Shown here in pieces: positions 1-52,610 of a stretch of 52,610 nucleotides of DNA (positions within the stretch are counted from its first letter, which is position 1; every line of letters begins with the position of its first letter). The position numbers were made by a program, and so were the translations under genes. The notes beneath the pieces are model-generated. The model searched no databases, was not told the DNA's origin, and saw nothing but the letters and a program-made list of their open reading frames with translations. The DNA is from Rhodopirellula sp. (GTDB lineage Bacteria > Planctomycetota > Planctomycetia > Pirellulales > Pirellulaceae), in contig JAHELS010000019.1 in assembly GCA_024644085.1 (NCBI GenBank), positions 1 through 52,610 of the forward strand, given 5' to 3'.

Positions 1-850
1 TGCGCCGGAATCGCTCGAAGGCACGGACTCTGGCCAGTAACGTTCGTTCGGATTGCGTCAAACCCTCGAGGACTTTGTCGCGTCCGGCGTTTCGCAACAG
101 TGGTTGCGTGAGGGTGAAGTCAAGGACGTTCGAGCCCACTCGCACATCCGAACTGCCGAGTTCCCAAACGATGCTGTTGGCGAGTCCAACCAACAGATCT
201 CCGCCCGTGGCAAATCGACGGTTGAGTCTTAACTTGTTCGAATTGACCGAGTCGGTGCGGAGACCGAGGTCCGTTGGTCCACCGCGACTGGTCGTGAGGT
301 CGGTGACTGCACCACCGAAGAATTGCGTATCGAAGGCAAAACGCTCGGTGCTGACAGCCAGCGCCGCGAGATAGAGATCCTCGACTTCACGCTGGTATTC
401 GGGCGAATGAAGCATCGCGATCCGCACCGCGTTCTCGGCGTTGAGCACGAGCACGCCATTGTCGTCGAGCGGCAGAAACTGCCACCAGTCGGGACTCTCC
501 GCCGTGTTGGTGATCCCGGCTGCCTCCCACATCGGATAGCCGCGGCGTCCGTCGACGCACTGCATGTACCGATAGGAGGAGGGGTCATCGAGCGGTAGAG
601 GCTGGAAGTCGAGATCGAACGGATTGAACATCCGGCTGCGGCGGTCGACATCGATTTGGATCGGAATGTTCGGCGGCCGGGCCACGTGCGACGCTTTCTC
701 GGCAATCAACGCGTGGGCCTCGCCATCGGCCTGTTTGCGGTAGTATTGCCGATGGCACCCCGAGATCGCTGTCCCGCCCACCGCGGATGCCAGCAGAAGC
801 GTCTTCAACGAAAAAAGCGACTTTGTGATCGATTTGTAAGTGTGGTTCAT
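1..850 (-). CDS. TolC-family outer-membrane lipoprotein, partial (C-terminus beyond left edge)
   Basis: The minus strand is open from an ATG at 850 to the window edge (283 residues seen). The N-terminus has a charged start, a hydrophobic stretch and a lipobox ending in Ser-Gly-Cys at about residue 32, so it should be an outer-membrane lipoprotein. Further in, a stretch reading VRIAMLHSPEYQREVEDLYL matches the opening helix of TolC-type efflux proteins, and TLTQPLLRNAGR is the usual beta-strand signature of planctomycete members. TolC proteins form trimeric channel-tunnels that take substrate from periplasmic adaptors. The helical second half is missing only because the window ends. An in-frame ATG at 913 is possible, but the start at 850 gives the better signal peptide. 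No adaptor or pump gene lies beside it inside the window. A second TolC-like protein is encoded at 10439-12400. Confidence 0.8.
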   Translation of the reverse strand, partial: MNHTYKSITKSLFSLKTLLLASAVGGTAISGCHRQYYRKQADGEAHALIAEKASHVARPPNIPIQIDVDRRSRMFNPFDLDFQPLPLDDPSSYRYMQCVDGRRGYPMWEAAGITNTAESPDWWQFLPLDDNGVLVLNAENAVRIAMLHSPEYQREVEDLYLAALAVSTERFAFDTQFFGGAVTDLTTSRGGPTDLGLRTDSVNSNKLRLNRRFATGGDLLVGLANSIVWELGSSDVRVGSNVLDFTLTQPLLRNAGRDKVLEGLTQSERTLLARVRAFERFRR

Positions 851-968
851 CTGCCGAGCAACCGCCGGAGTCAAAAAATTCGGAACTGCGACTAGAATCG
901 GCAAAGCAAGCATGGCCGATCCCAACGGTATCGAATTCGACGCTCCGGGCTCCCTGCTCCAGACATGT

Positions 969-1152
969 TTGTAACAACCCCACCGGGTTGCACGCTTTGG
1001 GAGGACGCTGGTGAGGGTTGTAACGACAATGCGGGATTGCTCGCCGCAGCAGACGCTGGCGATCCGCCGGCTGATGGGGGGGAGATTTCCGTTGTAACGC
1101 TTCCAAGTCGTCTCTTTCGGCCACGGAAACCCGGAAATCCTTGACGTTACAA
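969..1152. promoter_or_regulatory. Four TTGTAAC sites, candidate operator cluster
   Basis: The 7-mer TTGTAAC occurs at 969-975, 1018-1024 and 1092-1098 on the plus strand and at 1146-1152 on the minus strand. The rightmost copy overlaps the -35 and spacer of the promoter at 1141-1169. The cluster lies between the divergent genes ending at 850 and starting at 1280. Binding by a regulator is inferred. Confidence 0.4.
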
Positions 1153-1169
1153 TTTGCCCTACTTACTAT
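1141..1169 (+). promoter_or_regulatory. Sigma70-type promoter for the gene at 1280
   Basis: TTGACG (1141-1146) is followed after 17 bases by TACTAT (1164-1169). The -35 matches consensus at 5 of 6 positions, the -10 at 4 of 6, and the spacing is ideal. Transcription would start near 1176, giving a leader of about 100 bases. The rest of the 850-1280 gap holds the TTGTAAC cluster, a hairpin at 1230-1245 and a tiny ORF at 1260; I see no further gene. Confidence 0.5.
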
Positions 1170-1229
1170 TCATTGAGGCAATATCGCCCCTCCTCTGACG
1201 CTCAGACCCCTCATCCAAGCGTCGATTCA

Positions 1230-1245
1230 GGAGGAAATATCCTCC
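1230..1245 (+). promoter_or_regulatory. GGAGGA-AATA-TCCTCC hairpin in the leader
   Basis: A perfect 6-base-pair inverted repeat with a four-base loop lies in the predicted 5' leader. Its left arm is Shine-Dalgarno-like and would be paired in the folded state. It lies 25-30 bases upstream of a 7-codon ORF at 1260. Confidence 0.35.
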
Positions 1246-1259
1246 GCATCTCCACCGCG

Positions 1260-1283
1260 ATGGTGAACACAGAGCGACCATGA
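1260..1283 (+). CDS. Possible 7-codon leader ORF coupled to the next gene
   Basis: ATG at 1260 encodes MVNTERP and stops at TGA 1281-1283, so the stop overlaps the ATG of the main gene (1280-1282) as ATGA. This arrangement is typical of translational coupling. There is no close ribosome binding site other than the GGAGGA in the hairpin upstream. It may be chance. Confidence 0.2.
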   Translation: MVNTERP

Positions 1284-2746
1284 AGTTTGCAATCCTCGGT
1301 CTACTGGTCGTTCTGCTTATCGGCTTCTTTGTTGTCGTCTGGAAAGCGGCTCGTGATTGGCGTTGGTACAACATCGTCGCTGTTTGCATCACCATGTTGT
1401 TGGCCGTCGTGTTTCTCTTTCCGACCGCGGGCGTTCTCGAAAGCCGCAGCGCCTGGCACGAAGCAAAAGAGAAATTTGAAAAGCAGGCCGCCGAGGCTCA
1501 CGCATCCAACCGCAGAATCAAGTACGGCGATTCCGAAGACCCATCCGCCGGCGAGGGCGTGATCAATCTGGTCCAGAAGCTCAAGCAGGTGGGGGTCGAA
1601 GCGGGGCGACGGTGGCGACACCTTCAGATGCAAAACGTAGCCAACAACAACATCACTCTCGTTCGCGCACAGCAGGACGCCGCAGTCGACGGAATCCCCG
1701 GCGCCGATCCCGCCGACCCCGCGGATGACGCTGCCGCCGCCGGACCGCCGCAACCCTTGTTGCCGGAAAGTCTTGTCGTCTATGGATTCGCGGAACAAGC
1801 CAATACCGAACAGGTTCTTATTCCGACCTTTTACCTCGGCGAGTTCCGTGTCGTATCAAGCACACCCACACAGGTCACCTTGACGCCAACCGGTCCGCTC
1901 GAAGCCAATCAATTGCAAGCCATTTCCAGTCGCCAGGCACGCAGTTGGTCATTGTACGAATTGCTGCCGCTGGACGGGCATCGTGCCTTCGTTGCTGAGG
2001 AAAGTGTTCCCACGGACGAAAATTTCTTCGGCCGCATCGACGAAGAACTTGTGCGTCGCTTGCTCGAAAACAAGGTTACCGAAGCAACGCTGCAGAGTTA
2101 TCTCCGCGACGGCAGCCGTGCCACTCAGGACGATCCTCCGCTGAGCCGATGGGTAAAAATCGAATTCGAGAAGAACCATGGGATCGAAGTTGACAGCCCC
2201 GAACAGCGTGGTGCTTTGGACGGCGGTTTCTTTGACGGGAACGGTCGTGCCGTCGACGGACGCTTGCAGCGCGGCGAGGACGGTCAGGTCAGGTTCAAGA
2301 AGGGCGATCAAATCCTCGTCAAGGAAGAGGCTGGCAGCGAACTGATCGACGAAGGGGTGGCGAAGCTGATCGATCGTTACTACCTGCGGCCGCTCAATGA
2401 CTACCGTTACATCCTACGCAGAATTCGATTGCGGCTTACCGAATTGGCCAATCGTACGACGGAGCTCGAGTTCGAGAAGAAAGTACTCGAAGAGGCAATC
2501 GCGAAAACCGACGCCATGCTGGTTGTCAACCAGGACATCAAGTTGAAGTTGGAATACGATCTTGCCCAATTCCAGAAGGAAAAAACGGCAATCGAGGACT
2601 ATTTCTCGAAACTTCGCGCACGCGTCGACAAAATGAGAGCCGACATGGCTCGGCTGCATCAGCAGAACCTGGCGCTCGAGCAAAAGTTGGAGCAACAACA
2701 CTTCGCCATCCAACAGAGGTTGGACGGGGTCGCGTCGAGTCCGTGA
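1280..2746 (+). CDS. Membrane-anchored coiled-coil protein, unknown function
   Basis: I do not recognise the family. The 488-residue product starts with two closely spaced hydrophobic helices (about residues 2-22 and 31-49), so most of it should sit on one side of the membrane. A low-complexity Asp/Ala/Pro linker lies at about 140-165. The last 100 residues or so are rich in Glu, Lys, Leu and Gln with heptad-like spacing and should form a coiled coil. The middle contains a beta-rich stretch (FYLGEFRVVSSTPTQVTLTP). A long helical stalk on a membrane anchor suggests a scaffold or sensor, but this is only shape-based. The gene has its own promoter region with repeated TTGTAAC sites and stands alone between oppositely oriented or spaced genes. 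Confidence 0.75.
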   Translation: MKFAILGLLVVLLIGFFVVVWKAARDWRWYNIVAVCITMLLAVVFLFPTAGVLESRSAWHEAKEKFEKQAAEAHASNRRIKYGDSEDPSAGEGVINLVQKLKQVGVEAGRRWRHLQMQNVANNNITLVRAQQDAAVDGIPGADPADPADDAAAAGPPQPLLPESLVVYGFAEQANTEQVLIPTFYLGEFRVVSSTPTQVTLTPTGPLEANQLQAISSRQARSWSLYELLPLDGHRAFVAEESVPTDENFFGRIDEELVRRLLENKVTEATLQSYLRDGSRATQDDPPLSRWVKIEFEKNHGIEVDSPEQRGALDGGFFDGNGRAVDGRLQRGEDGQVRFKKGDQILVKEEAGSELIDEGVAKLIDRYYLRPLNDYRYILRRIRLRLTELANRTTELEFEKKVLEEAIAKTDAMLVVNQDIKLKLEYDLAQFQKEKTAIEDYFSKLRARVDKMRADMARLHQQNLALEQKLEQQHFAIQQRLDGVASSP

Positions 2747-2956
2747 TCAATGCCTGGCATTGATCTTCTGTGCAGCGAACGCGTTCGGATCTGCTCGGTG
2801 CTGTTTGTCCTCTGGGGTTTGTAGTCCGCGACCAACCGGGGCGCGCCGGTTTCGATTCTCCGTCGCGGTCATTCGCCCCGTTCGTTACACTGAGTTTCCA
2901 TGAGTCGGCGCTCTCGTCGGTCCTCATCTCCATCCACTCAGGTATCAGCCACCGCC

Positions 2957-3436
2957 ATGTCAGGACAATGGGTCGAAATCGAATTTGACTGCTTGCCACT
3001 TCGCAGCGTTACACGGTTGGATGTCCCTGTTGATGCCTCACCGGTCTACGAGCAATTCGTGCTGCGCGTCAAGGAGGCGATGGCGAAACACGGCACGCAC
3101 AATACCTATTACCTGCACCGCGGCACCTGTACCTATCACCTCACCAACGATCCGGCACACGGGACAGTGGCGTTCGCTTTCGAAGGGACGGTGATGACAG
3201 GCGAGAAAGATCGGCGCACCAAGGCGGTGGACATCACCGCCAAGCTCCAGGGTGAAACCTGTTCGTGGTTGAGCGAACCGGTCGTCGGGTTCCTCGCCGA
3301 AAGCGTCCAGCATGCTTTGCTGGTCGAATTCAATCGGTATATCGAAGCGGGCGATCTGGAAAAAACCGAGCAGCGCATCAAGGCCGTGCAAGAGCAGAGC
3401 GACTCGAGTGAGGGGTTTGTCGGGATGTATCTGTGA
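2957..3436 (+). CDS. Conserved planctomycete protein of unknown function
   Basis: This encodes 159 residues from the ATG at 2957, beginning MSGQWVEIEFDCLPLRS. An in-frame ATG at 2900 would add 19 Ser/Arg-rich residues that look like non-coding sequence, so I prefer 2957. No signal peptide or membrane segment is visible. The protein looks like a compact alpha/beta cytosolic domain, with a strand-rich middle (YYLHRGTCTYHLTN) and a helical C-terminus. I recognise no catalytic motif. The stop codon lies in a 13-base tandem repeat (3431-3462), so the exact C-terminus could vary between strains. Confidence 0.65.
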   Translation: MSGQWVEIEFDCLPLRSVTRLDVPVDASPVYEQFVLRVKEAMAKHGTHNTYYLHRGTCTYHLTNDPAHGTVAFAFEGTVMTGEKDRRTKAVDITAKLQGETCSWLSEPVVGFLAESVQHALLVEFNRYIEAGDLEKTEQRIKAVQEQSDSSEGFVGMYL

Positions 3437-3462
3437 AATGTGTCTGTGAAATGTGTCTGTGA
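3431..3462 (+). repeat. 13-bp tandem repeat over a stop codon
   Basis: CTGTGAAATGTGT occurs twice head to tail (3431-3443, 3444-3456), followed by a partial copy CTGTGA. The TGA in the first copy is the stop of the 2957 gene. Confidence 0.8.
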
Positions 3463-3523
3463 TCGGGGCGTCACCCGGTACAGCGGCACGGCCCCGAAAG
3501 GTCGCCAGGGCACATTCCGATTT

Positions 3524-4699
3524 CTACTGGCGGTTGGATGCGTGCAGCACCGCGGCATAACCCAGTACGTCTTTGTGCTTTCTGCAATACTCGAGGATCG
3601 CGTCGTATCCACCTGATTGTCCCGCTTGTTCGGCCCGTTGGGCGATTTCCAACAACAGCGGCACGATTCTTTGGGGTGGAAGGTCGTCGGGGACCAATTC
3701 GATGGCAGCGTCGATTGCTTCGCGATGTTGGCCGACGCGATCGAGAAGGTCGACGTAGGTTTCGAGCGCGCCGGTGCCATGTTGGGCCACATCAACCGAA
3801 CGCGCCTTGCGTTGGAACACCTTCAATCCCGCCTCGACATTTTCACCAAGCAAGACCGAATAATAGGCGGCGTACGCCGGATAGAAATCGACAAACGGTT
3901 CTTCGCCCGGATACTGAAACTGGTGATGCAGTCGTTTTCCGTATTGGGTCAATTCCCATGCTTTTTTCAGCAGTTCTGGATCATCGAGGACCGAGGCGAT
4001 ACGAACGGTCGCGCTGAGATGAGTCGTATCGAGATGATATCCCCCTTCCTCGAGAATCCAGCGGCGATTCTCGATCATCTCGGCCAGCGATTCGTCGTCC
4101 CCAGCGGGCGCTTCGCGGCGGGCAATGTCGCCTCGGACCAGGTTGATCAATTCCTCATACAAATGTTCCAACAGGCAAGCGGCCGCCGCGCGACGGTCGG
4201 CCTTGTTGCGCGATGCCAGCGATTGTTCGTAAAGCGTGATGCTGTTGCACGTGCCCTGGTGGTCCAAAACGGCCAGGTAGCCGCGTCTTACGTCGATCCC
4301 TTCGTGCAACAGTACCTGGATCATCTCGTCATAGTTCTCTTCGTTGATCTCGATATCAGCGATCAGATCGCGGGCGAGTTCCAGATTCCCGGTAGGCCGA
4401 AGATACATCCAGCCTTCGCTTACTTTTCCCTCCTCGATCAGCATCGTACCGGCTTCTCGACACGCTTCGAGCAGTCCGGTTTCAAGCTGGCGTTCCACGT
4501 CCTCAGGCCGCGTTGGCTCGCTTTCGTGGGTGACCAGCGGCAGGCCGAGACGATGGCGGATCCGCATCTTCAGCGCCTCGAACAATTCCATGGGCTGTCG
4601 TGCCTGGCGGAAATACTCGACCATCTCGTCGAGCATCTCGGTCGGGTCACTACTGCTGCTGGTAAGTCGCTCAAAAATGTCGGTTTGGGTGGGATTCAT
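3524..4699 (-). CDS. Helical-repeat protein at the WXG100 locus
   Basis: This encodes 391 residues from ATG at 4699 (MNPTQTDIFERL). An ATG at 4759 would add a 20-residue tail of doubtful value. The product is almost entirely alpha-helical with repeated pairs of helices resembling TPR or related solenoids, for example the stretches near AGTMLIEEGKVSEGWMYLRP and ALETYVDLLDRVGQHREAID. There is no signal peptide or transmembrane segment, so a cytoplasmic scaffold is likely. It is the last of four minus-strand genes that include a WXG100 protein. About 160 bases separate it from the coiled-coil gene upstream. Membership of the same transcription unit is inferred from orientation. I cannot assign a biochemical activity. 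Confidence 0.65.
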   Translation of the reverse strand: MNPTQTDIFERLTSSSSDPTEMLDEMVEYFRQARQPMELFEALKMRIRHRLGLPLVTHESEPTRPEDVERQLETGLLEACREAGTMLIEEGKVSEGWMYLRPTGNLELARDLIADIEINEENYDEMIQVLLHEGIDVRRGYLAVLDHQGTCNSITLYEQSLASRNKADRRAAAACLLEHLYEELINLVRGDIARREAPAGDDESLAEMIENRRWILEEGGYHLDTTHLSATVRIASVLDDPELLKKAWELTQYGKRLHHQFQYPGEEPFVDFYPAYAAYYSVLLGENVEAGLKVFQRKARSVDVAQHGTGALETYVDLLDRVGQHREAIDAAIELVPDDLPPQRIVPLLLEIAQRAEQAGQSGGYDAILEYCRKHKDVLGYAAVLHASNRQ

Positions 4700-4858
4700 T
4701 GAATCGATATTGGGGTCGCTTGCTGGGTTCGTCCGGAAAGCGGACAGATTGTGCCGCATAGAAGAGTGGAAAACGAATCACTCGATGTTTCAAGTGGTGG
4801 CAGCGATGGAGGCGGGATAGCGTAAGGGTGCAACGTTCCCGAAATCGTGATTCTCGCG

Positions 4859-5350
4859 TCAGCTCCCCGGTTTTTGCTGTTCGGTGTAAGCCCGCAGCTG
4901 GTCGATCAACACCCGCAATTCGTTTGCCGCGGTCGGCAGCAGCACCTCGCAGTGCTGGACCACGTCGGCAAGCGGTCCGAGCAAAGCGTCGCACTGCTGT
5001 GAGATTTCAATCGACCAGGCTTTTGTCGCACGCACCTTCGATTCGCATTCCCGTACGCGTTGTTCCGCGGTGCGAACACGTTTGGCCGCCTCGCTGGCCG
5101 CGGGCCGGTCACCAGGGCGAATCGCCGCCCGTTTCTGGGCGAGGCTGTCCTTGGCCTCGCTCAGCTCGCGCTCGGCGAGTTGCAGTTGGCGGCGCCAATA
5201 CGCGGGCCGCTCCTGGGAAAAGTAGCTCTCGGCGCGGTGCACGATCATCCGCACTTCCTGGAGCGTTTTGTCCCAGTCGCTGGCGAGGTTCACCATCCCC
5301 GCGTGAAAGGCTTCGAGCGATTCGATGTTACGAACGTTGCTGGTCGACAC
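4859..5350 (-). CDS. Coiled-coil partner of the WXG100 protein
   Basis: The 163-residue product is fully helical. It opens with MSTSNVRNIESLEAFHAGM and has long heptad-rich segments (roughly residues 40-120) with a charged centre. It contains a WR pair in the segment PAYWRRQLQLAER but no canonical WXG turn. It starts 6 bases after the stop of the WXG100 gene, which makes co-expression very likely. WXG100-family proteins usually act as helical-hairpin dimers, often as unequal pairs, so this larger helical protein is a plausible partner or substrate. That role is inference. There is no signal peptide, as expected for material handled by a type VII-like route. Confidence 0.65.
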   Translation of the reverse strand: MSTSNVRNIESLEAFHAGMVNLASDWDKTLQEVRMIVHRAESYFSQERPAYWRRQLQLAERELSEAKDSLAQKRAAIRPGDRPAASEAAKRVRTAEQRVRECESKVRATKAWSIEISQQCDALLGPLADVVQHCEVLLPTAANELRVLIDQLRAYTEQQKPGS

Positions 5351-5356
5351 TTCGTT

Positions 5357-5626
5357 TTAGCGTCCTAAATAGGCGTCGATCTGTTCCGCTTTGCGCATCA
5401 GGTAGGGCACGTGTTGCTCGGTCGTCTGAATCAACCTGGTCAATTGACGCATTTGCGTCGTGAACTCTTCGGAGAACTTTCTTTGCTGCTCATCACGCCA
5501 GGTTTGCTCGAGTTGGTTCATCTGCGACGCCAGTCCGCTCGATTGCTGCTTCAGCTCTTCGGCGAAACGATGCAAATGCGAGGCAAATTGGCGAAGTTGA
5601 TCAGGATCAACAATGGCTTGATTCAT
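5357..5626 (-). CDS. WXG100-family protein (ESAT-6-like)
   Basis: The 89-residue product has the size and layout of the WXG100 family: a helix, a turn with the conserved Trp (W43 in the stretch LEQTWRDEQQRKF) and a second helix. The usual Gly two residues after Trp is Asp (W-R-D), and Phe51 and Phe54 follow with the expected spacing. WXG100 proteins are small exported helical hairpins of type VII secretion in Gram-positive bacteria. Members are also known in Gram-negative phyla, where the export route is unclear. The C-terminus (AEQIDAYLGR) lacks an obvious YxxxD/E signal. It sits 6 bases upstream of the coiled-coil gene and 50 bases downstream of a TPR gene. No EssC/FtsK-like ATPase lies in the window. 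Confidence 0.75.
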   Translation of the reverse strand: MNQAIVDPDQLRQFASHLHRFAEELKQQSSGLASQMNQLEQTWRDEQQRKFSEEFTTQMRQLTRLIQTTEQHVPYLMRKAEQIDAYLGR

Positions 5627-5676
5627 CGCGTGGCTCTCCGAGCGTTTAGGTGATTCATGTTGGCCGGCGGCAGGGA

Positions 5677-6813
5677 CTACGCTTCCGAAGCCGCTTGCGC
5701 GGCGAGATCCTGCTCGGCTTGATGCAAGTGTTGGCGATATTTCTCCAACGTCAACGTGACGCCGAGCCTTTCGGCGGTATCACAGAGCAATCGGAGGGCA
5801 ATGATTCGAGATTTCAGCGGGGCCATCACCGCTCGCCGCAACGCGACCGCACGCAGCGATTTCATTGCCTCGATCTCCTTGCCCATCGCCAACATACAAC
5901 GGCCGCGGATCAGGTAGGCGGCCGGCGAGAGATCATCATTGTTCAGGATTGGCTCGAGTTCGTCGATCGCTGCCTCGTACAGTTCGCCGTCATACATCGC
6001 CTCGGCCAGCGCAACGCGAAGGTGAATCAGCGAGCTGTCCCGGCTGAGACGCGCGCGGCAAATGTCCATCCGCCGGCACGCCCAGTCATTTTGGCTGCGT
6101 TTGAGTTCGCGTTCGGTCTCGACCGTATCGAGCCGTTGAGCCAGGTCGGTCACCTCTTTCAATTGCTGGAGCGACCGAGCAAGGACCGATTCTTCGTATT
6201 CCCACAACAATTCCTGTTCATCGGGGAAAATCTGAATCGCTTGCTGAAAAATCCGTTTTGCATCCAGCGGTCGATTGTCCGCCCGGTAGATCCGTCCCAA
6301 TTCCATGTAGGCGTCAAGGTCGGTCGGACTCGCTTTGAGGTGGTGTTCGAGTTCCTGGCGCCGCTCCAACCGTAGTTTCGGTGGCTGCTGTTCGACCGCC
6401 AATCGTTTCGCGGCCGAAGACTGCTGCGCCGATGGTTTCTCGATATCGATATCGGACGACTCGGTCGCCGCTTCAACGGAGATTGTCGGCTCGGTTGGAG
6501 ACGCAGCCACGTCGCCTCCCTTGACTGTTTTCGATTGGGTGGGCAAGTCCGTTTGAGACTCCTTGGCCGGCTGCGACTGCGGTTCCGATTGCGACTGTGG
6601 CTCGGGCGGCGACTGTGGCTCGGGCGGCGACTCAGCGGCGGGCGGATCGATCGAAGGCGGCGTTGCGATTGGCGCAACGGGCAGCTCTTTACGAGCCAGT
6701 TGGTCCGCCTTCACTTCGCGCCATTGTCCCCGCTGGGCGGAGGTCAAGTCGGTGATGCTTCCGGGGGATGAAGGAGGAGAGGTGGGGGAAGAATCTTGAT
6801 TCGCCGATGACAT
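5677..6813 (-). CDS. TPR-containing protein with Pro/Gln/Ser-rich N-terminus
   Basis: This encodes 378 residues from ATG at 6813 (MSSANQDSSPTS). An ATG at 6861 would add 16 residues. The first ~170 residues are disordered and rich in Pro, Gln, Ser and Glu, including an SPPEPQ repeat encoded by an 18-bp direct repeat at about 6593-6634. The C-terminal half contains tetratricopeptide repeats, clearest at DAYMELGRIYRADNRPLDAK and nearby, where residue spacing fits the 34-residue TPR pattern. There is no signal peptide, so a cytoplasmic adaptor is expected. It is the first gene of the WXG100 cluster, 50 bases upstream of the WXG100 gene. TPR proteins usually bind partner peptides, so a chaperone or docking role is possible but unproven. 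Confidence 0.7.
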   Translation of the reverse strand: MSSANQDSSPTSPPSSPGSITDLTSAQRGQWREVKADQLARKELPVAPIATPPSIDPPAAESPPEPQSPPEPQSQSEPQSQPAKESQTDLPTQSKTVKGGDVAASPTEPTISVEAATESSDIDIEKPSAQQSSAAKRLAVEQQPPKLRLERRQELEHHLKASPTDLDAYMELGRIYRADNRPLDAKRIFQQAIQIFPDEQELLWEYEESVLARSLQQLKEVTDLAQRLDTVETERELKRSQNDWACRRMDICRARLSRDSSLIHLRVALAEAMYDGELYEAAIDELEPILNNDDLSPAAYLIRGRCMLAMGKEIEAMKSLRAVALRRAVMAPLKSRIIALRLLCDTAERLGVTLTLEKYRQHLHQAEQDLAAQAASEA

Positions 6814-6947
6814 CGCACAGAGGCTTGATGAGAGAAGAGGAGTTCCGCAGACCCCCATCATTGTGAATCACGCGAGGACTGTTCGCAAACTGGTTTTGCG
6901 GCCCCCCCAAGGTTTTCGTCGAGTTACCGATGGACCTGTCCGGCTCC

Positions 6948-8090
6948 TCAAGCGATCGATCGATACAAGCCGCGGGTTCGGTCGGCATCCAGGGGAACAG
7001 GATTGAAGGTACCGGTCCATTGCTTGAGGGCATCCTCGATCAACGATTCAATCCCCTCGGACGGAATTGACAATTCATCGAGTGTCGTCGCCAGACCTGC
7101 CTCGCGGAGCCAGGAGGTGACCATTTCGGCCAACCGATTCGGTGCTTCCTCGGTCGGTACCGAGGGGTCGACCTCGCGAACGAGATCGGCGTACCAATCG
7201 GCATGCTCGGCGCCGTTCATTCGGATCACCGCAGGCAGCATCAATCCGACCGCCTGGCCATGAGTGACGTCGTGGTGGGCGGTCAACGGGTTCGCCGTTG
7301 CGTGCGCGGCTCCCAACATTGACGTTTCGATTGCCATCCCAGCCAGGCTGGCACCAAGTTGCATCAGACTTCGTGCCTCGAGATCATCGGGTGTGCGCAG
7401 GACACGTGAAAACCCCTGGGCAAGCATGCCGAAGGCGCGGCGGCTGTAGGTCGTCGAAACGGCGTTGCGGCGTTTGGTGACATAGGTTTCGATCGCGTGC
7501 GAGACTGCATCGATGCCGGTGAGCGCTGCCACTCGCGGAGGCTGGGTCAACGTCAGCACAGGATCGAGAATGGCAACTCGGCATGCGGCGCGCGGATCAC
7601 CGCAAGGCATTTTCGCATGCGTATCGGCGTCGCTGATTAGTGCGAATGACTGTGCCTCGCTGCCCGTTCCGGCGGTCGTGGGAATTGCGATCATGGGCAA
7701 CATGTCACAGGTCGCCTTGCCGACACCGTGATAGTCGTGAATTGTGCCGCCGCATGAATAAACAAAATTGATGCCTTTGCAGCAATCCATGCTGCTGCCG
7801 CCGCCGAGGCCGACCAACAGATCGGGTTGTACTTGAGCCGCGCGACGTACGCCCGCATCGACCATCGCCGAGGTTGGGTTTTCCGCGAAGTCGTGAAACG
7901 ACGCGACGTTCATGCCCGCATCACGCAGCGAACGCAGCGCCGCCGCATCGTGCCCGGCGTCCATGATTCCCCGGTCGCTGACCACCAATACGCACCGAGG
8001 ACGAAACCCAGCCGCAAGCTCGCCCAGCCGCGCGATCGCTCCCTCGCCAAAAATGAAGCGAGTTCGGTTATGGATATCAAAGGGCTGCAT
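6948..8090 (-). CDS. Iron-containing alcohol dehydrogenase
   Basis: The 380-residue product has the full length of group III (Fe-type) alcohol dehydrogenases. The NAD(P)-binding GGGSSMD motif is at 96-102. The metal ligands expected from the family are all present: Asp194 and His198 (TGIDAVSHAIE), then His263 and His277 (AAHATANP... HHDVTHGQ). The enzyme should oxidise an alcohol or reduce an aldehyde in the cytoplasm; the substrate cannot be told from sequence. The gene follows the sulfatase by only 39 bases on the same strand, so the two are probably co-transcribed. This could link sugar release by the sulfatase to aldehyde reduction, but that is inference. About 130 bases separate it from the WXG100 cluster downstream, with nothing evident in them. 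Confidence 0.9.
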   Translation of the reverse strand: MQPFDIHNRTRFIFGEGAIARLGELAAGFRPRCVLVVSDRGIMDAGHDAAALRSLRDAGMNVASFHDFAENPTSAMVDAGVRRAAQVQPDLLVGLGGGSSMDCCKGINFVYSCGGTIHDYHGVGKATCDMLPMIAIPTTAGTGSEAQSFALISDADTHAKMPCGDPRAACRVAILDPVLTLTQPPRVAALTGIDAVSHAIETYVTKRRNAVSTTYSRRAFGMLAQGFSRVLRTPDDLEARSLMQLGASLAGMAIETSMLGAAHATANPLTAHHDVTHGQAVGLMLPAVIRMNGAEHADWYADLVREVDPSVPTEEAPNRLAEMVTSWLREAGLATTLDELSIPSEGIESLIEDALKQWTGTFNPVPLDADRTRGLYRSIA

Positions 8091-8129
8091 GTGCCAACTT
8101 CCAGGAATGGATCAGGCGCCGGGAATGGA

Positions 8130-9578
8130 TCATGGCGCCAGCGAAGTCAAATCCAGGTCGTCATTCATTTCTTTCTGCAACGCGACGAGTCTCGCAAACA
8201 ACTCTTTGGTCACTTCACGATTCGATGCCTCGGCGGCCAGGTCATTCATTTCCAAGGGATCTTTCTCGATGTCATAAAGCCGAAGCGTCTGAGCCTCCGG
8301 GTAAGCGATCAATTTGTATTGGTCCGTTCGGATGCTACGCTGCTTCTCGAGGTAACAACCGTAAATCGACTCGTAGGGGCTCTCGCCGCCCTCGAGAAGT
8401 GGCAAGATGCTGTGGAATTCCACGTGATCGGGTTTTTCGATCCCGGCCAATTCGAGCGAGGTTGGCATGATATCCTGCAGGTACACCGCCTGGTCGATCT
8501 TTCTTCCCGCCTCGACGCCGGGACCGACGACCATGAAGGGGACGCGGACGCTGTGGTCGTACATGTTCTGTTTACCAAACAATCCGTGTTGTCCCACCGC
8601 CAAACCGTGATCGGCGGTAAAGAAGATCCATGTATTGTCGGCCTTTCCGCTTGCCCGCAGCGAATCAAGAATTCTGCCGATCATCGTGTCCATGTGCGTA
8701 ATGATCGCATAGTACTCCTGGCGGTGGACTTTGACGGCATGAGGTGTGCGAGGAAACGGGGCCAAACGTTCGTCGCGAAGGTTTTTGCCGCAGCCGATTT
8801 CCTCGGCGTGCGGGTAGATCGAAAGGAAATTATCGGGGACGGCAATGTCATCGAGCGGGTACCGATTGACATACTCGCTCGGTGATTGGCGCGGATCATG
8901 CGGTGCGTTGAACGCGAGGTACATGAAGAACGGTTCATCACGGCCGCTCGCCTCGTCGAAATAGTCATCGGCATGATTGGCGACCACTTCGCTCCAGTGT
9001 GTCCCGCCTTCCCAGAAGCCACCGAACTTCGGATCCGAGGGTGACCAGGGGTCGCTGCCGTCGGCCGAAGGGCGGTTGTAGCCAGCCTCGGTAGCCATTG
9101 GCATTCCGGGCCGAACATCGCGCACGACGTCAAACGATTTTTCCGCGTTCGCGCGGCAATGCCATTTGCCCGTCATGTAAGTGCGGTAGCCGGCCGACTT
9201 GAGGTATTCACCCCACCAACGTCCCTGCTCGCGCTCTTTTTCCGAGGTGTTATGAATGGCGTGAGCATTCCAAACAAAGCGACCTGAATTGAGCATCGTG
9301 CGGCTCGCAACGCATACCGCGCCGCTCCACGATCCCATGTTGTAGGCCTGGGTAAAGGTAGTCCCTCGACGCGCCAGTTGATCAAGGTTCGGCGTCTGGA
9401 TCTCCTTGTTCCCCAAGGCATTGATCGTGTCGAAACACTGGTCGTCAGCAAAGATAAAGACGATGTTCGGCCGCTTGTCCTCATCGGCCGCGACGAGCGA
9501 ATGCGGAAAAACACAGGAGGCAATCAACGTCAATGCGATCAGACAGCGAAGCATGGCACTTTTATGCAAGAGAGTCAT
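8130..9578 (-). CDS. Secreted S1-family sulfatase
   Basis: This encodes 482 residues from ATG at 9578; an ATG at 9614 would add 12 residues before the signal peptide. A signal peptide (LIALTLIASCVFPHSLVAA) is followed by RPNIVFIFADDQ, which carries the paired metal-binding Asp of alkaline-phosphatase-superfamily sulfatases. The formylglycine site is C-V-A-S-R-T-M-L (Cys89), with Ala where Pro is more usual. HDPRQSP, FFTADHGLAVGQHGLFGKQN (second metal site, Asp-His) and the C-terminal DPLEMNDLA block are also typical. It should hydrolyse sulfate esters, probably on algal or other marine polysaccharides, outside the cytoplasm. The gene lies between an unknown gene and an Fe-alcohol dehydrogenase in the same direction. 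Substrate class cannot be assigned by eye. Confidence 0.92.
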   Translation of the reverse strand: MTLLHKSAMLRCLIALTLIASCVFPHSLVAADEDKRPNIVFIFADDQCFDTINALGNKEIQTPNLDQLARRGTTFTQAYNMGSWSGAVCVASRTMLNSGRFVWNAHAIHNTSEKEREQGRWWGEYLKSAGYRTYMTGKWHCRANAEKSFDVVRDVRPGMPMATEAGYNRPSADGSDPWSPSDPKFGGFWEGGTHWSEVVANHADDYFDEASGRDEPFFMYLAFNAPHDPRQSPSEYVNRYPLDDIAVPDNFLSIYPHAEEIGCGKNLRDERLAPFPRTPHAVKVHRQEYYAIITHMDTMIGRILDSLRASGKADNTWIFFTADHGLAVGQHGLFGKQNMYDHSVRVPFMVVGPGVEAGRKIDQAVYLQDIMPTSLELAGIEKPDHVEFHSILPLLEGGESPYESIYGCYLEKQRSIRTDQYKLIAYPEAQTLRLYDIEKDPLEMNDLAAEASNREVTKELFARLVALQKEMNDDLDLTSLAP

Positions 9579-9630
9579 GGGTTGTCGAGGAAGACACGGC
9601 AGAGTCTTCAACAAAGTCTAGCTGAGTTGG

Positions 9631-10326
9631 CTAACTTTGTTGACGTGGCAGGTAGATATCGATCTGCGTTTCTCCGAAGATTCGATACTTCACCCCGTGA
9701 CGCCAGAGTTCAAAGTAGGGCTCCAGCGGATCCTCCATCCCTGCAGCGGTGGCGTACAGCGGCCACATCAAATAGTCACGCAACATCGTGTCACAGGCCG
9801 TAAAGTAATAAGCAGGACGAAGTGTCGCGGCGTAGGGTCCTCCGTCGATCCGCTCGACCAGGCGCGACGCGTCCTCCTGAAGCGCCAGCAACAGCCGAGA
9901 TTTCTCCCTCCGATCCTTCGGATGCTTCGGCGGAACACCCTCGAGCACCCGAATGGATGGCATCGGATCAAGGGCAGCGGTGAGGGTCTCGTCCCCGCTT
10001 GAGACGGCGAGGTGGCCGATGCCTTGTAGCCATGCCACGGTCAGATCCCGCGCCGCGTCGGGATCGATCGGCGGTGGATGCCGAATCACGAAATAGGCAT
10101 CTTTGCCCCCTTGGGGTCGCCGGTCATCACCACTGGCGTTGTAAAGCTGGTCGAGCCTTGCTTCCAACGCATCGCCAACGTCGAGTTCCTCGTACAGTCC
10201 TCGAATCGCCATGCCGTCGGGCCGAAAGGCTTGAAAGAATCCGATCAACGAGTCGGCATCGATCGACGCATCGCTCGGTGCGCCGCCGAACTCGTGAAAT
10301 CGACGGATCAACCTCTCCGTTGTCAT
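9631..10326 (-). CDS. Conserved protein of unknown function
   Basis: I do not recognise this 231-residue protein. It starts MTTERLIRRFHEFGG and has no signal peptide or membrane segment. It contains mostly helical stretches, with aromatic-rich parts near the C-terminus (AYYFTACDTMLRDYLMWPLY and YFELWRHGVKYRIFGE). A short beta stretch (AYFVIRHPPPIDPDAARD) lies in the middle. It is 52 bases upstream of the sulfatase gene on the same strand, so it may be the first gene of a three-gene operon with the sulfatase and alcohol dehydrogenase. No catalytic motif is evident. Confidence 0.65.
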   Translation of the reverse strand: MTTERLIRRFHEFGGAPSDASIDADSLIGFFQAFRPDGMAIRGLYEELDVGDALEARLDQLYNASGDDRRPQGGKDAYFVIRHPPPIDPDAARDLTVAWLQGIGHLAVSSGDETLTAALDPMPSIRVLEGVPPKHPKDRREKSRLLLALQEDASRLVERIDGGPYAATLRPAYYFTACDTMLRDYLMWPLYATAAGMEDPLEPYFELWRHGVKYRIFGETQIDIYLPRQQS

Positions 10327-10428
10327 CGGACACCGTGAACCTTGCTGCGAGTTCGGAACGTCACTGAGTTCCTCGTAGCGTAGCAGTTTGGTTTTGAAAC
10401 CGAAGACCCCCGTGGGCCTCCCGTGATC

Positions 10429-10440
10429 AGCGGGCCCGCT
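10429..10440. terminator. AGCGGGCCCGCT palindrome at the end of the TolC gene
   Basis: A perfect 12-base GC palindrome overlaps the stop of the TolC-family gene (stop at 10439-10441). It has no loop as a single hairpin and no T-run follows, so a terminator role is weak. Confidence 0.2.
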
Positions 10441-12400
10441 AACGATTCAGATCCGCCGGCGTCGGGAGACTCGCCACCGGGAGACTCGCCACCGGAACAG
10501 GGCCCGCATGTGAATCCATCTGCGGTACAGGTTGTGGGGGCGCATCGACGACCATCATGTTGGCTGTCTGCAGCAGGGTGCCTTTTTCGAATTGGACATT
10601 TTTTGTCGCGACGGTGTATTCGGCCAGCGACACGTAGTATTTCGTTTGTGACTCACTGACGCGGCGTTGGGCATCGAGCAACTGTTCCAGGCTGACCGGA
10701 AGTCCAGCCTTGCGGTTGGCCTCGAGAACGTCGAGCGCGTCGCTGGCAGCAATGTATCGATTGATGTTCGTTTGCATTTGGGCATAGGCGCGGTCACAAT
10801 CGGCCACCACAGCTGTTAGATCATGCAGAATCTGTCGTTCCTGTTCTCGTAACAGAGCGCGATCGCGGGCGAGTTGCAACCGTGCGTGATGGACCGCGGC
10901 GTGCGCCTGGCGAAACCCTACGGGAAGTTTCAGTTCGAGACTTGCCTCGTACTCCTGGAAATTGAAGGTACCGAGTTCGTCAAACGCGCTGTCGTCGCCT
11001 GCCAATTGTTTGTCGAGTCCGCGCAGCCGATAGATCGTGACCAGATCGAGTGAGGGCATCAGATGATTTTTTGCAGCCAGCAATTCCATTTCTCGGCGCC
11101 GCACCACCAATCGTTGCTGCTGCAATTCGCTGCGCATCTGAATCGCCTCCATTGAGATTGAATCCCAATCGAACACGATCGGAGCGTCATTGGGTTCGTC
11201 GGCGGGCCGAATCAGCATGCCGTCGCCGATGGGCAGCCCGATCAGCAATCGGAATCGTCGCTCGGCGGCCTGGACACCGTTGAGTCCAGCAAAGGTGCCG
11301 CCGGAGCTGGAATTCTTGACCCGTGTGCGCTGCACCAACTTTCCGGCGATGGCATCCTGGAGGTCCGACTGGAAGCGGTAAAATTGTTCGCGAGCCAGTG
11401 CCTCGGAGGCACCCGATTTTCGATCGCTTGTCTTTTGCGCCTCGAAACTTTGCCAGGTGCTGCGACTCCGCTGCATCGCATCGCGTTTCGCATCGACGTC
11501 GCGATATGCGAAATAGAGGTCCCAGTAGGCATTCATCACGTCGCTCAGGTAATCCCGCACTTGCTGGCGGAATTTTGATGACGTGATATCGTTGTTGACC
11601 TTCGCGATCAACACTCCGTTGTAGATACCCGGCTGTGAGTTGGGACCGGCGATACGATTGAACGTCAGCCCGCCGCCCTGCAACAGCGGCTGACGCATTT
11701 CGGCATGTAACTGAGTTTGCCAAGCACTGAGTGTTTCGTTGCCGGTTGCATTGTTGGCGTCGTAATCGGTCACGCTGCGAATCGCGAATCGGGCGCCTGT
11801 GGCGGTGCGCTTCGATATCTGCAACACGTAATCGTGTGTGTCTTGCTTGAACGCGTTCGCGCCGCCCCCAAAAAATCGGTTGTTGAATTTGCGGTCGTTG
11901 TTCTGCCACTTTCCGAAAGCATAAAACTGTGCATCGAATGCTGATAAGGCTGCCTCGATGCTTGCTTGCGGGTCGGTTTCTACGAGGCCGATCGACTGGC
12001 CCGTTCCGACGGCCTCGGGCAGCCGCAGCACCGTGGCGCCGAGATCTCGCAATACATCTCCATTGCTGAGGGCAATCTCGATCGATTCATGGAGCGTCAG
12101 GTCGCGATAGACCGCGTTGTCGAGATCTTCGGGATTCCTCAACGTGAGCGGGGGCGTTGGCATCTCCGGAAATTCACACGCCGGAGCACCTGCGTCTACA
12201 TCGAGCATCAGTGCATCGATGCTGCCCACACGATTGCCAATCGTCTCGGGAACATTTCGATAAGTCCGGCATCCAAACACAAAACAAACGACCAACGCGA
12301 ACAGCACCACGCGCGCAGCGGTCGCGATGTTACCGAGGCGAGGTTTTCGATCGTGATCGAGGACCGTTATCAAAGTTGAACCTGGGCGGGTCGACGTCAA
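10439..12400 (-). CDS. TolC-family outer-membrane efflux lipoprotein
   Basis: The 653-residue product has a late lipobox (VFGC, Cys44) after a hydrophobic helix, so it is a predicted outer-membrane lipoprotein. LTLHESIEIALSNGDVLRDL is the typical first TolC helix, MRQPLLQGGGLTFNRIAGPN is the strand/turn signature of planctomycete members, and long helices continue through both halves (EARLQLAR-type repeats, LEANRKAGLPVSLEQLLDAQ near the end). TolC trimers form the exit duct of tripartite export systems. It is divergent from the GAF-HlyD, HlyD and M50-HlyD genes, with a 214-base shared control region, so it is the likely outer-membrane partner of that set. The C-terminus contains a VASLP duplication encoded by two 15-bp repeats (10464-10493). 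Confidence 0.88.
   Translation of the reverse strand: MTSTRPGSTLITVLDHDRKPRLGNIATAARVVLFALVVCFVFGCRTYRNVPETIGNRVGSIDALMLDVDAGAPACEFPEMPTPPLTLRNPEDLDNAVYRDLTLHESIEIALSNGDVLRDLGATVLRLPEAVGTGQSIGLVETDPQASIEAALSAFDAQFYAFGKWQNNDRKFNNRFFGGGANAFKQDTHDYVLQISKRTATGARFAIRSVTDYDANNATGNETLSAWQTQLHAEMRQPLLQGGGLTFNRIAGPNSQPGIYNGVLIAKVNNDITSSKFRQQVRDYLSDVMNAYWDLYFAYRDVDAKRDAMQRSRSTWQSFEAQKTSDRKSGASEALAREQFYRFQSDLQDAIAGKLVQRTRVKNSSSGGTFAGLNGVQAAERRFRLLIGLPIGDGMLIRPADEPNDAPIVFDWDSISMEAIQMRSELQQQRLVVRRREMELLAAKNHLMPSLDLVTIYRLRGLDKQLAGDDSAFDELGTFNFQEYEASLELKLPVGFRQAHAAVHHARLQLARDRALLREQERQILHDLTAVVADCDRAYAQMQTNINRYIAASDALDVLEANRKAGLPVSLEQLLDAQRRVSESQTKYYVSLAEYTVATKNVQFEKGTLLQTANMMVVDAPPQPVPQMDSHAGPVPVASLPVASLPTPADLNR
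10464..10493. repeat. Two 15-bp direct repeats in the TolC C-terminus
   Basis: GGGAGACTCGCCACC occurs twice in tandem (10464-10478, 10479-10493), giving a duplicated VASLP peptide in the disordered tail of the TolC-family protein. Confidence 0.8.
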
Positions 12401-12524
12401 AGCGCAGACTGACCGTTAAATTCGGCACATAGCGCACCGTTTGACTTATTCGTACAGATTGCCGGATGTGATCCAATCAATTCGGTCGAAATCGGGCCCT
12501 GACGCGTCGAACTCCGTGAAACGC

Positions 12525-12539
12525 CGGTTCCACGAACCG
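12525..12539. promoter_or_regulatory. CGGTTC-CAC-GAACCG inverted repeat between divergent export genes
   Basis: A perfect 6-base inverted repeat lies in the 214-base region between the TolC start (12400) and the GAF-HlyD start (12614). It is well placed to be an operator controlling both directions, or a leader hairpin of the plus-strand transcript. I see no convincing sigma70 promoter in the gap. Confidence 0.3.
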
Positions 12540-12613
12540 AAACGTTTGGCGGTTGGTTAAACTGGGCACTTTGACCCGGCTCCTTTTTTGAATCCATCCA
12601 CGTGCGCCCTCCC

Positions 12614-14524
12614 ATGAGCGACTCCCATCATCGGACTGAGCCCCTCTGGAAGGATGCCGCGGCGCTTGTCGAGCGAGTCGAAATGGCAGCTCGATCGGAC
12701 ATGCCGCCAGGGACTTTCTTTGATGAGCTCTGTGCCGAAATCTGCGCGACGGCTCGAGCCTGGACAGTTTCGCTGTGGACGATCGAGGACTCGCAGCGGT
12801 CAATCCTCGCCCGCAATGGATTGGCGGTGCATGACGAAAAGACCCCGACCCCCTGGGAGCAATGCCCGGCCTCGGATGAGCATGCCCCGAGTAGTCGCTG
12901 GTTCAGCGTGGCGGGAGAAACTTCGCTGACCCTGGTTGCAGTGCAGAAATTGCACGACGACATCTTGATTGGTCTCGAACTGCGATTCGACGACGCAGTC
13001 GATTTGGCTCTGCAGAAGACTTTGAGCGAATTGGCCGAAGCGGTGCTTGATTTGGCCGCGGGCGTCTTCATGAGATCGAAGATTGCGATGCTGCGTCGCC
13101 GCCTCGATGTTCAAACGCAACGCGATGAATTCACCCGCAAGCTCTACGAGGGTATCGATCTGGAAGAATCCTTCGCGTCAACCGCGAGGGCTGTGGCCGA
13201 GGAATTGTCGATCGACCGCGTCAGCATGTTTCGCCGGCGCGCGTCCGGGTGGCGCATGATCGCATCGTCCACACCGGGAAGGATCGACCGACGCGCACGG
13301 CAAGTCAGGTGGCTCGAGATCCTGACAGGCGAGCTGCTCGAAAGCGCGGATCGAATCACCTGTGTGTTGTCGGACACCGAGCAGGTAGACGGCGTTAGTG
13401 ATTCACTGGTTGCTTATCGGCGGGAATCGGGTTGTAAAGAATTTCACGTGGAATTAATCCACAACGACGATGATACGCGTGACGATGCAGCGATCGTGCT
13501 TGAACGCTTCCGCGATAATGACCCTCACGATCCAGGATTTGGATCAGCCCTTGAACCGATACGCCATCCAGTTTCCCAGGCGATCCAACATGCGCTTCGA
13601 CGTGATGACGCAGCATGGGGTCTGATCGCAGGGCGGCTGTCACGTGCTACGTCGCGCCGAAAGCTGGTTTTCGTGGCGGGTGCGATCACGATTCTGGTTT
13701 TGGCTGCCTGCTTGATCCCAGTCAATTTTGATCTTCCTGTCGAAGGCCGCATTGTTGCTGCGCAGCGGAACCGTATCTTCGCGCCGGCACAGGGAGTGAT
13801 TGCCGACATTGCGGTAAACAATGGCGAGCGAGTACGCGCGGGCGATACGCTGGTCGTCCTGCGGAGCGCTGATTTGGATTTGCAACGTCGCCAGATCGAA
13901 GGTGCTCTCGCAACGGCACAATCACGGTTCGATTCACTGCTGGTGACCCGCTCGGGGAACCGGGGTGGCGGTGGGCGAGACCGCGAGAGCGGAGTCTCTG
14001 CCGATGAGCAGGTAGTAAAAACTGAGATCGAGGGTCTGGAGAAACAATTGCAATTGCTGCAAGCGCAGAATGCTGAATTGACGGTCGCCAGTCCGATGGA
14101 TGGTCGGGTCGATCGTTGGAACCTGCATCAATCGCTGAGTAGCAGGCCCGTCGCGCACGGACAATTCCTTCTTGACGTCGTGGATGACCGAGGTGGATGG
14201 ATCGTCGACCTCGATTTGCCGGAGAAGAATTTGAACTATGTTTTGACCGCTCAGGCGAACCAGACGGGCCGTTGTCACATGCGCCTGAGATCGAATCCCA
14301 CGGAAGTGTTCGAGGGTGACATTGCTGAGATCGCGGACGTCGCGCATCTCAATTCCGCCGGTCAATCGGTGATCCGCCTCAGCGTGCCGTTTGTATCCGA
14401 AACGCCCGTACATATTCGCTCTGGCGCTACCGTGGCCGCGCGACTTCATTGCGGCAAACGTCCCATCGGATTCGTCTGGTTTCGCGGGCTGATCGAATGG
14501 AGCCGCCGCCAAGGCTGGTTTTAG
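12614..14524 (+). CDS. HlyD-type adaptor with cytoplasmic GAF-like domains
   Basis: This encodes 636 residues from ATG at 12614 (MSDSHHRTEPLWK); an ATG four codons upstream is possible. Residues ~15-340 look cytoplasmic and contain one or two GAF-like regions, the clearer one starting near LEESFASTARAVAEELSIDR. A single membrane helix follows (about 350-370, VAGAITILVLAACLIPV). The C-terminal third is a membrane-fusion adaptor: a split lipoyl/barrel-sandwich half starting EGRIVAAQRNRIFAPAQGVI, a short helical hairpin, then TVASPMDGRV and a beta-barrel. An adaptor with cytosolic sensory domains could couple ligand binding to export. It is first in the plus-strand gene set, 26 bases before a second HlyD gene, and divergent from TolC. 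The GAF call is by pattern only. Confidence 0.8.
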   Translation: MSDSHHRTEPLWKDAAALVERVEMAARSDMPPGTFFDELCAEICATARAWTVSLWTIEDSQRSILARNGLAVHDEKTPTPWEQCPASDEHAPSSRWFSVAGETSLTLVAVQKLHDDILIGLELRFDDAVDLALQKTLSELAEAVLDLAAGVFMRSKIAMLRRRLDVQTQRDEFTRKLYEGIDLEESFASTARAVAEELSIDRVSMFRRRASGWRMIASSTPGRIDRRARQVRWLEILTGELLESADRITCVLSDTEQVDGVSDSLVAYRRESGCKEFHVELIHNDDDTRDDAAIVLERFRDNDPHDPGFGSALEPIRHPVSQAIQHALRRDDAAWGLIAGRLSRATSRRKLVFVAGAITILVLAACLIPVNFDLPVEGRIVAAQRNRIFAPAQGVIADIAVNNGERVRAGDTLVVLRSADLDLQRRQIEGALATAQSRFDSLLVTRSGNRGGGGRDRESGVSADEQVVKTEIEGLEKQLQLLQAQNAELTVASPMDGRVDRWNLHQSLSSRPVAHGQFLLDVVDDRGGWIVDLDLPEKNLNYVLTAQANQTGRCHMRLRSNPTEVFEGDIAEIADVAHLNSAGQSVIRLSVPFVSETPVHIRSGATVAARLHCGKRPIGFVWFRGLIEWSRRQGWF

Positions 14525-14550
14525 GAAACATCAACCGAACCCACCCAACC

Positions 14551-15708
14551 ATGACCAAATCCTTAACAACCGTTTTCCGATCCACCCTACTCCTGGTTCT
14601 TTTCTCGCTCGGGGTGGTCGATTCGGGAGTCGCCGATCAAACCCTCGAGGTTGGAGATCAACCCCTCGAGGTTGGAGATCAACCCCTCGAGGTTGGAGAT
14701 CAACCGCTGCAGGTTGACGAGATGATCGTCGTATTGATTGACGCGGTGAATGTGCCGGCGGGCCAGAGTGGTGTGATCGCGAAGGTACCTGTTCGCGAAG
14801 GAATGTCGGTAACCGTTGGCCAGCAATTGGCCGTCCTGGATGATCGCCAGGCGAGGATAGAAGAGGAGTTTGCGGTTACTCAACTTGCGATTGCAAATGA
14901 GACCGCGGCCAATTCATTGTCCATTGATTTGGCGAAAAAGAAACTTGCTCAGCAACAACAACTCGCCAAGCAGATCGAGATTGCTCGTGAGATCGCGGAT
15001 CGAAAAGCGGGCAATGAAACTCGAATCCTGGCTTCCCGGAAAGCGGAAGCGGTCGCCCGAAACGAGCTTGATCGCGCCACACGGGCGCGCCAACAATTCA
15101 TCGATAGTGTTTCCCAGTCTGAAATCGACAGCCTTCGTCTGTCCTACGAGAAGAAACAGTTGGAATCGGAACAGGCGGAATTCGATCGCCGTATCGATGA
15201 GCTCAACGCTCGATCGGAAGTCGCATCGGTCGCGGCCCAGGCGATCAGCATCGAAAGGTCAGAAATCGAAGTTGCCCAGGCGGGAGCCGACCGAAGCATT
15301 GACCAATTGAATCTCGAGTTGCAGCAGCATCAGGTTCAACTCGCAAAACTTGCCAGGGCCCAGCAAGAGATCGTCTCACCGATCAACGGCGTCGTCGTCC
15401 AGCAGTTTCGTCGACAAGGTGATTGGGTTACCGCCGGCGATCCGGTGGTCCGCGTGATTCGGCTCAGCCGCTTGCGGGCCGAAGGGTTTGTCCCGCTGGG
15501 GAAGATTCACCAACTGAGATCGCAGCGCAAGGTTGACCTGTTGATCGACGTCGGTGAGGCATCGCCCGTTCAACGTGCAGGCCGGATTGTGTTCATCCAT
15601 CCGGAGGTGGACCCCGTGAACAAGGAAGTTCGGTTTTGGGTTGAATTCGAGAATCCGAAATTCGATGTCTTGCCCGGCATGCGATTGAGTCTGAGATCGA
15701 AGCCATGA
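14551..15708 (+). CDS. HlyD-family periplasmic adaptor with 7-residue repeats
   Basis: This encodes 385 residues from ATG at 14551, where a clean signal peptide begins (MTKSLTTVFRSTLLLVLFSL). Soon after it come three and a half copies of a PLEVGDQ heptapeptide, encoded by a 21-bp tandem repeat. The rest is a membrane-fusion protein: a lipoyl half (GQSGVIAKVPVREGMSVTVG), a long coiled-coil hairpin (about residues 105-265), the second lipoyl half (IVSPINGVVVQQFRRQGDWV) and a beta-barrel. These proteins bridge an inner-membrane component to TolC. Its stop overlaps the start of the M50-HlyD gene by 4 bases (ATGA), so translation is probably coupled and the two proteins act together. Confidence 0.85.
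   Translation: MTKSLTTVFRSTLLLVLFSLGVVDSGVADQTLEVGDQPLEVGDQPLEVGDQPLQVDEMIVVLIDAVNVPAGQSGVIAKVPVREGMSVTVGQQLAVLDDRQARIEEEFAVTQLAIANETAANSLSIDLAKKKLAQQQQLAKQIEIAREIADRKAGNETRILASRKAEAVARNELDRATRARQQFIDSVSQSEIDSLRLSYEKKQLESEQAEFDRRIDELNARSEVASVAAQAISIERSEIEVAQAGADRSIDQLNLELQQHQVQLAKLARAQQEIVSPINGVVVQQFRRQGDWVTAGDPVVRVIRLSRLRAEGFVPLGKIHQLRSQRKVDLLIDVGEASPVQRAGRIVFIHPEVDPVNKEVRFWVEFENPKFDVLPGMRLSLRSKP
14641..14721 (+). repeat. 21-bp tandem repeat encoding PLEVGDQ
   Basis: Three near-identical 21-base units (14641-14661, 14662-14682, 14683-14703; the first differs in one base) and a degenerate fourth lie just after the HlyD signal peptide. The units are in frame, so copy number changes would lengthen the linker without a frameshift. 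Confidence 0.9.
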
Positions 15709-17879
15709 TCCCGGAGACGTCGACGATCGCTCTGAGGGCAGATTTGATTCAGCGCCAGGTTTGGATGGGAACCGATCCAATGTGGGTCGTGAAAGATCCA
15801 TTGTCGCGCGCGATGTTTTACTTCAACGAGCAAGAACATTCGATTCTGAGTCTGGCCGACGGAAAGACGACTTTCAAACAGATCGCCGCGCGTGTGTTGC
15901 AACGCATGACGCCTGAGCTCGTTTCTCAAGAGTCGTTGGCGAGGTTTTTCACCGAGGCACAGCACCAGGGTCTGGTTTCGATTGGCGGCTCCGATATGAC
16001 ACAGCGGTTGCCAAATTCGGACCTGCGTCACCGATGGTGGCGAAATCCGTTGGCGTTGCGCGTTCCTGGAATCAATCCTGATCGTCTGCTGGATCGATGC
16101 CTGCCCATTGCGAAGTTTCTTTTCTCCAGGAACGCGGCACTGGTGATCATCGCACTGATCATCACGGCCATCGTGATTGTCGTGCAGCAGTTCGAGACGC
16201 TCGCGGGGCACTTGTCGGTCGCGACGGCGCGCTTTGCAAGCGGACAGGGACTCGTGGCGCTGTTGGCGGTGGTTTCCGCAACAAAGATCATTCATGAATT
16301 CGCGCACGCTTTGGCCTGCAAGCGTTTTGGCGGCGAGTGCCGCGAACTCGGTGTGATGTTCTTGGTTGGTGTGCCCTGCCTCTACTGTGATGTTTCCGAC
16401 GCGTGGCTGCTCGATCGGCGTTGGAAGCGGATGTTTGTTTCCGCAGCCGGCATGCTCGCCGAATTGTCATTGGCCGCGGTGGCGACACTGATCTGGGTCT
16501 TCACCGCCGACGGCGCGATCAGGGACCTTTGCGTGACCGTGATGGTTGTCTGTTCAATCACGACGTTCGTCTTCAATGGGAACCCGCTGTTGCGGTATGA
16601 CGGCTACTACATCCTTTCGGACCTGGTTGGAATTCCGAATCTTGCCAGCCGATCGGGCCGGGTGATTCGCGTATGGATGCGACGAGTGTTGTGGGGTGAG
16701 ACGTCGTCCATTGCATCGATCGACAACCGAAAGCCCTTTCTGGTCGGTTACGGAATCGCCAGCGGTGTTTACCGAACGGCAATCTATTGTTTCATTCTGT
16801 ACATGCTCTATCGATTTGCGGACAACCACGGGTTTGGCATTCCAGCGGGCACGGCTGCGTTGACAGCGGGTCTTTGGTTCAGTGTTCGCCTGGTACGCCC
16901 CGTTTTGCAGCCGCCGCGAGCTCACGCAGAGTCTCTCGCTGCGCAGCGCTCGCAGGTTTCAAGTTGGCGGGCGGCGTTCATACTCGGCGGCGCAACAGCA
17001 TCACTCTTGTTCATTGGGATGATTCCGTTACCGCACCGAGTGGTAGCACCGATGTCGGTGCAACCACTCGATGCCGCGGAAGTGTTCGTGACCGATGCCG
17101 GCGCGATCGTCGCGTCGGTTGCTGAGGGGAGACTCGTTCACGCTGGTGACGTCATCGCTGAATTACGCGATCCAGAAATGGAGCGGGAACTGGAATCGAT
17201 CCGCGCCCGCTGCGCCCGGCTGTCGGTGGAGCTTGACGGACTTCGCTCACGTCGGGGCACCAGCCGCGCCGACGCAACGAGAATCCCGGTGGTCGAAAGT
17301 GCGTTGAAGGAGGCCATCAAGCAGCGGCAACTGCAACAGGACGTTGCCCAGCGATTGAAATTGACATCTCCGAAAGACGGTCGCGTCTTTGCTGCGCCGA
17401 CCACGGCGTCACCCCAAACGATGAATCGAGACGACGACCGACATCCGCGGTTTTGGACCGGCACTCCAATGCAGCCAATCAACCGCGGGGCCTGGCTCGA
17501 TGAGGGTACGGTGGTCTGTGTGGTGGGAGATCCCTCCCAACGCGAAGCGGTCGTACTGGTCCCGCAGGATCAGATCGAATGGATTCGGACAAGACAGCGA
17601 GCGACGCTTCTATTGGCGGACCGAAAACGCGGTTCGGTCACCGGCGAGGTAATCGAGATCTCGGCGACGCCGATTCGAGAGTTTTCAGAGCCAGGGGATC
17701 GAGTTGCCGGGGTCGATGACCCAATCGCTTTGGCGGCGCCGCGTTACCAGGTCCGGATTCTTCTCGACGAGACTCCCCATGGCCTGCCGGCTCGCATGAC
17801 CGGGCTGGCAAGGATTTCGGTTGATCATTCGTCGTTTTTGGCGAGGATCGGCCGGTTCCTCAGGCAATCGTTCGGGTAA
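15705..17879 (+). CDS. M50 (site-2-protease-like) membrane protein fused to an HlyD-like domain
   Basis: The 724-residue protein has three parts. Residues ~15-110 resemble PqqD-like small domains (FNEQEHSILSLADGKTTFKQ). A multi-pass membrane core follows with the M50 zinc motif HEFAH (197-201) and the distal NPLLRYDGYY motif whose Asp299 is the expected third ligand. After about residue 440 the protein resembles a membrane-fusion adaptor (EVFVTDAGAIVASVAEGRLV, then LKLTSPKDGRVFAAP and a barrel). All protease ligands are kept, so it may cleave a membrane or leader peptide, or act as a non-proteolytic channel or scaffold. It overlaps the upstream HlyD gene by 4 bases and is 30 bases before a glycosyltransferase gene. 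I infer that it takes the place of the inner-membrane pump in a TolC-linked complex. Confidence 0.85.
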   Translation: MIPETSTIALRADLIQRQVWMGTDPMWVVKDPLSRAMFYFNEQEHSILSLADGKTTFKQIAARVLQRMTPELVSQESLARFFTEAQHQGLVSIGGSDMTQRLPNSDLRHRWWRNPLALRVPGINPDRLLDRCLPIAKFLFSRNAALVIIALIITAIVIVVQQFETLAGHLSVATARFASGQGLVALLAVVSATKIIHEFAHALACKRFGGECRELGVMFLVGVPCLYCDVSDAWLLDRRWKRMFVSAAGMLAELSLAAVATLIWVFTADGAIRDLCVTVMVVCSITTFVFNGNPLLRYDGYYILSDLVGIPNLASRSGRVIRVWMRRVLWGETSSIASIDNRKPFLVGYGIASGVYRTAIYCFILYMLYRFADNHGFGIPAGTAALTAGLWFSVRLVRPVLQPPRAHAESLAAQRSQVSSWRAAFILGGATASLLFIGMIPLPHRVVAPMSVQPLDAAEVFVTDAGAIVASVAEGRLVHAGDVIAELRDPEMERELESIRARCARLSVELDGLRSRRGTSRADATRIPVVESALKEAIKQRQLQQDVAQRLKLTSPKDGRVFAAPTTASPQTMNRDDDRHPRFWTGTPMQPINRGAWLDEGTVVCVVGDPSQREAVVLVPQDQIEWIRTRQRATLLLADRKRGSVTGEVIEISATPIREFSEPGDRVAGVDDPIALAAPRYQVRILLDETPHGLPARMTGLARISVDHSSFLARIGRFLRQSFG

Positions 17880-17909
17880 GATGCCGCATCTCGTAATCAG
17901 ATTGTCTCG

Positions 17910-19511
17910 GTGAATATTGTTATCCTTCATTGCCACTTCGAGCGCGGTGGCGTTACGCAGGTGGTCGAAAACCACGTGCGAGCGCTGCGTGAGAGCGATT
18001 CAATTGGCCGAATCGTGCTGGTCGGAGGCAATCGCTTTGGCGGCCTTTCCGACAAGACACGAGAGTCGGTCGAGCAGGTTTCGATACCCTCGTTCGACTA
18101 CGACGACCTGGCTCACGAGAATCCGGCTCGCGAGAATCTGGCCCACGACGACGCAGCCCAAGGCGACGATCGCGATGCGATTGGCCGGCGGGCCGAGGGC
18201 ATGGTCCGATCATTGACGCAGGAGTTCTCTCGCCTTTCGATCTCAAGTGACGATTCGATACTTCACTGGCACAATCACAGCCTGGGAAAGAACACGGCGG
18301 TACCCGATGTCATTGGGCGACTTGCCGAGGCCGGTTGGCGATTGTTGCTTCAAATCCATGATTTCGCTGAGGACAATCGTCCCGAAAACTATCGTCGATT
18401 GATCGATGCCTCGGGCGCAAAAAGAAAACCTCATCTCGACGCCTATCTCTATCCGGTCGCAGCGCAAATTCACTACGCAACGCTGACGCGCGGTGACGCC
18501 GCGACGCTGGTGGATGTGGGAGTGCCGGGGCATCAGACGCATTGCCTTCCCAATAGCGTCGTGGCCCCGTCCGGCGAGCCGCCACCTCGGCACGAGGCGT
18601 TGGAAAGAGTTCGGCGAGAGTTGAAATTACCGCCCGATGCGCAGTGGTGCCTCTACCCGGTGCGAGGGATTCGCCGCAAAAACGTGGGCGAATTCCTGCT
18701 GCTTTCCCGTTGGACACGCCCGAATCACTTCGCCGGATTGACTCTCTGTCCCGCGACACCGGTTGAGCGGAGATCATACCTGCGATGGAAAGAGATAGCT
18801 TCGGTCGTCGCGCCGCGTGCAGTATTCGACGCGGGACAACATCCGCATGTTTCCTTTCTCGACAACATGTCGGCGGCCGAATTCGTCGCTTCGAGCAGTG
18901 TTGCCGAGGGATTTGGTATGGCCTACCTCGAACCCTGGTTGGTGCACCGTGAAGTGATTGCCCGGCGTCTGCCGACCGTGACCGATGACTTCGAGGCAAG
19001 CGGTGTCGATTTGCCAAAGCTGTACGATGCGATCTTCATTCCCGGTGATCGAGTGTGGGTTTCGGAGTGCATGAATGAATCGGCTGTGGCAATGGAGCAA
19101 GCCTGGTCGAAGATTCCGGAATCGTTTCAACCGCAGTTTCGCGCTCGAGCAACCGAAAATGAGGGGCAGATCGACTTTGCCGAGTTAATTCCGGCGCGAC
19201 AGGCTGAAGTCCTGCGGCGCGTCGCATCGGATGCTGGATTCGAATCGGAAATCAAAGCTTGTGCAACCAAACTCGTGGATGACTTGACGCGAACGGCTGA
19301 CGAGGGTCTGCTTCGCCGCAATGCTGAAATTGTTCGGTGCAAGTATTCTCCCGAAAAGACCGCCGAGCACTTGAAGTCGATTTACGAATCGTTGTCACAG
19401 GCGCCGATCGACTCGGAAGTTTTCGCGCCGCAGGGTGCAATGCGGGCGGTCGACCGTATCAACCGCTCCCGACCGTTCTATCCATGCCGCACGGAGGTGC
19501 TTGATGAATGA
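17910..19511 (+). CDS. GT-B (GT4-like) glycosyltransferase
   Basis: The 533-residue protein starts at GTG 17910, directly at the GT-B N-terminal strand and Gly-rich loop (MNIVILHCHFERGGVTQVV). The C-terminal Rossmann half has the phosphate-binding Arg/Lys segment (RGIRRKNVGEFLLLSRW) and the EGFGMAYLE motif (E333 to E341), the E-x7-E signature of retaining GT4-type enzymes. A polar insertion with short repeats (LAHENPARENLAHDD) lies near residue 70. It transfers a sugar from a nucleotide donor; donor and acceptor are unknown. It lies 30 bases after the M50-HlyD gene and overlaps the start of the HAD gene, so it appears to be in the same transcript. It could act with the second GT and the phosphorylase in glycoside synthesis. 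Confidence 0.75.
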   Translation: MNIVILHCHFERGGVTQVVENHVRALRESDSIGRIVLVGGNRFGGLSDKTRESVEQVSIPSFDYDDLAHENPARENLAHDDAAQGDDRDAIGRRAEGMVRSLTQEFSRLSISSDDSILHWHNHSLGKNTAVPDVIGRLAEAGWRLLLQIHDFAEDNRPENYRRLIDASGAKRKPHLDAYLYPVAAQIHYATLTRGDAATLVDVGVPGHQTHCLPNSVVAPSGEPPPRHEALERVRRELKLPPDAQWCLYPVRGIRRKNVGEFLLLSRWTRPNHFAGLTLCPATPVERRSYLRWKEIASVVAPRAVFDAGQHPHVSFLDNMSAAEFVASSSVAEGFGMAYLEPWLVHREVIARRLPTVTDDFEASGVDLPKLYDAIFIPGDRVWVSECMNESAVAMEQAWSKIPESFQPQFRARATENEGQIDFAELIPARQAEVLRRVASDAGFESEIKACATKLVDDLTRTADEGLLRRNAEIVRCKYSPEKTAEHLKSIYESLSQAPIDSEVFAPQGAMRAVDRINRSRPFYPCRTEVLDE

Positions 19512-20391
19512 TCCGGATGAGTGGGCGGCTGCTGTCTTGCAGCACCGTCACGTCATGTCGCCTATCGCAACCGATGTCGTGCCGCAACTCAATCCGCTGG
19601 TCGATGTCCAAGCCGTGGTCTTCGACGTCTATGGGACGCTCGTGATCAGCGGAAGTGGCGACGTCGGTTCGGCCGATAAGGCGGACCGGGGATCTCACAT
19701 CGAAGATGCGCTCGGCGCGGTTGGTCTGCATGAGTTCGATGCAGCGCGCCCTTCGATCGAAATGCTTCACGCTGAGATCGGTCGGTTGAACGACGCCCGA
19801 CGCAGCGATCATTGCCCGAAACCGGAAGTCGACATTGTCGAGGCGTGGAGGTTCGTGCTGGAGCGATGCGGGATCGACACGCATGGTCGGACCGAACAGA
19901 CGGTTCGATTAGCCGCTCAATACGAGGCCCGCGCGAATCCGACGTGGCCGATGCCCGGATCGGTGGAACTGCTCAACGCGGTAAACGCTTTGGGCATTCC
20001 GATGGGAATTGTCAGCAACGCCCAGACTTTCACGCCGCCACTTGTGCAGGACTTGTTGGCGGGGCAATCAATTGTCGAGGGAGGCTTCGACCTGAATCTT
20101 TGTGTTTTTTCGAATCGATTTCGCCAGGCCAAGCCGGGACCGCGACTATTCGACGCTCTTCGTGTTGGGCTTTCAACGCGCGGAATCGCCCCCCATCACG
20201 CCGTTTATGTCGGTAATGACATGCTCAACGATGTTTGGGCCGCCTCCCAGGCCGGGCTTCAGACGGCTTGGTTCGCCGGGGACCTGCGGAGTTGCCGACC
20301 GCGCCAGGACGATCCTCGATGTCGGTCGTTGCGTCCCGACGTTGTTCTGACGAATCTGGGGCAGTTGCTAGAGTGCCTCGCTATCCAGTAA
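19504..20391 (+). CDS. HAD-superfamily protein with a DxY (dehalogenase-like) motif
   Basis: This encodes 295 residues from ATG at 19504, which overlaps the end of the glycosyltransferase gene. Motif I is FDVYGTL: the nucleophile Asp41 is present, but the second Asp of phosphatases is Tyr43, as in L-2-haloacid dehalogenases (DxYGT). Motif II (IVSNAQ), the motif III Lys (AKPGPRLF) and motif IV (VGNDMLNDV) are all recognisable, with a helical cap in between. The first 30-40 residues are an extra N-terminal segment. Because it sits in a sugar cassette, a sugar-phosphatase role would be natural, yet the DxY change argues against simple phosphatase chemistry. Dehalogenase, hydrolase or non-canonical phosphatase activity are all possible. 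Confidence 0.75.
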   Translation: MNDPDEWAAAVLQHRHVMSPIATDVVPQLNPLVDVQAVVFDVYGTLVISGSGDVGSADKADRGSHIEDALGAVGLHEFDAARPSIEMLHAEIGRLNDARRSDHCPKPEVDIVEAWRFVLERCGIDTHGRTEQTVRLAAQYEARANPTWPMPGSVELLNAVNALGIPMGIVSNAQTFTPPLVQDLLAGQSIVEGGFDLNLCVFSNRFRQAKPGPRLFDALRVGLSTRGIAPHHAVYVGNDMLNDVWAASQAGLQTAWFAGDLRSCRPRQDDPRCRSLRPDVVLTNLGQLLECLAIQ

Positions 20392-20460
20392 AAGCCTCTC
20401 ACATCAAGCGTGCCACGCGCACCCGTTATCGTCGAAGAACCAAAGGTTAAGCCAGCTCCC

Positions 20461-21726
20461 ATGGGCGTTCAGATTGGATTTGTCGGAACTCGATTCGCCG
20501 GAACCGACGGCGTGTCGCTCGAAAGTGCGAAGTGGGCGCAGGTGTTGTGGGACCATCGACACGTCAGCCATTGGTATTCAGGAATGAGCGACCGCGACGA
20601 AGAAACGTCGATGGTCGTGCCACACGCCTACTTCGGGCACCCCGATATCGAATGGATCAACCGCCGCGCTTTCGGCACAAGGACACGTACCCCGGACGTC
20701 ACCCAGCGGATCTATGCGCTTGCGGATTACTTGAAAAAGACGTTGTACGAGTTTACTCACCGGTTCAATCTCGACTTGTTGATTGTCCAGAACGCACTCT
20801 GCATTCCGATGAACATTCCGTTGGGTGTCGCGCTGACACACTTCATCGCCGAAACCGGGTTTCCGACGATCGCCCACCATCATGATTTTTACTGGGAGCG
20901 AGATCGATTCAGTGTATCGGCCGTGACCGATTTGTTATGGATGGCGTTTCCTCCCGCATTGCCGCAGATTCAGAACGTCACAATCAATTCGTTCGCTCAG
21001 GAAGATCTTGCGCACCGCCGCGGCGTCTCGTCGATTTTGGTGCCCAACGTTCTGGATTTCGAGAACGAACCGGAGGAAGCAGACGACTATGCGGATGACT
21101 TCCGCGAGGACATCGGAATCGCCGACGACGAAATTCTGTTTCTTCAACCAACTCGCGTCGTCCCCCGCAAGGGAATCGAGCACGCGATCTCGCTTGTTTC
21201 GGCACTCAGAGACAAAAGATGTAAGCTGGTCATTTCTCACGCCAGTGGTGACGAGGGTGACGAATACCTGCACGCGCTGCAGGAGCACGCTGAATCGCAT
21301 GGCGTTCAACTTGTGCTGTGCGACAAGCAGGTCGGAGACAAGCGGGGTTTGACCGAGGACGGCGAAAAGATTTACACGCTCGCCGATGCGTATTCGCAAG
21401 CGGACTTCATTACCTATCCGAGCATCTACGAGGGGTTTGGCAACGCGCTGTTGGAAGCCTTCTATTATCGCAAGCCGGTCTTGGTCAATCGCTACTCGAT
21501 CTTCGTCGCCGATATCGAACCCAAGGGTGCGAAAGTGATCGCAATGGACGGGTACCTGACGCGTGACGTCGTAAGTAAAGTCCAGCGAATCATCAACGAC
21601 AAGGAATACCGCGACGAGATGGTCGACTTTAACTACGAAATCGGTAAAGCTTTCTTCAGCTACAGCGTGCTGCGCCGGAAACTCCGCGCATTGGTCACCA
21701 ACTTCACCGGCCAGGAAAACCTGTAG
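20461..21726 (+). CDS. GT4 glycosyltransferase, resembling mannosylglucosylglycerate synthase
   Basis: This encodes 421 residues from ATG at 20461. A GTG at 20410 in the same frame would add 17 residues before the first core strand. The N-terminus ([20 protein letters not shown]) is a distinctive signature that I associate with mannosylglucosylglycerate-synthase-type enzymes; this is from memory and needs a search. GT-B features follow: the phosphate-binding segment [12 protein letters not shown] and the E-x7-E motif EGFGNALLE (E324 to E332). The product would be cytosolic. It lies 69 bases after the HAD gene and 33 bases before the GH13 phosphorylase gene. Together they could make and recycle a glycosylglycerate osmolyte, a solute type reported in Rhodopirellula. 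Any retaining GT4 activity is well supported; the substrate is less so. Confidence 0.75.
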
Positions 21727-21759
21727 GGGCCGGCCTCGGATACCACCGCAAATCTCCGA

Positions 21760-23463
21760 ATGACGAATCTCGATTCCACCACCGCCGGGCTCATTCAGGA
21801 AATCTACGGGCGCGTGCCTGAAGTGCTCGCCGATGGCATCGCGGCCCTTGAAGACCATCGCATAGATCGCGGTGAGGCGGATTCACTTTGGTCCCAGCAG
21901 GACGTGGTGCTGATCACGTACGCCGACCAGATTCGCGCTCCGGATCGCTCGCCGCTGCAAGCCCACCGTGAATTCCTGCTCGACCATCGGCTTGATCAAT
22001 TGATCCGATGCGTTCATTTGCTGCCGTTCTGTCCTTACACCAGCGACGATGGTTTTTCGGTGGTTGATTACCTGGCCGTCGATCCGGAAGCGGGCACATG
22101 GGACGACATCGCCGAACTCGGCAACTCATTCGACCTGATGTTCGATCTGGTGCTGAACCATGCCTCGCAGAAACACAAGTGGTTTCAGCGATACCTGAGC
22201 GGCGATCCCGATTACGCCGATTTCTTCATCGACCAGGATCCGTCCTCGGATCTCTCGCAAGTCGTCCGTCCGCGTAGCCTGCCCTTGTTGACGGAATTTG
22301 AATCCCCCGAGGGCGTCAAGCATGTCTGGACGACGTTCAGCGCCGATCAGGTTGACTTGAATTACGGGAACCCGCGCGTGATGTTGGCGATGCTCGAGAC
22401 GTTGGTTGAGTACGCACGCCGCGGTGCCCGAATCATTCGGCTCGATGCAATCGCGTTTTTGTGGAAAGAAGTCGGCACGAACTGCATTCATCTTCCCCAA
22501 ACACATGCCGCGGTACGTTTGATGCGACGAGTGCTCGATCGCGTTGCCCCGGGAACGCTTGTGTTGACTGAAACGAATGTGCCGCATGCCGAGAACATCA
22601 GTTATTTCGGCAACGGTGATGATGAAGCCCACATGGTTTACCAATTCAGCCTGCCGCCGCTGTTGCTCGATGCCATTCACCATGGCGAGACGTCCATTTT
22701 GAGTAAGTGGCTCGAGACACTGCGGCCTCCGACGAAGCAAACGACGTTTTTCAACTTCACGGCTTCTCACGATGGCATCGGCGTGCGGCCACTCGAGGGA
22801 ATCGTTCCCACCGAGCGGATTGAAAAGCTCGCGGAGGTCGTTCGTTCGCATGGCGGGCGGGTCAGCACGCGTCGTAAGCCTGACGGCAGCGACAGTCCGT
22901 ATGAGTTGAACATCACGTACCTCGAGGCGGTCGCGGATGCCACGGCGGTTTCTCCCGCCGAACATGCCAGGCGATTCCTGGCGACCCAGGCGATCATGCT
23001 TTCGATGCAGGGAGTTCCCGCGGTTTATTTCCATAGCCTCGTGGGTTCGCCCAACGATCAGGCCGGAGTTGAAAGCTCAGGGCAAAACCGACGCATCAAT
23101 CGGCACAAGTACGACCGGTCGGAATTGGAAGAGGCACTGTCACGACCCCACTCGTTGCAGCGGCGCGTTTTCGATGGATACCAAAGGCTGTTGGAAGTCC
23201 GCCGCGCCCAGGCGGCCTTTCATCCCAGTGCGACCCAGACGGTGATGCATCTGCAATGCGATGGTTTGCTCGGTTTCCTCCGGGCGGCTGAGTCGGGCCA
23301 GCGACTCGCCGTGATCGCAAATCTTTCGAACGATCCGAAGTGGGTTGACTCATCCCAGGTGGACGAAGAACTGCGTTACGACGAACTTGCCCTCGAGCGG
23401 TTATGGAAAGATGATCCGATTCCGATGCGGCCGTTCCAGGTACGCTGGTTGACCGACCAATGA
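21760..23463 (+). CDS. GH13_18-type glycoside phosphorylase (sucrose / glucosylglycerate phosphorylase-like)
   Basis: The 567-residue protein has the sucrose-phosphorylase fold. The three catalytic acids are in place: nucleophile Asp229 (IIRLDAIAFLWKE), acid/base Glu271 (LVLTETNVPH) and Asp338 (TASHDGIGVRP). The HLLPFCPYTSDDGFSVVDY and DLVLNHAS blocks are also typical. Enzymes of this subfamily cleave alpha-glucosides with phosphate, releasing glucose-1-phosphate. The block GTNCIHLPQTHAAV and the presence of a GT4 of possible glycosylglycerate type favour a glucosylglycerate-type substrate, but sucrose cannot be excluded. It is the last gene of the long plus-strand run and ends 3 bases from a convergent gene. 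There is no signal peptide, so it acts in the cytoplasm. Confidence 0.85.
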   Translation: MTNLDSTTAGLIQEIYGRVPEVLADGIAALEDHRIDRGEADSLWSQQDVVLITYADQIRAPDRSPLQAHREFLLDHRLDQLIRCVHLLPFCPYTSDDGFSVVDYLAVDPEAGTWDDIAELGNSFDLMFDLVLNHASQKHKWFQRYLSGDPDYADFFIDQDPSSDLSQVVRPRSLPLLTEFESPEGVKHVWTTFSADQVDLNYGNPRVMLAMLETLVEYARRGARIIRLDAIAFLWKEVGTNCIHLPQTHAAVRLMRRVLDRVAPGTLVLTETNVPHAENISYFGNGDDEAHMVYQFSLPPLLLDAIHHGETSILSKWLETLRPPTKQTTFFNFTASHDGIGVRPLEGIVPTERIEKLAEVVRSHGGRVSTRRKPDGSDSPYELNITYLEAVADATAVSPAEHARRFLATQAIMLSMQGVPAVYFHSLVGSPNDQAGVESSGQNRRINRHKYDRSELEEALSRPHSLQRRVFDGYQRLLEVRRAQAAFHPSATQTVMHLQCDGLLGFLRAAESGQRLAVIANLSNDPKWVDSSQVDEELRYDELALERLWKDDPIPMRPFQVRWLTDQ

Positions 23464-23466
23464 CGG

Positions 23467-25386
23467 TCAATCTTTTTTCGGATCGACACTCTCGAGGTAC
23501 GCCATCATTTCGAAAATCTCGTCCTTGGTGTACTGATCCATCAACGCTTTGGGCATCATCGACACCGATGATGGGACCATGGCATCGATGTCGTCCTGGG
23601 GAATCACCGTCGGCTCTTTCGCTTCGGGATTCGTCATGATCATGACGTTGTCATCGTCTTCCTTGATCAACACTCCAGTGAGGGTTCGGCCGTCGACAGT
23701 CAAGATGCGTTGCATCGCATACTTGGCGTCGACCTTGTGCGATGGATCGAGGATTTCGCGGAGCACACCGACTCGATCTCCTTTCCAACGGCTAACCACG
23801 TCGGTCAAATCGGGTCCGATGATTCCCCCTTCGCCCGTGACCTTGTGACATCCGGCACAGGAAGCCTCGACGAAGATCTTTTGACCGATTTCGGGCGAAC
23901 GCCCCCGCAGTCCCGTGTCGAGTTCGTCTTTCAATTCCTCGACGGTCCACGCTTGAACGAACGTGCGGTTGCTGCCGATCGGGTTGGCCGGTTCGACGGG
24001 GTTCTTCAGCCACTCGTCGAGATTCTCGGTGACGACCATCACGCCATACATGCGATACCAATGCTGGGGGAAGGTGCAGACGTAGGGGTATTCGCCCGGC
24101 TGCGTCGGCGCGGTGAACGTCAAGCGTGTTTGCTTCTCCGCCGCAACCATCTCGGTCGCGTGAAGTACTTTGTCACTCTCCGGGACATAGGCCAAACCTT
24201 TCCATCCACCCTCGGGACCGGCGGCCAGCCCGAGTTGCGCCACTTCCTTAAGCGAGCCGGGAGTCGTGATCACGAGGTTGTGCGGCATCAGGTCATGATT
24301 CTCCAGGACAATCTGCACCGACTTGCCCGCCTCGACGGCGAAATAGGGTGTGTCGTACCGCATCTCCTCTTCGACCGTCTTGATCCTGACGACTCGCACG
24401 GTGACCTCGCTGAGTCGCTGTCGGAATTCCCTCGCTTCGTTCGCAGCAACCTTGGACATCAACTGGTCGGCCAACTGCATCGCGTCGATGAATGCGTCGC
24501 TGGTACGGTCTTCCGCGGGAGTATCCTCGGCGTGCGTGACCAGGACATTGAGAATGTCCGCACTCGTTTTTTCGTCCCGTTGTTTCGGCGGAATTTTCAG
24601 CAATGTTTTGACGGCGGCGTTGCGCAGCTTATCGTCGGTTACCAAAGGGGCCAGCATTTGGAACGTTTCGTCCTGGGACGTACCGATAAAACCAAGTGAT
24701 GATATCGCTGCGCGACGGATCGCCGTCGGTTGGCTCGGCGCGGCCAAATCGACGACCTGCTCGCGGAGCACCGATCGTTGCTTCGCATTCGGGACCATTT
24801 CAATCGCTGACAGGAATGCCAATTTGCTTTCTCCGCCCTGCTCAAGTTGGTCGATGACACGTTCGATCTGATTCGACGTAATCATCGCGGCCAGCGCGAC
24901 CGATCGTACCAACGAGTGGTCCGAACTGGATGCTTCAACGAGTGAATCCGTTTCGCTGGTGAGCATCGAATCGGGTTGGCGGAGCAGCATGGCACCAAGT
25001 TGTCGGGCGGCGCGCCGCTGGTCGCGGTCTTCGATATCAAACCGCTCGATCGTTTCCAACAGCACGCCGACTGGACTTGAATCAGTGAGTTTCACCAGCG
25101 CCGCGATTGCTTCTTCGCGAAATTGGGGTGTCATGCCGACACGGGAAAGGATTGCCTGGAAAACGGGAATGTATTTCTCGTCGTCAGTCTTTCGCTCGAC
25201 CAACAACAGACGTTGATTATCGAGTCGATTCAATTGGTACTCGACGATCCGAGGACTCTTGTCGAGGAACACCGTGGGTGGGGCGATCTTGGGCGTTGAC
25301 GCTCCGTGATCTTCGTGGCTGTGTTCTTGCGACACAGCGGGCATGCACCCAAGCGAGATCATCATTATCAGGACAGGCAAACGCAT
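23467..25386 (-). CDS. Secreted HEAT-azurin-cytochrome c fusion protein
   Basis: This encodes 639 residues from ATG at 25386; an ATG at 25452 would add a charged, unlikely extension. A signal peptide (MRLPVLIMMISLGCMPAVS) comes first; Ser-Leu-Gly-Cys could be a lipobox. Residues ~60-310 are HEAT-like helical repeats. A cupredoxin follows: HN in MPHNLVIT, then CTFPQHWYRM, where Cys, His (+5) and Met (+9) match the azurin blue-copper loop. The C-terminus is a cytochrome c domain with CAGCH and a distal stretch GPDLTDVVSRWKGD, of the kind common in planctomycete haem-binding proteins. Two redox centres in one chain suggest electron transfer outside the cytoplasm. It lies 107 bases after the SGNH-propeller gene on the same strand and may accept electrons from it. 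Confidence 0.85.
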   Translation of the reverse strand: MRLPVLIMMISLGCMPAVSQEHSHEDHGASTPKIAPPTVFLDKSPRIVEYQLNRLDNQRLLLVERKTDDEKYIPVFQAILSRVGMTPQFREEAIAALVKLTDSSPVGVLLETIERFDIEDRDQRRAARQLGAMLLRQPDSMLTSETDSLVEASSSDHSLVRSVALAAMITSNQIERVIDQLEQGGESKLAFLSAIEMVPNAKQRSVLREQVVDLAAPSQPTAIRRAAISSLGFIGTSQDETFQMLAPLVTDDKLRNAAVKTLLKIPPKQRDEKTSADILNVLVTHAEDTPAEDRTSDAFIDAMQLADQLMSKVAANEAREFRQRLSEVTVRVVRIKTVEEEMRYDTPYFAVEAGKSVQIVLENHDLMPHNLVITTPGSLKEVAQLGLAAGPEGGWKGLAYVPESDKVLHATEMVAAEKQTRLTFTAPTQPGEYPYVCTFPQHWYRMYGVMVVTENLDEWLKNPVEPANPIGSNRTFVQAWTVEELKDELDTGLRGRSPEIGQKIFVEASCAGCHKVTGEGGIIGPDLTDVVSRWKGDRVGVLREILDPSHKVDAKYAMQRILTVDGRTLTGVLIKEDDDNVMIMTNPEAKEPTVIPQDDIDAMVPSSVSMMPKALMDQYTKDEIFEMMAYLESVDPKKD

Positions 25387-25493
25387 ACGTTTTAGTCGGT
25401 TGGGATCAAGGTTGCGTGGGCTTCCACATTGCGGCGCCAATCGGCCATGCATGTTTCGCCCATCTCTGATGATGGAACACTTCTTTGCGATTT

Positions 25494-28172
25494 TTACTGT
25501 TCGAGGCGACGCATCGTTTCATCCAGCGTGTATTGAAGGTAGTCATCGACGTCATGCTCCAACACGCCGAGGGCTAATTCGATGGCGTCGTCGCCCCGCA
25601 GGAAGCTGACCGCGCGGACTCCTTCGAGGCGTACTCGTGGATGTTCGTCGTGAAGGCACTTCTCGAGCAATTCCTCGTGATTGGGCACCTCGTCGATCCA
25701 GAACGAGAGGACTCGCGTGGCGGCGGCTCGCGCGCGATGGTCCTTGGCACTCAGCAGTTTTTCGAGCAGCGGTTGGTTGATCACGTGATGGGTTTGATGC
25801 ATCCACAATGATTCAAGAAGGTGGTGTTCATAGTCCTCGTGACTCGAGTCGAGCGCGTCGGTCCACGACTTGACTGCCGAGACCACATCATCGCTGTCGC
25901 GGGCGGCCAGTTCACGTTTGGCGCGGTAGCGGGTACGGTCCTCAGGTACCTTGAGCAATTCCAAAAGTGCCGGAATCGGTTCGCCGTCAATCTTCGCCGG
26001 TTCCAAAAGAGGTCGTGTCTTGTGCGTCACTCGCCAGATACGACCGTGACTATGGTCGCGATTGGGTTCCCGCAAGTTGTGCTGAAGGTGGCCGATCAGT
26101 GCGTTGTGCCAGTCGACGATATAAAGCGAACCATCGGGAGCGATTTGCACATCGACAGGCCGGAAGTTCCCGTCGTCGCACGAGACGATCGGATCGACCT
26201 CTTTGCCGACGAATCCCGATCCTTCCTCGCGGACTTCGTGATTCAAGACCATTCGGTCACCGATGCAATTGGTGACAAGGAAATTTCCCTGCATCTCGGG
26301 CGGAAAATGTCGACTGGAAATCATCGCACAACCGGCCAGAGGACGTGTTCGTTTCGGATAGAACGTCGGGAACCGGTACTTCGGGTCCCCGCCGCTGATC
26401 TTTGACACACGACCATGCTGGCTGCCGCCTGGGTGCTTGAGCGGATGATCGATGCGGCCGCTGATCGGTGCCGCCCAGTAACTGTTTCCGGGTGAGGCAT
26501 CGCCAATGAAATTTTGACCCCATCGATCGAAAACGTGTCCCCAGGGATTGGCGAAGGCGAAGTTAGAAAAGACGCCAAACTTTTCGCTCTTCGGATGGTA
26601 GTACCAGATGCCGGCTTCGCTCAGCCGGGTCAGCCCGTACGGGCTCTCAACTTGTGAGAACTTGAATGTGCCTTCCTGGAAGTAGAGATTGCCGCCGGGT
26701 CCCCATTCGAATGCCGCGATGCCATGATGCGAATCGGCCGAGTCAAAGCCGAACAGCTTTCGATGACGAAAATCGGCAACATCGTCGCCGTCGGTGTCCT
26801 TCAGGAAAATGATATCGGGTTGTTCGGCGACATAGGCGCCGCCGTTACCAATCTCGAAACCGGTTGGTTGATGCAGCCCGCCGGCGAAAACTTTGCACTC
26901 GTCGGCCTTCCCGTCCTTGTTGTGGTCTTCGAAGATCAGGACTTTGTCGTCCATCTTCGTTTTCGGTTTCCAGTGCGGATACGACGCCATGGTCGAAACC
27001 CACAACCGACCCTTGTTGTCGAAGTTGAGAGCGACAGGGTTGGCCAATTCCGGGAACTCCTCCTCGGATGCGACCAATTGGATCTGGAATCCGTCGTGGA
27101 CCTTGAACAATTTCTGCTGCTGCTCGGCGTTGAGGTAGTCGAGTGAGCCGAGTTTGCCTCTTTTCGCATTGGGGTCATCGGCTCCGCCCACGTTCGTTTT
27201 CGGATTGATGAAAGGGAGCGTGTTGGAATCATCGACATTTGCGGGGACCGATTCACCGCGCGCGACCGCCCAGATCCGCGCATCGCGATTGGCCGCCATT
27301 TGATCGAGGATCGCCCGCTCACGTTCCATCACGTCGGTATTGTTGTATGTCCCGTCGCTGCCCGCTTTGCCGCGGCTGCCGTAGATCGAGTATCCATTGA
27401 CAGCGCGGTATCGATGCCACCAGTGAAAACTCTTGTCATCGACCTCGGCCTTGACCGCGGGATCGACAGTCGCGGGTCCTCCCTCGCCAAACAATGCGTC
27501 ATTGAGAATCGGTGCCAGTGCGGCGTAGCCGGCATCATTCAGGTGTGACCCATTGTGTGTGAAAAATTGCTCACCCGATTTGTCAAACAGCGATTTCGTG
27601 GGCGTAAACAGATCGACAAATCCAACACCCGTTTCTTCGGCGACTTCCGCGATGGCCTCGGTGTACAGGGCAAGGTTGGCGTTGTGCTCTTTCCCGTCAG
27701 GCAGGTTTCGGTCCTCGCGGTTTTCGAATGCGATTGGTGAGACCAGTACGATGCGTGGTGCTCCCTTTCCATAATCTTTCGCTTTTGTTTCTTCGACCAA
27801 CTTTGTCATGTCGGCGGCGAAATTCGCCACACCTTTTTCGCCGGCGAAGGATTCGTTGAAACCGAAGAAATACATGACCACGGAAGCCTCGCTGTGCGCG
27901 AGGTGCTTGTCGGGCTCGCCAAAGTTCTCGGAGCGGATTCGCTCGAAAGGTTCGTCACCCGGGAAGCCGAGATTTCGAACGGTCAACTCGAGCTTCGGGA
28001 ACCGCTGATGCAGCAGAGATTCCCAATAGTTGTGATGCTGCATTCTCTCGCACAACGCGTTGCCGACGAGGCAGACATGGTCGCCCTTTTCGAGTTCCAA
28101 TTCGGCCGCGGTGGACATCGAAGACAGCGTCGTCGTCAAACAGAGTGCAAGACAGAAAAATCGGATATTCAT
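25494..28172 (-). CDS. SGNH-like domain fused to sorbosone/glucose-dehydrogenase-type propeller and HEAT repeats
   Basis: This encodes 892 residues from ATG at 28172, which precedes a good signal peptide (MNIRFFCLALCLTTTLSSMS). Residues ~25-230 form an SGNH/GDSL-type fold: GDHVCLVGNALCERM at the start, FGFNES in the middle and HLNDAGYAAL at the end; the usual GDS nucleophile position reads VGN. Next is a six-bladed propeller-like region typical of planctomycete membrane-bound dehydrogenase proteins (ANPVALNFDNKGRLWVSTMA, HQPTGFEIGNGG, SHHGIAAFEWGPGGNLYFQE), then short HEAT repeats to the end. No CxxCH motif is present, so haem is not carried here. It lies between a PQQ-type propeller gene and the azurin-cytochrome c gene, suggesting a secreted oxidation pathway with an unknown substrate. 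Confidence 0.82.
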   Translation of the reverse strand: MNIRFFCLALCLTTTLSSMSTAAELELEKGDHVCLVGNALCERMQHHNYWESLLHQRFPKLELTVRNLGFPGDEPFERIRSENFGEPDKHLAHSEASVVMYFFGFNESFAGEKGVANFAADMTKLVEETKAKDYGKGAPRIVLVSPIAFENREDRNLPDGKEHNANLALYTEAIAEVAEETGVGFVDLFTPTKSLFDKSGEQFFTHNGSHLNDAGYAALAPILNDALFGEGGPATVDPAVKAEVDDKSFHWWHRYRAVNGYSIYGSRGKAGSDGTYNNTDVMERERAILDQMAANRDARIWAVARGESVPANVDDSNTLPFINPKTNVGGADDPNAKRGKLGSLDYLNAEQQQKLFKVHDGFQIQLVASEEEFPELANPVALNFDNKGRLWVSTMASYPHWKPKTKMDDKVLIFEDHNKDGKADECKVFAGGLHQPTGFEIGNGGAYVAEQPDIIFLKDTDGDDVADFRHRKLFGFDSADSHHGIAAFEWGPGGNLYFQEGTFKFSQVESPYGLTRLSEAGIWYYHPKSEKFGVFSNFAFANPWGHVFDRWGQNFIGDASPGNSYWAAPISGRIDHPLKHPGGSQHGRVSKISGGDPKYRFPTFYPKRTRPLAGCAMISSRHFPPEMQGNFLVTNCIGDRMVLNHEVREEGSGFVGKEVDPIVSCDDGNFRPVDVQIAPDGSLYIVDWHNALIGHLQHNLREPNRDHSHGRIWRVTHKTRPLLEPAKIDGEPIPALLELLKVPEDRTRYRAKRELAARDSDDVVSAVKSWTDALDSSHEDYEHHLLESLWMHQTHHVINQPLLEKLLSAKDHRARAAATRVLSFWIDEVPNHEELLEKCLHDEHPRVRLEGVRAVSFLRGDDAIELALGVLEHDVDDYLQYTLDETMRRLEQ

Positions 28173-28301
28173 GTTGGCTTTGAATCTCGAAAGAATTGCG
28201 AGAGTGAACGCGGTGATGTCGAGACAGATCGTCGCGACGGCGAAGCCCATTCTAGCAACAGGTTCACAAAGTTGCAGGGTTACGAAAAAACGAATTGACG
28301 A

Positions 28302-29573
28302 TTACGTTCCCTCGCGGCCCCGCACACAGTACAGCGTCTTGTCGCTGCGAATCAGGATCTGGTCGCCGACGATCGCGGGCGTCGCATTGAATCGTTCGTC
28401 GTCTGTTCCGAGCTTGTTGATCGCCAACTCCCGGTACTTCGGCTCGGCCGCCAGCACGAGCACGCCCGCGTCCCGAGTGGTCAGGAACAGTTTTTCGCCG
28501 TCGCCGACGATCGATGCGTAGACGCGGCTTCGCGTCGGCATCCGTTCGCGAAACATCTCTTTGCCGTCACTTGCACGCAGGCACAGAGCGATCGCCTTGT
28601 CGTGCGACCAGTAAAGGTAACCGTCATCCAACAGCGGGCTGGTAACGTTAGCGCCGCGTGAGACGTCCCACACGAGGTGGGTGTCGGTCACGTCGCCTTC
28701 TCCGCCGGCTTTGACGACGAATGTCATGTTGGTCCGACCGCCGCTGCAATAAATCGTTTCCCCGTCTGCAACCACGCAGGGAACGATGTAGTCCTGAATC
28801 GCATCGCACCACCAAAGTTTTGTCCCGGTTCGCGGATCGAGTCCGAGGATCGCGCCCTTTTGGTTGAGGACCATTTCCTTTTCGCCATTGGCGAGAGTCA
28901 CAATCGTTGGCGTCGTCCACGCGCGGTCGATCTCTTCGGTGCGCCAGCGGATTTCGCCGGTTTTCTTGTCGAGCCCGTAAACCGCGCCGTCCTCGATCGA
29001 TGCGTTCATGATCACGAGATCTTCAAATTCGATGGGACTCGCCGCGGCGCCAAATCCAGCGGTTTTTGAGCCAACATCTTGCCGCCACAAAAAGTCGCCT
29101 TCGTGCGTGAAGGCAACGACTCCCGACGGTCCGAATGACGCGTAGACGTTGTTCTCGTCGGCGCATGGTGTGGGTGATGCGTAGCCGTGATCAGCGATCC
29201 GTTTGTTGACCCTTTGCTCGGCCGGCAAGGGATCCACCTGTTTGTCCCAAAGAATGCTGCCGTCCTCGATCGACAGACAAATCACATGCAAGCGGAGTTC
29301 GTCGCGATCGCCCGGATCCTCGATACGCATTCCATACCCGCTGTGCGCTGTCAAAAAAATGCGATTGCCTGCCACGATCGGACTGCTTGAACCTTTTCCC
29401 GGTAGATCGGTTTTCCATGCCAGGTTTTCGGTGTTGCTCCAAGTTACCGGAACGCCGTGACCGCCGATTCCTTCGGCCGACTGGCCGCGAAAACGTGACC
29501 AGTCCTCGCCATGCGCCAGTGAGGTGAGCAGTGAGAGCGCAAGAATCTGCGAAAAAGAACAGGGTTTCAGCAT
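28302..29573 (-). CDS. Secreted PQQ-like beta-propeller protein
   Basis: This encodes 423 residues from ATG at 29573, directly before a signal peptide (MLKPCSFSQILALSLLTSLA). In-frame sequence upstream to 29684 is unlikely to be translated. Blades are visible as repeated W-x-x-D/G and GxxYGLDKKTGEIRWR-type segments (SIEDGSILWDKQ, YGLDKKTGEIRWRTEE, LGLDPRTGTKLWWCD), the pattern of PQQ/PVC quinoprotein-like propellers. WSRFRGQSAEGIGG near the mature N-terminus is a frequent planctomycete opening. Many such proteins do not bind PQQ and may serve as binding scaffolds. It is the first of three minus-strand secreted genes and is divergent from the GNAT gene with a 208-base gap that shows no clear promoter to me. 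Confidence 0.85.
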   Translation of the reverse strand: MLKPCSFSQILALSLLTSLAHGEDWSRFRGQSAEGIGGHGVPVTWSNTENLAWKTDLPGKGSSSPIVAGNRIFLTAHSGYGMRIEDPGDRDELRLHVICLSIEDGSILWDKQVDPLPAEQRVNKRIADHGYASPTPCADENNVYASFGPSGVVAFTHEGDFLWRQDVGSKTAGFGAAASPIEFEDLVIMNASIEDGAVYGLDKKTGEIRWRTEEIDRAWTTPTIVTLANGEKEMVLNQKGAILGLDPRTGTKLWWCDAIQDYIVPCVVADGETIYCSGGRTNMTFVVKAGGEGDVTDTHLVWDVSRGANVTSPLLDDGYLYWSHDKAIALCLRASDGKEMFRERMPTRSRVYASIVGDGEKLFLTTRDAGVLVLAAEPKYRELAINKLGTDDERFNATPAIVGDQILIRSDKTLYCVRGREGT

Positions 29574-29781
29574 CGGTGCCTCGGAAGAAGATGTCGCTCG
29601 ACCGGCAGGTGTAGGTCGAGATTGGCGAAAGTCGGGATTATAGTTCAATCGCTTCGAATCCGGCCACGCGCACGTCCCCCACAAACGCGAATTGTCTGCG
29701 GCACTTTAGAATGCCGGTTCCCCGGCACTCGGGATTCTGTTCTACCCCCAAGTATTCCACGTTCCGATTCGCGAATCTGCC

Positions 29782-30270
29782 ATGAGCTTTACCACCAAGC
29801 CAGTTGACTACAGGAACGATCAGGATGCCGCCGACTTGATTCGGTTGTTGGGTGAATACGCAGAGTCAGAAGCCGGCGAGCAGTCGCCCGATCTGAGCGG
29901 GCTGCCCAGTGAGTTGGCCGAATTTCCAACGGCCTTCAGTGTGCTGGCGTATGACGACCAGGATCAACAGTCGGCGGTTGGGTTGATCAATTGTTTCTTC
30001 GGTTTTTCAACCTTCGAAAGGCGGCGACTTGTCAATGTCCACGACGTGATCGTGACGGAGCGATGTCGCGGGCAAGGAATCGGCGGCGTGCTGCTTGGTC
30101 GTGTTGAGGAAATCGCTCGTGAGCACGATTGTTGTCGATTGACCCTCGAGGTGTATGCCGACAACCCGCGGGCGATACGTGCCTATCTGAAGCACGGTTT
30201 TGCGCGCGATCCGGCTCATCCCGACATCGACATCCTCTTTCTTCGGAAGTCTTTGTTGCACAACGATTGA
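29782..30270 (+). CDS. GNAT-family N-acetyltransferase
   Basis: The 162-residue protein has the GNAT fold. Acetyl-CoA-binding motif A is RGQGIGGVLLGRVEEIA, following the strand VHDVIVTERC, and motif B is YADNPRAIRAYLKHGF. Length and layout are those of a stand-alone cytosolic acetyltransferase acting on an amine. The substrate cannot be deduced. It starts at ATG 29782 and is divergent from the PQQ-like gene; the next plus-strand gene begins 92 bases later and is unrelated in function. Confidence 0.88.
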   Translation: MSFTTKPVDYRNDQDAADLIRLLGEYAESEAGEQSPDLSGLPSELAEFPTAFSVLAYDDQDQQSAVGLINCFFGFSTFERRRLVNVHDVIVTERCRGQGIGGVLLGRVEEIAREHDCCRLTLEVYADNPRAIRAYLKHGFARDPAHPDIDILFLRKSLLHND

Positions 30271-30362
30271 CACTTTCAAGTGCCCTCGTGGCCGCTGCGG
30301 GGCGCCGCCGTTATAGTCATGCCTTCTCAGCAGTTTTTTTCGAGATGTGAGTTGGAAAACAG

Positions 30363-30707
30363 ATGTATTGTCCCAGTTGCGGCGCGCAGATGCCGCAAGG
30401 TGCGTTTGCCTGTCCCGGATGCGGATGGCGAGAAGCAACGACATCGATCGAGAATGATCCGGCGATGCGAATGTTATTGCCGGTGGGCCGCAGCGGACTC
30501 GCGATCGCGGCGGGCTACCTTGGTCTGTTCAGCTTGATCGTTTTCCCTGCGCCGTTGGCCCTGATCGTCGGGATATTGGCCCTCCGCGATATCAAGCGAC
30601 ATCCGGAAAAGGGTGGCAAAGGCCGTGCAATCTTTGGCGTCGTGATGGGCGGCATCTTTACCCTGTTGGTGCTGGGCCTTATCTTGAGCGCGGTCGTCGC
30701 GTCCTAG
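30363..30707 (+). CDS. Zinc-ribbon / DUF4190-like small membrane protein
   Basis: The 114-residue protein starts with a zinc ribbon (MYCPSCGAQ... ACPGCGW, four Cys) followed by two membrane helices at about 50-70 and 85-110. The segment LALRDIKRHPEKGGKGRAIFG between the helices is typical of DUF4190-type proteins. Function is unknown; the ribbon should be cytoplasmic and could bind nucleic acid or protein at the membrane. It is followed after 50 bases by another zinc-ribbon membrane protein, so the pair is probably co-transcribed. Confidence 0.8.
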   Translation: MYCPSCGAQMPQGAFACPGCGWREATTSIENDPAMRMLLPVGRSGLAIAAGYLGLFSLIVFPAPLALIVGILALRDIKRHPEKGGKGRAIFGVVMGGIFTLLVLGLILSAVVAS

Positions 30708-30757
30708 AGACGGGATTTTTTAGTGACAGGCGTTCCTCGCAAACAAATGGAGCCAAC

Positions 30758-31168
30758 ATGTTTTGTCGTAATTGTGGGACAGAGAATGCCGATGGCGCAC
30801 CTACGTGCATCTCATGCGGTGCTCCGCTGACGAACCCCAATCCATTCGAACCTGGTGCCGCACCAGGCGGCGGGCCTGTAGCAACCGGCGGCGTCAAGCC
30901 TCCGAACTATCTGGTGCAGGCGATCTTGGTCACACTCTGTTGCTGCTTGCCACTGGGAATCGTTTCGATAGTTTACGCGGCCCAGGTCGATTCAAAGTGG
31001 AATTCCGGTGACCAACAAGGCGCCTTGGCTGCGTCTGAAAACGCCAAGAAGTGGTGTTGGATCGCATTTGGTCTTGGCGTGGTAGCAAACTTGATCGCGG
31101 TTGCGATCCAGGTCGCCGCGGTTGGTGCCGCGGGCGCAGGTGCAGGCGCCGGAGGAGGCGGTTTTTAA
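30758..31168 (+). CDS. Zinc-ribbon / CD225-like membrane protein
   Basis: The 136-residue protein begins with a four-Cys zinc ribbon (MFCRNCGTENADGAPTCISC), then a Pro/Gly linker and a CD225/dispanin-type domain: helix, then CCCLPLGIVSIVYAAQVDSK and ALAASENAKKWCWIA, and a second helix. CD225 proteins in animals (IFITMs) reshape membranes; the bacterial role is unknown. The C-terminus is a run of Gly and Ala. The next gene starts 5 bases after its stop, so it is the middle gene of a three-gene set of small membrane proteins. Confidence 0.82.
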   Translation: MFCRNCGTENADGAPTCISCGAPLTNPNPFEPGAAPGGGPVATGGVKPPNYLVQAILVTLCCCLPLGIVSIVYAAQVDSKWNSGDQQGALAASENAKKWCWIAFGLGVVANLIAVAIQVAAVGAAGAGAGAGGGGF

Positions 31169-31173
31169 AATCG

Positions 31174-31668
31174 ATGGCTGAAAGCGTCCCCACGCAAGTC
31201 ACCGAGGGTACCTCGGAGCCAGTCACGCGAAAAAAACGAAGGGCTGCGATCTGGATCGCAGTCCTTTCGTTTGCCGTCGCGGGTTTTTTCATCTTGCGAC
31301 AATTTGATCCGAACGATTCGTCTTTTTATCCGAAGTGCATGTTGTTCCAGTGGACCGGGCTGCATTGTCCCGGGTGTGGAACGACGCGTGCCTTGGGAGC
31401 GCTCTCGCACGGACGCTTTTGGGACGCGGTCCGCAACAACCCCCTGCTGATTCTTGGGGGCCCGGCAATCTTCGCGCTGATTGGCTTTCAACGATGGCGC
31501 GAACGGGGCGGCCGGCTTGCTTCGCCCCGGCTGGCGTGGACCCTGTTCGCGATCCTGATCCTCTACACGATCGCGCGGAATGTGCCAACACCCGACCGCG
31601 GCTGGCTGGCCCCACCGCCGGTTGAGACACAGTCGAACGAAATGCAGAATTCCGACGCGCGAATCTAG
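31174..31668 (+). CDS. DUF2752 membrane protein
   Basis: This encodes 164 residues from ATG at 31174, 5 bases after the CD225-like gene. It shows the DUF2752 signature HCPGCGTTRALGALSHGRFW with flanking membrane helices (WIAVLSFAVAGFFIL, NNPLLILGGPAIFALIG and WTLFAILILYTIA). Function is unknown. Genes of this family often occur beside CD225 or TM2 proteins in bacteria, as seen here. Its TAG stop falls in the TCTAGAG of a 21-bp repeat shared with the convergent cardiolipin synthase gene. Confidence 0.85.
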   Translation: MAESVPTQVTEGTSEPVTRKKRRAAIWIAVLSFAVAGFFILRQFDPNDSSFYPKCMLFQWTGLHCPGCGTTRALGALSHGRFWDAVRNNPLLILGGPAIFALIGFQRWRERGGRLASPRLAWTLFAILILYTIARNVPTPDRGWLAPPPVETQSNEMQNSDARI

Positions 31669-31870
31669 AGTATTGGTCCGCGAAACTAGGCACTGTCCCG
31701 CAAATGTGAGCCGAACGCGCTAGCGTCGGGCCTTCCGTTGACAACAGTTCAGATTTGCGGCCGCGGCAAGCGTCGTCGGCTCACCAATTCGCCTTCCATC
31801 ATTTACGGGACAGTGCCTGGCTTACTGGTCCGCGAGTCTAGAGTATTGGTCCGCGAGTCTAGAGTACTGG
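31664..31870. repeat. 21-bp repeat (TCTAGAGTATTGGTCCGCGAG), split by a hairpin element
   Basis: The unit is seen at 31664-31684 (differing at the last base), then beyond the hairpin element as a partial copy (31823-31836), a full copy (31837-31857) and a partial copy (31858-31870). The copies are in the gap between the convergent DUF2752 and cardiolipin synthase genes and supply the stop codons of both. Confidence 0.8.
31688..31818. mobile_element. MITE- or REP-like element with 19-bp inverted ends
   Basis: AGGCACTGTCCCGCAAATG (31688-31706) is matched in inverted form at 31800-31818 with one mismatch. A second inverted pair lies inside (GTGAGCCGA at 31706-31714, TCGGCTCAC at 31776-31784), together with the palindrome CGCTAGCG. 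At 131 bp with no ORF, it could be a non-autonomous transposon remnant or a large intergenic hairpin. No clear target-site duplication was seen. Confidence 0.55.
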
Positions 31871-33343
31871 GCTGAACAATCGGGCGACGGCGGTTCCGGC
31901 ACGCTCGAACCACCAACGCGTGGGAACGTCCGGCGCGTTACTTTGATTCGCATTGGAAAAGTCCGTCTCCAACATCGCGGCGACCCGCTGGACAAACGCT
32001 GGGTGGTCGCTGGCGAGCATCAGCTCAAAATTCAAATAAAGAGAGCGGTTATCGAGGTTGGTTGAACCGATCAAAGCGAGTTCGTCGTCGACAAGAATGC
32101 ATTTTTGATGCAAAAAAGCGGCTTGGTAGCGATAAACCGGTATGCCGGCTTCGGCGAATTCCTGTTCGTAGTGAAAACCGGCGAGGTAGACGCCCCAATG
32201 GTCCGCTTCGGTCGGGATCAGGATTCGGACATCGACTCCACGCGCTATTGCCATGTGCAGCGCGACTTGTGATGGTTCATCGGGAACCAGGTAGGGTGTG
32301 CTGATCCAGAGGCGTGATTTTGCTGAGCCGGCGGCGGCCGAAAACATCATGGCCGCACGTGGCCTCAAGTCGGCCGGTCCAGTCGCGCAGATCGCCGCGC
32401 TGCCTGCGGCGCCATCGGACACCGGCGGATTGTCCCATTGGGCCTCGGGCAAATCCTGGCGGGCTGCCCAGTAGTAGTCGCCGGCAAAGACCGCCTGAAT
32501 TTTTCTGGCGATGGGACCGCGAACTTCGACCGCTGTGTCTCGCCAATTCGGCATCCCGGCGGCCGCGCCGAGGTATTCATCGCCGACGTTCAGTCCTCCC
32601 ACGATCGCCCTATGGCCATCAATCAAAACCAACTTGCGATGGTTTCGGAAGTTGATTTGAAAACGGTTGACCCAACCTTGCCGCGTGTTGAACGCGCGGA
32701 CATCGACACCGGCCTCCTCGAGTCGTGAGATATACTCGCCGGATAGCCTCAGGCAGCCAACTTCATCGTAGAGCAATCGGACGCAAACGCCTTCGCCGGC
32801 TTTCGCGATCAGCGCGTCGGCAATGCGGTCACCAATGTTGTCTGAGCGCATGATATAGAATTCAACGTAGACGTATTTTTCGGCGCTCTGGATCGCCTGC
32901 AGCACGGCCTCGAAAAACTCGGTTCCATCAATCAGCAAATCAATGCGATCAACGAGACCGATGTGGGTGTCGAGGATGTCGGCAACCTGCTCCAACGCCG
33001 ACTGAAGATTCGTGCTGCGCTCGTATTCTTCGGTCATCAGCTCGCGTCGCAGGGCGCGGACCGATTCCTGGTGCCGCTGCTCGACCTCGCGGATCGCTTC
33101 TCGATAACCCTCGAACCGGTGTCTGGCGAATACCCAGTACAGCGGCAGCGCGACAATTGGCAGCGTGACCAGTCCGATGGTCCAGGCGACAGCGGCTTGC
33201 GACGTCCGGACATGTCGAAGCGAATGAAACGCGGAGTAGATCGCCATCAACTGAAAGATCAGCAAGACGGTTGAGGCGATGGTGATCGCCTGCCATTGGC
33301 CAAACGATTCCCAGTTGATACTCCCGGTCAACATCATGCCCAC
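31859..33343 (-). CDS. cls: Cardiolipin synthase (phospholipase D family)
   Basis: The 494-residue protein has two N-terminal membrane helices (about residues 18-38 and 52-72) and two phospholipase D catalytic motifs: HRKLVLID with His235, Lys237 and Asp242, and HQKCILVD with His412, Lys414 and Asp419, each followed by the GG/GS-x-N segment (GGLNVGDEYLG and GSTNLDNRSL). This is the layout of bacterial Cls, which condenses phosphatidylglycerol into cardiolipin at the inner membrane. The start could also be the Met two codons later. It stands downstream of the pyruvate dehydrogenase genes on the same strand, 81 bases from the aceF stop, with no obvious functional link. Confidence 0.92.
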   Translation of the reverse strand: MGMMLTGSINWESFGQWQAITIASTVLLIFQLMAIYSAFHSLRHVRTSQAAVAWTIGLVTLPIVALPLYWVFARHRFEGYREAIREVEQRHQESVRALRRELMTEEYERSTNLQSALEQVADILDTHIGLVDRIDLLIDGTEFFEAVLQAIQSAEKYVYVEFYIMRSDNIGDRIADALIAKAGEGVCVRLLYDEVGCLRLSGEYISRLEEAGVDVRAFNTRQGWVNRFQINFRNHRKLVLIDGHRAIVGGLNVGDEYLGAAAGMPNWRDTAVEVRGPIARKIQAVFAGDYYWAARQDLPEAQWDNPPVSDGAAGSAAICATGPADLRPRAAMMFSAAAGSAKSRLWISTPYLVPDEPSQVALHMAIARGVDVRILIPTEADHWGVYLAGFHYEQEFAEAGIPVYRYQAAFLHQKCILVDDELALIGSTNLDNRSLYLNFELMLASDHPAFVQRVAAMLETDFSNANQSNAPDVPTRWWFERAGTAVARLFSPVL

Positions 33344-33423
33344 AGGATACTCTGGGGGTGACGGGCCATCGCTGGGCCGTCGAATCAGCTCAAACCCAAC
33401 GCCGCGATTGAATTCGTTCGCCG

Positions 33424-34833
33424 CTACAACGCCAGCAACAACCGGCTGGGGGCTTCGAGGTACCCAATCACGTCGTTCAGAAAACGAGCGGCCGTAGCTC
33501 CGTCGACAAGGCGATGGTCGTAGGAGAGCGAAAGCGGCATCATCAAACGGGGTCGGATTGAGTCATCGGGCATCACGACTGGTAATTTCCGGCTGCGCCC
33601 GACCAACAAGATTGCGACCTCGGGAATGTTCACGATCGGAGTGGAGTATTGTCCGCCGATCGCACCAAGGTTGCTGATCGTGAACGTGCCTCCTCGCAAA
33701 TCGGCGACATTGAAATTCCCGCCTCGCACCTTCCCCGCCATCTCGGCGAGCGATCGGGTGATTTCGGGAATGCCCATCGTGTCGACATTCTTCATCACGG
33801 GCACGACGAGGCCGCGATCTGTATCGACCGCGATCCCGACGCTGACGTAATCGCGGTAGATCACCTGCTCGTTTTGTTCGTCGATGATCGCGTTGATCGT
33901 AGGATGGTGACGCAGCGAAGTGGCAACTGCTTTGATCAAGAACGGCATCGTCGTCAGCTTCAGACCTTGAGCCGCGTAGTCTTCCTTGCTCGATTGTCGC
34001 AGGTGTTCCAGATCGGTGATGTCGGCATCATCGAAATTGGTAACTCGAGGCACGCTGGACCAGCTCGCGTGCATCTGTTTCGCAATGGTCTTGCGGATCT
34101 TGCTCATCCGCTCGACTCGGATCGGACCAAAGTCATCGACGTCCGCCGTCCCGGGCAGCGCATCGGGCGAGCCCTGTGACGTACCCGGCGAAGCGGGCGC
34201 CGATGGAGTCGCCGGCGCAGTCGGGGCCGCACGATTTGATTGGTTGACGGTCCTGACCACGGACAAGACATCTTCGCGAGTGATGCGGCCATGCTCGCCG
34301 CTGCCGACAACGCGACTCAGATCTACACCGACTTCTCGGGCGAAACGCCGGATCGCCGGCCCGGCGGGAATCACGGCCGAGTGCGCCGTACTCTCCGACG
34401 ACGGAGTCGAAGCGACCGGCTGTGGCGCGGCTGGCTGTGACGCGGGCGCAGCGGCCGGCGGCGGTGCCGCGACTTCCGGTTGCGGCGGGGCCGGTTGGGG
34501 TTCTTCAGCAGCCGGCTGGGGCGCAGCGGGCTTGACTGGTTCAGGAGCCGCCGCCGGCTGTTCGGTTTGTTCAGGTTCCGCCGCGGCCGGTTCCCCGCCA
34601 CCTTCGACTTCCAGAATCGATCCGCCGATTGGGACGGTGTCACCTTCGCTGACCAAAATCTTGGTCACTTTGCCGCCAACCGATGCCGGCACGGGCACCG
34701 TGGCCTTGTCGGTTTCCATTTCGACGATGTCCTGACCTTCGCTGATCACGTCGCCGACGGAGACAAAGATCTCCAGCACATCGCCTGATTCAATGCCGTC
34801 ACCGAGTTCGGGAAGTTTTACTTCGGTAGCCAT
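33424..34833 (-). CDS. aceF: Pyruvate dehydrogenase E2 (dihydrolipoamide acetyltransferase)
   Basis: The 469-residue protein has one N-terminal lipoyl domain with the lipoyl Lys43 in VEMETDKATVPV, a long Pro/Ala/Gln linker (about 80-150), a peripheral-subunit-binding domain near residue 155-190 (AIRRFAREVGVDLSRVVGSG), a second flexible linker, and the catalytic acetyltransferase domain ending with SYDHRLVDGATAARF, where His440 and Asp444 form the active site. It transfers the acetyl group from E1 to coenzyme A. It is 77 bases downstream of aceE, as expected. No E3 (lpd) gene is in the window. The single lipoyl domain contrasts with the three of E. coli. Confidence 0.95.
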   Translation of the reverse strand: MATEVKLPELGDGIESGDVLEIFVSVGDVISEGQDIVEMETDKATVPVPASVGGKVTKILVSEGDTVPIGGSILEVEGGGEPAAAEPEQTEQPAAAPEPVKPAAPQPAAEEPQPAPPQPEVAAPPPAAAPASQPAAPQPVASTPSSESTAHSAVIPAGPAIRRFAREVGVDLSRVVGSGEHGRITREDVLSVVRTVNQSNRAAPTAPATPSAPASPGTSQGSPDALPGTADVDDFGPIRVERMSKIRKTIAKQMHASWSSVPRVTNFDDADITDLEHLRQSSKEDYAAQGLKLTTMPFLIKAVATSLRHHPTINAIIDEQNEQVIYRDYVSVGIAVDTDRGLVVPVMKNVDTMGIPEITRSLAEMAGKVRGGNFNVADLRGGTFTISNLGAIGGQYSTPIVNIPEVAILLVGRSRKLPVVMPDDSIRPRLMMPLSLSYDHRLVDGATAARFLNDVIGYLEAPSRLLLAL

Positions 34834-34910
34834 TCAAATTGCAGTCTGTCGTTAACGGGAATGTGGGAACAGTAAGGCGGTATTAGCAATCGCGTGATTG
34901 AACCAGCGAT

Positions 34911-37643
34911 TTAAGCAAAGTACGGGTCCGGTTTTTCAGCATCGTAGCCGAGTTCGCTGATCGCGTCTTGCACGTCCTTTGCCGTGAGGACGCCCGACTT
35001 GGACAAGCGGCTGAGCGTAGCGATGGTGATTGATTCCGCATCGACCTCGAAATGCCGGCGCAGGGCTTCGCGTGTTTCGCTGCGACCCATGCCATCGGTG
35101 CCCAGCACGTAATAGTCACCTGGTATCCACGGCGTCAATTGTTCGCCGAGGGCTCGGACATAGTCGCTGGCGGAGATGAACGGCCCCTCAATACCCTCAA
35201 GGGACTCTTCGAGGTAACTCTTGCGCGGCGTCAACGTCGGGTGCAACATGTTCCATCGCTGGCACGCCGCTGCGTCGCGACGCAACTGCGTGTAACTTGT
35301 GACGCTCCAAACGTCGCTGGCAATCTGGTATTTCTCGGCGAGCAATTCCTGGGCGGCCAGGGCACAGTTCAAGATGGCGCCGCTGCCGAACAATTGGACT
35401 CGCGCCCGCGGGGAGTCCACGTCACGGCTGCGATAGCGATACATGCCCTTGACGATCCCTTCCTCGCATCCCTCCGGCATTTCCGGATGATCGTACGGGT
35501 CGTTCTCGGCCATCAGGTAATAAATGCACTCCTCGCCCTCCTGGTACATCCGCTTGAGGCCTTCGGTGATGATCACCACCGCTTCGTAAGCAAACGCCGG
35601 ATCGTAGGCCCGCACCGTCGGGAATGCGATCGCATTGAGCAGACTGTGGCCATCCTGGTGCTGCAGCCCTTCTCCGTTAAGAGTCGTTCGTCCCGCGGTG
35701 GCGCCGATCAGAAATCCCTTGGCGCGCATGTCGGCCGCAGCCCAAATCAGGTCGCCAATCCGCTGGAATCCGAACATGCTGTAATAGATGTAAAACGGAA
35801 TCATGTTGATCCCATGCATGCTGTACGCGGTTCCCGCAGCGTTAAAACTGCTCATCGAACCAGCTTCGGTGATTCCCTCTTCGAGAATCTGGCCGTCTTT
35901 CGCTTCCTTGTAGTAGGTCACCAACTCGGAATCGACCGGCTCGTACAATTGCCCCGTGTGCGCGTAAATGCCGAATTGGCGAAACATCCCTTCCATGCCG
36001 AAAGTTCGTGATTCGTCGGGAACGATTGGCACGACGTACTTGCCGATTTTCTTGTCACGGCACAATGCGATCAGCGTCTGGACGACGGCAAAAGTCGTGC
36101 TGATATTCTTGTTCTCAAGTTTCTTGATGACCTTGCGGTATTCCTCGAGGGTCGGGACTTCCAACGTCGGATGCTCGGTTGGCCGACTGGGGATCGGTCC
36201 GCCGAGTGACGCGCGCCGCTCGCGCAAGTATTTGATTTCCTGGCTGTTCTCCGGCGGCTTGTAGAACGGCGCCTTGCCGACTTCCTCGTCGCTGATCGGG
36301 ATTCCGAAACGGGTACGGAACTCGAGCAGTTCCTCTTCGTTCATCTTTTTCTGGTTGTGGGCAACGTTACGGCCCTCGCCGGCCTCGCCGAGCCCGTAGC
36401 CCTTGACGGTTTTGGCGAGGACGACCGTTGGCTTTCCGTTCTTCAGCTCGGTCGCCATCTTGTAAGCGGCGAAAACTTTTTCGGGATCGTGTCCGCCTCG
36501 ACGCATTTTCTCCAGCTTTTCATCGCTGTAGTTTTCAACCAGCTTGAGCAGCTCGGGATACTTGCCGAAGAAGTGTTCGCGGATGTAGCTGCCCGGCATA
36601 CCAGTGTATTTCTGGTACTGGCCGTCGACGACTTCGTTCATCCGCTTGGAGAGCAAGCCGGTTGTGTCTTTGGCGAGCAAGTGGTCCCAGTCGTCACCCC
36701 AGACCACCTTGATCACGTTCCAACCCGCACCGCGGAAAATCGATTCGAGTTCCTGGATGATCTTGCCGTTACCGCGCACCGGTCCGTCAAGTCGTTGCAG
36801 GTTGCAATTGATCACGAAGATCAGGTTGTCAAGTTTCTCGCGCGCGGCCAGCCCGATTGCGCCGAGAGTTTCTGGTTCGTCGCATTCGCCATCACCGAGA
36901 AACGCCCACACGCGTTGGCCCGAAGTATCTTTCAGGCCCCGATCGCGCAGGTATTCGTTAAACCTGGCCTGGTAGATCGCCATGATCGGTCCGAGCCCCA
37001 TCGACACGGTGGGGTATTCCCAGAAATCGGGCATCAACCAGGGGTGCGGGTAGCTGGAAAGCCCGCCGCCGGGTGAAAGTTCGCGGCGAAAATTCTCGAG
37101 ATTCTCTTCGCTGAGCCGGCCTTCCAGGAACGCTCGGCTGTACATGCCGGGTGAAGCGTGTCCCTGGAAATAGATCGTGTCGCCGGAATAACCATCCTCG
37201 CCACGTCCGCGGAAAAAATGGTTGTATCCGATTTCATACAGCGTCGCGCTCGAGGCGAATGTGCTGATGTGTCCGCCTACACCGCCGCCTCGCTTGTTCG
37301 CCCGAACCACCATTGCCATCGCGTTCCAGCGGACGATCGATTTGATTCGGCGTTCAATTTCTCGGTTTCCGGGAAACGCCGGCTGGTCCTTGACCGGAAT
37401 CGAGTTGACGTACGGCGTGCTGGTATCTTCGGGCGATTGGATTCCCTCTTCCGCGGCCCGATCGCGAAGCTGTTCAATCAAGAACCGTACGCGGTCGGGG
37501 CCTTTGCTTTTGAGCACGTAGTCGAGCGAAGCGAGCCATTCTTTGGTTTCGGCGACATCGACATCGATGTCGGCTTCCCGTTTTTCAAGCTCTCCGAGCT
37601 GCTGTTCGACTTCCGCCTTGGCGACGGTTCTTGATTCTGACAT
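34911..37643 (-). CDS. aceE: Pyruvate dehydrogenase E1, homodimeric type
   Basis: This encodes 910 residues from ATG at 37643 (MSESRTVAKAEVEQQ), about the usual length of AceE. An ATG at 37667 is less likely. Recognisable blocks include GGHISTFASSATLYEIGYNH, the thiamine-diphosphate motif GDGECDEP ending in VINCNLQRLDGPVRGNGKII, KTVKGYGLGEAGEGRN, and C-terminal YVLGTDGMGRSETREALRRH. It decarboxylates pyruvate and acetylates the E2 lipoyl group. It is upstream of aceF in the same direction. The 420-base region beyond its start contains an AGGAAC-N-GTTCCT inverted repeat 72 bases from the ATG that could be an operator. Confidence 0.96.
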   Translation of the reverse strand: MSESRTVAKAEVEQQLGELEKREADIDVDVAETKEWLASLDYVLKSKGPDRVRFLIEQLRDRAAEEGIQSPEDTSTPYVNSIPVKDQPAFPGNREIERRIKSIVRWNAMAMVVRANKRGGGVGGHISTFASSATLYEIGYNHFFRGRGEDGYSGDTIYFQGHASPGMYSRAFLEGRLSEENLENFRRELSPGGGLSSYPHPWLMPDFWEYPTVSMGLGPIMAIYQARFNEYLRDRGLKDTSGQRVWAFLGDGECDEPETLGAIGLAAREKLDNLIFVINCNLQRLDGPVRGNGKIIQELESIFRGAGWNVIKVVWGDDWDHLLAKDTTGLLSKRMNEVVDGQYQKYTGMPGSYIREHFFGKYPELLKLVENYSDEKLEKMRRGGHDPEKVFAAYKMATELKNGKPTVVLAKTVKGYGLGEAGEGRNVAHNQKKMNEEELLEFRTRFGIPISDEEVGKAPFYKPPENSQEIKYLRERRASLGGPIPSRPTEHPTLEVPTLEEYRKVIKKLENKNISTTFAVVQTLIALCRDKKIGKYVVPIVPDESRTFGMEGMFRQFGIYAHTGQLYEPVDSELVTYYKEAKDGQILEEGITEAGSMSSFNAAGTAYSMHGINMIPFYIYYSMFGFQRIGDLIWAAADMRAKGFLIGATAGRTTLNGEGLQHQDGHSLLNAIAFPTVRAYDPAFAYEAVVIITEGLKRMYQEGEECIYYLMAENDPYDHPEMPEGCEEGIVKGMYRYRSRDVDSPRARVQLFGSGAILNCALAAQELLAEKYQIASDVWSVTSYTQLRRDAAACQRWNMLHPTLTPRKSYLEESLEGIEGPFISASDYVRALGEQLTPWIPGDYYVLGTDGMGRSETREALRRHFEVDAESITIATLSRLSKSGVLTAKDVQDAISELGYDAEKPDPYFA

Positions 37644-37714
37644 GCGTTTTGATTTCCCTCGTTGCAATCGGGACCGCGGTCATTTCGCGTTAGCGTCGAG
37701 CTGGAACGAATCCC

Positions 37715-37727
37715 AGGAACGGTTCCT
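37715..37727. promoter_or_regulatory. AGGAAC-N-GTTCCT inverted repeat upstream of aceE
   Basis: A perfect 6-base inverted repeat with one central base lies 72 bases before the aceE ATG. A GGAAC half-site occurs again at 37703-37707. A dimeric regulator could bind here; this is inference from symmetry and position. Confidence 0.3.
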
Positions 37728-37964
37728 ACCGTAATTCTCGCCCTGTTGAAGAGTAGCCGCCCCCGGTCAAAACCGGCAAGGGTAAGCCCTCTGGGGGTGA
37801 TTATCGCCTAAAACACGCTCTTTGTGTTACGCAGCGATGCGATCGGGCACCACGGGCGTGTTCAAGTGTGCGCCGGTCCGAAGCGGCGTGAGTTTGCCCC
37901 GATTCACCCAGTCGCCCAGTCGGAACTCTGATAGCGAGGTTGGGACGAGTGTCGTAAGCTTCCA

Positions 37965-37985
37965 GCTTGCGGGGCTCCCGCGAGC
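37965..37985 (+). promoter_or_regulatory. GC-rich hairpin in the aceE / ferritin-like intergenic region
   Basis: GCTTGCGGG and CCCGCGAGC form a 9-base-pair stem (one G-U) around a GCT loop. It follows AAGCTTCCA, a REP-like context. The 37643-38065 gap otherwise holds only the operator-like repeat at 37715 and a short AACAC/GTGTT inverted repeat near 37812; I see no gene in it. Confidence 0.35.
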
Positions 37986-38064
37986 ATTTCGTCCCGCAGC
38001 CGGCCCTGAGACAATCACCTGCCGGTGCCAATTTCATCTCGATGCATCACTTCAAAAGTTTTCC

Positions 38065-38529
38065 ATGAGCGACCAAGAAAAAAACCAGTCCATTATCGAG
38101 GAACTGACCCGCGCCTATTGGATGGAGCTCGAAACAGTTCTCAATTACCTGGCCAACAGCGTGAACCTCGATGGCGTGCGCGCTGAAGAGATCAAGAAAT
38201 CGCTGGCGGCCGATGTAACCGAAGAACTCAACCATGCCTCCCAGTTGGCCAATCGAATCAAGACGATCGACGGCGTGATTCCCGGGAGCGAACACTTTGT
38301 GGCTTCCCAGAAGACGCTGCAGCCGCCGGCCGATACGACCGATGTGGTCACCGTGATCAAGGGAGTCATCGACGCCGAAGAGGCGGCGATCGCCCAATAC
38401 GAAAAAATCATTCGACTATGTGACGGCTTTGATTTTGTTTCACAAGACCTTTGCATCACATTGTTGGCAGACGAGCAGCAGCACCGTCGAGAATTCGTCG
38501 GGTTCTTGAAAGAATACGAAAAGAATTAG
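38065..38529 (+). CDS. Ferritin-like diiron protein
   Basis: This encodes 154 residues from ATG at 38065; the frame is open further upstream, but that part does not look coding. The four-helix diiron pattern is visible: MELETVLNYLA in the first helix, EELNHASQLANRI (E-x-x-H) in the second, EEAAIAQYEKII in the third and DEQQHRREF (E-x-x-H) in the fourth. This is the ferritin/bacterioferritin-like layout of about 150 residues, suited to iron binding or oxidation in the cytoplasm. No haem-ligand Met can be assigned. The SDR gene begins 45 bases later on the same strand, perhaps in the same transcript. Iron storage versus another diiron function is undecided. Confidence 0.8.
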   Translation: MSDQEKNQSIIEELTRAYWMELETVLNYLANSVNLDGVRAEEIKKSLAADVTEELNHASQLANRIKTIDGVIPGSEHFVASQKTLQPPADTTDVVTVIKGVIDAEEAAIAQYEKIIRLCDGFDFVSQDLCITLLADEQQHRREFVGFLKEYEKN

Positions 38530-38574
38530 CGCGCGAGAGAGGTATCTTTCGGCGCCGCAGAGTTCATCCCTATC

Positions 38575-39369
38575 GTGGATCAAGTGACACAAGCGTTTCT
38601 TCACACCTCGGCAGTCGTCACTGGCGCCTCGAGCGGCATCGGTCGCGCGGTCGCGCTCGCATTGGCCGGCGCGGGTGTGAACCGATTGCTGGTCCATTAC
38701 CGCAACAACGCGTCGGGCGCCCAGCAGACCGTTGATGACTCGGCCGATCTTGGCTGTGAGGCGTCAACGGTGTCGGCGGATCTAGGCGAGGCGGCTGATC
38801 GCAGACGCCTCGTCGAGACTGCGTTCGACCGACTCGGGCACGTGCAGACCTGGGTCAACAATGCGGGAGCTGATGTGTTGACAGGCGACGCGGCATCGCT
38901 GGACTTTGACGCAAAGATCCGACGGCTCTTTGATGTTGATGTGCTGGGAACGATCGACGTCTCGCAGCGGGTTGCCGAGCGATTGCTGGACCAGGAATCG
39001 GTGCTGCCGCCTTCGATGGTCTTCATTGGCTGGGATCAGGCACCCTTTGGGATGGATGGCGAAGCGGGACAAATGTTCGGACCGGTGAAAGCCGCCGTGA
39101 TGGCTTACGCTGCCAGCCTGGCTCAAACAGTTGCCCCCGACATCCGCGTGAACACAATTGCGCCGGGGTGGATCAGGACATCATGGGGCGAATCGGCCAG
39201 CGAATACTGGGACCAGCGCGCGAAGGGCCAATCGCTGATGGACCGCTGGGGTGCGCCCGAGGATGTCGCGCGAGCGGTGTTGTACGTCGCCGATCCGGCC
39301 AACACGTTTCTGACGGCCCAAACCATTGAAGTCAACGGTGGCTGGGATCGCCGTTTTCGCCAATCGTAG
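38575..39369 (+). CDS. SDR-family protein lacking the catalytic Ser and Tyr
   Basis: The 264-residue protein starts at GTG 38575. It has the short-chain dehydrogenase Rossmann fold: TGASSGIG (16-23), NNAGA (95-99), and the C-terminal APGWIRTSWG and NGGWDRRF. The active-site Tyr-x3-Lys is Phe168-x3-Lys172 (FGPVK), and the catalytic Ser position, 13 residues before, is Gln155 in FIGWDQA. It may therefore bind NAD(P) without normal redox chemistry, or use other residues. It lies 45 bases after the ferritin-like gene and is convergent with trpE (26 bases between stops). Confidence 0.85.
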   Translation: MDQVTQAFLHTSAVVTGASSGIGRAVALALAGAGVNRLLVHYRNNASGAQQTVDDSADLGCEASTVSADLGEAADRRRLVETAFDRLGHVQTWVNNAGADVLTGDAASLDFDAKIRRLFDVDVLGTIDVSQRVAERLLDQESVLPPSMVFIGWDQAPFGMDGEAGQMFGPVKAAVMAYAASLAQTVAPDIRVNTIAPGWIRTSWGESASEYWDQRAKGQSLMDRWGAPEDVARAVLYVADPANTFLTAQTIEVNGGWDRRFRQS

Positions 39370-39395
39370 GCGGCAAGGGATGCGAGGTCCGCGTT

Positions 39396-40928
39396 TTATG
39401 AATTGGATCGACCGACCCGCTGGATCGTCATTTCGATGGCAGCGATCAGGGCCCGCGCCTTGTTGAGCGTTTCCTCGTATTCGGCGGCCGGGTCGCTGTC
39501 CGCCACCACACCGCAGCCGGCTTGCACGTGCACAACACCGTCCTTGACCACCATCGTGCGCAGCGCGATGCAAGTGTCCATGTTGCCCCGGTAGTCGACA
39601 TAGCCCACGGCGCCGCCGTAGGGCCCGCGGCGATGGGGCTCGATCGAATCGATGATCTCCATGGCTCGGACCTTCGGGGCGCCCGATACGGTCCCCGCAG
39701 GCAACGAGGCTTTGAGCGCGTCAAATGCATCAAGCCCTTCGCGCAGCTTTCCCTGGACCTCGCTACTGATATGCATGACATGACTGTAGCGTTCGACGAC
39801 CATCACCTCGGTCAATTCGATCGTGCCAAATTCTGCCACTCGCCCGACGTCGTTTCGACCGAGATCGACCAGCATCACGTGTTCGGCACGCTCCTTGGGA
39901 TCGGCCAGTAATTCCTGTTCGAGAGCCTTGTCGAGCTTGGGCGTTTCGCCGCGCCGGCGGGTACCGGCCAGCGGACGCACCGTGACAATCCGGTTCTCAA
40001 CGCGGCACATGATTTCGGGAGAGCAGCCAACCAGTTCGCAATCCGGTGTGCGCACGTAGAACATGAAGGGGCTGGGGTTAACCACCCGCAGCGAGCGATA
40101 GATCTCGAACGGATCGACATCGGTGCGAACTGATAGCCGTTGGCTCGGCACGACCTGGAAGATGTCGCCGGCGCGGATGTACTCGACACAGTCCCGGACC
40201 GCTTGCTCAAATGATTCACGCGTAAAGTTCGACGTAACCTCGAGCTTGTTGGCATCGCCGTTGTCGCGCCAATGATCGGGACTCCACTCCGTTGACCCGA
40301 TGCCGTGTTCGGACGTCGCGGAAAGTCGGGCAACGGTTTCATCGACACGATCGCACGCGGATCGGTACGCGGCGTCGGCGTCATCGGGTCCCGAAACGTC
40401 ACGGCAATCGGCCAAGGAAACGATGGCGATCGTTTTTTCCACGTGATCAAAAATGCAAAGCGTGTGGTAGAACGCAAAATCAAGATCCGGAAGCGCCCGA
40501 TCGTCTTGCGGCGCATTGGGAAGATTCTCGACGTATCGCACAACGTCGTACCCGGCATATCCGATGGCGCCCCCGACAAAGGGCGGCAGTGAGTCGAGCT
40601 GGGCAACACGGTAGTGGACGTGCGAGCGGAATTCGTCCAGCGGATCGGCCGCTCGGCTTTTCTCCGTTTGGCCCCCAGGCAGCTGCGTGATTTCGATTTC
40701 CTCACGCGTGGCTGCGAATCGGCAAATCGGTTGCGCGGCCAGAAAGCTGTATCGACCGACCTTTTCGCCGCCGATCACACTCTCAAAAAGGCACGCCGGA
40801 CCACCATCGTCGAGCAACCGAAATGCAGTCACCGGTGTCAACGTGTCACTGAGCAAGCGACGATACACCGGCACAAAATCGTGCTCTGCCGCGAGAGAGG
40901 AAAAAACATTGGCAGCAGGCGTGTGCAT
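39396..40928 (-). CDS. trpE: Anthranilate synthase component I
   Basis: The 510-residue protein has the TrpE length and the chorismate-binding blocks: DIFQVVPSQRLSV, SPSPFMFYVR-like NPSPFMFYVRTPD, GCSPEIMCRVENRIVTVRPL, AGTRRRG, HVMLVDLGRNDVGRV, SGAPKVRAMEIID and YGGAVGYVDYRGNMDTCIAL. It converts chorismate to anthranilate using ammonia from the TrpG subunit in tryptophan synthesis. The N-terminal segment includes an LLDDGGPACLFESVIGGEKVGRYSF region where tryptophan feedback usually acts. The PABA-synthase alternative (PabB) is less likely given the length and N-terminal match. No other trp gene lies next to it. Confidence 0.92.
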   Translation of the reverse strand: MHTPAANVFSSLAAEHDFVPVYRRLLSDTLTPVTAFRLLDDGGPACLFESVIGGEKVGRYSFLAAQPICRFAATREEIEITQLPGGQTEKSRAADPLDEFRSHVHYRVAQLDSLPPFVGGAIGYAGYDVVRYVENLPNAPQDDRALPDLDFAFYHTLCIFDHVEKTIAIVSLADCRDVSGPDDADAAYRSACDRVDETVARLSATSEHGIGSTEWSPDHWRDNGDANKLEVTSNFTRESFEQAVRDCVEYIRAGDIFQVVPSQRLSVRTDVDPFEIYRSLRVVNPSPFMFYVRTPDCELVGCSPEIMCRVENRIVTVRPLAGTRRRGETPKLDKALEQELLADPKERAEHVMLVDLGRNDVGRVAEFGTIELTEVMVVERYSHVMHISSEVQGKLREGLDAFDALKASLPAGTVSGAPKVRAMEIIDSIEPHRRGPYGGAVGYVDYRGNMDTCIALRTMVVKDGVVHVQAGCGVVADSDPAAEYEETLNKARALIAAIEMTIQRVGRSNS

Positions 40929-41121
40929 CGAGATCAGAACTTTTCGGAGACGTCGTCAGTGGATTCGGCGGTGTTGCCCATAGTTTCAACCCTGGACCGG
41001 ACACCGTGTAGGGGACAGTCGGCAACTCCGCTCCGGTGGGGAACCGCTTGGCGAATGCAAAGGCCTCCGCCGCCTCAGAATCGACAGCGCCAGCTTACCG
41101 GGGCGACCTCGTGGCGTTACG

Positions 41122-41149
41122 TTGACACTGTAACCCCCAGCGATAGAAT
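41122..41149 (+). promoter_or_regulatory. Promoter of mcsA-mcsB
   Basis: TTGACA (41122-41127) and TAGAAT (41144-41149) are separated by 16 bases, a strong sigma70-like match. GTTAC (41116-41120) and GTAAC (41130-41134) flank the -35 as a possible operator. The expected transcript has a leader of about 60 bases before the ATG at 41218. I see no CtsR-type heptamer repeat. Confidence 0.55.
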
Positions 41150-41217
41150 CCCTTTGCGGGAACGCTTACTCCTTCGAGTGATTGGATTTAGGGCGCCGGC
41201 GGTGATGGGAACGAACC

Positions 41218-41802
41218 ATGAAATGCCAATACTGTGAAAAGCCGGCTACCTTTCATATCACTGAATTGACCGAACCGACCGGCCCTCAAGTGATGCATTT
41301 ATGCGAAGAACACGCGCGCGGGTTCCTGCAAAAAGAGTCTGCTAATCCCGCTGCCTCGATCGCCGGTGCCCTGGCCAAGCAGTTGAATCTGGGCCAAACG
41401 AAGCAGGAGTTGGCGGAACTTGACCAGAAGGAGTGTCCCGTCTGCGGGATCAGCTTCTTTGAGTTTCGTAACACCGGCCGGCTGGGGTGTCCTTACGACT
41501 ACACTCACTTTGCCGATGATCTGATGCCGCTGCTGACGAATATCCATGATTCGGTTGAGCATCGCGGAAAGCGCCCGCGGCGGGCGGCTGCTTCGGCCGA
41601 TTCTCAGGCCCAGATGATTCAGCTGCGACGCGAGATGGAAGAAGCGGTTGATCGCGAGGACTATGAACGCGCCAGTGAGATTCGCGATGAACTGCGCGTG
41701 ATCGAGGAATCGGGCGGCGCTGGCGATGCGGCTGATGCCGACTCGTCAAACAGCGAGAAGGATGCGACCGACGAGCCCAAAGACGGAGATAAGGCAGAGT
41801 GA
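41218..41802 (+). CDS. mcsA: Protein-arginine kinase activator McsA
   Basis: The 194-residue protein has two Cys-based zinc modules (CQYCEKPATF... HLCEEHA and CPVCGISFFEF... GCPYDYTHF) and a C-terminal UVR motif (QLRREMEEAVDREDYERASE), the standard McsA layout. McsA activates the arginine kinase McsB. Its stop overlaps the GTG start of mcsB (GTGA), so the two are translationally coupled. The acidic C-terminal tail (about 160-194) is longer than in Bacillus. A promoter lies at 41122-41149. Confidence 0.9.
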   Translation: MKCQYCEKPATFHITELTEPTGPQVMHLCEEHARGFLQKESANPAASIAGALAKQLNLGQTKQELAELDQKECPVCGISFFEFRNTGRLGCPYDYTHFADDLMPLLTNIHDSVEHRGKRPRRAAASADSQAQMIQLRREMEEAVDREDYERASEIRDELRVIEESGGAGDAADADSSNSEKDATDEPKDGDKAE

Positions 41803-42887
41803 TACGAGACTCGGACTTTAATGAGTTGGCCCGCAAGTCGGGTGAGTGGCTGCGCGGAACCGGACCGGAATCGGATATCGTGATCAGCAGTCGGATTCGT
41901 CTCGCCCGAAACCTTGCCGACTTTCCGTTCATTCGGCGCTGCAGCGATGAGGACCGTGTCAGCATCGAGCGCACCGTTCGCGCTAAGATGGAATCGATCG
42001 AGGAATGGAAGAACATTCGTTACATCGATATCGAGCAGCTGTCCGAGATCGATCGCCAATTCCTGGTTGAACGCCAATTGATCAGCCGCGAAATCGCCGA
42101 CGCAGACGGATCGCGCGCCGTGGCGATCGACCCCAGCGAACAATACAGCGTGATGATCAACGAGGAAGACCATTTGCGCATCCAGGTCATGCACAGTGGC
42201 CTCGATCTGCAAGCAGCGTGGCGGAGAATCGACGCGCTGGATGACAAGCTTGAGGGGGCAATCCTTTATGCGTTTCATCAACAATTTGGATACCTGACCG
42301 CCTGCCCCACGAACGTCGGCACCGGTTTGCGGGTCAGCGTGATGCTGCACTTGCCGGCGCTGGTGATCACCCGCCAGATCGAGAAAGTCTTTCGCTCGAT
42401 GCAGCGGATCAATGTGACCGTTCGAGGGCTTTACGGCGAGGGATCACAGTACACCGGCGATTTCTACCAGGTCAGCAATCAGATCACGCTCGGCCACCGC
42501 GAAGAGGATCTCGTTGCCCTGGTCGGCGACAATGTTGTTCCACGGATCATTGAATATGAACGAAAGGCGCGAGATTTCCTGATCGAGCAGGGCCAGAAAG
42601 ATTTGCATGATGATGTCAGCCGGGCTCTCGGTATCCTCAGCACCGCGAAAAAGATCAGCAGCGAAGAGACAATGCACTATCTCTCGAAGGTTCGCATGGG
42701 AGTCAATCTCGGCCTGATCGATGACGTGCCCGTCGGAACGATCAACAAACTGTTCATCCACACGCAACCAGCCCATCTACAGAAATTGCAGGGTCGAGTG
42801 CTGGGTTCTTCCGACCGCAACGTCGAGCGGGCGACCTACCTGCAGCGGCACCTCAGCGGAAATCGGGGTGACGGCGAACTGAACTGA
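41799..42887 (+). CDS. mcsB: Protein-arginine kinase McsB
   Basis: The 362-residue protein starts at GTG 41799 overlapping the mcsA stop. It has the phosphagen-kinase-like catalytic domain: DIVISSRIRLARNLADFP, the acidic substrate-pocket NEEDHLRIQV, CPTNVGTGLRVSVMLHLP and VRGLYGEGSQYTGDFYQVSN. McsB phosphorylates arginine residues of proteins, which in Firmicutes marks them for ClpCP. McsB is well known there; in planctomycetes the partner protease and targets are less clear. Neither clpC nor ctsR is in the window. The C-terminal helical part (about 240-360) is present, so the protein is full length. Confidence 0.94.
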   Translation: MIRDSDFNELARKSGEWLRGTGPESDIVISSRIRLARNLADFPFIRRCSDEDRVSIERTVRAKMESIEEWKNIRYIDIEQLSEIDRQFLVERQLISREIADADGSRAVAIDPSEQYSVMINEEDHLRIQVMHSGLDLQAAWRRIDALDDKLEGAILYAFHQQFGYLTACPTNVGTGLRVSVMLHLPALVITRQIEKVFRSMQRINVTVRGLYGEGSQYTGDFYQVSNQITLGHREEDLVALVGDNVVPRIIEYERKARDFLIEQGQKDLHDDVSRALGILSTAKKISSEETMHYLSKVRMGVNLGLIDDVPVGTINKLFIHTQPAHLQKLQGRVLGSSDRNVERATYLQRHLSGNRGDGELN

Positions 42888-43061
42888 CGAAGCACCGACG
42901 GCCGGCCCGCGTGCTTTGGCGGTCCGTTTCGACCAACTTCGCGGCGTCCCGATGCCCGCAATATTCTCACCCGGGGCCGCAATGATAGACTGTGATTGGC
43001 TGCCACCCCGCCCGCTCCCAGGGGCTCGCCCCGTTGCAGCCCGTACTTTGAAAGACCTCGT

Positions 43062-43631
43062 GTGAGCGAAGAGACGCAGCTAATCGACCTCGCCCTGCAG
43101 GGTGATCGCGCCGCGTTCACTGAATTGGTCAAGGTGAACCAGGATCGATTGTTTGCTTCGATGCTGCAGGTCACCGGATCGCCTGATGAAGCCGAGGAAG
43201 TGGTCCAGGAAGCGTTCATCCGCGCGTTCATGAAACTCGACACATTTCAACGCAACAGCCAGTTTTTCACCTGGCTGTACCGGATTGCCTTTAACAGTGC
43301 GTTGACACGGCGGCGGCGCAAGCGGGCTCGCATCTCGCTTGACCAGTACCGCGAGAGTGATGGTCTCGAAGTGGCCGATCGGGGCGATGCGGTTGACGAA
43401 CCGTTGCTGCGCCGCGAACGGATCAACATGGTTCGTCAGGCGATCGAGACGCTCTCGGACGACCACCGCGCAATTCTTGTCTTGCGCGAAATGCAGGATC
43501 ACTCGTACGAAGACATTGCCGAAATCCTCGAGATATCGATCGGCACGGTGCGAAGCAGGTTGAGCCGGGCACGGCGCCAATTGAAGTTGGCACTCGAAAC
43601 GATGCAGCGAACCGAAGAACCCAAAGGCTGA
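43062..43631 (+). CDS. ECF-type RNA polymerase sigma factor
   Basis: This encodes 189 residues from GTG at 43062 (VSEETQLIDLALQGD). An ATG at 42996 would add 22 Pro/Arg-rich residues from the intergenic region. Region 2 is clear (DEAEEVVQEAFIRAFMKL and FFTWLYRIAFNSALTRRRRK) and region 4 is clear (LSDDHRAILVLREMQDHSY and ISIGTVRSRLSRARRQL). It redirects RNA polymerase to a specific promoter set. No anti-sigma gene follows; the next gene is convergent. Control may therefore be by expression level or by a distant partner. The gene lies 174 bases after mcsB, with no function link visible. Confidence 0.9.
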   Translation: MSEETQLIDLALQGDRAAFTELVKVNQDRLFASMLQVTGSPDEAEEVVQEAFIRAFMKLDTFQRNSQFFTWLYRIAFNSALTRRRRKRARISLDQYRESDGLEVADRGDAVDEPLLRRERINMVRQAIETLSDDHRAILVLREMQDHSYEDIAEILEISIGTVRSRLSRARRQLKLALETMQRTEEPKG

Positions 43632-43655
43632 ATCGAAGCACCAAATGTATCCGCG

Positions 43656-43684
43656 CGGCATGGTGGTCGATCACAATCATGCCG
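43656..43684. terminator. Hairpin between convergent sigma factor and propeller genes
   Basis: CGGCATG (43656-43662) pairs with CATGCCG (43678-43684), and the loop contains a further near-palindrome GTGGTCGATCAC. It lies in the 80-base gap between the convergent stops at 43631 and 43712. A T-rich stretch lies about 12 bases downstream on the plus strand. A bidirectional terminator is plausible. Confidence 0.4.
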
Positions 43685-43711
43685 TCGACGTTCGTCTCTT
43701 TTCATCGGACC

Positions 43712-46282
43712 CTATGGGGCCGGTTTTCGTCCGGCGTCGAGAAAGGCAATGAGATCGCGAATTTCTCGGTCGGTCATCAAGTCAATCATTCCGTCGGGCA
43801 TCATCGACGTATGCAGCTCTTTTCGCTGGACGATGTCCGCGGTCTTGAAAACCCGTTCACGTCCTGAATTGTCACGATAAAACTCCTTGCCGCCGCCGCC
43901 GTCACGTAGCATGATTCCGGTGAAAACCTCGCCATCCTCCGTGACGAGCATTCTCGGAAAGTATTGCGGGTCGACCTCGCGGCTTGGTTGTAGAAGCGAT
44001 CGCAATAGCCGATTGGGATCACCGGCATTTGTGGCAGCCGTCAAGTCGGGCCCCACAGCGCTGCCGCGACCGGAATGCCGATGACACTTGACGCACGTTC
44101 CAACGGTTGCGTGGTGAAACACTCGCCACCCTGCATGCAAGTCGATGTCTTGACGAATCTCGGCGAGTCGTTGTTGCCAGCCGCCGGTGTCATCGACCTT
44201 TGGACGACCAACCTTGACACTCTCCGGATCGATGGCTGCCGCGGCAAGATCAGCCGATTGAGGAAATCGTTTCGCCACCTGCTCCACGGTTCGGCGTTGA
44301 CCGGCGGTAAGATCGGTGAACCGGAGTGATCTCAAGGATTCGTCTCGAATCGTCCGCTCGGATGATTCGGTCAATTGCACGAGCAGCGAGATGGTTGAAT
44401 CCCCGGATGCAGAAAGTCCAGCAATTGCGTCTCCGCGTGTTTCAACGCCAATCGACTCATCCGCCGCAACTTGGGCGAGAAATGCCTTCGCGCGGGGTGT
44501 TCCACGCTGGGCCAGGGCGCGGATCAATTCGCTGACCAGCAACGGGTCTCCGCTATCGAACAATTCGCTCCAGAGCTCATGTTCAAATTGAGCGTGTTGC
44601 GGGTCGAGCAATCGCAATGCAAACGCGCGGGTTCGTGGCGACGCTTGTGCATCGGTGACGCGAGCGATCAGCATCTTGGCGTCCAGGACTCCCTTCTCCG
44701 GATTCCCGGCAAGTGTGTTCAGCGTTGCCAGCGCCGCTTCATAAATCCGGTAATCGATTCGGGAATCGGCCAGGATCGATTGCACCTCGGGCAAGAACGA
44801 ATCCAACCTGGAATCGGCGATCCAGCGGAGCGTTTCAAATTGGATCTCCGCATCGTCTGACGCCATAAAAAATTCTGCCCAGGTGATGTTTCGCGGGTCC
44901 GATCGGCGGATGGCGAGAAGCAGCGTGAGCCGATCGTCCCGATCAAGTTTTTCCGCGTCAGGAACAGAAAATGAATTCACGCGGCGTGACAGGGCGTGGA
45001 TCGCAGCAACTCGTATGAAAGGATCGTCCGAGTGGGCGTGCGTGAAAATCTGCGCATCGCTGAACGATGGATCGCCGTCGCGCAGCCGTTCGGCAATGAT
45101 TGCCGCGTCGGTGGGTGCAGGCAGATTCGTTTCGTTCAACCAAGTTGCGTTGGCCGGATCGATTTCGAGTTTCCAGATGCGACCACGCTTGTGGATTTCG
45201 TACGACCCGAATACCCAATCGGTCAGGTAGAAGACGTTGGCCGACGCCTGTGTGATACAGACGGGTCGGAAGTGATCGCCGCCTTGAACCAGCGTGACGC
45301 GTTTGGTCGTAAAGCTGGCGCCCTCAGGAGCCAAAGGGTAGAAATCAATTCGGTGATCAGTCCAAGAGGGGACGACGAGCCCGTTTGCCAACGGTGCGAT
45401 TCCACACGGTGCTTCGCCGACGCTGTGTAACATCGGTAACGTCCCCCGCAGTTCACCGTTCCAGCAGACGAACGGATGGAACGGTGCATTCCCATAATGA
45501 CGTTGGTAACCGTAGTCGCCGCCTTCGACGACGTGTAACAGACGACACGGCGGACGCGCCCCCGGGTCGTTCTCGGATGCGAAGATCGTCCCGTCCTCTC
45601 GAACGCAGATGCCAAAAGGATTCCAGAAACCTCGCGCGATGCGCCGAAGCGAGGATCCGTCCGAGTTGCATCGGAACACTCCGCCCTCGCCGGTTCCGGT
45701 GGCGACCACGCCGTCACGGCCTGTCATTGTCCACGGCTGAGAGTAGTTTTCGCCCAACGCGAAGATCAGATCACCACTGGGATGCCACGCCAGCCCACAC
45801 ATTCCGTTGTGCGGATAGTCGGCTTCGGTTTTCAGTACGGCGAGATCTTCCTGGTCATCGCCGCGACCGTCTCCGTCGCGATCACGAACACGGAGGATTC
45901 GATCCCGCTCTGCGAGGTACACCCAACCGCCGTCTTGAAAGCCCGGCTCGAGTTCCAGATCCATCGTCGCATCGGTCTGATTGAAAAAGACCGTCCGCGA
46001 TCCGTCACTGCCAAGCACGATCACCTCGTCATGCTCGGGCCCGTCGTAATCGTCGGGGCGGAAGTGCGTGTGGCTCAAAACCGCCCACACCCTTCCGCTG
46101 CTGTCCACATCGATGCCGGTCGGTGTGACGACCTCGGGATGCTCGGCCAGTAATGTCAACTCGACACCTTTTTGTGCAATCTGCAGCCGGGGTGCCAGCT
46201 CGGCCGGGGGTGCCGCCGGACTCCGGTGACAGTATCCCAGGACCAGAAGAAAGAGCGTAAAAAAAGCGAATCGTTGGTTCAC
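43712..46282 (-). CDS. Secreted haem-binding propeller-HEAT-cytochrome c protein
   Basis: The 856-residue protein has a signal peptide (MNQRFAFFTLFLLVLGYCH), then a propeller of the glucose/sorbosone-dehydrogenase type (GIDVDSSGRVWAVLSHTHF, RGFWNPFGICVREDGTIF, QGGDHFRPVCITQ). HEAT-like repeats occupy about residues 390-690 (VAAIHALSRRVN, RGDAIAGLSASG). The last ~130 residues hold a cytochrome c domain with CVKCH, followed by GPDLTAATNAGDPNRLLRSL. This is the common planctomycete PVC haem-binding dehydrogenase layout; the substrate is unknown. It differs from the 25494 gene in carrying haem in the same chain. It is divergent from the ASPIC-protein gene at 46518. Confidence 0.88.
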   Translation of the reverse strand: MNQRFAFFTLFLLVLGYCHRSPAAPPAELAPRLQIAQKGVELTLLAEHPEVVTPTGIDVDSSGRVWAVLSHTHFRPDDYDGPEHDEVIVLGSDGSRTVFFNQTDATMDLELEPGFQDGGWVYLAERDRILRVRDRDGDGRGDDQEDLAVLKTEADYPHNGMCGLAWHPSGDLIFALGENYSQPWTMTGRDGVVATGTGEGGVFRCNSDGSSLRRIARGFWNPFGICVREDGTIFASENDPGARPPCRLLHVVEGGDYGYQRHYGNAPFHPFVCWNGELRGTLPMLHSVGEAPCGIAPLANGLVVPSWTDHRIDFYPLAPEGASFTTKRVTLVQGGDHFRPVCITQASANVFYLTDWVFGSYEIHKRGRIWKLEIDPANATWLNETNLPAPTDAAIIAERLRDGDPSFSDAQIFTHAHSDDPFIRVAAIHALSRRVNSFSVPDAEKLDRDDRLTLLLAIRRSDPRNITWAEFFMASDDAEIQFETLRWIADSRLDSFLPEVQSILADSRIDYRIYEAALATLNTLAGNPEKGVLDAKMLIARVTDAQASPRTRAFALRLLDPQHAQFEHELWSELFDSGDPLLVSELIRALAQRGTPRAKAFLAQVAADESIGVETRGDAIAGLSASGDSTISLLVQLTESSERTIRDESLRSLRFTDLTAGQRRTVEQVAKRFPQSADLAAAAIDPESVKVGRPKVDDTGGWQQRLAEIRQDIDLHAGWRVFHHATVGTCVKCHRHSGRGSAVGPDLTAATNAGDPNRLLRSLLQPSREVDPQYFPRMLVTEDGEVFTGIMLRDGGGGKEFYRDNSGRERVFKTADIVQRKELHTSMMPDGMIDLMTDREIRDLIAFLDAGRKPAP

Positions 46283-46437
46283 GTCAAAGCCTGCCTTTGT
46301 TGCACATCGAATCGGCGAGCTGCCGGTATTTTTGGGTCAATCATAACTTGGCGACAGATCATTCGAGGCGGTTGAGCCGCCGAGAGCGATTCGACGGTAA
46401 ACTGATCAAGTTGGAATTCCCGGGGATTCGGTTTCCC

Positions 46438-46500
46438 CCCCTTCGCACTCGATGGTTGCCCCTTCGCACTCGATGGTTGCCCCTTCGCACTCGATGGTTG
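46438..46500. repeat. Three 21-bp tandem repeats upstream of the ASPIC gene
   Basis: CCCCTTCGCACTCGATGGTTG occurs three times without change (46438-46458, 46459-46479, 46480-46500). Each unit carries an ATG in frame with the gene starting at 46518, but the best start with a lipoprotein signal is 46518. Copy number could affect expression or add N-terminal residues. Confidence 0.9.
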
Positions 46501-46517
46501 CAGGTCCACCGAAAAAA

Positions 46518-49466
46518 ATGTCTCGATTCCGGTGGATAATCGTCCTCGTTGGCTTGGTCAACATCAACGGCTGCAACAAATCGACGCCCGACGTTGAATC
46601 GGTGACCGAGCCGACGGTCGAAATGGCCGCGGACCCCGTCGCAGCAGCACGCGAGCTGATGAATCGGCGTGATTTTGCGGGTGCAGGTGAACGGATCCAG
46701 GCTCTGCTCATCGACCAGCCGACAAATCCGGCTGTCCTCGAGTTGGCCGCGGATCTGTCGATTCAGCGCGGCCACACCGACCGGGCGATCGAATTCCTGC
46801 GGCTTGCAATTGACTCGTCGGATAAGCCTTCGTCGTCGACCCTCGACAAACTCGGCCAGCAATTCATGAATGCCGGCAAGCCGTTTGATGCGCTCGACGC
46901 TGCTGTACTCTCCGTCGAACACTCCCCACAGGATCCCGTCTTGCGACAGAAATTGGTGGGTCTTCAGGCTTCCCTTGGGATGCAGCGCGACAGCGCGGAC
47001 CACCTTCGATGGCTGGTTCAACGTGGAAGTGGAAATGTCAATCTGTTGATCATCTTGTCGGACCTGAACCGGCCGCAAACGGTGGAAGCGACTTGCCAGT
47101 ACGCATTGAAGAAGAACCCGGATGATCTTCGACCTCAGTACTCACTTGCATGCTTGCCGGCATATCACGGCAAGTGGTCGGAAGTCACCGAGAAGTTAGC
47201 CTCCGTCATCGACCAACATCCGCAGTTTGTTCCGGCCCAGGCACTTTACGGGCGAGGTGTGGTTGAGCTCGGCGATGTCGAGGCGATCGAGAAGTGGTTC
47301 GCCTCGCTGAGGGGTGACGTTCAGCAGGATCCTCAGTACTGGATGGCCGCGGGTATCCTGGCCGATCAACAGAATCAACCGGAACGTGCCGCGCATGCGT
47401 TTTGGCGCGCCGCGTTACTCAATGAGGACGATGCCGAGGCGTTGAGCCGGTTGTCGGTGAATCTGGCACGGATTGGGCGCACCGACGAATCGAAACTTGC
47501 GGCCCAGCGTGCCGGCAAGTTGACGGTGCTTCGCGATCAGGTCGATTCATTGCTCGCACTGAGAAACAACTCACAGAGCGCGGCGCTGCGGATCGCGATC
47601 ACGTTGAAGGAATTGGGACGCCTTTGGGAAGCGACCACGTGGTTGCAGGCTGCGTTCGCAATGACACAGAATGTTGCCCCCAACCTGACTGAAACCTACA
47701 AATCAATCCGATCGGAATTGACCGCTGAAACACCCTGGCAATCACCTGACAAGCTCGTTGCGATGAACTTGGATCTTTCGGATTTGCCGGGCATCGATGC
47801 GCCTTTGGAAATTGTCCGGACGCAGAGTTCCTCCAACGACCAATCCAGTGTCGGATTTCGATTTGCTGACGAAGCCGCGCGAAGGAATTTGCGGCACGTG
47901 TGCGCGATTGGGAAACCGTCCGGTGAGGAAGCCGATCTGGCGATTTATCAGTCGGGAGCCGGCGGCGCTGGAGTGATCGATTTCGATTTGGATGGTTGGC
48001 CCGACGTCTACTTGACGGTAATCGACGGTGAACCCAAAGCAATCAACTCGCGCCCGAATCGTTTTTTTCGCAACATCGAAGGCCAGTTTGTCGAACTCAC
48101 CTCGCAGGTCGGCGTCGGTGACAGAGGATTCAGCCAGGGAATCGCAGTCGGTGATTACAACTCCGACGGGCTTCCTGATCTGTGGGTTGCCAACATCGGT
48201 GCCAACCGACTTTACCGGAACAACGGCGATGGAACTTTCACTGACGCCACCACCCAGGCGGGATTGCGGGGCAACCAATGGACAACATCCGGCGCGATCG
48301 CCGATCTCGACGGCGATGGGCATGCCGATCTGTTCGAGGTCCAGTACTGCGCCGGCGACAAGCCGCTTACGCAACAATGCATGGATCAAAAACTGAATCA
48401 AGCCCGATCTTGTTCGCCACTGGCCTTCGACGCTGAGCGCGACCGTGTTTGGCGTGGAGTCGGTGACGGCTCGTTCACGGAAGCCACCGATGCGTGGTTC
48501 GATCGCCACGAAGGTGGACGCGGTTTCGGTTTGATCGTGGGACAGCTCGACGGCGAGAGTGGACTTGATGTTTATGTCGCCAACGACATGACGGGGAACC
48601 ATTATTGGTCACGCCACGAAGATCACGAGAATGCTTTCCGCCTTTCGGACCAGGCGACCATACGCGGCTTGGCAGTCAATGCCCGATCGTTGTCCCAGGC
48701 TTCGATGGGAATGGCCGCCGGAGACGCCGATGGTGACGGGGACGTCGACTTTCTGTTGACGCACTTTTCGGGTGACCACAACACGTATTACGAGCAGGTC
48801 AGTCCGGGGATGTGGGCCGATCGATCACAGCAGGTTGGCCTGGCCGCGCCGTCGGACCGTATGCTCGGATATGGAACACAGTGGATCGATGCGGAAAACG
48901 ACGGATCTCCCGAATTATTCATAGCCAACGGCGATATCGATGATTTCACGCATGAGAATCGACGTTTTCGACAGCCCGTACAGTTTTTTGATCGCGCCGG
49001 CGATGGTCGCTGGGTGGAGGTCCGTCGTGATTTGATGGGAGAATACTTTACGCGCGACCATCTCGCGCGGAGCGTCGTCACTCTCGACGCGGATCGTGAC
49101 GGTCGCTCCGACTTGCTGGTCACGCACCTGTTCGATCCTGTGGCACTTCTGATCAACCAGACAAAAACCGATTTGCATCAGGTCCGCTTTTTCCTCAAGG
49201 CGACGCGCAGTCATCGCGACGCGATCGGGGCGAAGATTGAACTTCAAGCCGATGGACGGCGGCTGGTCGGCCAGCTGTTTGCCGGTGACGGGTTCCAGTG
49301 CAGCAATGAACGATGCGTGACCTTTGGCACTGGCGCGAGTCGGCAGTTCAACGACGTTAAGATTACGTGGCCCGATGGGACTGTTGAAAAGCTCGGTTCA
49401 CTTGACGCTGGTAACGACTACCTCGTAATCCAAGGCGCGGAGGATGGTTTTGCATTGGAGCGGTAA
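46518..49466 (+). CDS. TPR / FG-GAP / ASPIC-UnbV lipoprotein (first copy)
   Basis: This encodes 982 residues from ATG at 46518 (MSRFRWIIVLVGLVNINGC), with a lipobox Asn-Gly-Cys at Cys19. Earlier in-frame ATGs in the 21-bp repeats would give a poorer signal. TPR-like repeats occupy about residues 35-420 (PRPQYSLACLPAYHGKWSEV-type pairs). An FG-GAP/VCBS propeller follows, with Ca-binding DxDxDG loops (DFDLDGWPDVYLTV, DYNSDGLPDLWVANIGANRL, DLDGDGHADLFE). The ASPIC/UnbV domain ends it (SHRDAIGAKIELQ, GFQCSNERCVTFGTG, ITWPDGTVEKL). The role is probably binding or protein interaction outside the cytoplasm. The next paralogue overlaps its 3' end by 23 bases. Confidence 0.88.
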   Translation: MSRFRWIIVLVGLVNINGCNKSTPDVESVTEPTVEMAADPVAAARELMNRRDFAGAGERIQALLIDQPTNPAVLELAADLSIQRGHTDRAIEFLRLAIDSSDKPSSSTLDKLGQQFMNAGKPFDALDAAVLSVEHSPQDPVLRQKLVGLQASLGMQRDSADHLRWLVQRGSGNVNLLIILSDLNRPQTVEATCQYALKKNPDDLRPQYSLACLPAYHGKWSEVTEKLASVIDQHPQFVPAQALYGRGVVELGDVEAIEKWFASLRGDVQQDPQYWMAAGILADQQNQPERAAHAFWRAALLNEDDAEALSRLSVNLARIGRTDESKLAAQRAGKLTVLRDQVDSLLALRNNSQSAALRIAITLKELGRLWEATTWLQAAFAMTQNVAPNLTETYKSIRSELTAETPWQSPDKLVAMNLDLSDLPGIDAPLEIVRTQSSSNDQSSVGFRFADEAARRNLRHVCAIGKPSGEEADLAIYQSGAGGAGVIDFDLDGWPDVYLTVIDGEPKAINSRPNRFFRNIEGQFVELTSQVGVGDRGFSQGIAVGDYNSDGLPDLWVANIGANRLYRNNGDGTFTDATTQAGLRGNQWTTSGAIADLDGDGHADLFEVQYCAGDKPLTQQCMDQKLNQARSCSPLAFDAERDRVWRGVGDGSFTEATDAWFDRHEGGRGFGLIVGQLDGESGLDVYVANDMTGNHYWSRHEDHENAFRLSDQATIRGLAVNARSLSQASMGMAAGDADGDGDVDFLLTHFSGDHNTYYEQVSPGMWADRSQQVGLAAPSDRMLGYGTQWIDAENDGSPELFIANGDIDDFTHENRRFRQPVQFFDRAGDGRWVEVRRDLMGEYFTRDHLARSVVTLDADRDGRSDLLVTHLFDPVALLINQTKTDLHQVRFFLKATRSHRDAIGAKIELQADGRRLVGQLFAGDGFQCSNERCVTFGTGASRQFNDVKITWPDGTVEKLGSLDAGNDYLVIQGAEDGFALER

Positions 49467-52422
49467 ACGTAACGGGTTCCTCCGCGGCTTCTGCACCGCC
49501 ACGTGGGTCGTTTGCGCGATCGTCCTCGGAGGATGTTTCAGGGGAAGCGACGACGCGGACAAATCTGCAAGCGGGCCTGCTCTGTCGGTACCGGCACCAT
49601 CGAAATTGGAAGCAGCCACAAAGATGCACGAGCAGGGTGACTCCGCCGGCGCGTTAAAGCTTGTTCAGGAGATTTTGATTTCATCCCCCGATGATTTCGA
49701 GGCAAACCTGCTTGCGCTCGATATCCATGACGCGTTGGGCCAGTACTGCGAAGTGGCCCAACTTGCCACCGCGATTGCGGACCATCCGAATGCGAAGGGC
49801 GCGGAGCTTTTGTTTCATGCATTCGACCGCTTTCTTCGTTGCGGCGACCACGCGGCGGCCGAGGCCAGTTTGCGTCGCGCTGTCGAAGTTGCACCCCGTC
49901 TGCCCGGAGGCCACCGTTTGCTGGCTCAACTGCTCAACGCCCAGGGGCGTCGGTATGAGGCCAGCGAACACGTTCGCGAATTGATTCGGATGAAGGTCGT
50001 GCAGCCCAACGAACTACTGAGTCTCATTGATTTGCAAGGACCATTTTCGCTGGCCTCGTTCGACCAGCTGATTGACCCGTCGGAGATCACACTGTTCACA
50101 TTGGGCCAGGCGCGCCACCTGTACGTGGGCACCAATGCCGATCCCGGTAAGACGATCGATCTGCTCGACCGGGTGACTGAGAAGTTCCCCGAGAACACTG
50201 CGGCATCCGCTTTCCTGGGACGAGTCCTCGCCGAATCCAATCGCTACGAGCGTTTCGACAAGTGGCGTGAGAACCTGCCGCCTGGGATCGAGAAGCAACC
50301 GGAATACTGGCACGCCCTCGGGCTTTGGCTCGCGCACGACGATCGCCACGATGAAGCGATTCGCGCCTTTGGTGAAGCCGTGCACCGCGACCCCACCGAT
50401 CGCGGCTCGCTGCGCGAGATCATTCGATCGTTGGGCATTCTTGGCGAAGAGGAGCAGGTTTCCAAGCTGCGTGAACGTCTCGCCGATCTCGACATGATTT
50501 TTCGGATCGCAAAGGATGCCGATGCTCAGCAGGCGATTTTTATTTCGAATGCCTTCCAACAATTCGTGCGTCCCTGGGAATCGGCCGCATGGCGGATGTA
50601 TGCGGCACAGCTCAACGGCGAATTGCAGCAGCGAATCCCGGAATTGAACCAACGCGCGGCGGCGATTGCTGCCTGGGAGAAAGACGCGACGGCGGAGCAG
50701 ATTCGCAATGCGAGAACGGAGCGGATGTTGGGGTTTAAGGTTGAACGTTGGCCGATGCCGGACCTCGAGTCCGCCATTGCATCCGCGCCAATCGCACCCA
50801 TCGTTGGCCAGGAAACGGGGCTTCGGTTGGACGACGTCGCGTCAACGGCCGGGCTGGTCGCACAATTCGAAAGCGGATTTCCACTCGACGGAAGCGAGTT
50901 TTATCCTTACCAGGCCAACGGCGGCGGATTGGCAGCGTTCGACTTCGACCTCGATGGCCGGTGTGACATTTACGTAATGCAATCCGGCGGAAAACCAAAT
51001 GATCCAAGTGGGTCGGCGCCGAATCAACTCTTTCGACTTCTGCCGGGACAACAGTACGCCGATGTCGGCCGTCTGAGCCAGAGCGACGATCGCAGTTTTG
51101 GTCAGGGTGTGTGCGCGGGTGACGTCAACCAGGATGGGTTTCCCGATTTGCTGGTCGCGAACATCGGCGCGAACGTTGTTTACATCAACCAGGGTGACGG
51201 CACCTTTCGCGAAGCGAGCGAATTGATTCAAAACAATCCCGATGAATGGACGTCGATGCTCGGCCTTGGTGATTTGGATGGGGACCATCTTCCCGAAATC
51301 GTCGAAGTCAATTACATCGACGACCCGCAGGCTTACATATTGACGTGCCAGCGAAACTATCTGGAATGCCAACCACAGCAATTTCGCAAAGCGGCGGATC
51401 GATTGCATCACGGAAACGTTGACGGCACGTTTTCCACTTGGGAATCGGTTCCGGAGATTCGCGACGATCCGAAACTTGGCTTTGGCCTCGTCATCGCCAA
51501 TTTTGATCGTGAGTTCGGGAACGATTTCTTCGTCCCCAATGACGGAGACTTCAACCATTACTGGATGAGCGTTGCCGCGAGTGACTCGAATGCCGGAAAG
51601 TACTCTTTGGTTCAAGCCGCAGGATTGCGAGGCTGCAGCGTGGGGCGGAATGGTCGAAGTCAGGCCTGTATGGGAGTCGCTTCCGGCGATTTTAATCGTG
51701 ATGGCACGCTCGACATGCACATCACGAATTTCCGCCAACAGCCCGTCAATCTCTTCATGCAGACACGATCCGGTTTCTTTACCGACGAAGCATCGAAGTA
51801 CGGATTGGCCGAACCGTCATTTGGTGTGCTTGGTTTTGGCACACAAGCAGCCGACTTTGATAACGACGGGTGGTTGGATCTGGCAGTAACCAACGGGCAT
51901 GTCTTCGACGCCAGGTTCGAAGACATTCCCTTTGCGATGCCGCCGCAGCTGTTCCGGGGCAACTCGCGGGGGTTCACTTCCCAGTCGTCCGAGTCGGCCG
52001 GCCGCTATTGGCAGCAAAGCTACGTCGGTCGCGCCATGGCGATGCTCGATTGGAATCGCGACGGACGTGTTGATTTGGTAACGAATCATCTGGATCGTCC
52101 GGTTGCCCTGTTGCAGAACGACTCACCGGCTCAGAATTGGATCGAATTCGAACTGGTGGGCGTCACCAGCGAGCGTGATGCGATCGGCGCCGAGGTGCGC
52201 GTAACCGCCGGCGAAGATCAATGGACCGCGTGGCAAACCGGCGGCGACGGTTACATGTGCACTAACGAACAAATTGTTCACGTTGGTGTGGGACAGATCC
52301 AGACGATCGATCGGGTGGAAGTGCGCTGGCCTGGCGGTCAGACGCAGACATTTTCAGACCTTGCGATCAACCGTCGGGTTCTAATCGTGGAGAGCGACCC
52401 CGAGCTATTTCCCCGGGACTGA
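49444..52422 (+). CDS. TPR / FG-GAP / ASPIC-UnbV lipoprotein (second copy)
   Basis: The 992-residue protein has an N-terminal helix and lipobox LGGC (Cys31). TPR repeats fill residues ~55-410 (GALKLVQEILISSPDDFEAN and similar). The propeller part carries DFDLDGRCDIYVMQSGGKP, DVNQDGFPDLLVANIGANVV and DFNRDGTLDMHITNF. The end has ERDAIGAEVRVTAG, GYMCTNEQIVHVGVG and RVEVRWPGGQTQTF of the ASPIC/UnbV domain. It is clearly a paralogue of the 46518 gene, overlapping it by 23 bases, so the two are co-transcribed. A third copy enters from the right edge on the opposite strand and overlaps this gene's last 18 bases. Confidence 0.88.
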   Translation: MVLHWSGKRNGFLRGFCTATWVVCAIVLGGCFRGSDDADKSASGPALSVPAPSKLEAATKMHEQGDSAGALKLVQEILISSPDDFEANLLALDIHDALGQYCEVAQLATAIADHPNAKGAELLFHAFDRFLRCGDHAAAEASLRRAVEVAPRLPGGHRLLAQLLNAQGRRYEASEHVRELIRMKVVQPNELLSLIDLQGPFSLASFDQLIDPSEITLFTLGQARHLYVGTNADPGKTIDLLDRVTEKFPENTAASAFLGRVLAESNRYERFDKWRENLPPGIEKQPEYWHALGLWLAHDDRHDEAIRAFGEAVHRDPTDRGSLREIIRSLGILGEEEQVSKLRERLADLDMIFRIAKDADAQQAIFISNAFQQFVRPWESAAWRMYAAQLNGELQQRIPELNQRAAAIAAWEKDATAEQIRNARTERMLGFKVERWPMPDLESAIASAPIAPIVGQETGLRLDDVASTAGLVAQFESGFPLDGSEFYPYQANGGGLAAFDFDLDGRCDIYVMQSGGKPNDPSGSAPNQLFRLLPGQQYADVGRLSQSDDRSFGQGVCAGDVNQDGFPDLLVANIGANVVYINQGDGTFREASELIQNNPDEWTSMLGLGDLDGDHLPEIVEVNYIDDPQAYILTCQRNYLECQPQQFRKAADRLHHGNVDGTFSTWESVPEIRDDPKLGFGLVIANFDREFGNDFFVPNDGDFNHYWMSVAASDSNAGKYSLVQAAGLRGCSVGRNGRSQACMGVASGDFNRDGTLDMHITNFRQQPVNLFMQTRSGFFTDEASKYGLAEPSFGVLGFGTQAADFDNDGWLDLAVTNGHVFDARFEDIPFAMPPQLFRGNSRGFTSQSSESAGRYWQQSYVGRAMAMLDWNRDGRVDLVTNHLDRPVALLQNDSPAQNWIEFELVGVTSERDAIGAEVRVTAGEDQWTAWQTGGDGYMCTNEQIVHVGVGQIQTIDRVEVRWPGGQTQTFSDLAINRRVLIVESDPELFPRD

Positions 52423-52610
52423 ATTCCGCTCAAAGGCGTCGCTGCTGCCTTCGACGATCAGATAACGCTGATTCGTCGGCAGGTTCGTGAATTCCTGGGA
52501 TGCACCGCTGGGCCACGTGACAACAACGCGGTCGGCCTTCACAGCGGCGCCGATGCCGAAGTCCACCACTGCTTCGTTGCTGCACAGGAACCCGTCTCCA
52601 CCGGCGACCA
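52405..52610 (-). CDS. ASPIC/UnbV protein (third copy), C-terminal 67 residues only
   Basis: The minus strand from the right edge to TAG at 52405-52407 encodes 67 residues: VAGGDGFLCSNEAVVDFGIG, then ADRVVVTWPSGASQEF and RYLIVEGSSDAFER. This matches the ends of the two neighbouring ASPIC/UnbV proteins block by block. The rest of the gene lies outside the window, so its N-terminal domains and start are unseen. It is convergent with, and overlaps by 18 bases, the 49444 gene. It is too short to judge whether it is intact upstream. Confidence 0.75.
   Translation of the reverse strand, partial: VAGGDGFLCSNEAVVDFGIGAAVKADRVVVTWPSGASQEFTNLPTNQRYLIVEGSSDAFERNSVPGK

Follow-up and report, generated by a model that had tools for sequence, protein, structure and literature searches.

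A TolC, HlyD and M50-HlyD gene set of Rhodopirellula sp. as the probable envelope part of an exporter for leader-bearing giant proteins

Gene content and layout of the locus

The analysed stretch of DNA (C16:1-52610, hereafter the window, 52,610 nucleotides in length) comes from a 6.9 Mb genome of Rhodopirellula sp. that is split into 468 contigs. Four of its genes form the set considered here. A TolC/OEP-family outer-membrane factor of 653 aa (10439..12400, minus strand; Pfam OEP, 1.2e-14) is transcribed divergently from the other three genes, and the intergenic region (12401..12601) presumably carries both promoters. The plus strand then encodes a GAF-type HlyD adaptor of 640 aa (12602..14524; Pfam HlyD_3, 1.4e-9), an HlyD adaptor whose N-terminus has a hydrophobic, signal-like segment (14551..15708; HlyD_3, 1.1e-16), and an M50-HlyD fusion of 724 aa (15705..17879; HlyD_3, 4.7e-9; Peptidase_M50, 3.1e-6). 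The start of the HlyD gene is placed at the ATG at 14551, the listed open reading frame opening at 14449, and its end overlaps the M50-HlyD gene by 4 bases. The layout given in a preliminary description of this DNA, a TolC-type protein divergent from two HlyD-type adaptors and an M50-HlyD fusion, is thus borne out by the Pfam OEP and HlyD_3 matches, with Peptidase_M50 falling slightly under its cut-off (27.1 against 27.2 bits); the overlap and the catalytic residues named there (see below) also agree with the sequence.

Two of the finer assignments held in part. The GAF-type adaptor is read as a cytosolic N-terminal part, a single membrane helix placed near residue 353 by a hydropathy scan, and an HlyD tail. 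Its HlyD part is confirmed, but no GAF model matches the window protein at E <= 0.1; PF01590 (GAF) does match 18 of the 28 aligned proteins, the window's own lying outside those 18. The TolC-like protein belongs to the OEP family as described, and the one support for calling it a lipoprotein is the sequence ...CFVFGC. Right after the signal-like segment, a 21-base unit (LEVGDQP) is repeated in tandem about three times in the HlyD gene (window 14644-14712).

No pump was found at the locus, in agreement with the preliminary description: a motif scan finds no ABC-signature ORF in the window, and a Pfam scan of 20 further window proteins (the larger ORFs) finds no member of the ABC, RND or MFS families. 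Downstream of the set (window 17910-23463) lie a 533-aa ORF that has no Pfam match, a HAD hydrolase, a group 1 glycosyltransferase, and an alpha-amylase-family ORF; near-equal ORF lengths follow the set in the closest relatives (L017 and L018). At the window end, both ORFs of some 1000 aa encode FG-GAP/ASPIC proteins.

Domains and predicted fold of the M50-HlyD fusion

The fusion, the sole polytopic membrane protein within the set and the sole protein folded here, was predicted with a mean pLDDT of 85.3. By Foldseek, the model comprises three parts: an N-terminal RRE (PqqD-like) leader-binding fold (residues 6-96; 15720..15992, plus strand), which the preliminary description had overlooked; an M50/site-2-protease membrane domain (about residues 118-401; 16056..16907, plus strand), also seen by Pfam; and an HlyD/MacA-like periplasmic adaptor tail (residues 441-717; 17025..17855, plus strand). 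The RRE region resembles leader-bound RREs, and the S2P core has folds of the RseP and SpoIVFB type; these comparisons come from a second look at the Foldseek ranking, which MacA-type adaptor rows dominate. At the profile level, PF05402 reaches 0.055 against the window protein, and 10 of 46 relatives match it at 0.01.

The protease part carries the motif of an M50 site-2 protease (HExxH plus a distal Asp) and is a putative active protease. The zinc motif HEFAH (residues 197-201; 16293..16307, plus strand) corresponds to an HExxH present in 122 of 122 relatives, and Asp299 (16599..16601, plus strand), a residue of the third zinc-ligand type, is kept in 46 of 46 aligned sequences and in 122 of 122 relatives, 80 of the loci having been retrieved by a pattern that already contains that Asp. 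Among named relatives, the daptide intramembrane protease NF041824 comes nearest to the M50 part (6e-53; 180.3 bits against a cut-off of 300), in a match that starts at residue 26 and thus covers part of the RRE region; the epipeptide protease model NF058609 also responds (5.7e-10; score 39 against a cut-off of 225).

Conservation of the set in relatives

Relatives were collected as the best 80 of at least 586 loci from a scan of genome contigs; 79 of the 80 carry planctomycete names and one is titled 'bacterium'. An upstream flank of 3.7 kb or more is available for 63 of these, and both the GAF-HlyD and the HlyD gene precede M50-HlyD in 54 of the 63 (singly, in 55 and 61, respectively). The models used to recognise neighbouring genes were built from the same loci on which they were run. 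TolC occurs in the flanks of 11 of the best 80 loci, divergent and upstream as in the window. The window's genome holds five further M50-HlyD genes, adjoined by HlyD-type genes. Since the three-gene order is kept at most relatives with enough flank, and paralogous sets exist in the genome, the arrangement reflects more than chance. Scattering of the genes in relatives, which the preliminary description had named as an argument against a joint assembly, was not seen.

Truncated SecA paralogues

One of the paralogous sets of the window's genome, at C50, encodes a SecA of 664 residues between TolC and HlyD. In the six truncated SecA proteins that we scanned, the SecA_DEAD, preprotein cross-linking and P-loop domains are kept, and SecA_SW is found in none. 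Such a paralogue, which had escaped the preliminary description, lies within 7.5 kb of 25 of the 122 M50-HlyD genes, in several separate places on the M50 tree. M50-HlyD (at least 250 bits) is present in 30 of 118 planctomycete genomes. Among the matches listed, which extend down to about 116 bits, a non-canonical SecA match of more than 200 bits is found in 20 of these 30 genomes versus 1 of the 88 others; second SecA matches outside that list occur in G015, G040 and G110 (without M50-HlyD) and in G022, G077, G084 and G107 (with it). At 13 loci in 10 genomes, such a non-canonical SecA match lies 350 bases or less downstream of the M50-HlyD match (match-to-match coordinates).

There is no SecA at the window locus, and no SecA linked to M50-HlyD was seen in the window's tree clade. 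The three SecA matches of the genome lie at C331, C96 and C50, off the window's contig, and those at C50 and C96 are truncated and devoid of SecA_SW. The second truncated SecA of this genome (L016 7642-9816) has an ABC exporter nearby, which comes with an HlyD of its own; among the matches listed, no M50-HlyD falls on that contig. Elsewhere the arrangement varies: in G022 (L112 11157) the order is GAF-HlyD, M50-HlyD, a 650-aa protein that matches SecA weakly (76 bits), HlyD and TolC, the 650-aa protein perhaps being a decayed or replaced motor. In G036, G052 and G065, a leader-bearing frame is divergent from a truncated SecA that lies a long way from every M50-HlyD in the list; two of the three leader matches are weak (E 0.04-0.05).

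A short leader on giant proteins of Planctomycetes

Several giant ORFs near the loci, likewise overlooked earlier and now considered as the probable cargo, have in common a short motif at the N-terminus, LExRx(L/V)L or a near variant, often preceded by basic residues. In 328 ORFs of at least 600 aa the motif has 17 matches versus 2.7 in shuffles, and 15 of the best 80 (of at least 586) loci are flanked by a leader-bearing ORF of at least 350 aa versus about 3.2 expected (P 1.4e-6); the expectation assumes 20 leader ORFs per 6.9 Mb, and the flank expression was derived from the same ORFs on which it was counted. In the window's tree clade (12 members, support 0.927), six flanks hold an LExRxLL ORF, the window being outside those six; no LExRxLL protein was found within the window. 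When scanned for hydropathy, 19 of 21 leader regions do not rise to 2.0, a value reached by 11 of 13 TolC N-termini; most leaders are thus unlike a Sec signal peptide.

The curated model LEPR-XLL (NF012209) matches one of the 10 giant N-termini beside planctomycete loci, under its cut-off. Across genomes it exceeds the cut-off in 16 of 118, namely in 15 of the 30 with M50-HlyD versus 1 of the 88 without (P 5.9e-10), in counts that are confounded by phylogeny, the 30 genomes falling in 18 families. The other 15 M50-HlyD genomes give no match over the cut-off of this model, which spans just 24 positions, and in G087 the leader is present and M50-HlyD was not detected. Giants of the tandem-95 type served as a control and are unbiased (14 of 30 M50-HlyD genomes versus 45 of 88 others, P 0.83), so giant proteins as such do not explain the association of the leader; within the 59 tandem-95 genomes, LEPR-XLL is present in 9 of 14 with M50-HlyD versus 0 of 45 without. 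The association of the leader with the M50-HlyD system is well supported. The window's genome (G000) has four frames over the NF012209 cut-off, of 1752 to 3383 aa, none of them on the window's contig.

A custom leader profile, A2, built from 16 leaders of other loci, has 19 matches in the window's genome. At E <= 0.1 it is found in 50 of 118 genomes (27 of 30 with M50-HlyD versus 23 of 88 without), and many of the matches in genomes devoid of M50-HlyD are single and in short frames. When frames of at least 800 aa are considered, the counts become 20 of 30 versus 4 of 88; this limit, like the leader expression and the leader subtypes, was fixed after the sequences were inspected.

Leader subtypes at proteobacterial plasmid loci

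A protein search of plasmids returned 81 records, of which 18 loci were opened. A large neighbouring gene with a reachable start is present at 15 of them, the other three being those of Azospirillum TSA2s, Indioceanicola and Citrobacter, and the leader was found in 13 of these 15 neighbours. Examples are ALEPRFLLSADP from Pseudosulfitobacter and ALEARYMFDAA from Variovorax; in Pontibrevibacter the first L is replaced by M. It is absent from the neighbours in Magnetospirillum (492 aa) and Phyllobacterium (about 1400 aa). The leader-bearing gene of Tistrella sits downstream at a distance of about 4.5 kb; that of Rhodobacteraceae M382 is placed across the origin of the record and does not directly adjoin. 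The six giants of the SecA type comprise three annotated as LEPR-XLL, two with other names, and one in an unannotated record.

The leaders of the 6 loci with SecA read xLL(S/N/A)AD, and those of the 7 loci without a visible SecA read x(L/M)(F/Y)D(A/G)A. Leader subtype and SecA presence agree with 0 exceptions among the 13 (P 5.8e-4, for classes defined after reading the leaders), as would be expected when each system reads its own leader. The SecA-less plasmid sets include no annotated ATPase.

Some further features of these loci may be mentioned. The SecA-type proteobacterial sets (L123, L128, L132, L149) often have an added small DUF3467 gene or SapC-family gene, and two proteobacterial SecA paralogues are annotated as prepilin peptidase. 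In Caballeronia NK8 (L140 3717-14230) the leader-bearing giant gene is split into two ORFs. A SecA-less TolC-HlyD-HlyD-M50 set (L124 10466-16761) adjoins a leader-bearing Ig-like giant. Among 5426 complete E. coli genomes, 24 have a match to this set (22 of them over 80% of its length), and 21 of the 25 places are plasmid-borne. The IncHI RSP proteins, at most candidates for the E. coli plasmid giant, were considered as an experimental precedent for it and dropped: RSP export depends on a conjugative type IV system (PMC6764697, PMC8730810).

Proposed function and alternatives

What the analysis establishes is the gene set, the domain folds, the retained active-site motif and the association of leader, M50-HlyD and truncated SecA; the comparison of relatives suggests that the set recognises the leader and exports giant surface proteins. 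We consider it probable that the locus is the envelope part of such a leader-guided exporter. The RRE domain of M50-HlyD would dock the LExRxLL leader of the giant protein on the cytosolic side, and the site-2-protease core, located at the membrane passage or forming it, would probably trim or release the leader. The HlyD tail of the fusion, the GAF-type HlyD and the free HlyD may assemble as a mixed adaptor ring on the TolC-like channel, through which the giant protein would leave. In many relatives the truncated SecA that accompanies the set is likely to act as its motor. As the window yielded no LExRxLL protein and its locus no SecA, both must act in trans here, the motor perhaps being supplied by either of two loci elsewhere in the genome. 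This need for partners in trans speaks against the reading, as do the 15 M50-HlyD genomes with no LEPR-XLL match over the cut-off, the leader-bearing G087, the two plasmid neighbours devoid of the leader, the SecA-less plasmid sets with no annotated ATPase, and the phylogenetic confounding of the genome counts. Export, leader binding, cleavage, stoichiometry, the energy source and the role of the GAF part are what we infer from these comparisons.

The preliminary description had proposed that the M50 protein may replace the pump and that the GAF domains sense a cytosolic signal. The absence of a linked classical pump, the unscattered genes, and the position of M50-HlyD as the only polytopic protein speak for the first part; as new ideas neither stands, since both are in print in substance. 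In the available portion of their paper, Kamneva, Poudel and Ward (2015; PMC4452313) describe, in several phyla, secondary SecA_DEAD proteins whose gene neighbours encode M50, HlyD and GAF-HlyD proteins, remark on the missing ABC transporter at these SecA_DEAD/M50 loci, and propose SecA_DEAD as the ATPase, M50 as the membrane pore, and GAF as a regulatory, sensory part. One may hold, with these authors, that an M50-HlyD pore and a truncated SecA ATPase serve some other substrate, the LExRxLL giants being mere frequent neighbours in adhesion islands. That neighbourhood was indeed found without a cargo being named in the portion at hand, but the leader tracks the system across genomes in a way that giant tandem-95 proteins do not, and the leader subtype tracks the system subtype; we therefore regard a different substrate as unlikely. 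An unlinked ABC exporter could also be the true pump, with the M50 domain merely processing its substrates. A type I ABC protein does lie about 5 kb from M50-HlyD in Phyllobacterium, and an ABC-type exporter with HlyD is found at C96 of the window's genome; against this, the motif test places ABC-signature ORFs in the flanks of just 3 of the best 80 (of at least 586) loci and 2 of 20 additional ones, which leaves such a pump improbable.

Two further readings, peptide maturation and regulated proteolysis, are given little credence. Maturation and export of small ribosomal peptides, as by the daptide or epipeptide proteases, would suit the NF041824 and NF058609 matches and the RRE fold of the model; the daptide score of 180 nevertheless stays under the cut-off of 300, and the recurrent neighbours that we noticed are giant genes. 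This role seems slightly less probable than the unlinked ABC pump. Least probable of all would be a sensing device that exports nothing, in which regulated intramembrane proteolysis by the M50 domain is triggered via the adaptor tail and tuned by GAF: the S2P folds of the RseP and SpoIVFB type and the GAF domains of relatives are in keeping with it, but TolC together with three HlyD modules per set forms a conduit.

Within the favoured reading, a leader-guided exporter of giant proteins, a more specific and decidedly tentative version is that of a distinct export route. Here the RRE would read the leader, the S2P domain would serve as leader peptidase and at once as inner-membrane gate, and a ring of three HlyD types would lead to TolC, for proteins of up to about 16,000 residues; truncated SecA would power one subtype, and the other, that of the window and the E. 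coli plasmids, would have no dedicated ATPase in the locus. Planctomycetes and some proteobacteria encode very large proteins whose N-terminus bears a short LEPR-XLL tag that has had no explanation. If the proposal is right, a single system would account for this tag and for the uncharacterised M50-HlyD/SecA loci known since 2015, as well as for the exit of proteins of thousands of residues without a classical pump, and site-2 proteases would gain a role as secretion gatekeepers.

Relation to known systems

The loci of Kamneva et al. share with the window the M50-HlyD and HlyD kinds of protein, probably also the GAF-HlyD kind (GAF being recognised in 18 of 28 aligned proteins, the window's own not among them), and the lack of an ABC transporter, and sometimes include an OEP protein. 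The window's locus differs in having a divergent TolC; M50-HlyD and HlyD occur together in it, and the truncated SecA_DEAD gene is absent. No RRE domain, leader or cargo is named in the part of that paper available to us (PMC4452313). With type I secretion and tripartite efflux (HlyBD-TolC, MacAB-TolC, EmrAB-TolC), the set has in common the HlyD-fold adaptors and a TolC-family channel, and in the Foldseek comparison of the model MacA appears closest to the adaptor tail of M50-HlyD. In contrast to these systems, neither an ABC exporter encoded with the adaptor nor a linked MFS or RND protein was found in the window; the set has three different adaptor chains, one of them fused to a protease, and the proposed signal is N-terminal. 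The daptide (NF041824) and YydH/LiaK epipeptide (NF058609) intramembrane metalloproteases are M50 relatives by sequence, whereas the window's M50 domain is fused to an adaptor, stands beside HlyD and TolC, and scores under both cut-offs.

LEPR-XLL (NF012209), a curated leader model of 24 residues, is a domain name only, and in the literature, as far as the source was available, it appears in the annotation of a Vibrio giant. In the literature searched, which included few subscription papers and preprints, we found nothing that ties LEPR-XLL or DUF4347 to HlyD or M50 systems, no mention of DUF4347 together with HlyD, no paper on the likely cargo of M50-HlyD systems, and no experiment on such a system. 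In the window's own genome, DUF4347 (6.8e-57) comes straight after the LExRxLL leader in a protein of 3209 aa (L118 700-10329), and the same order of leader and DUF4347 is found, by annotation, in giants of Azospirillum and Niveispirillum.
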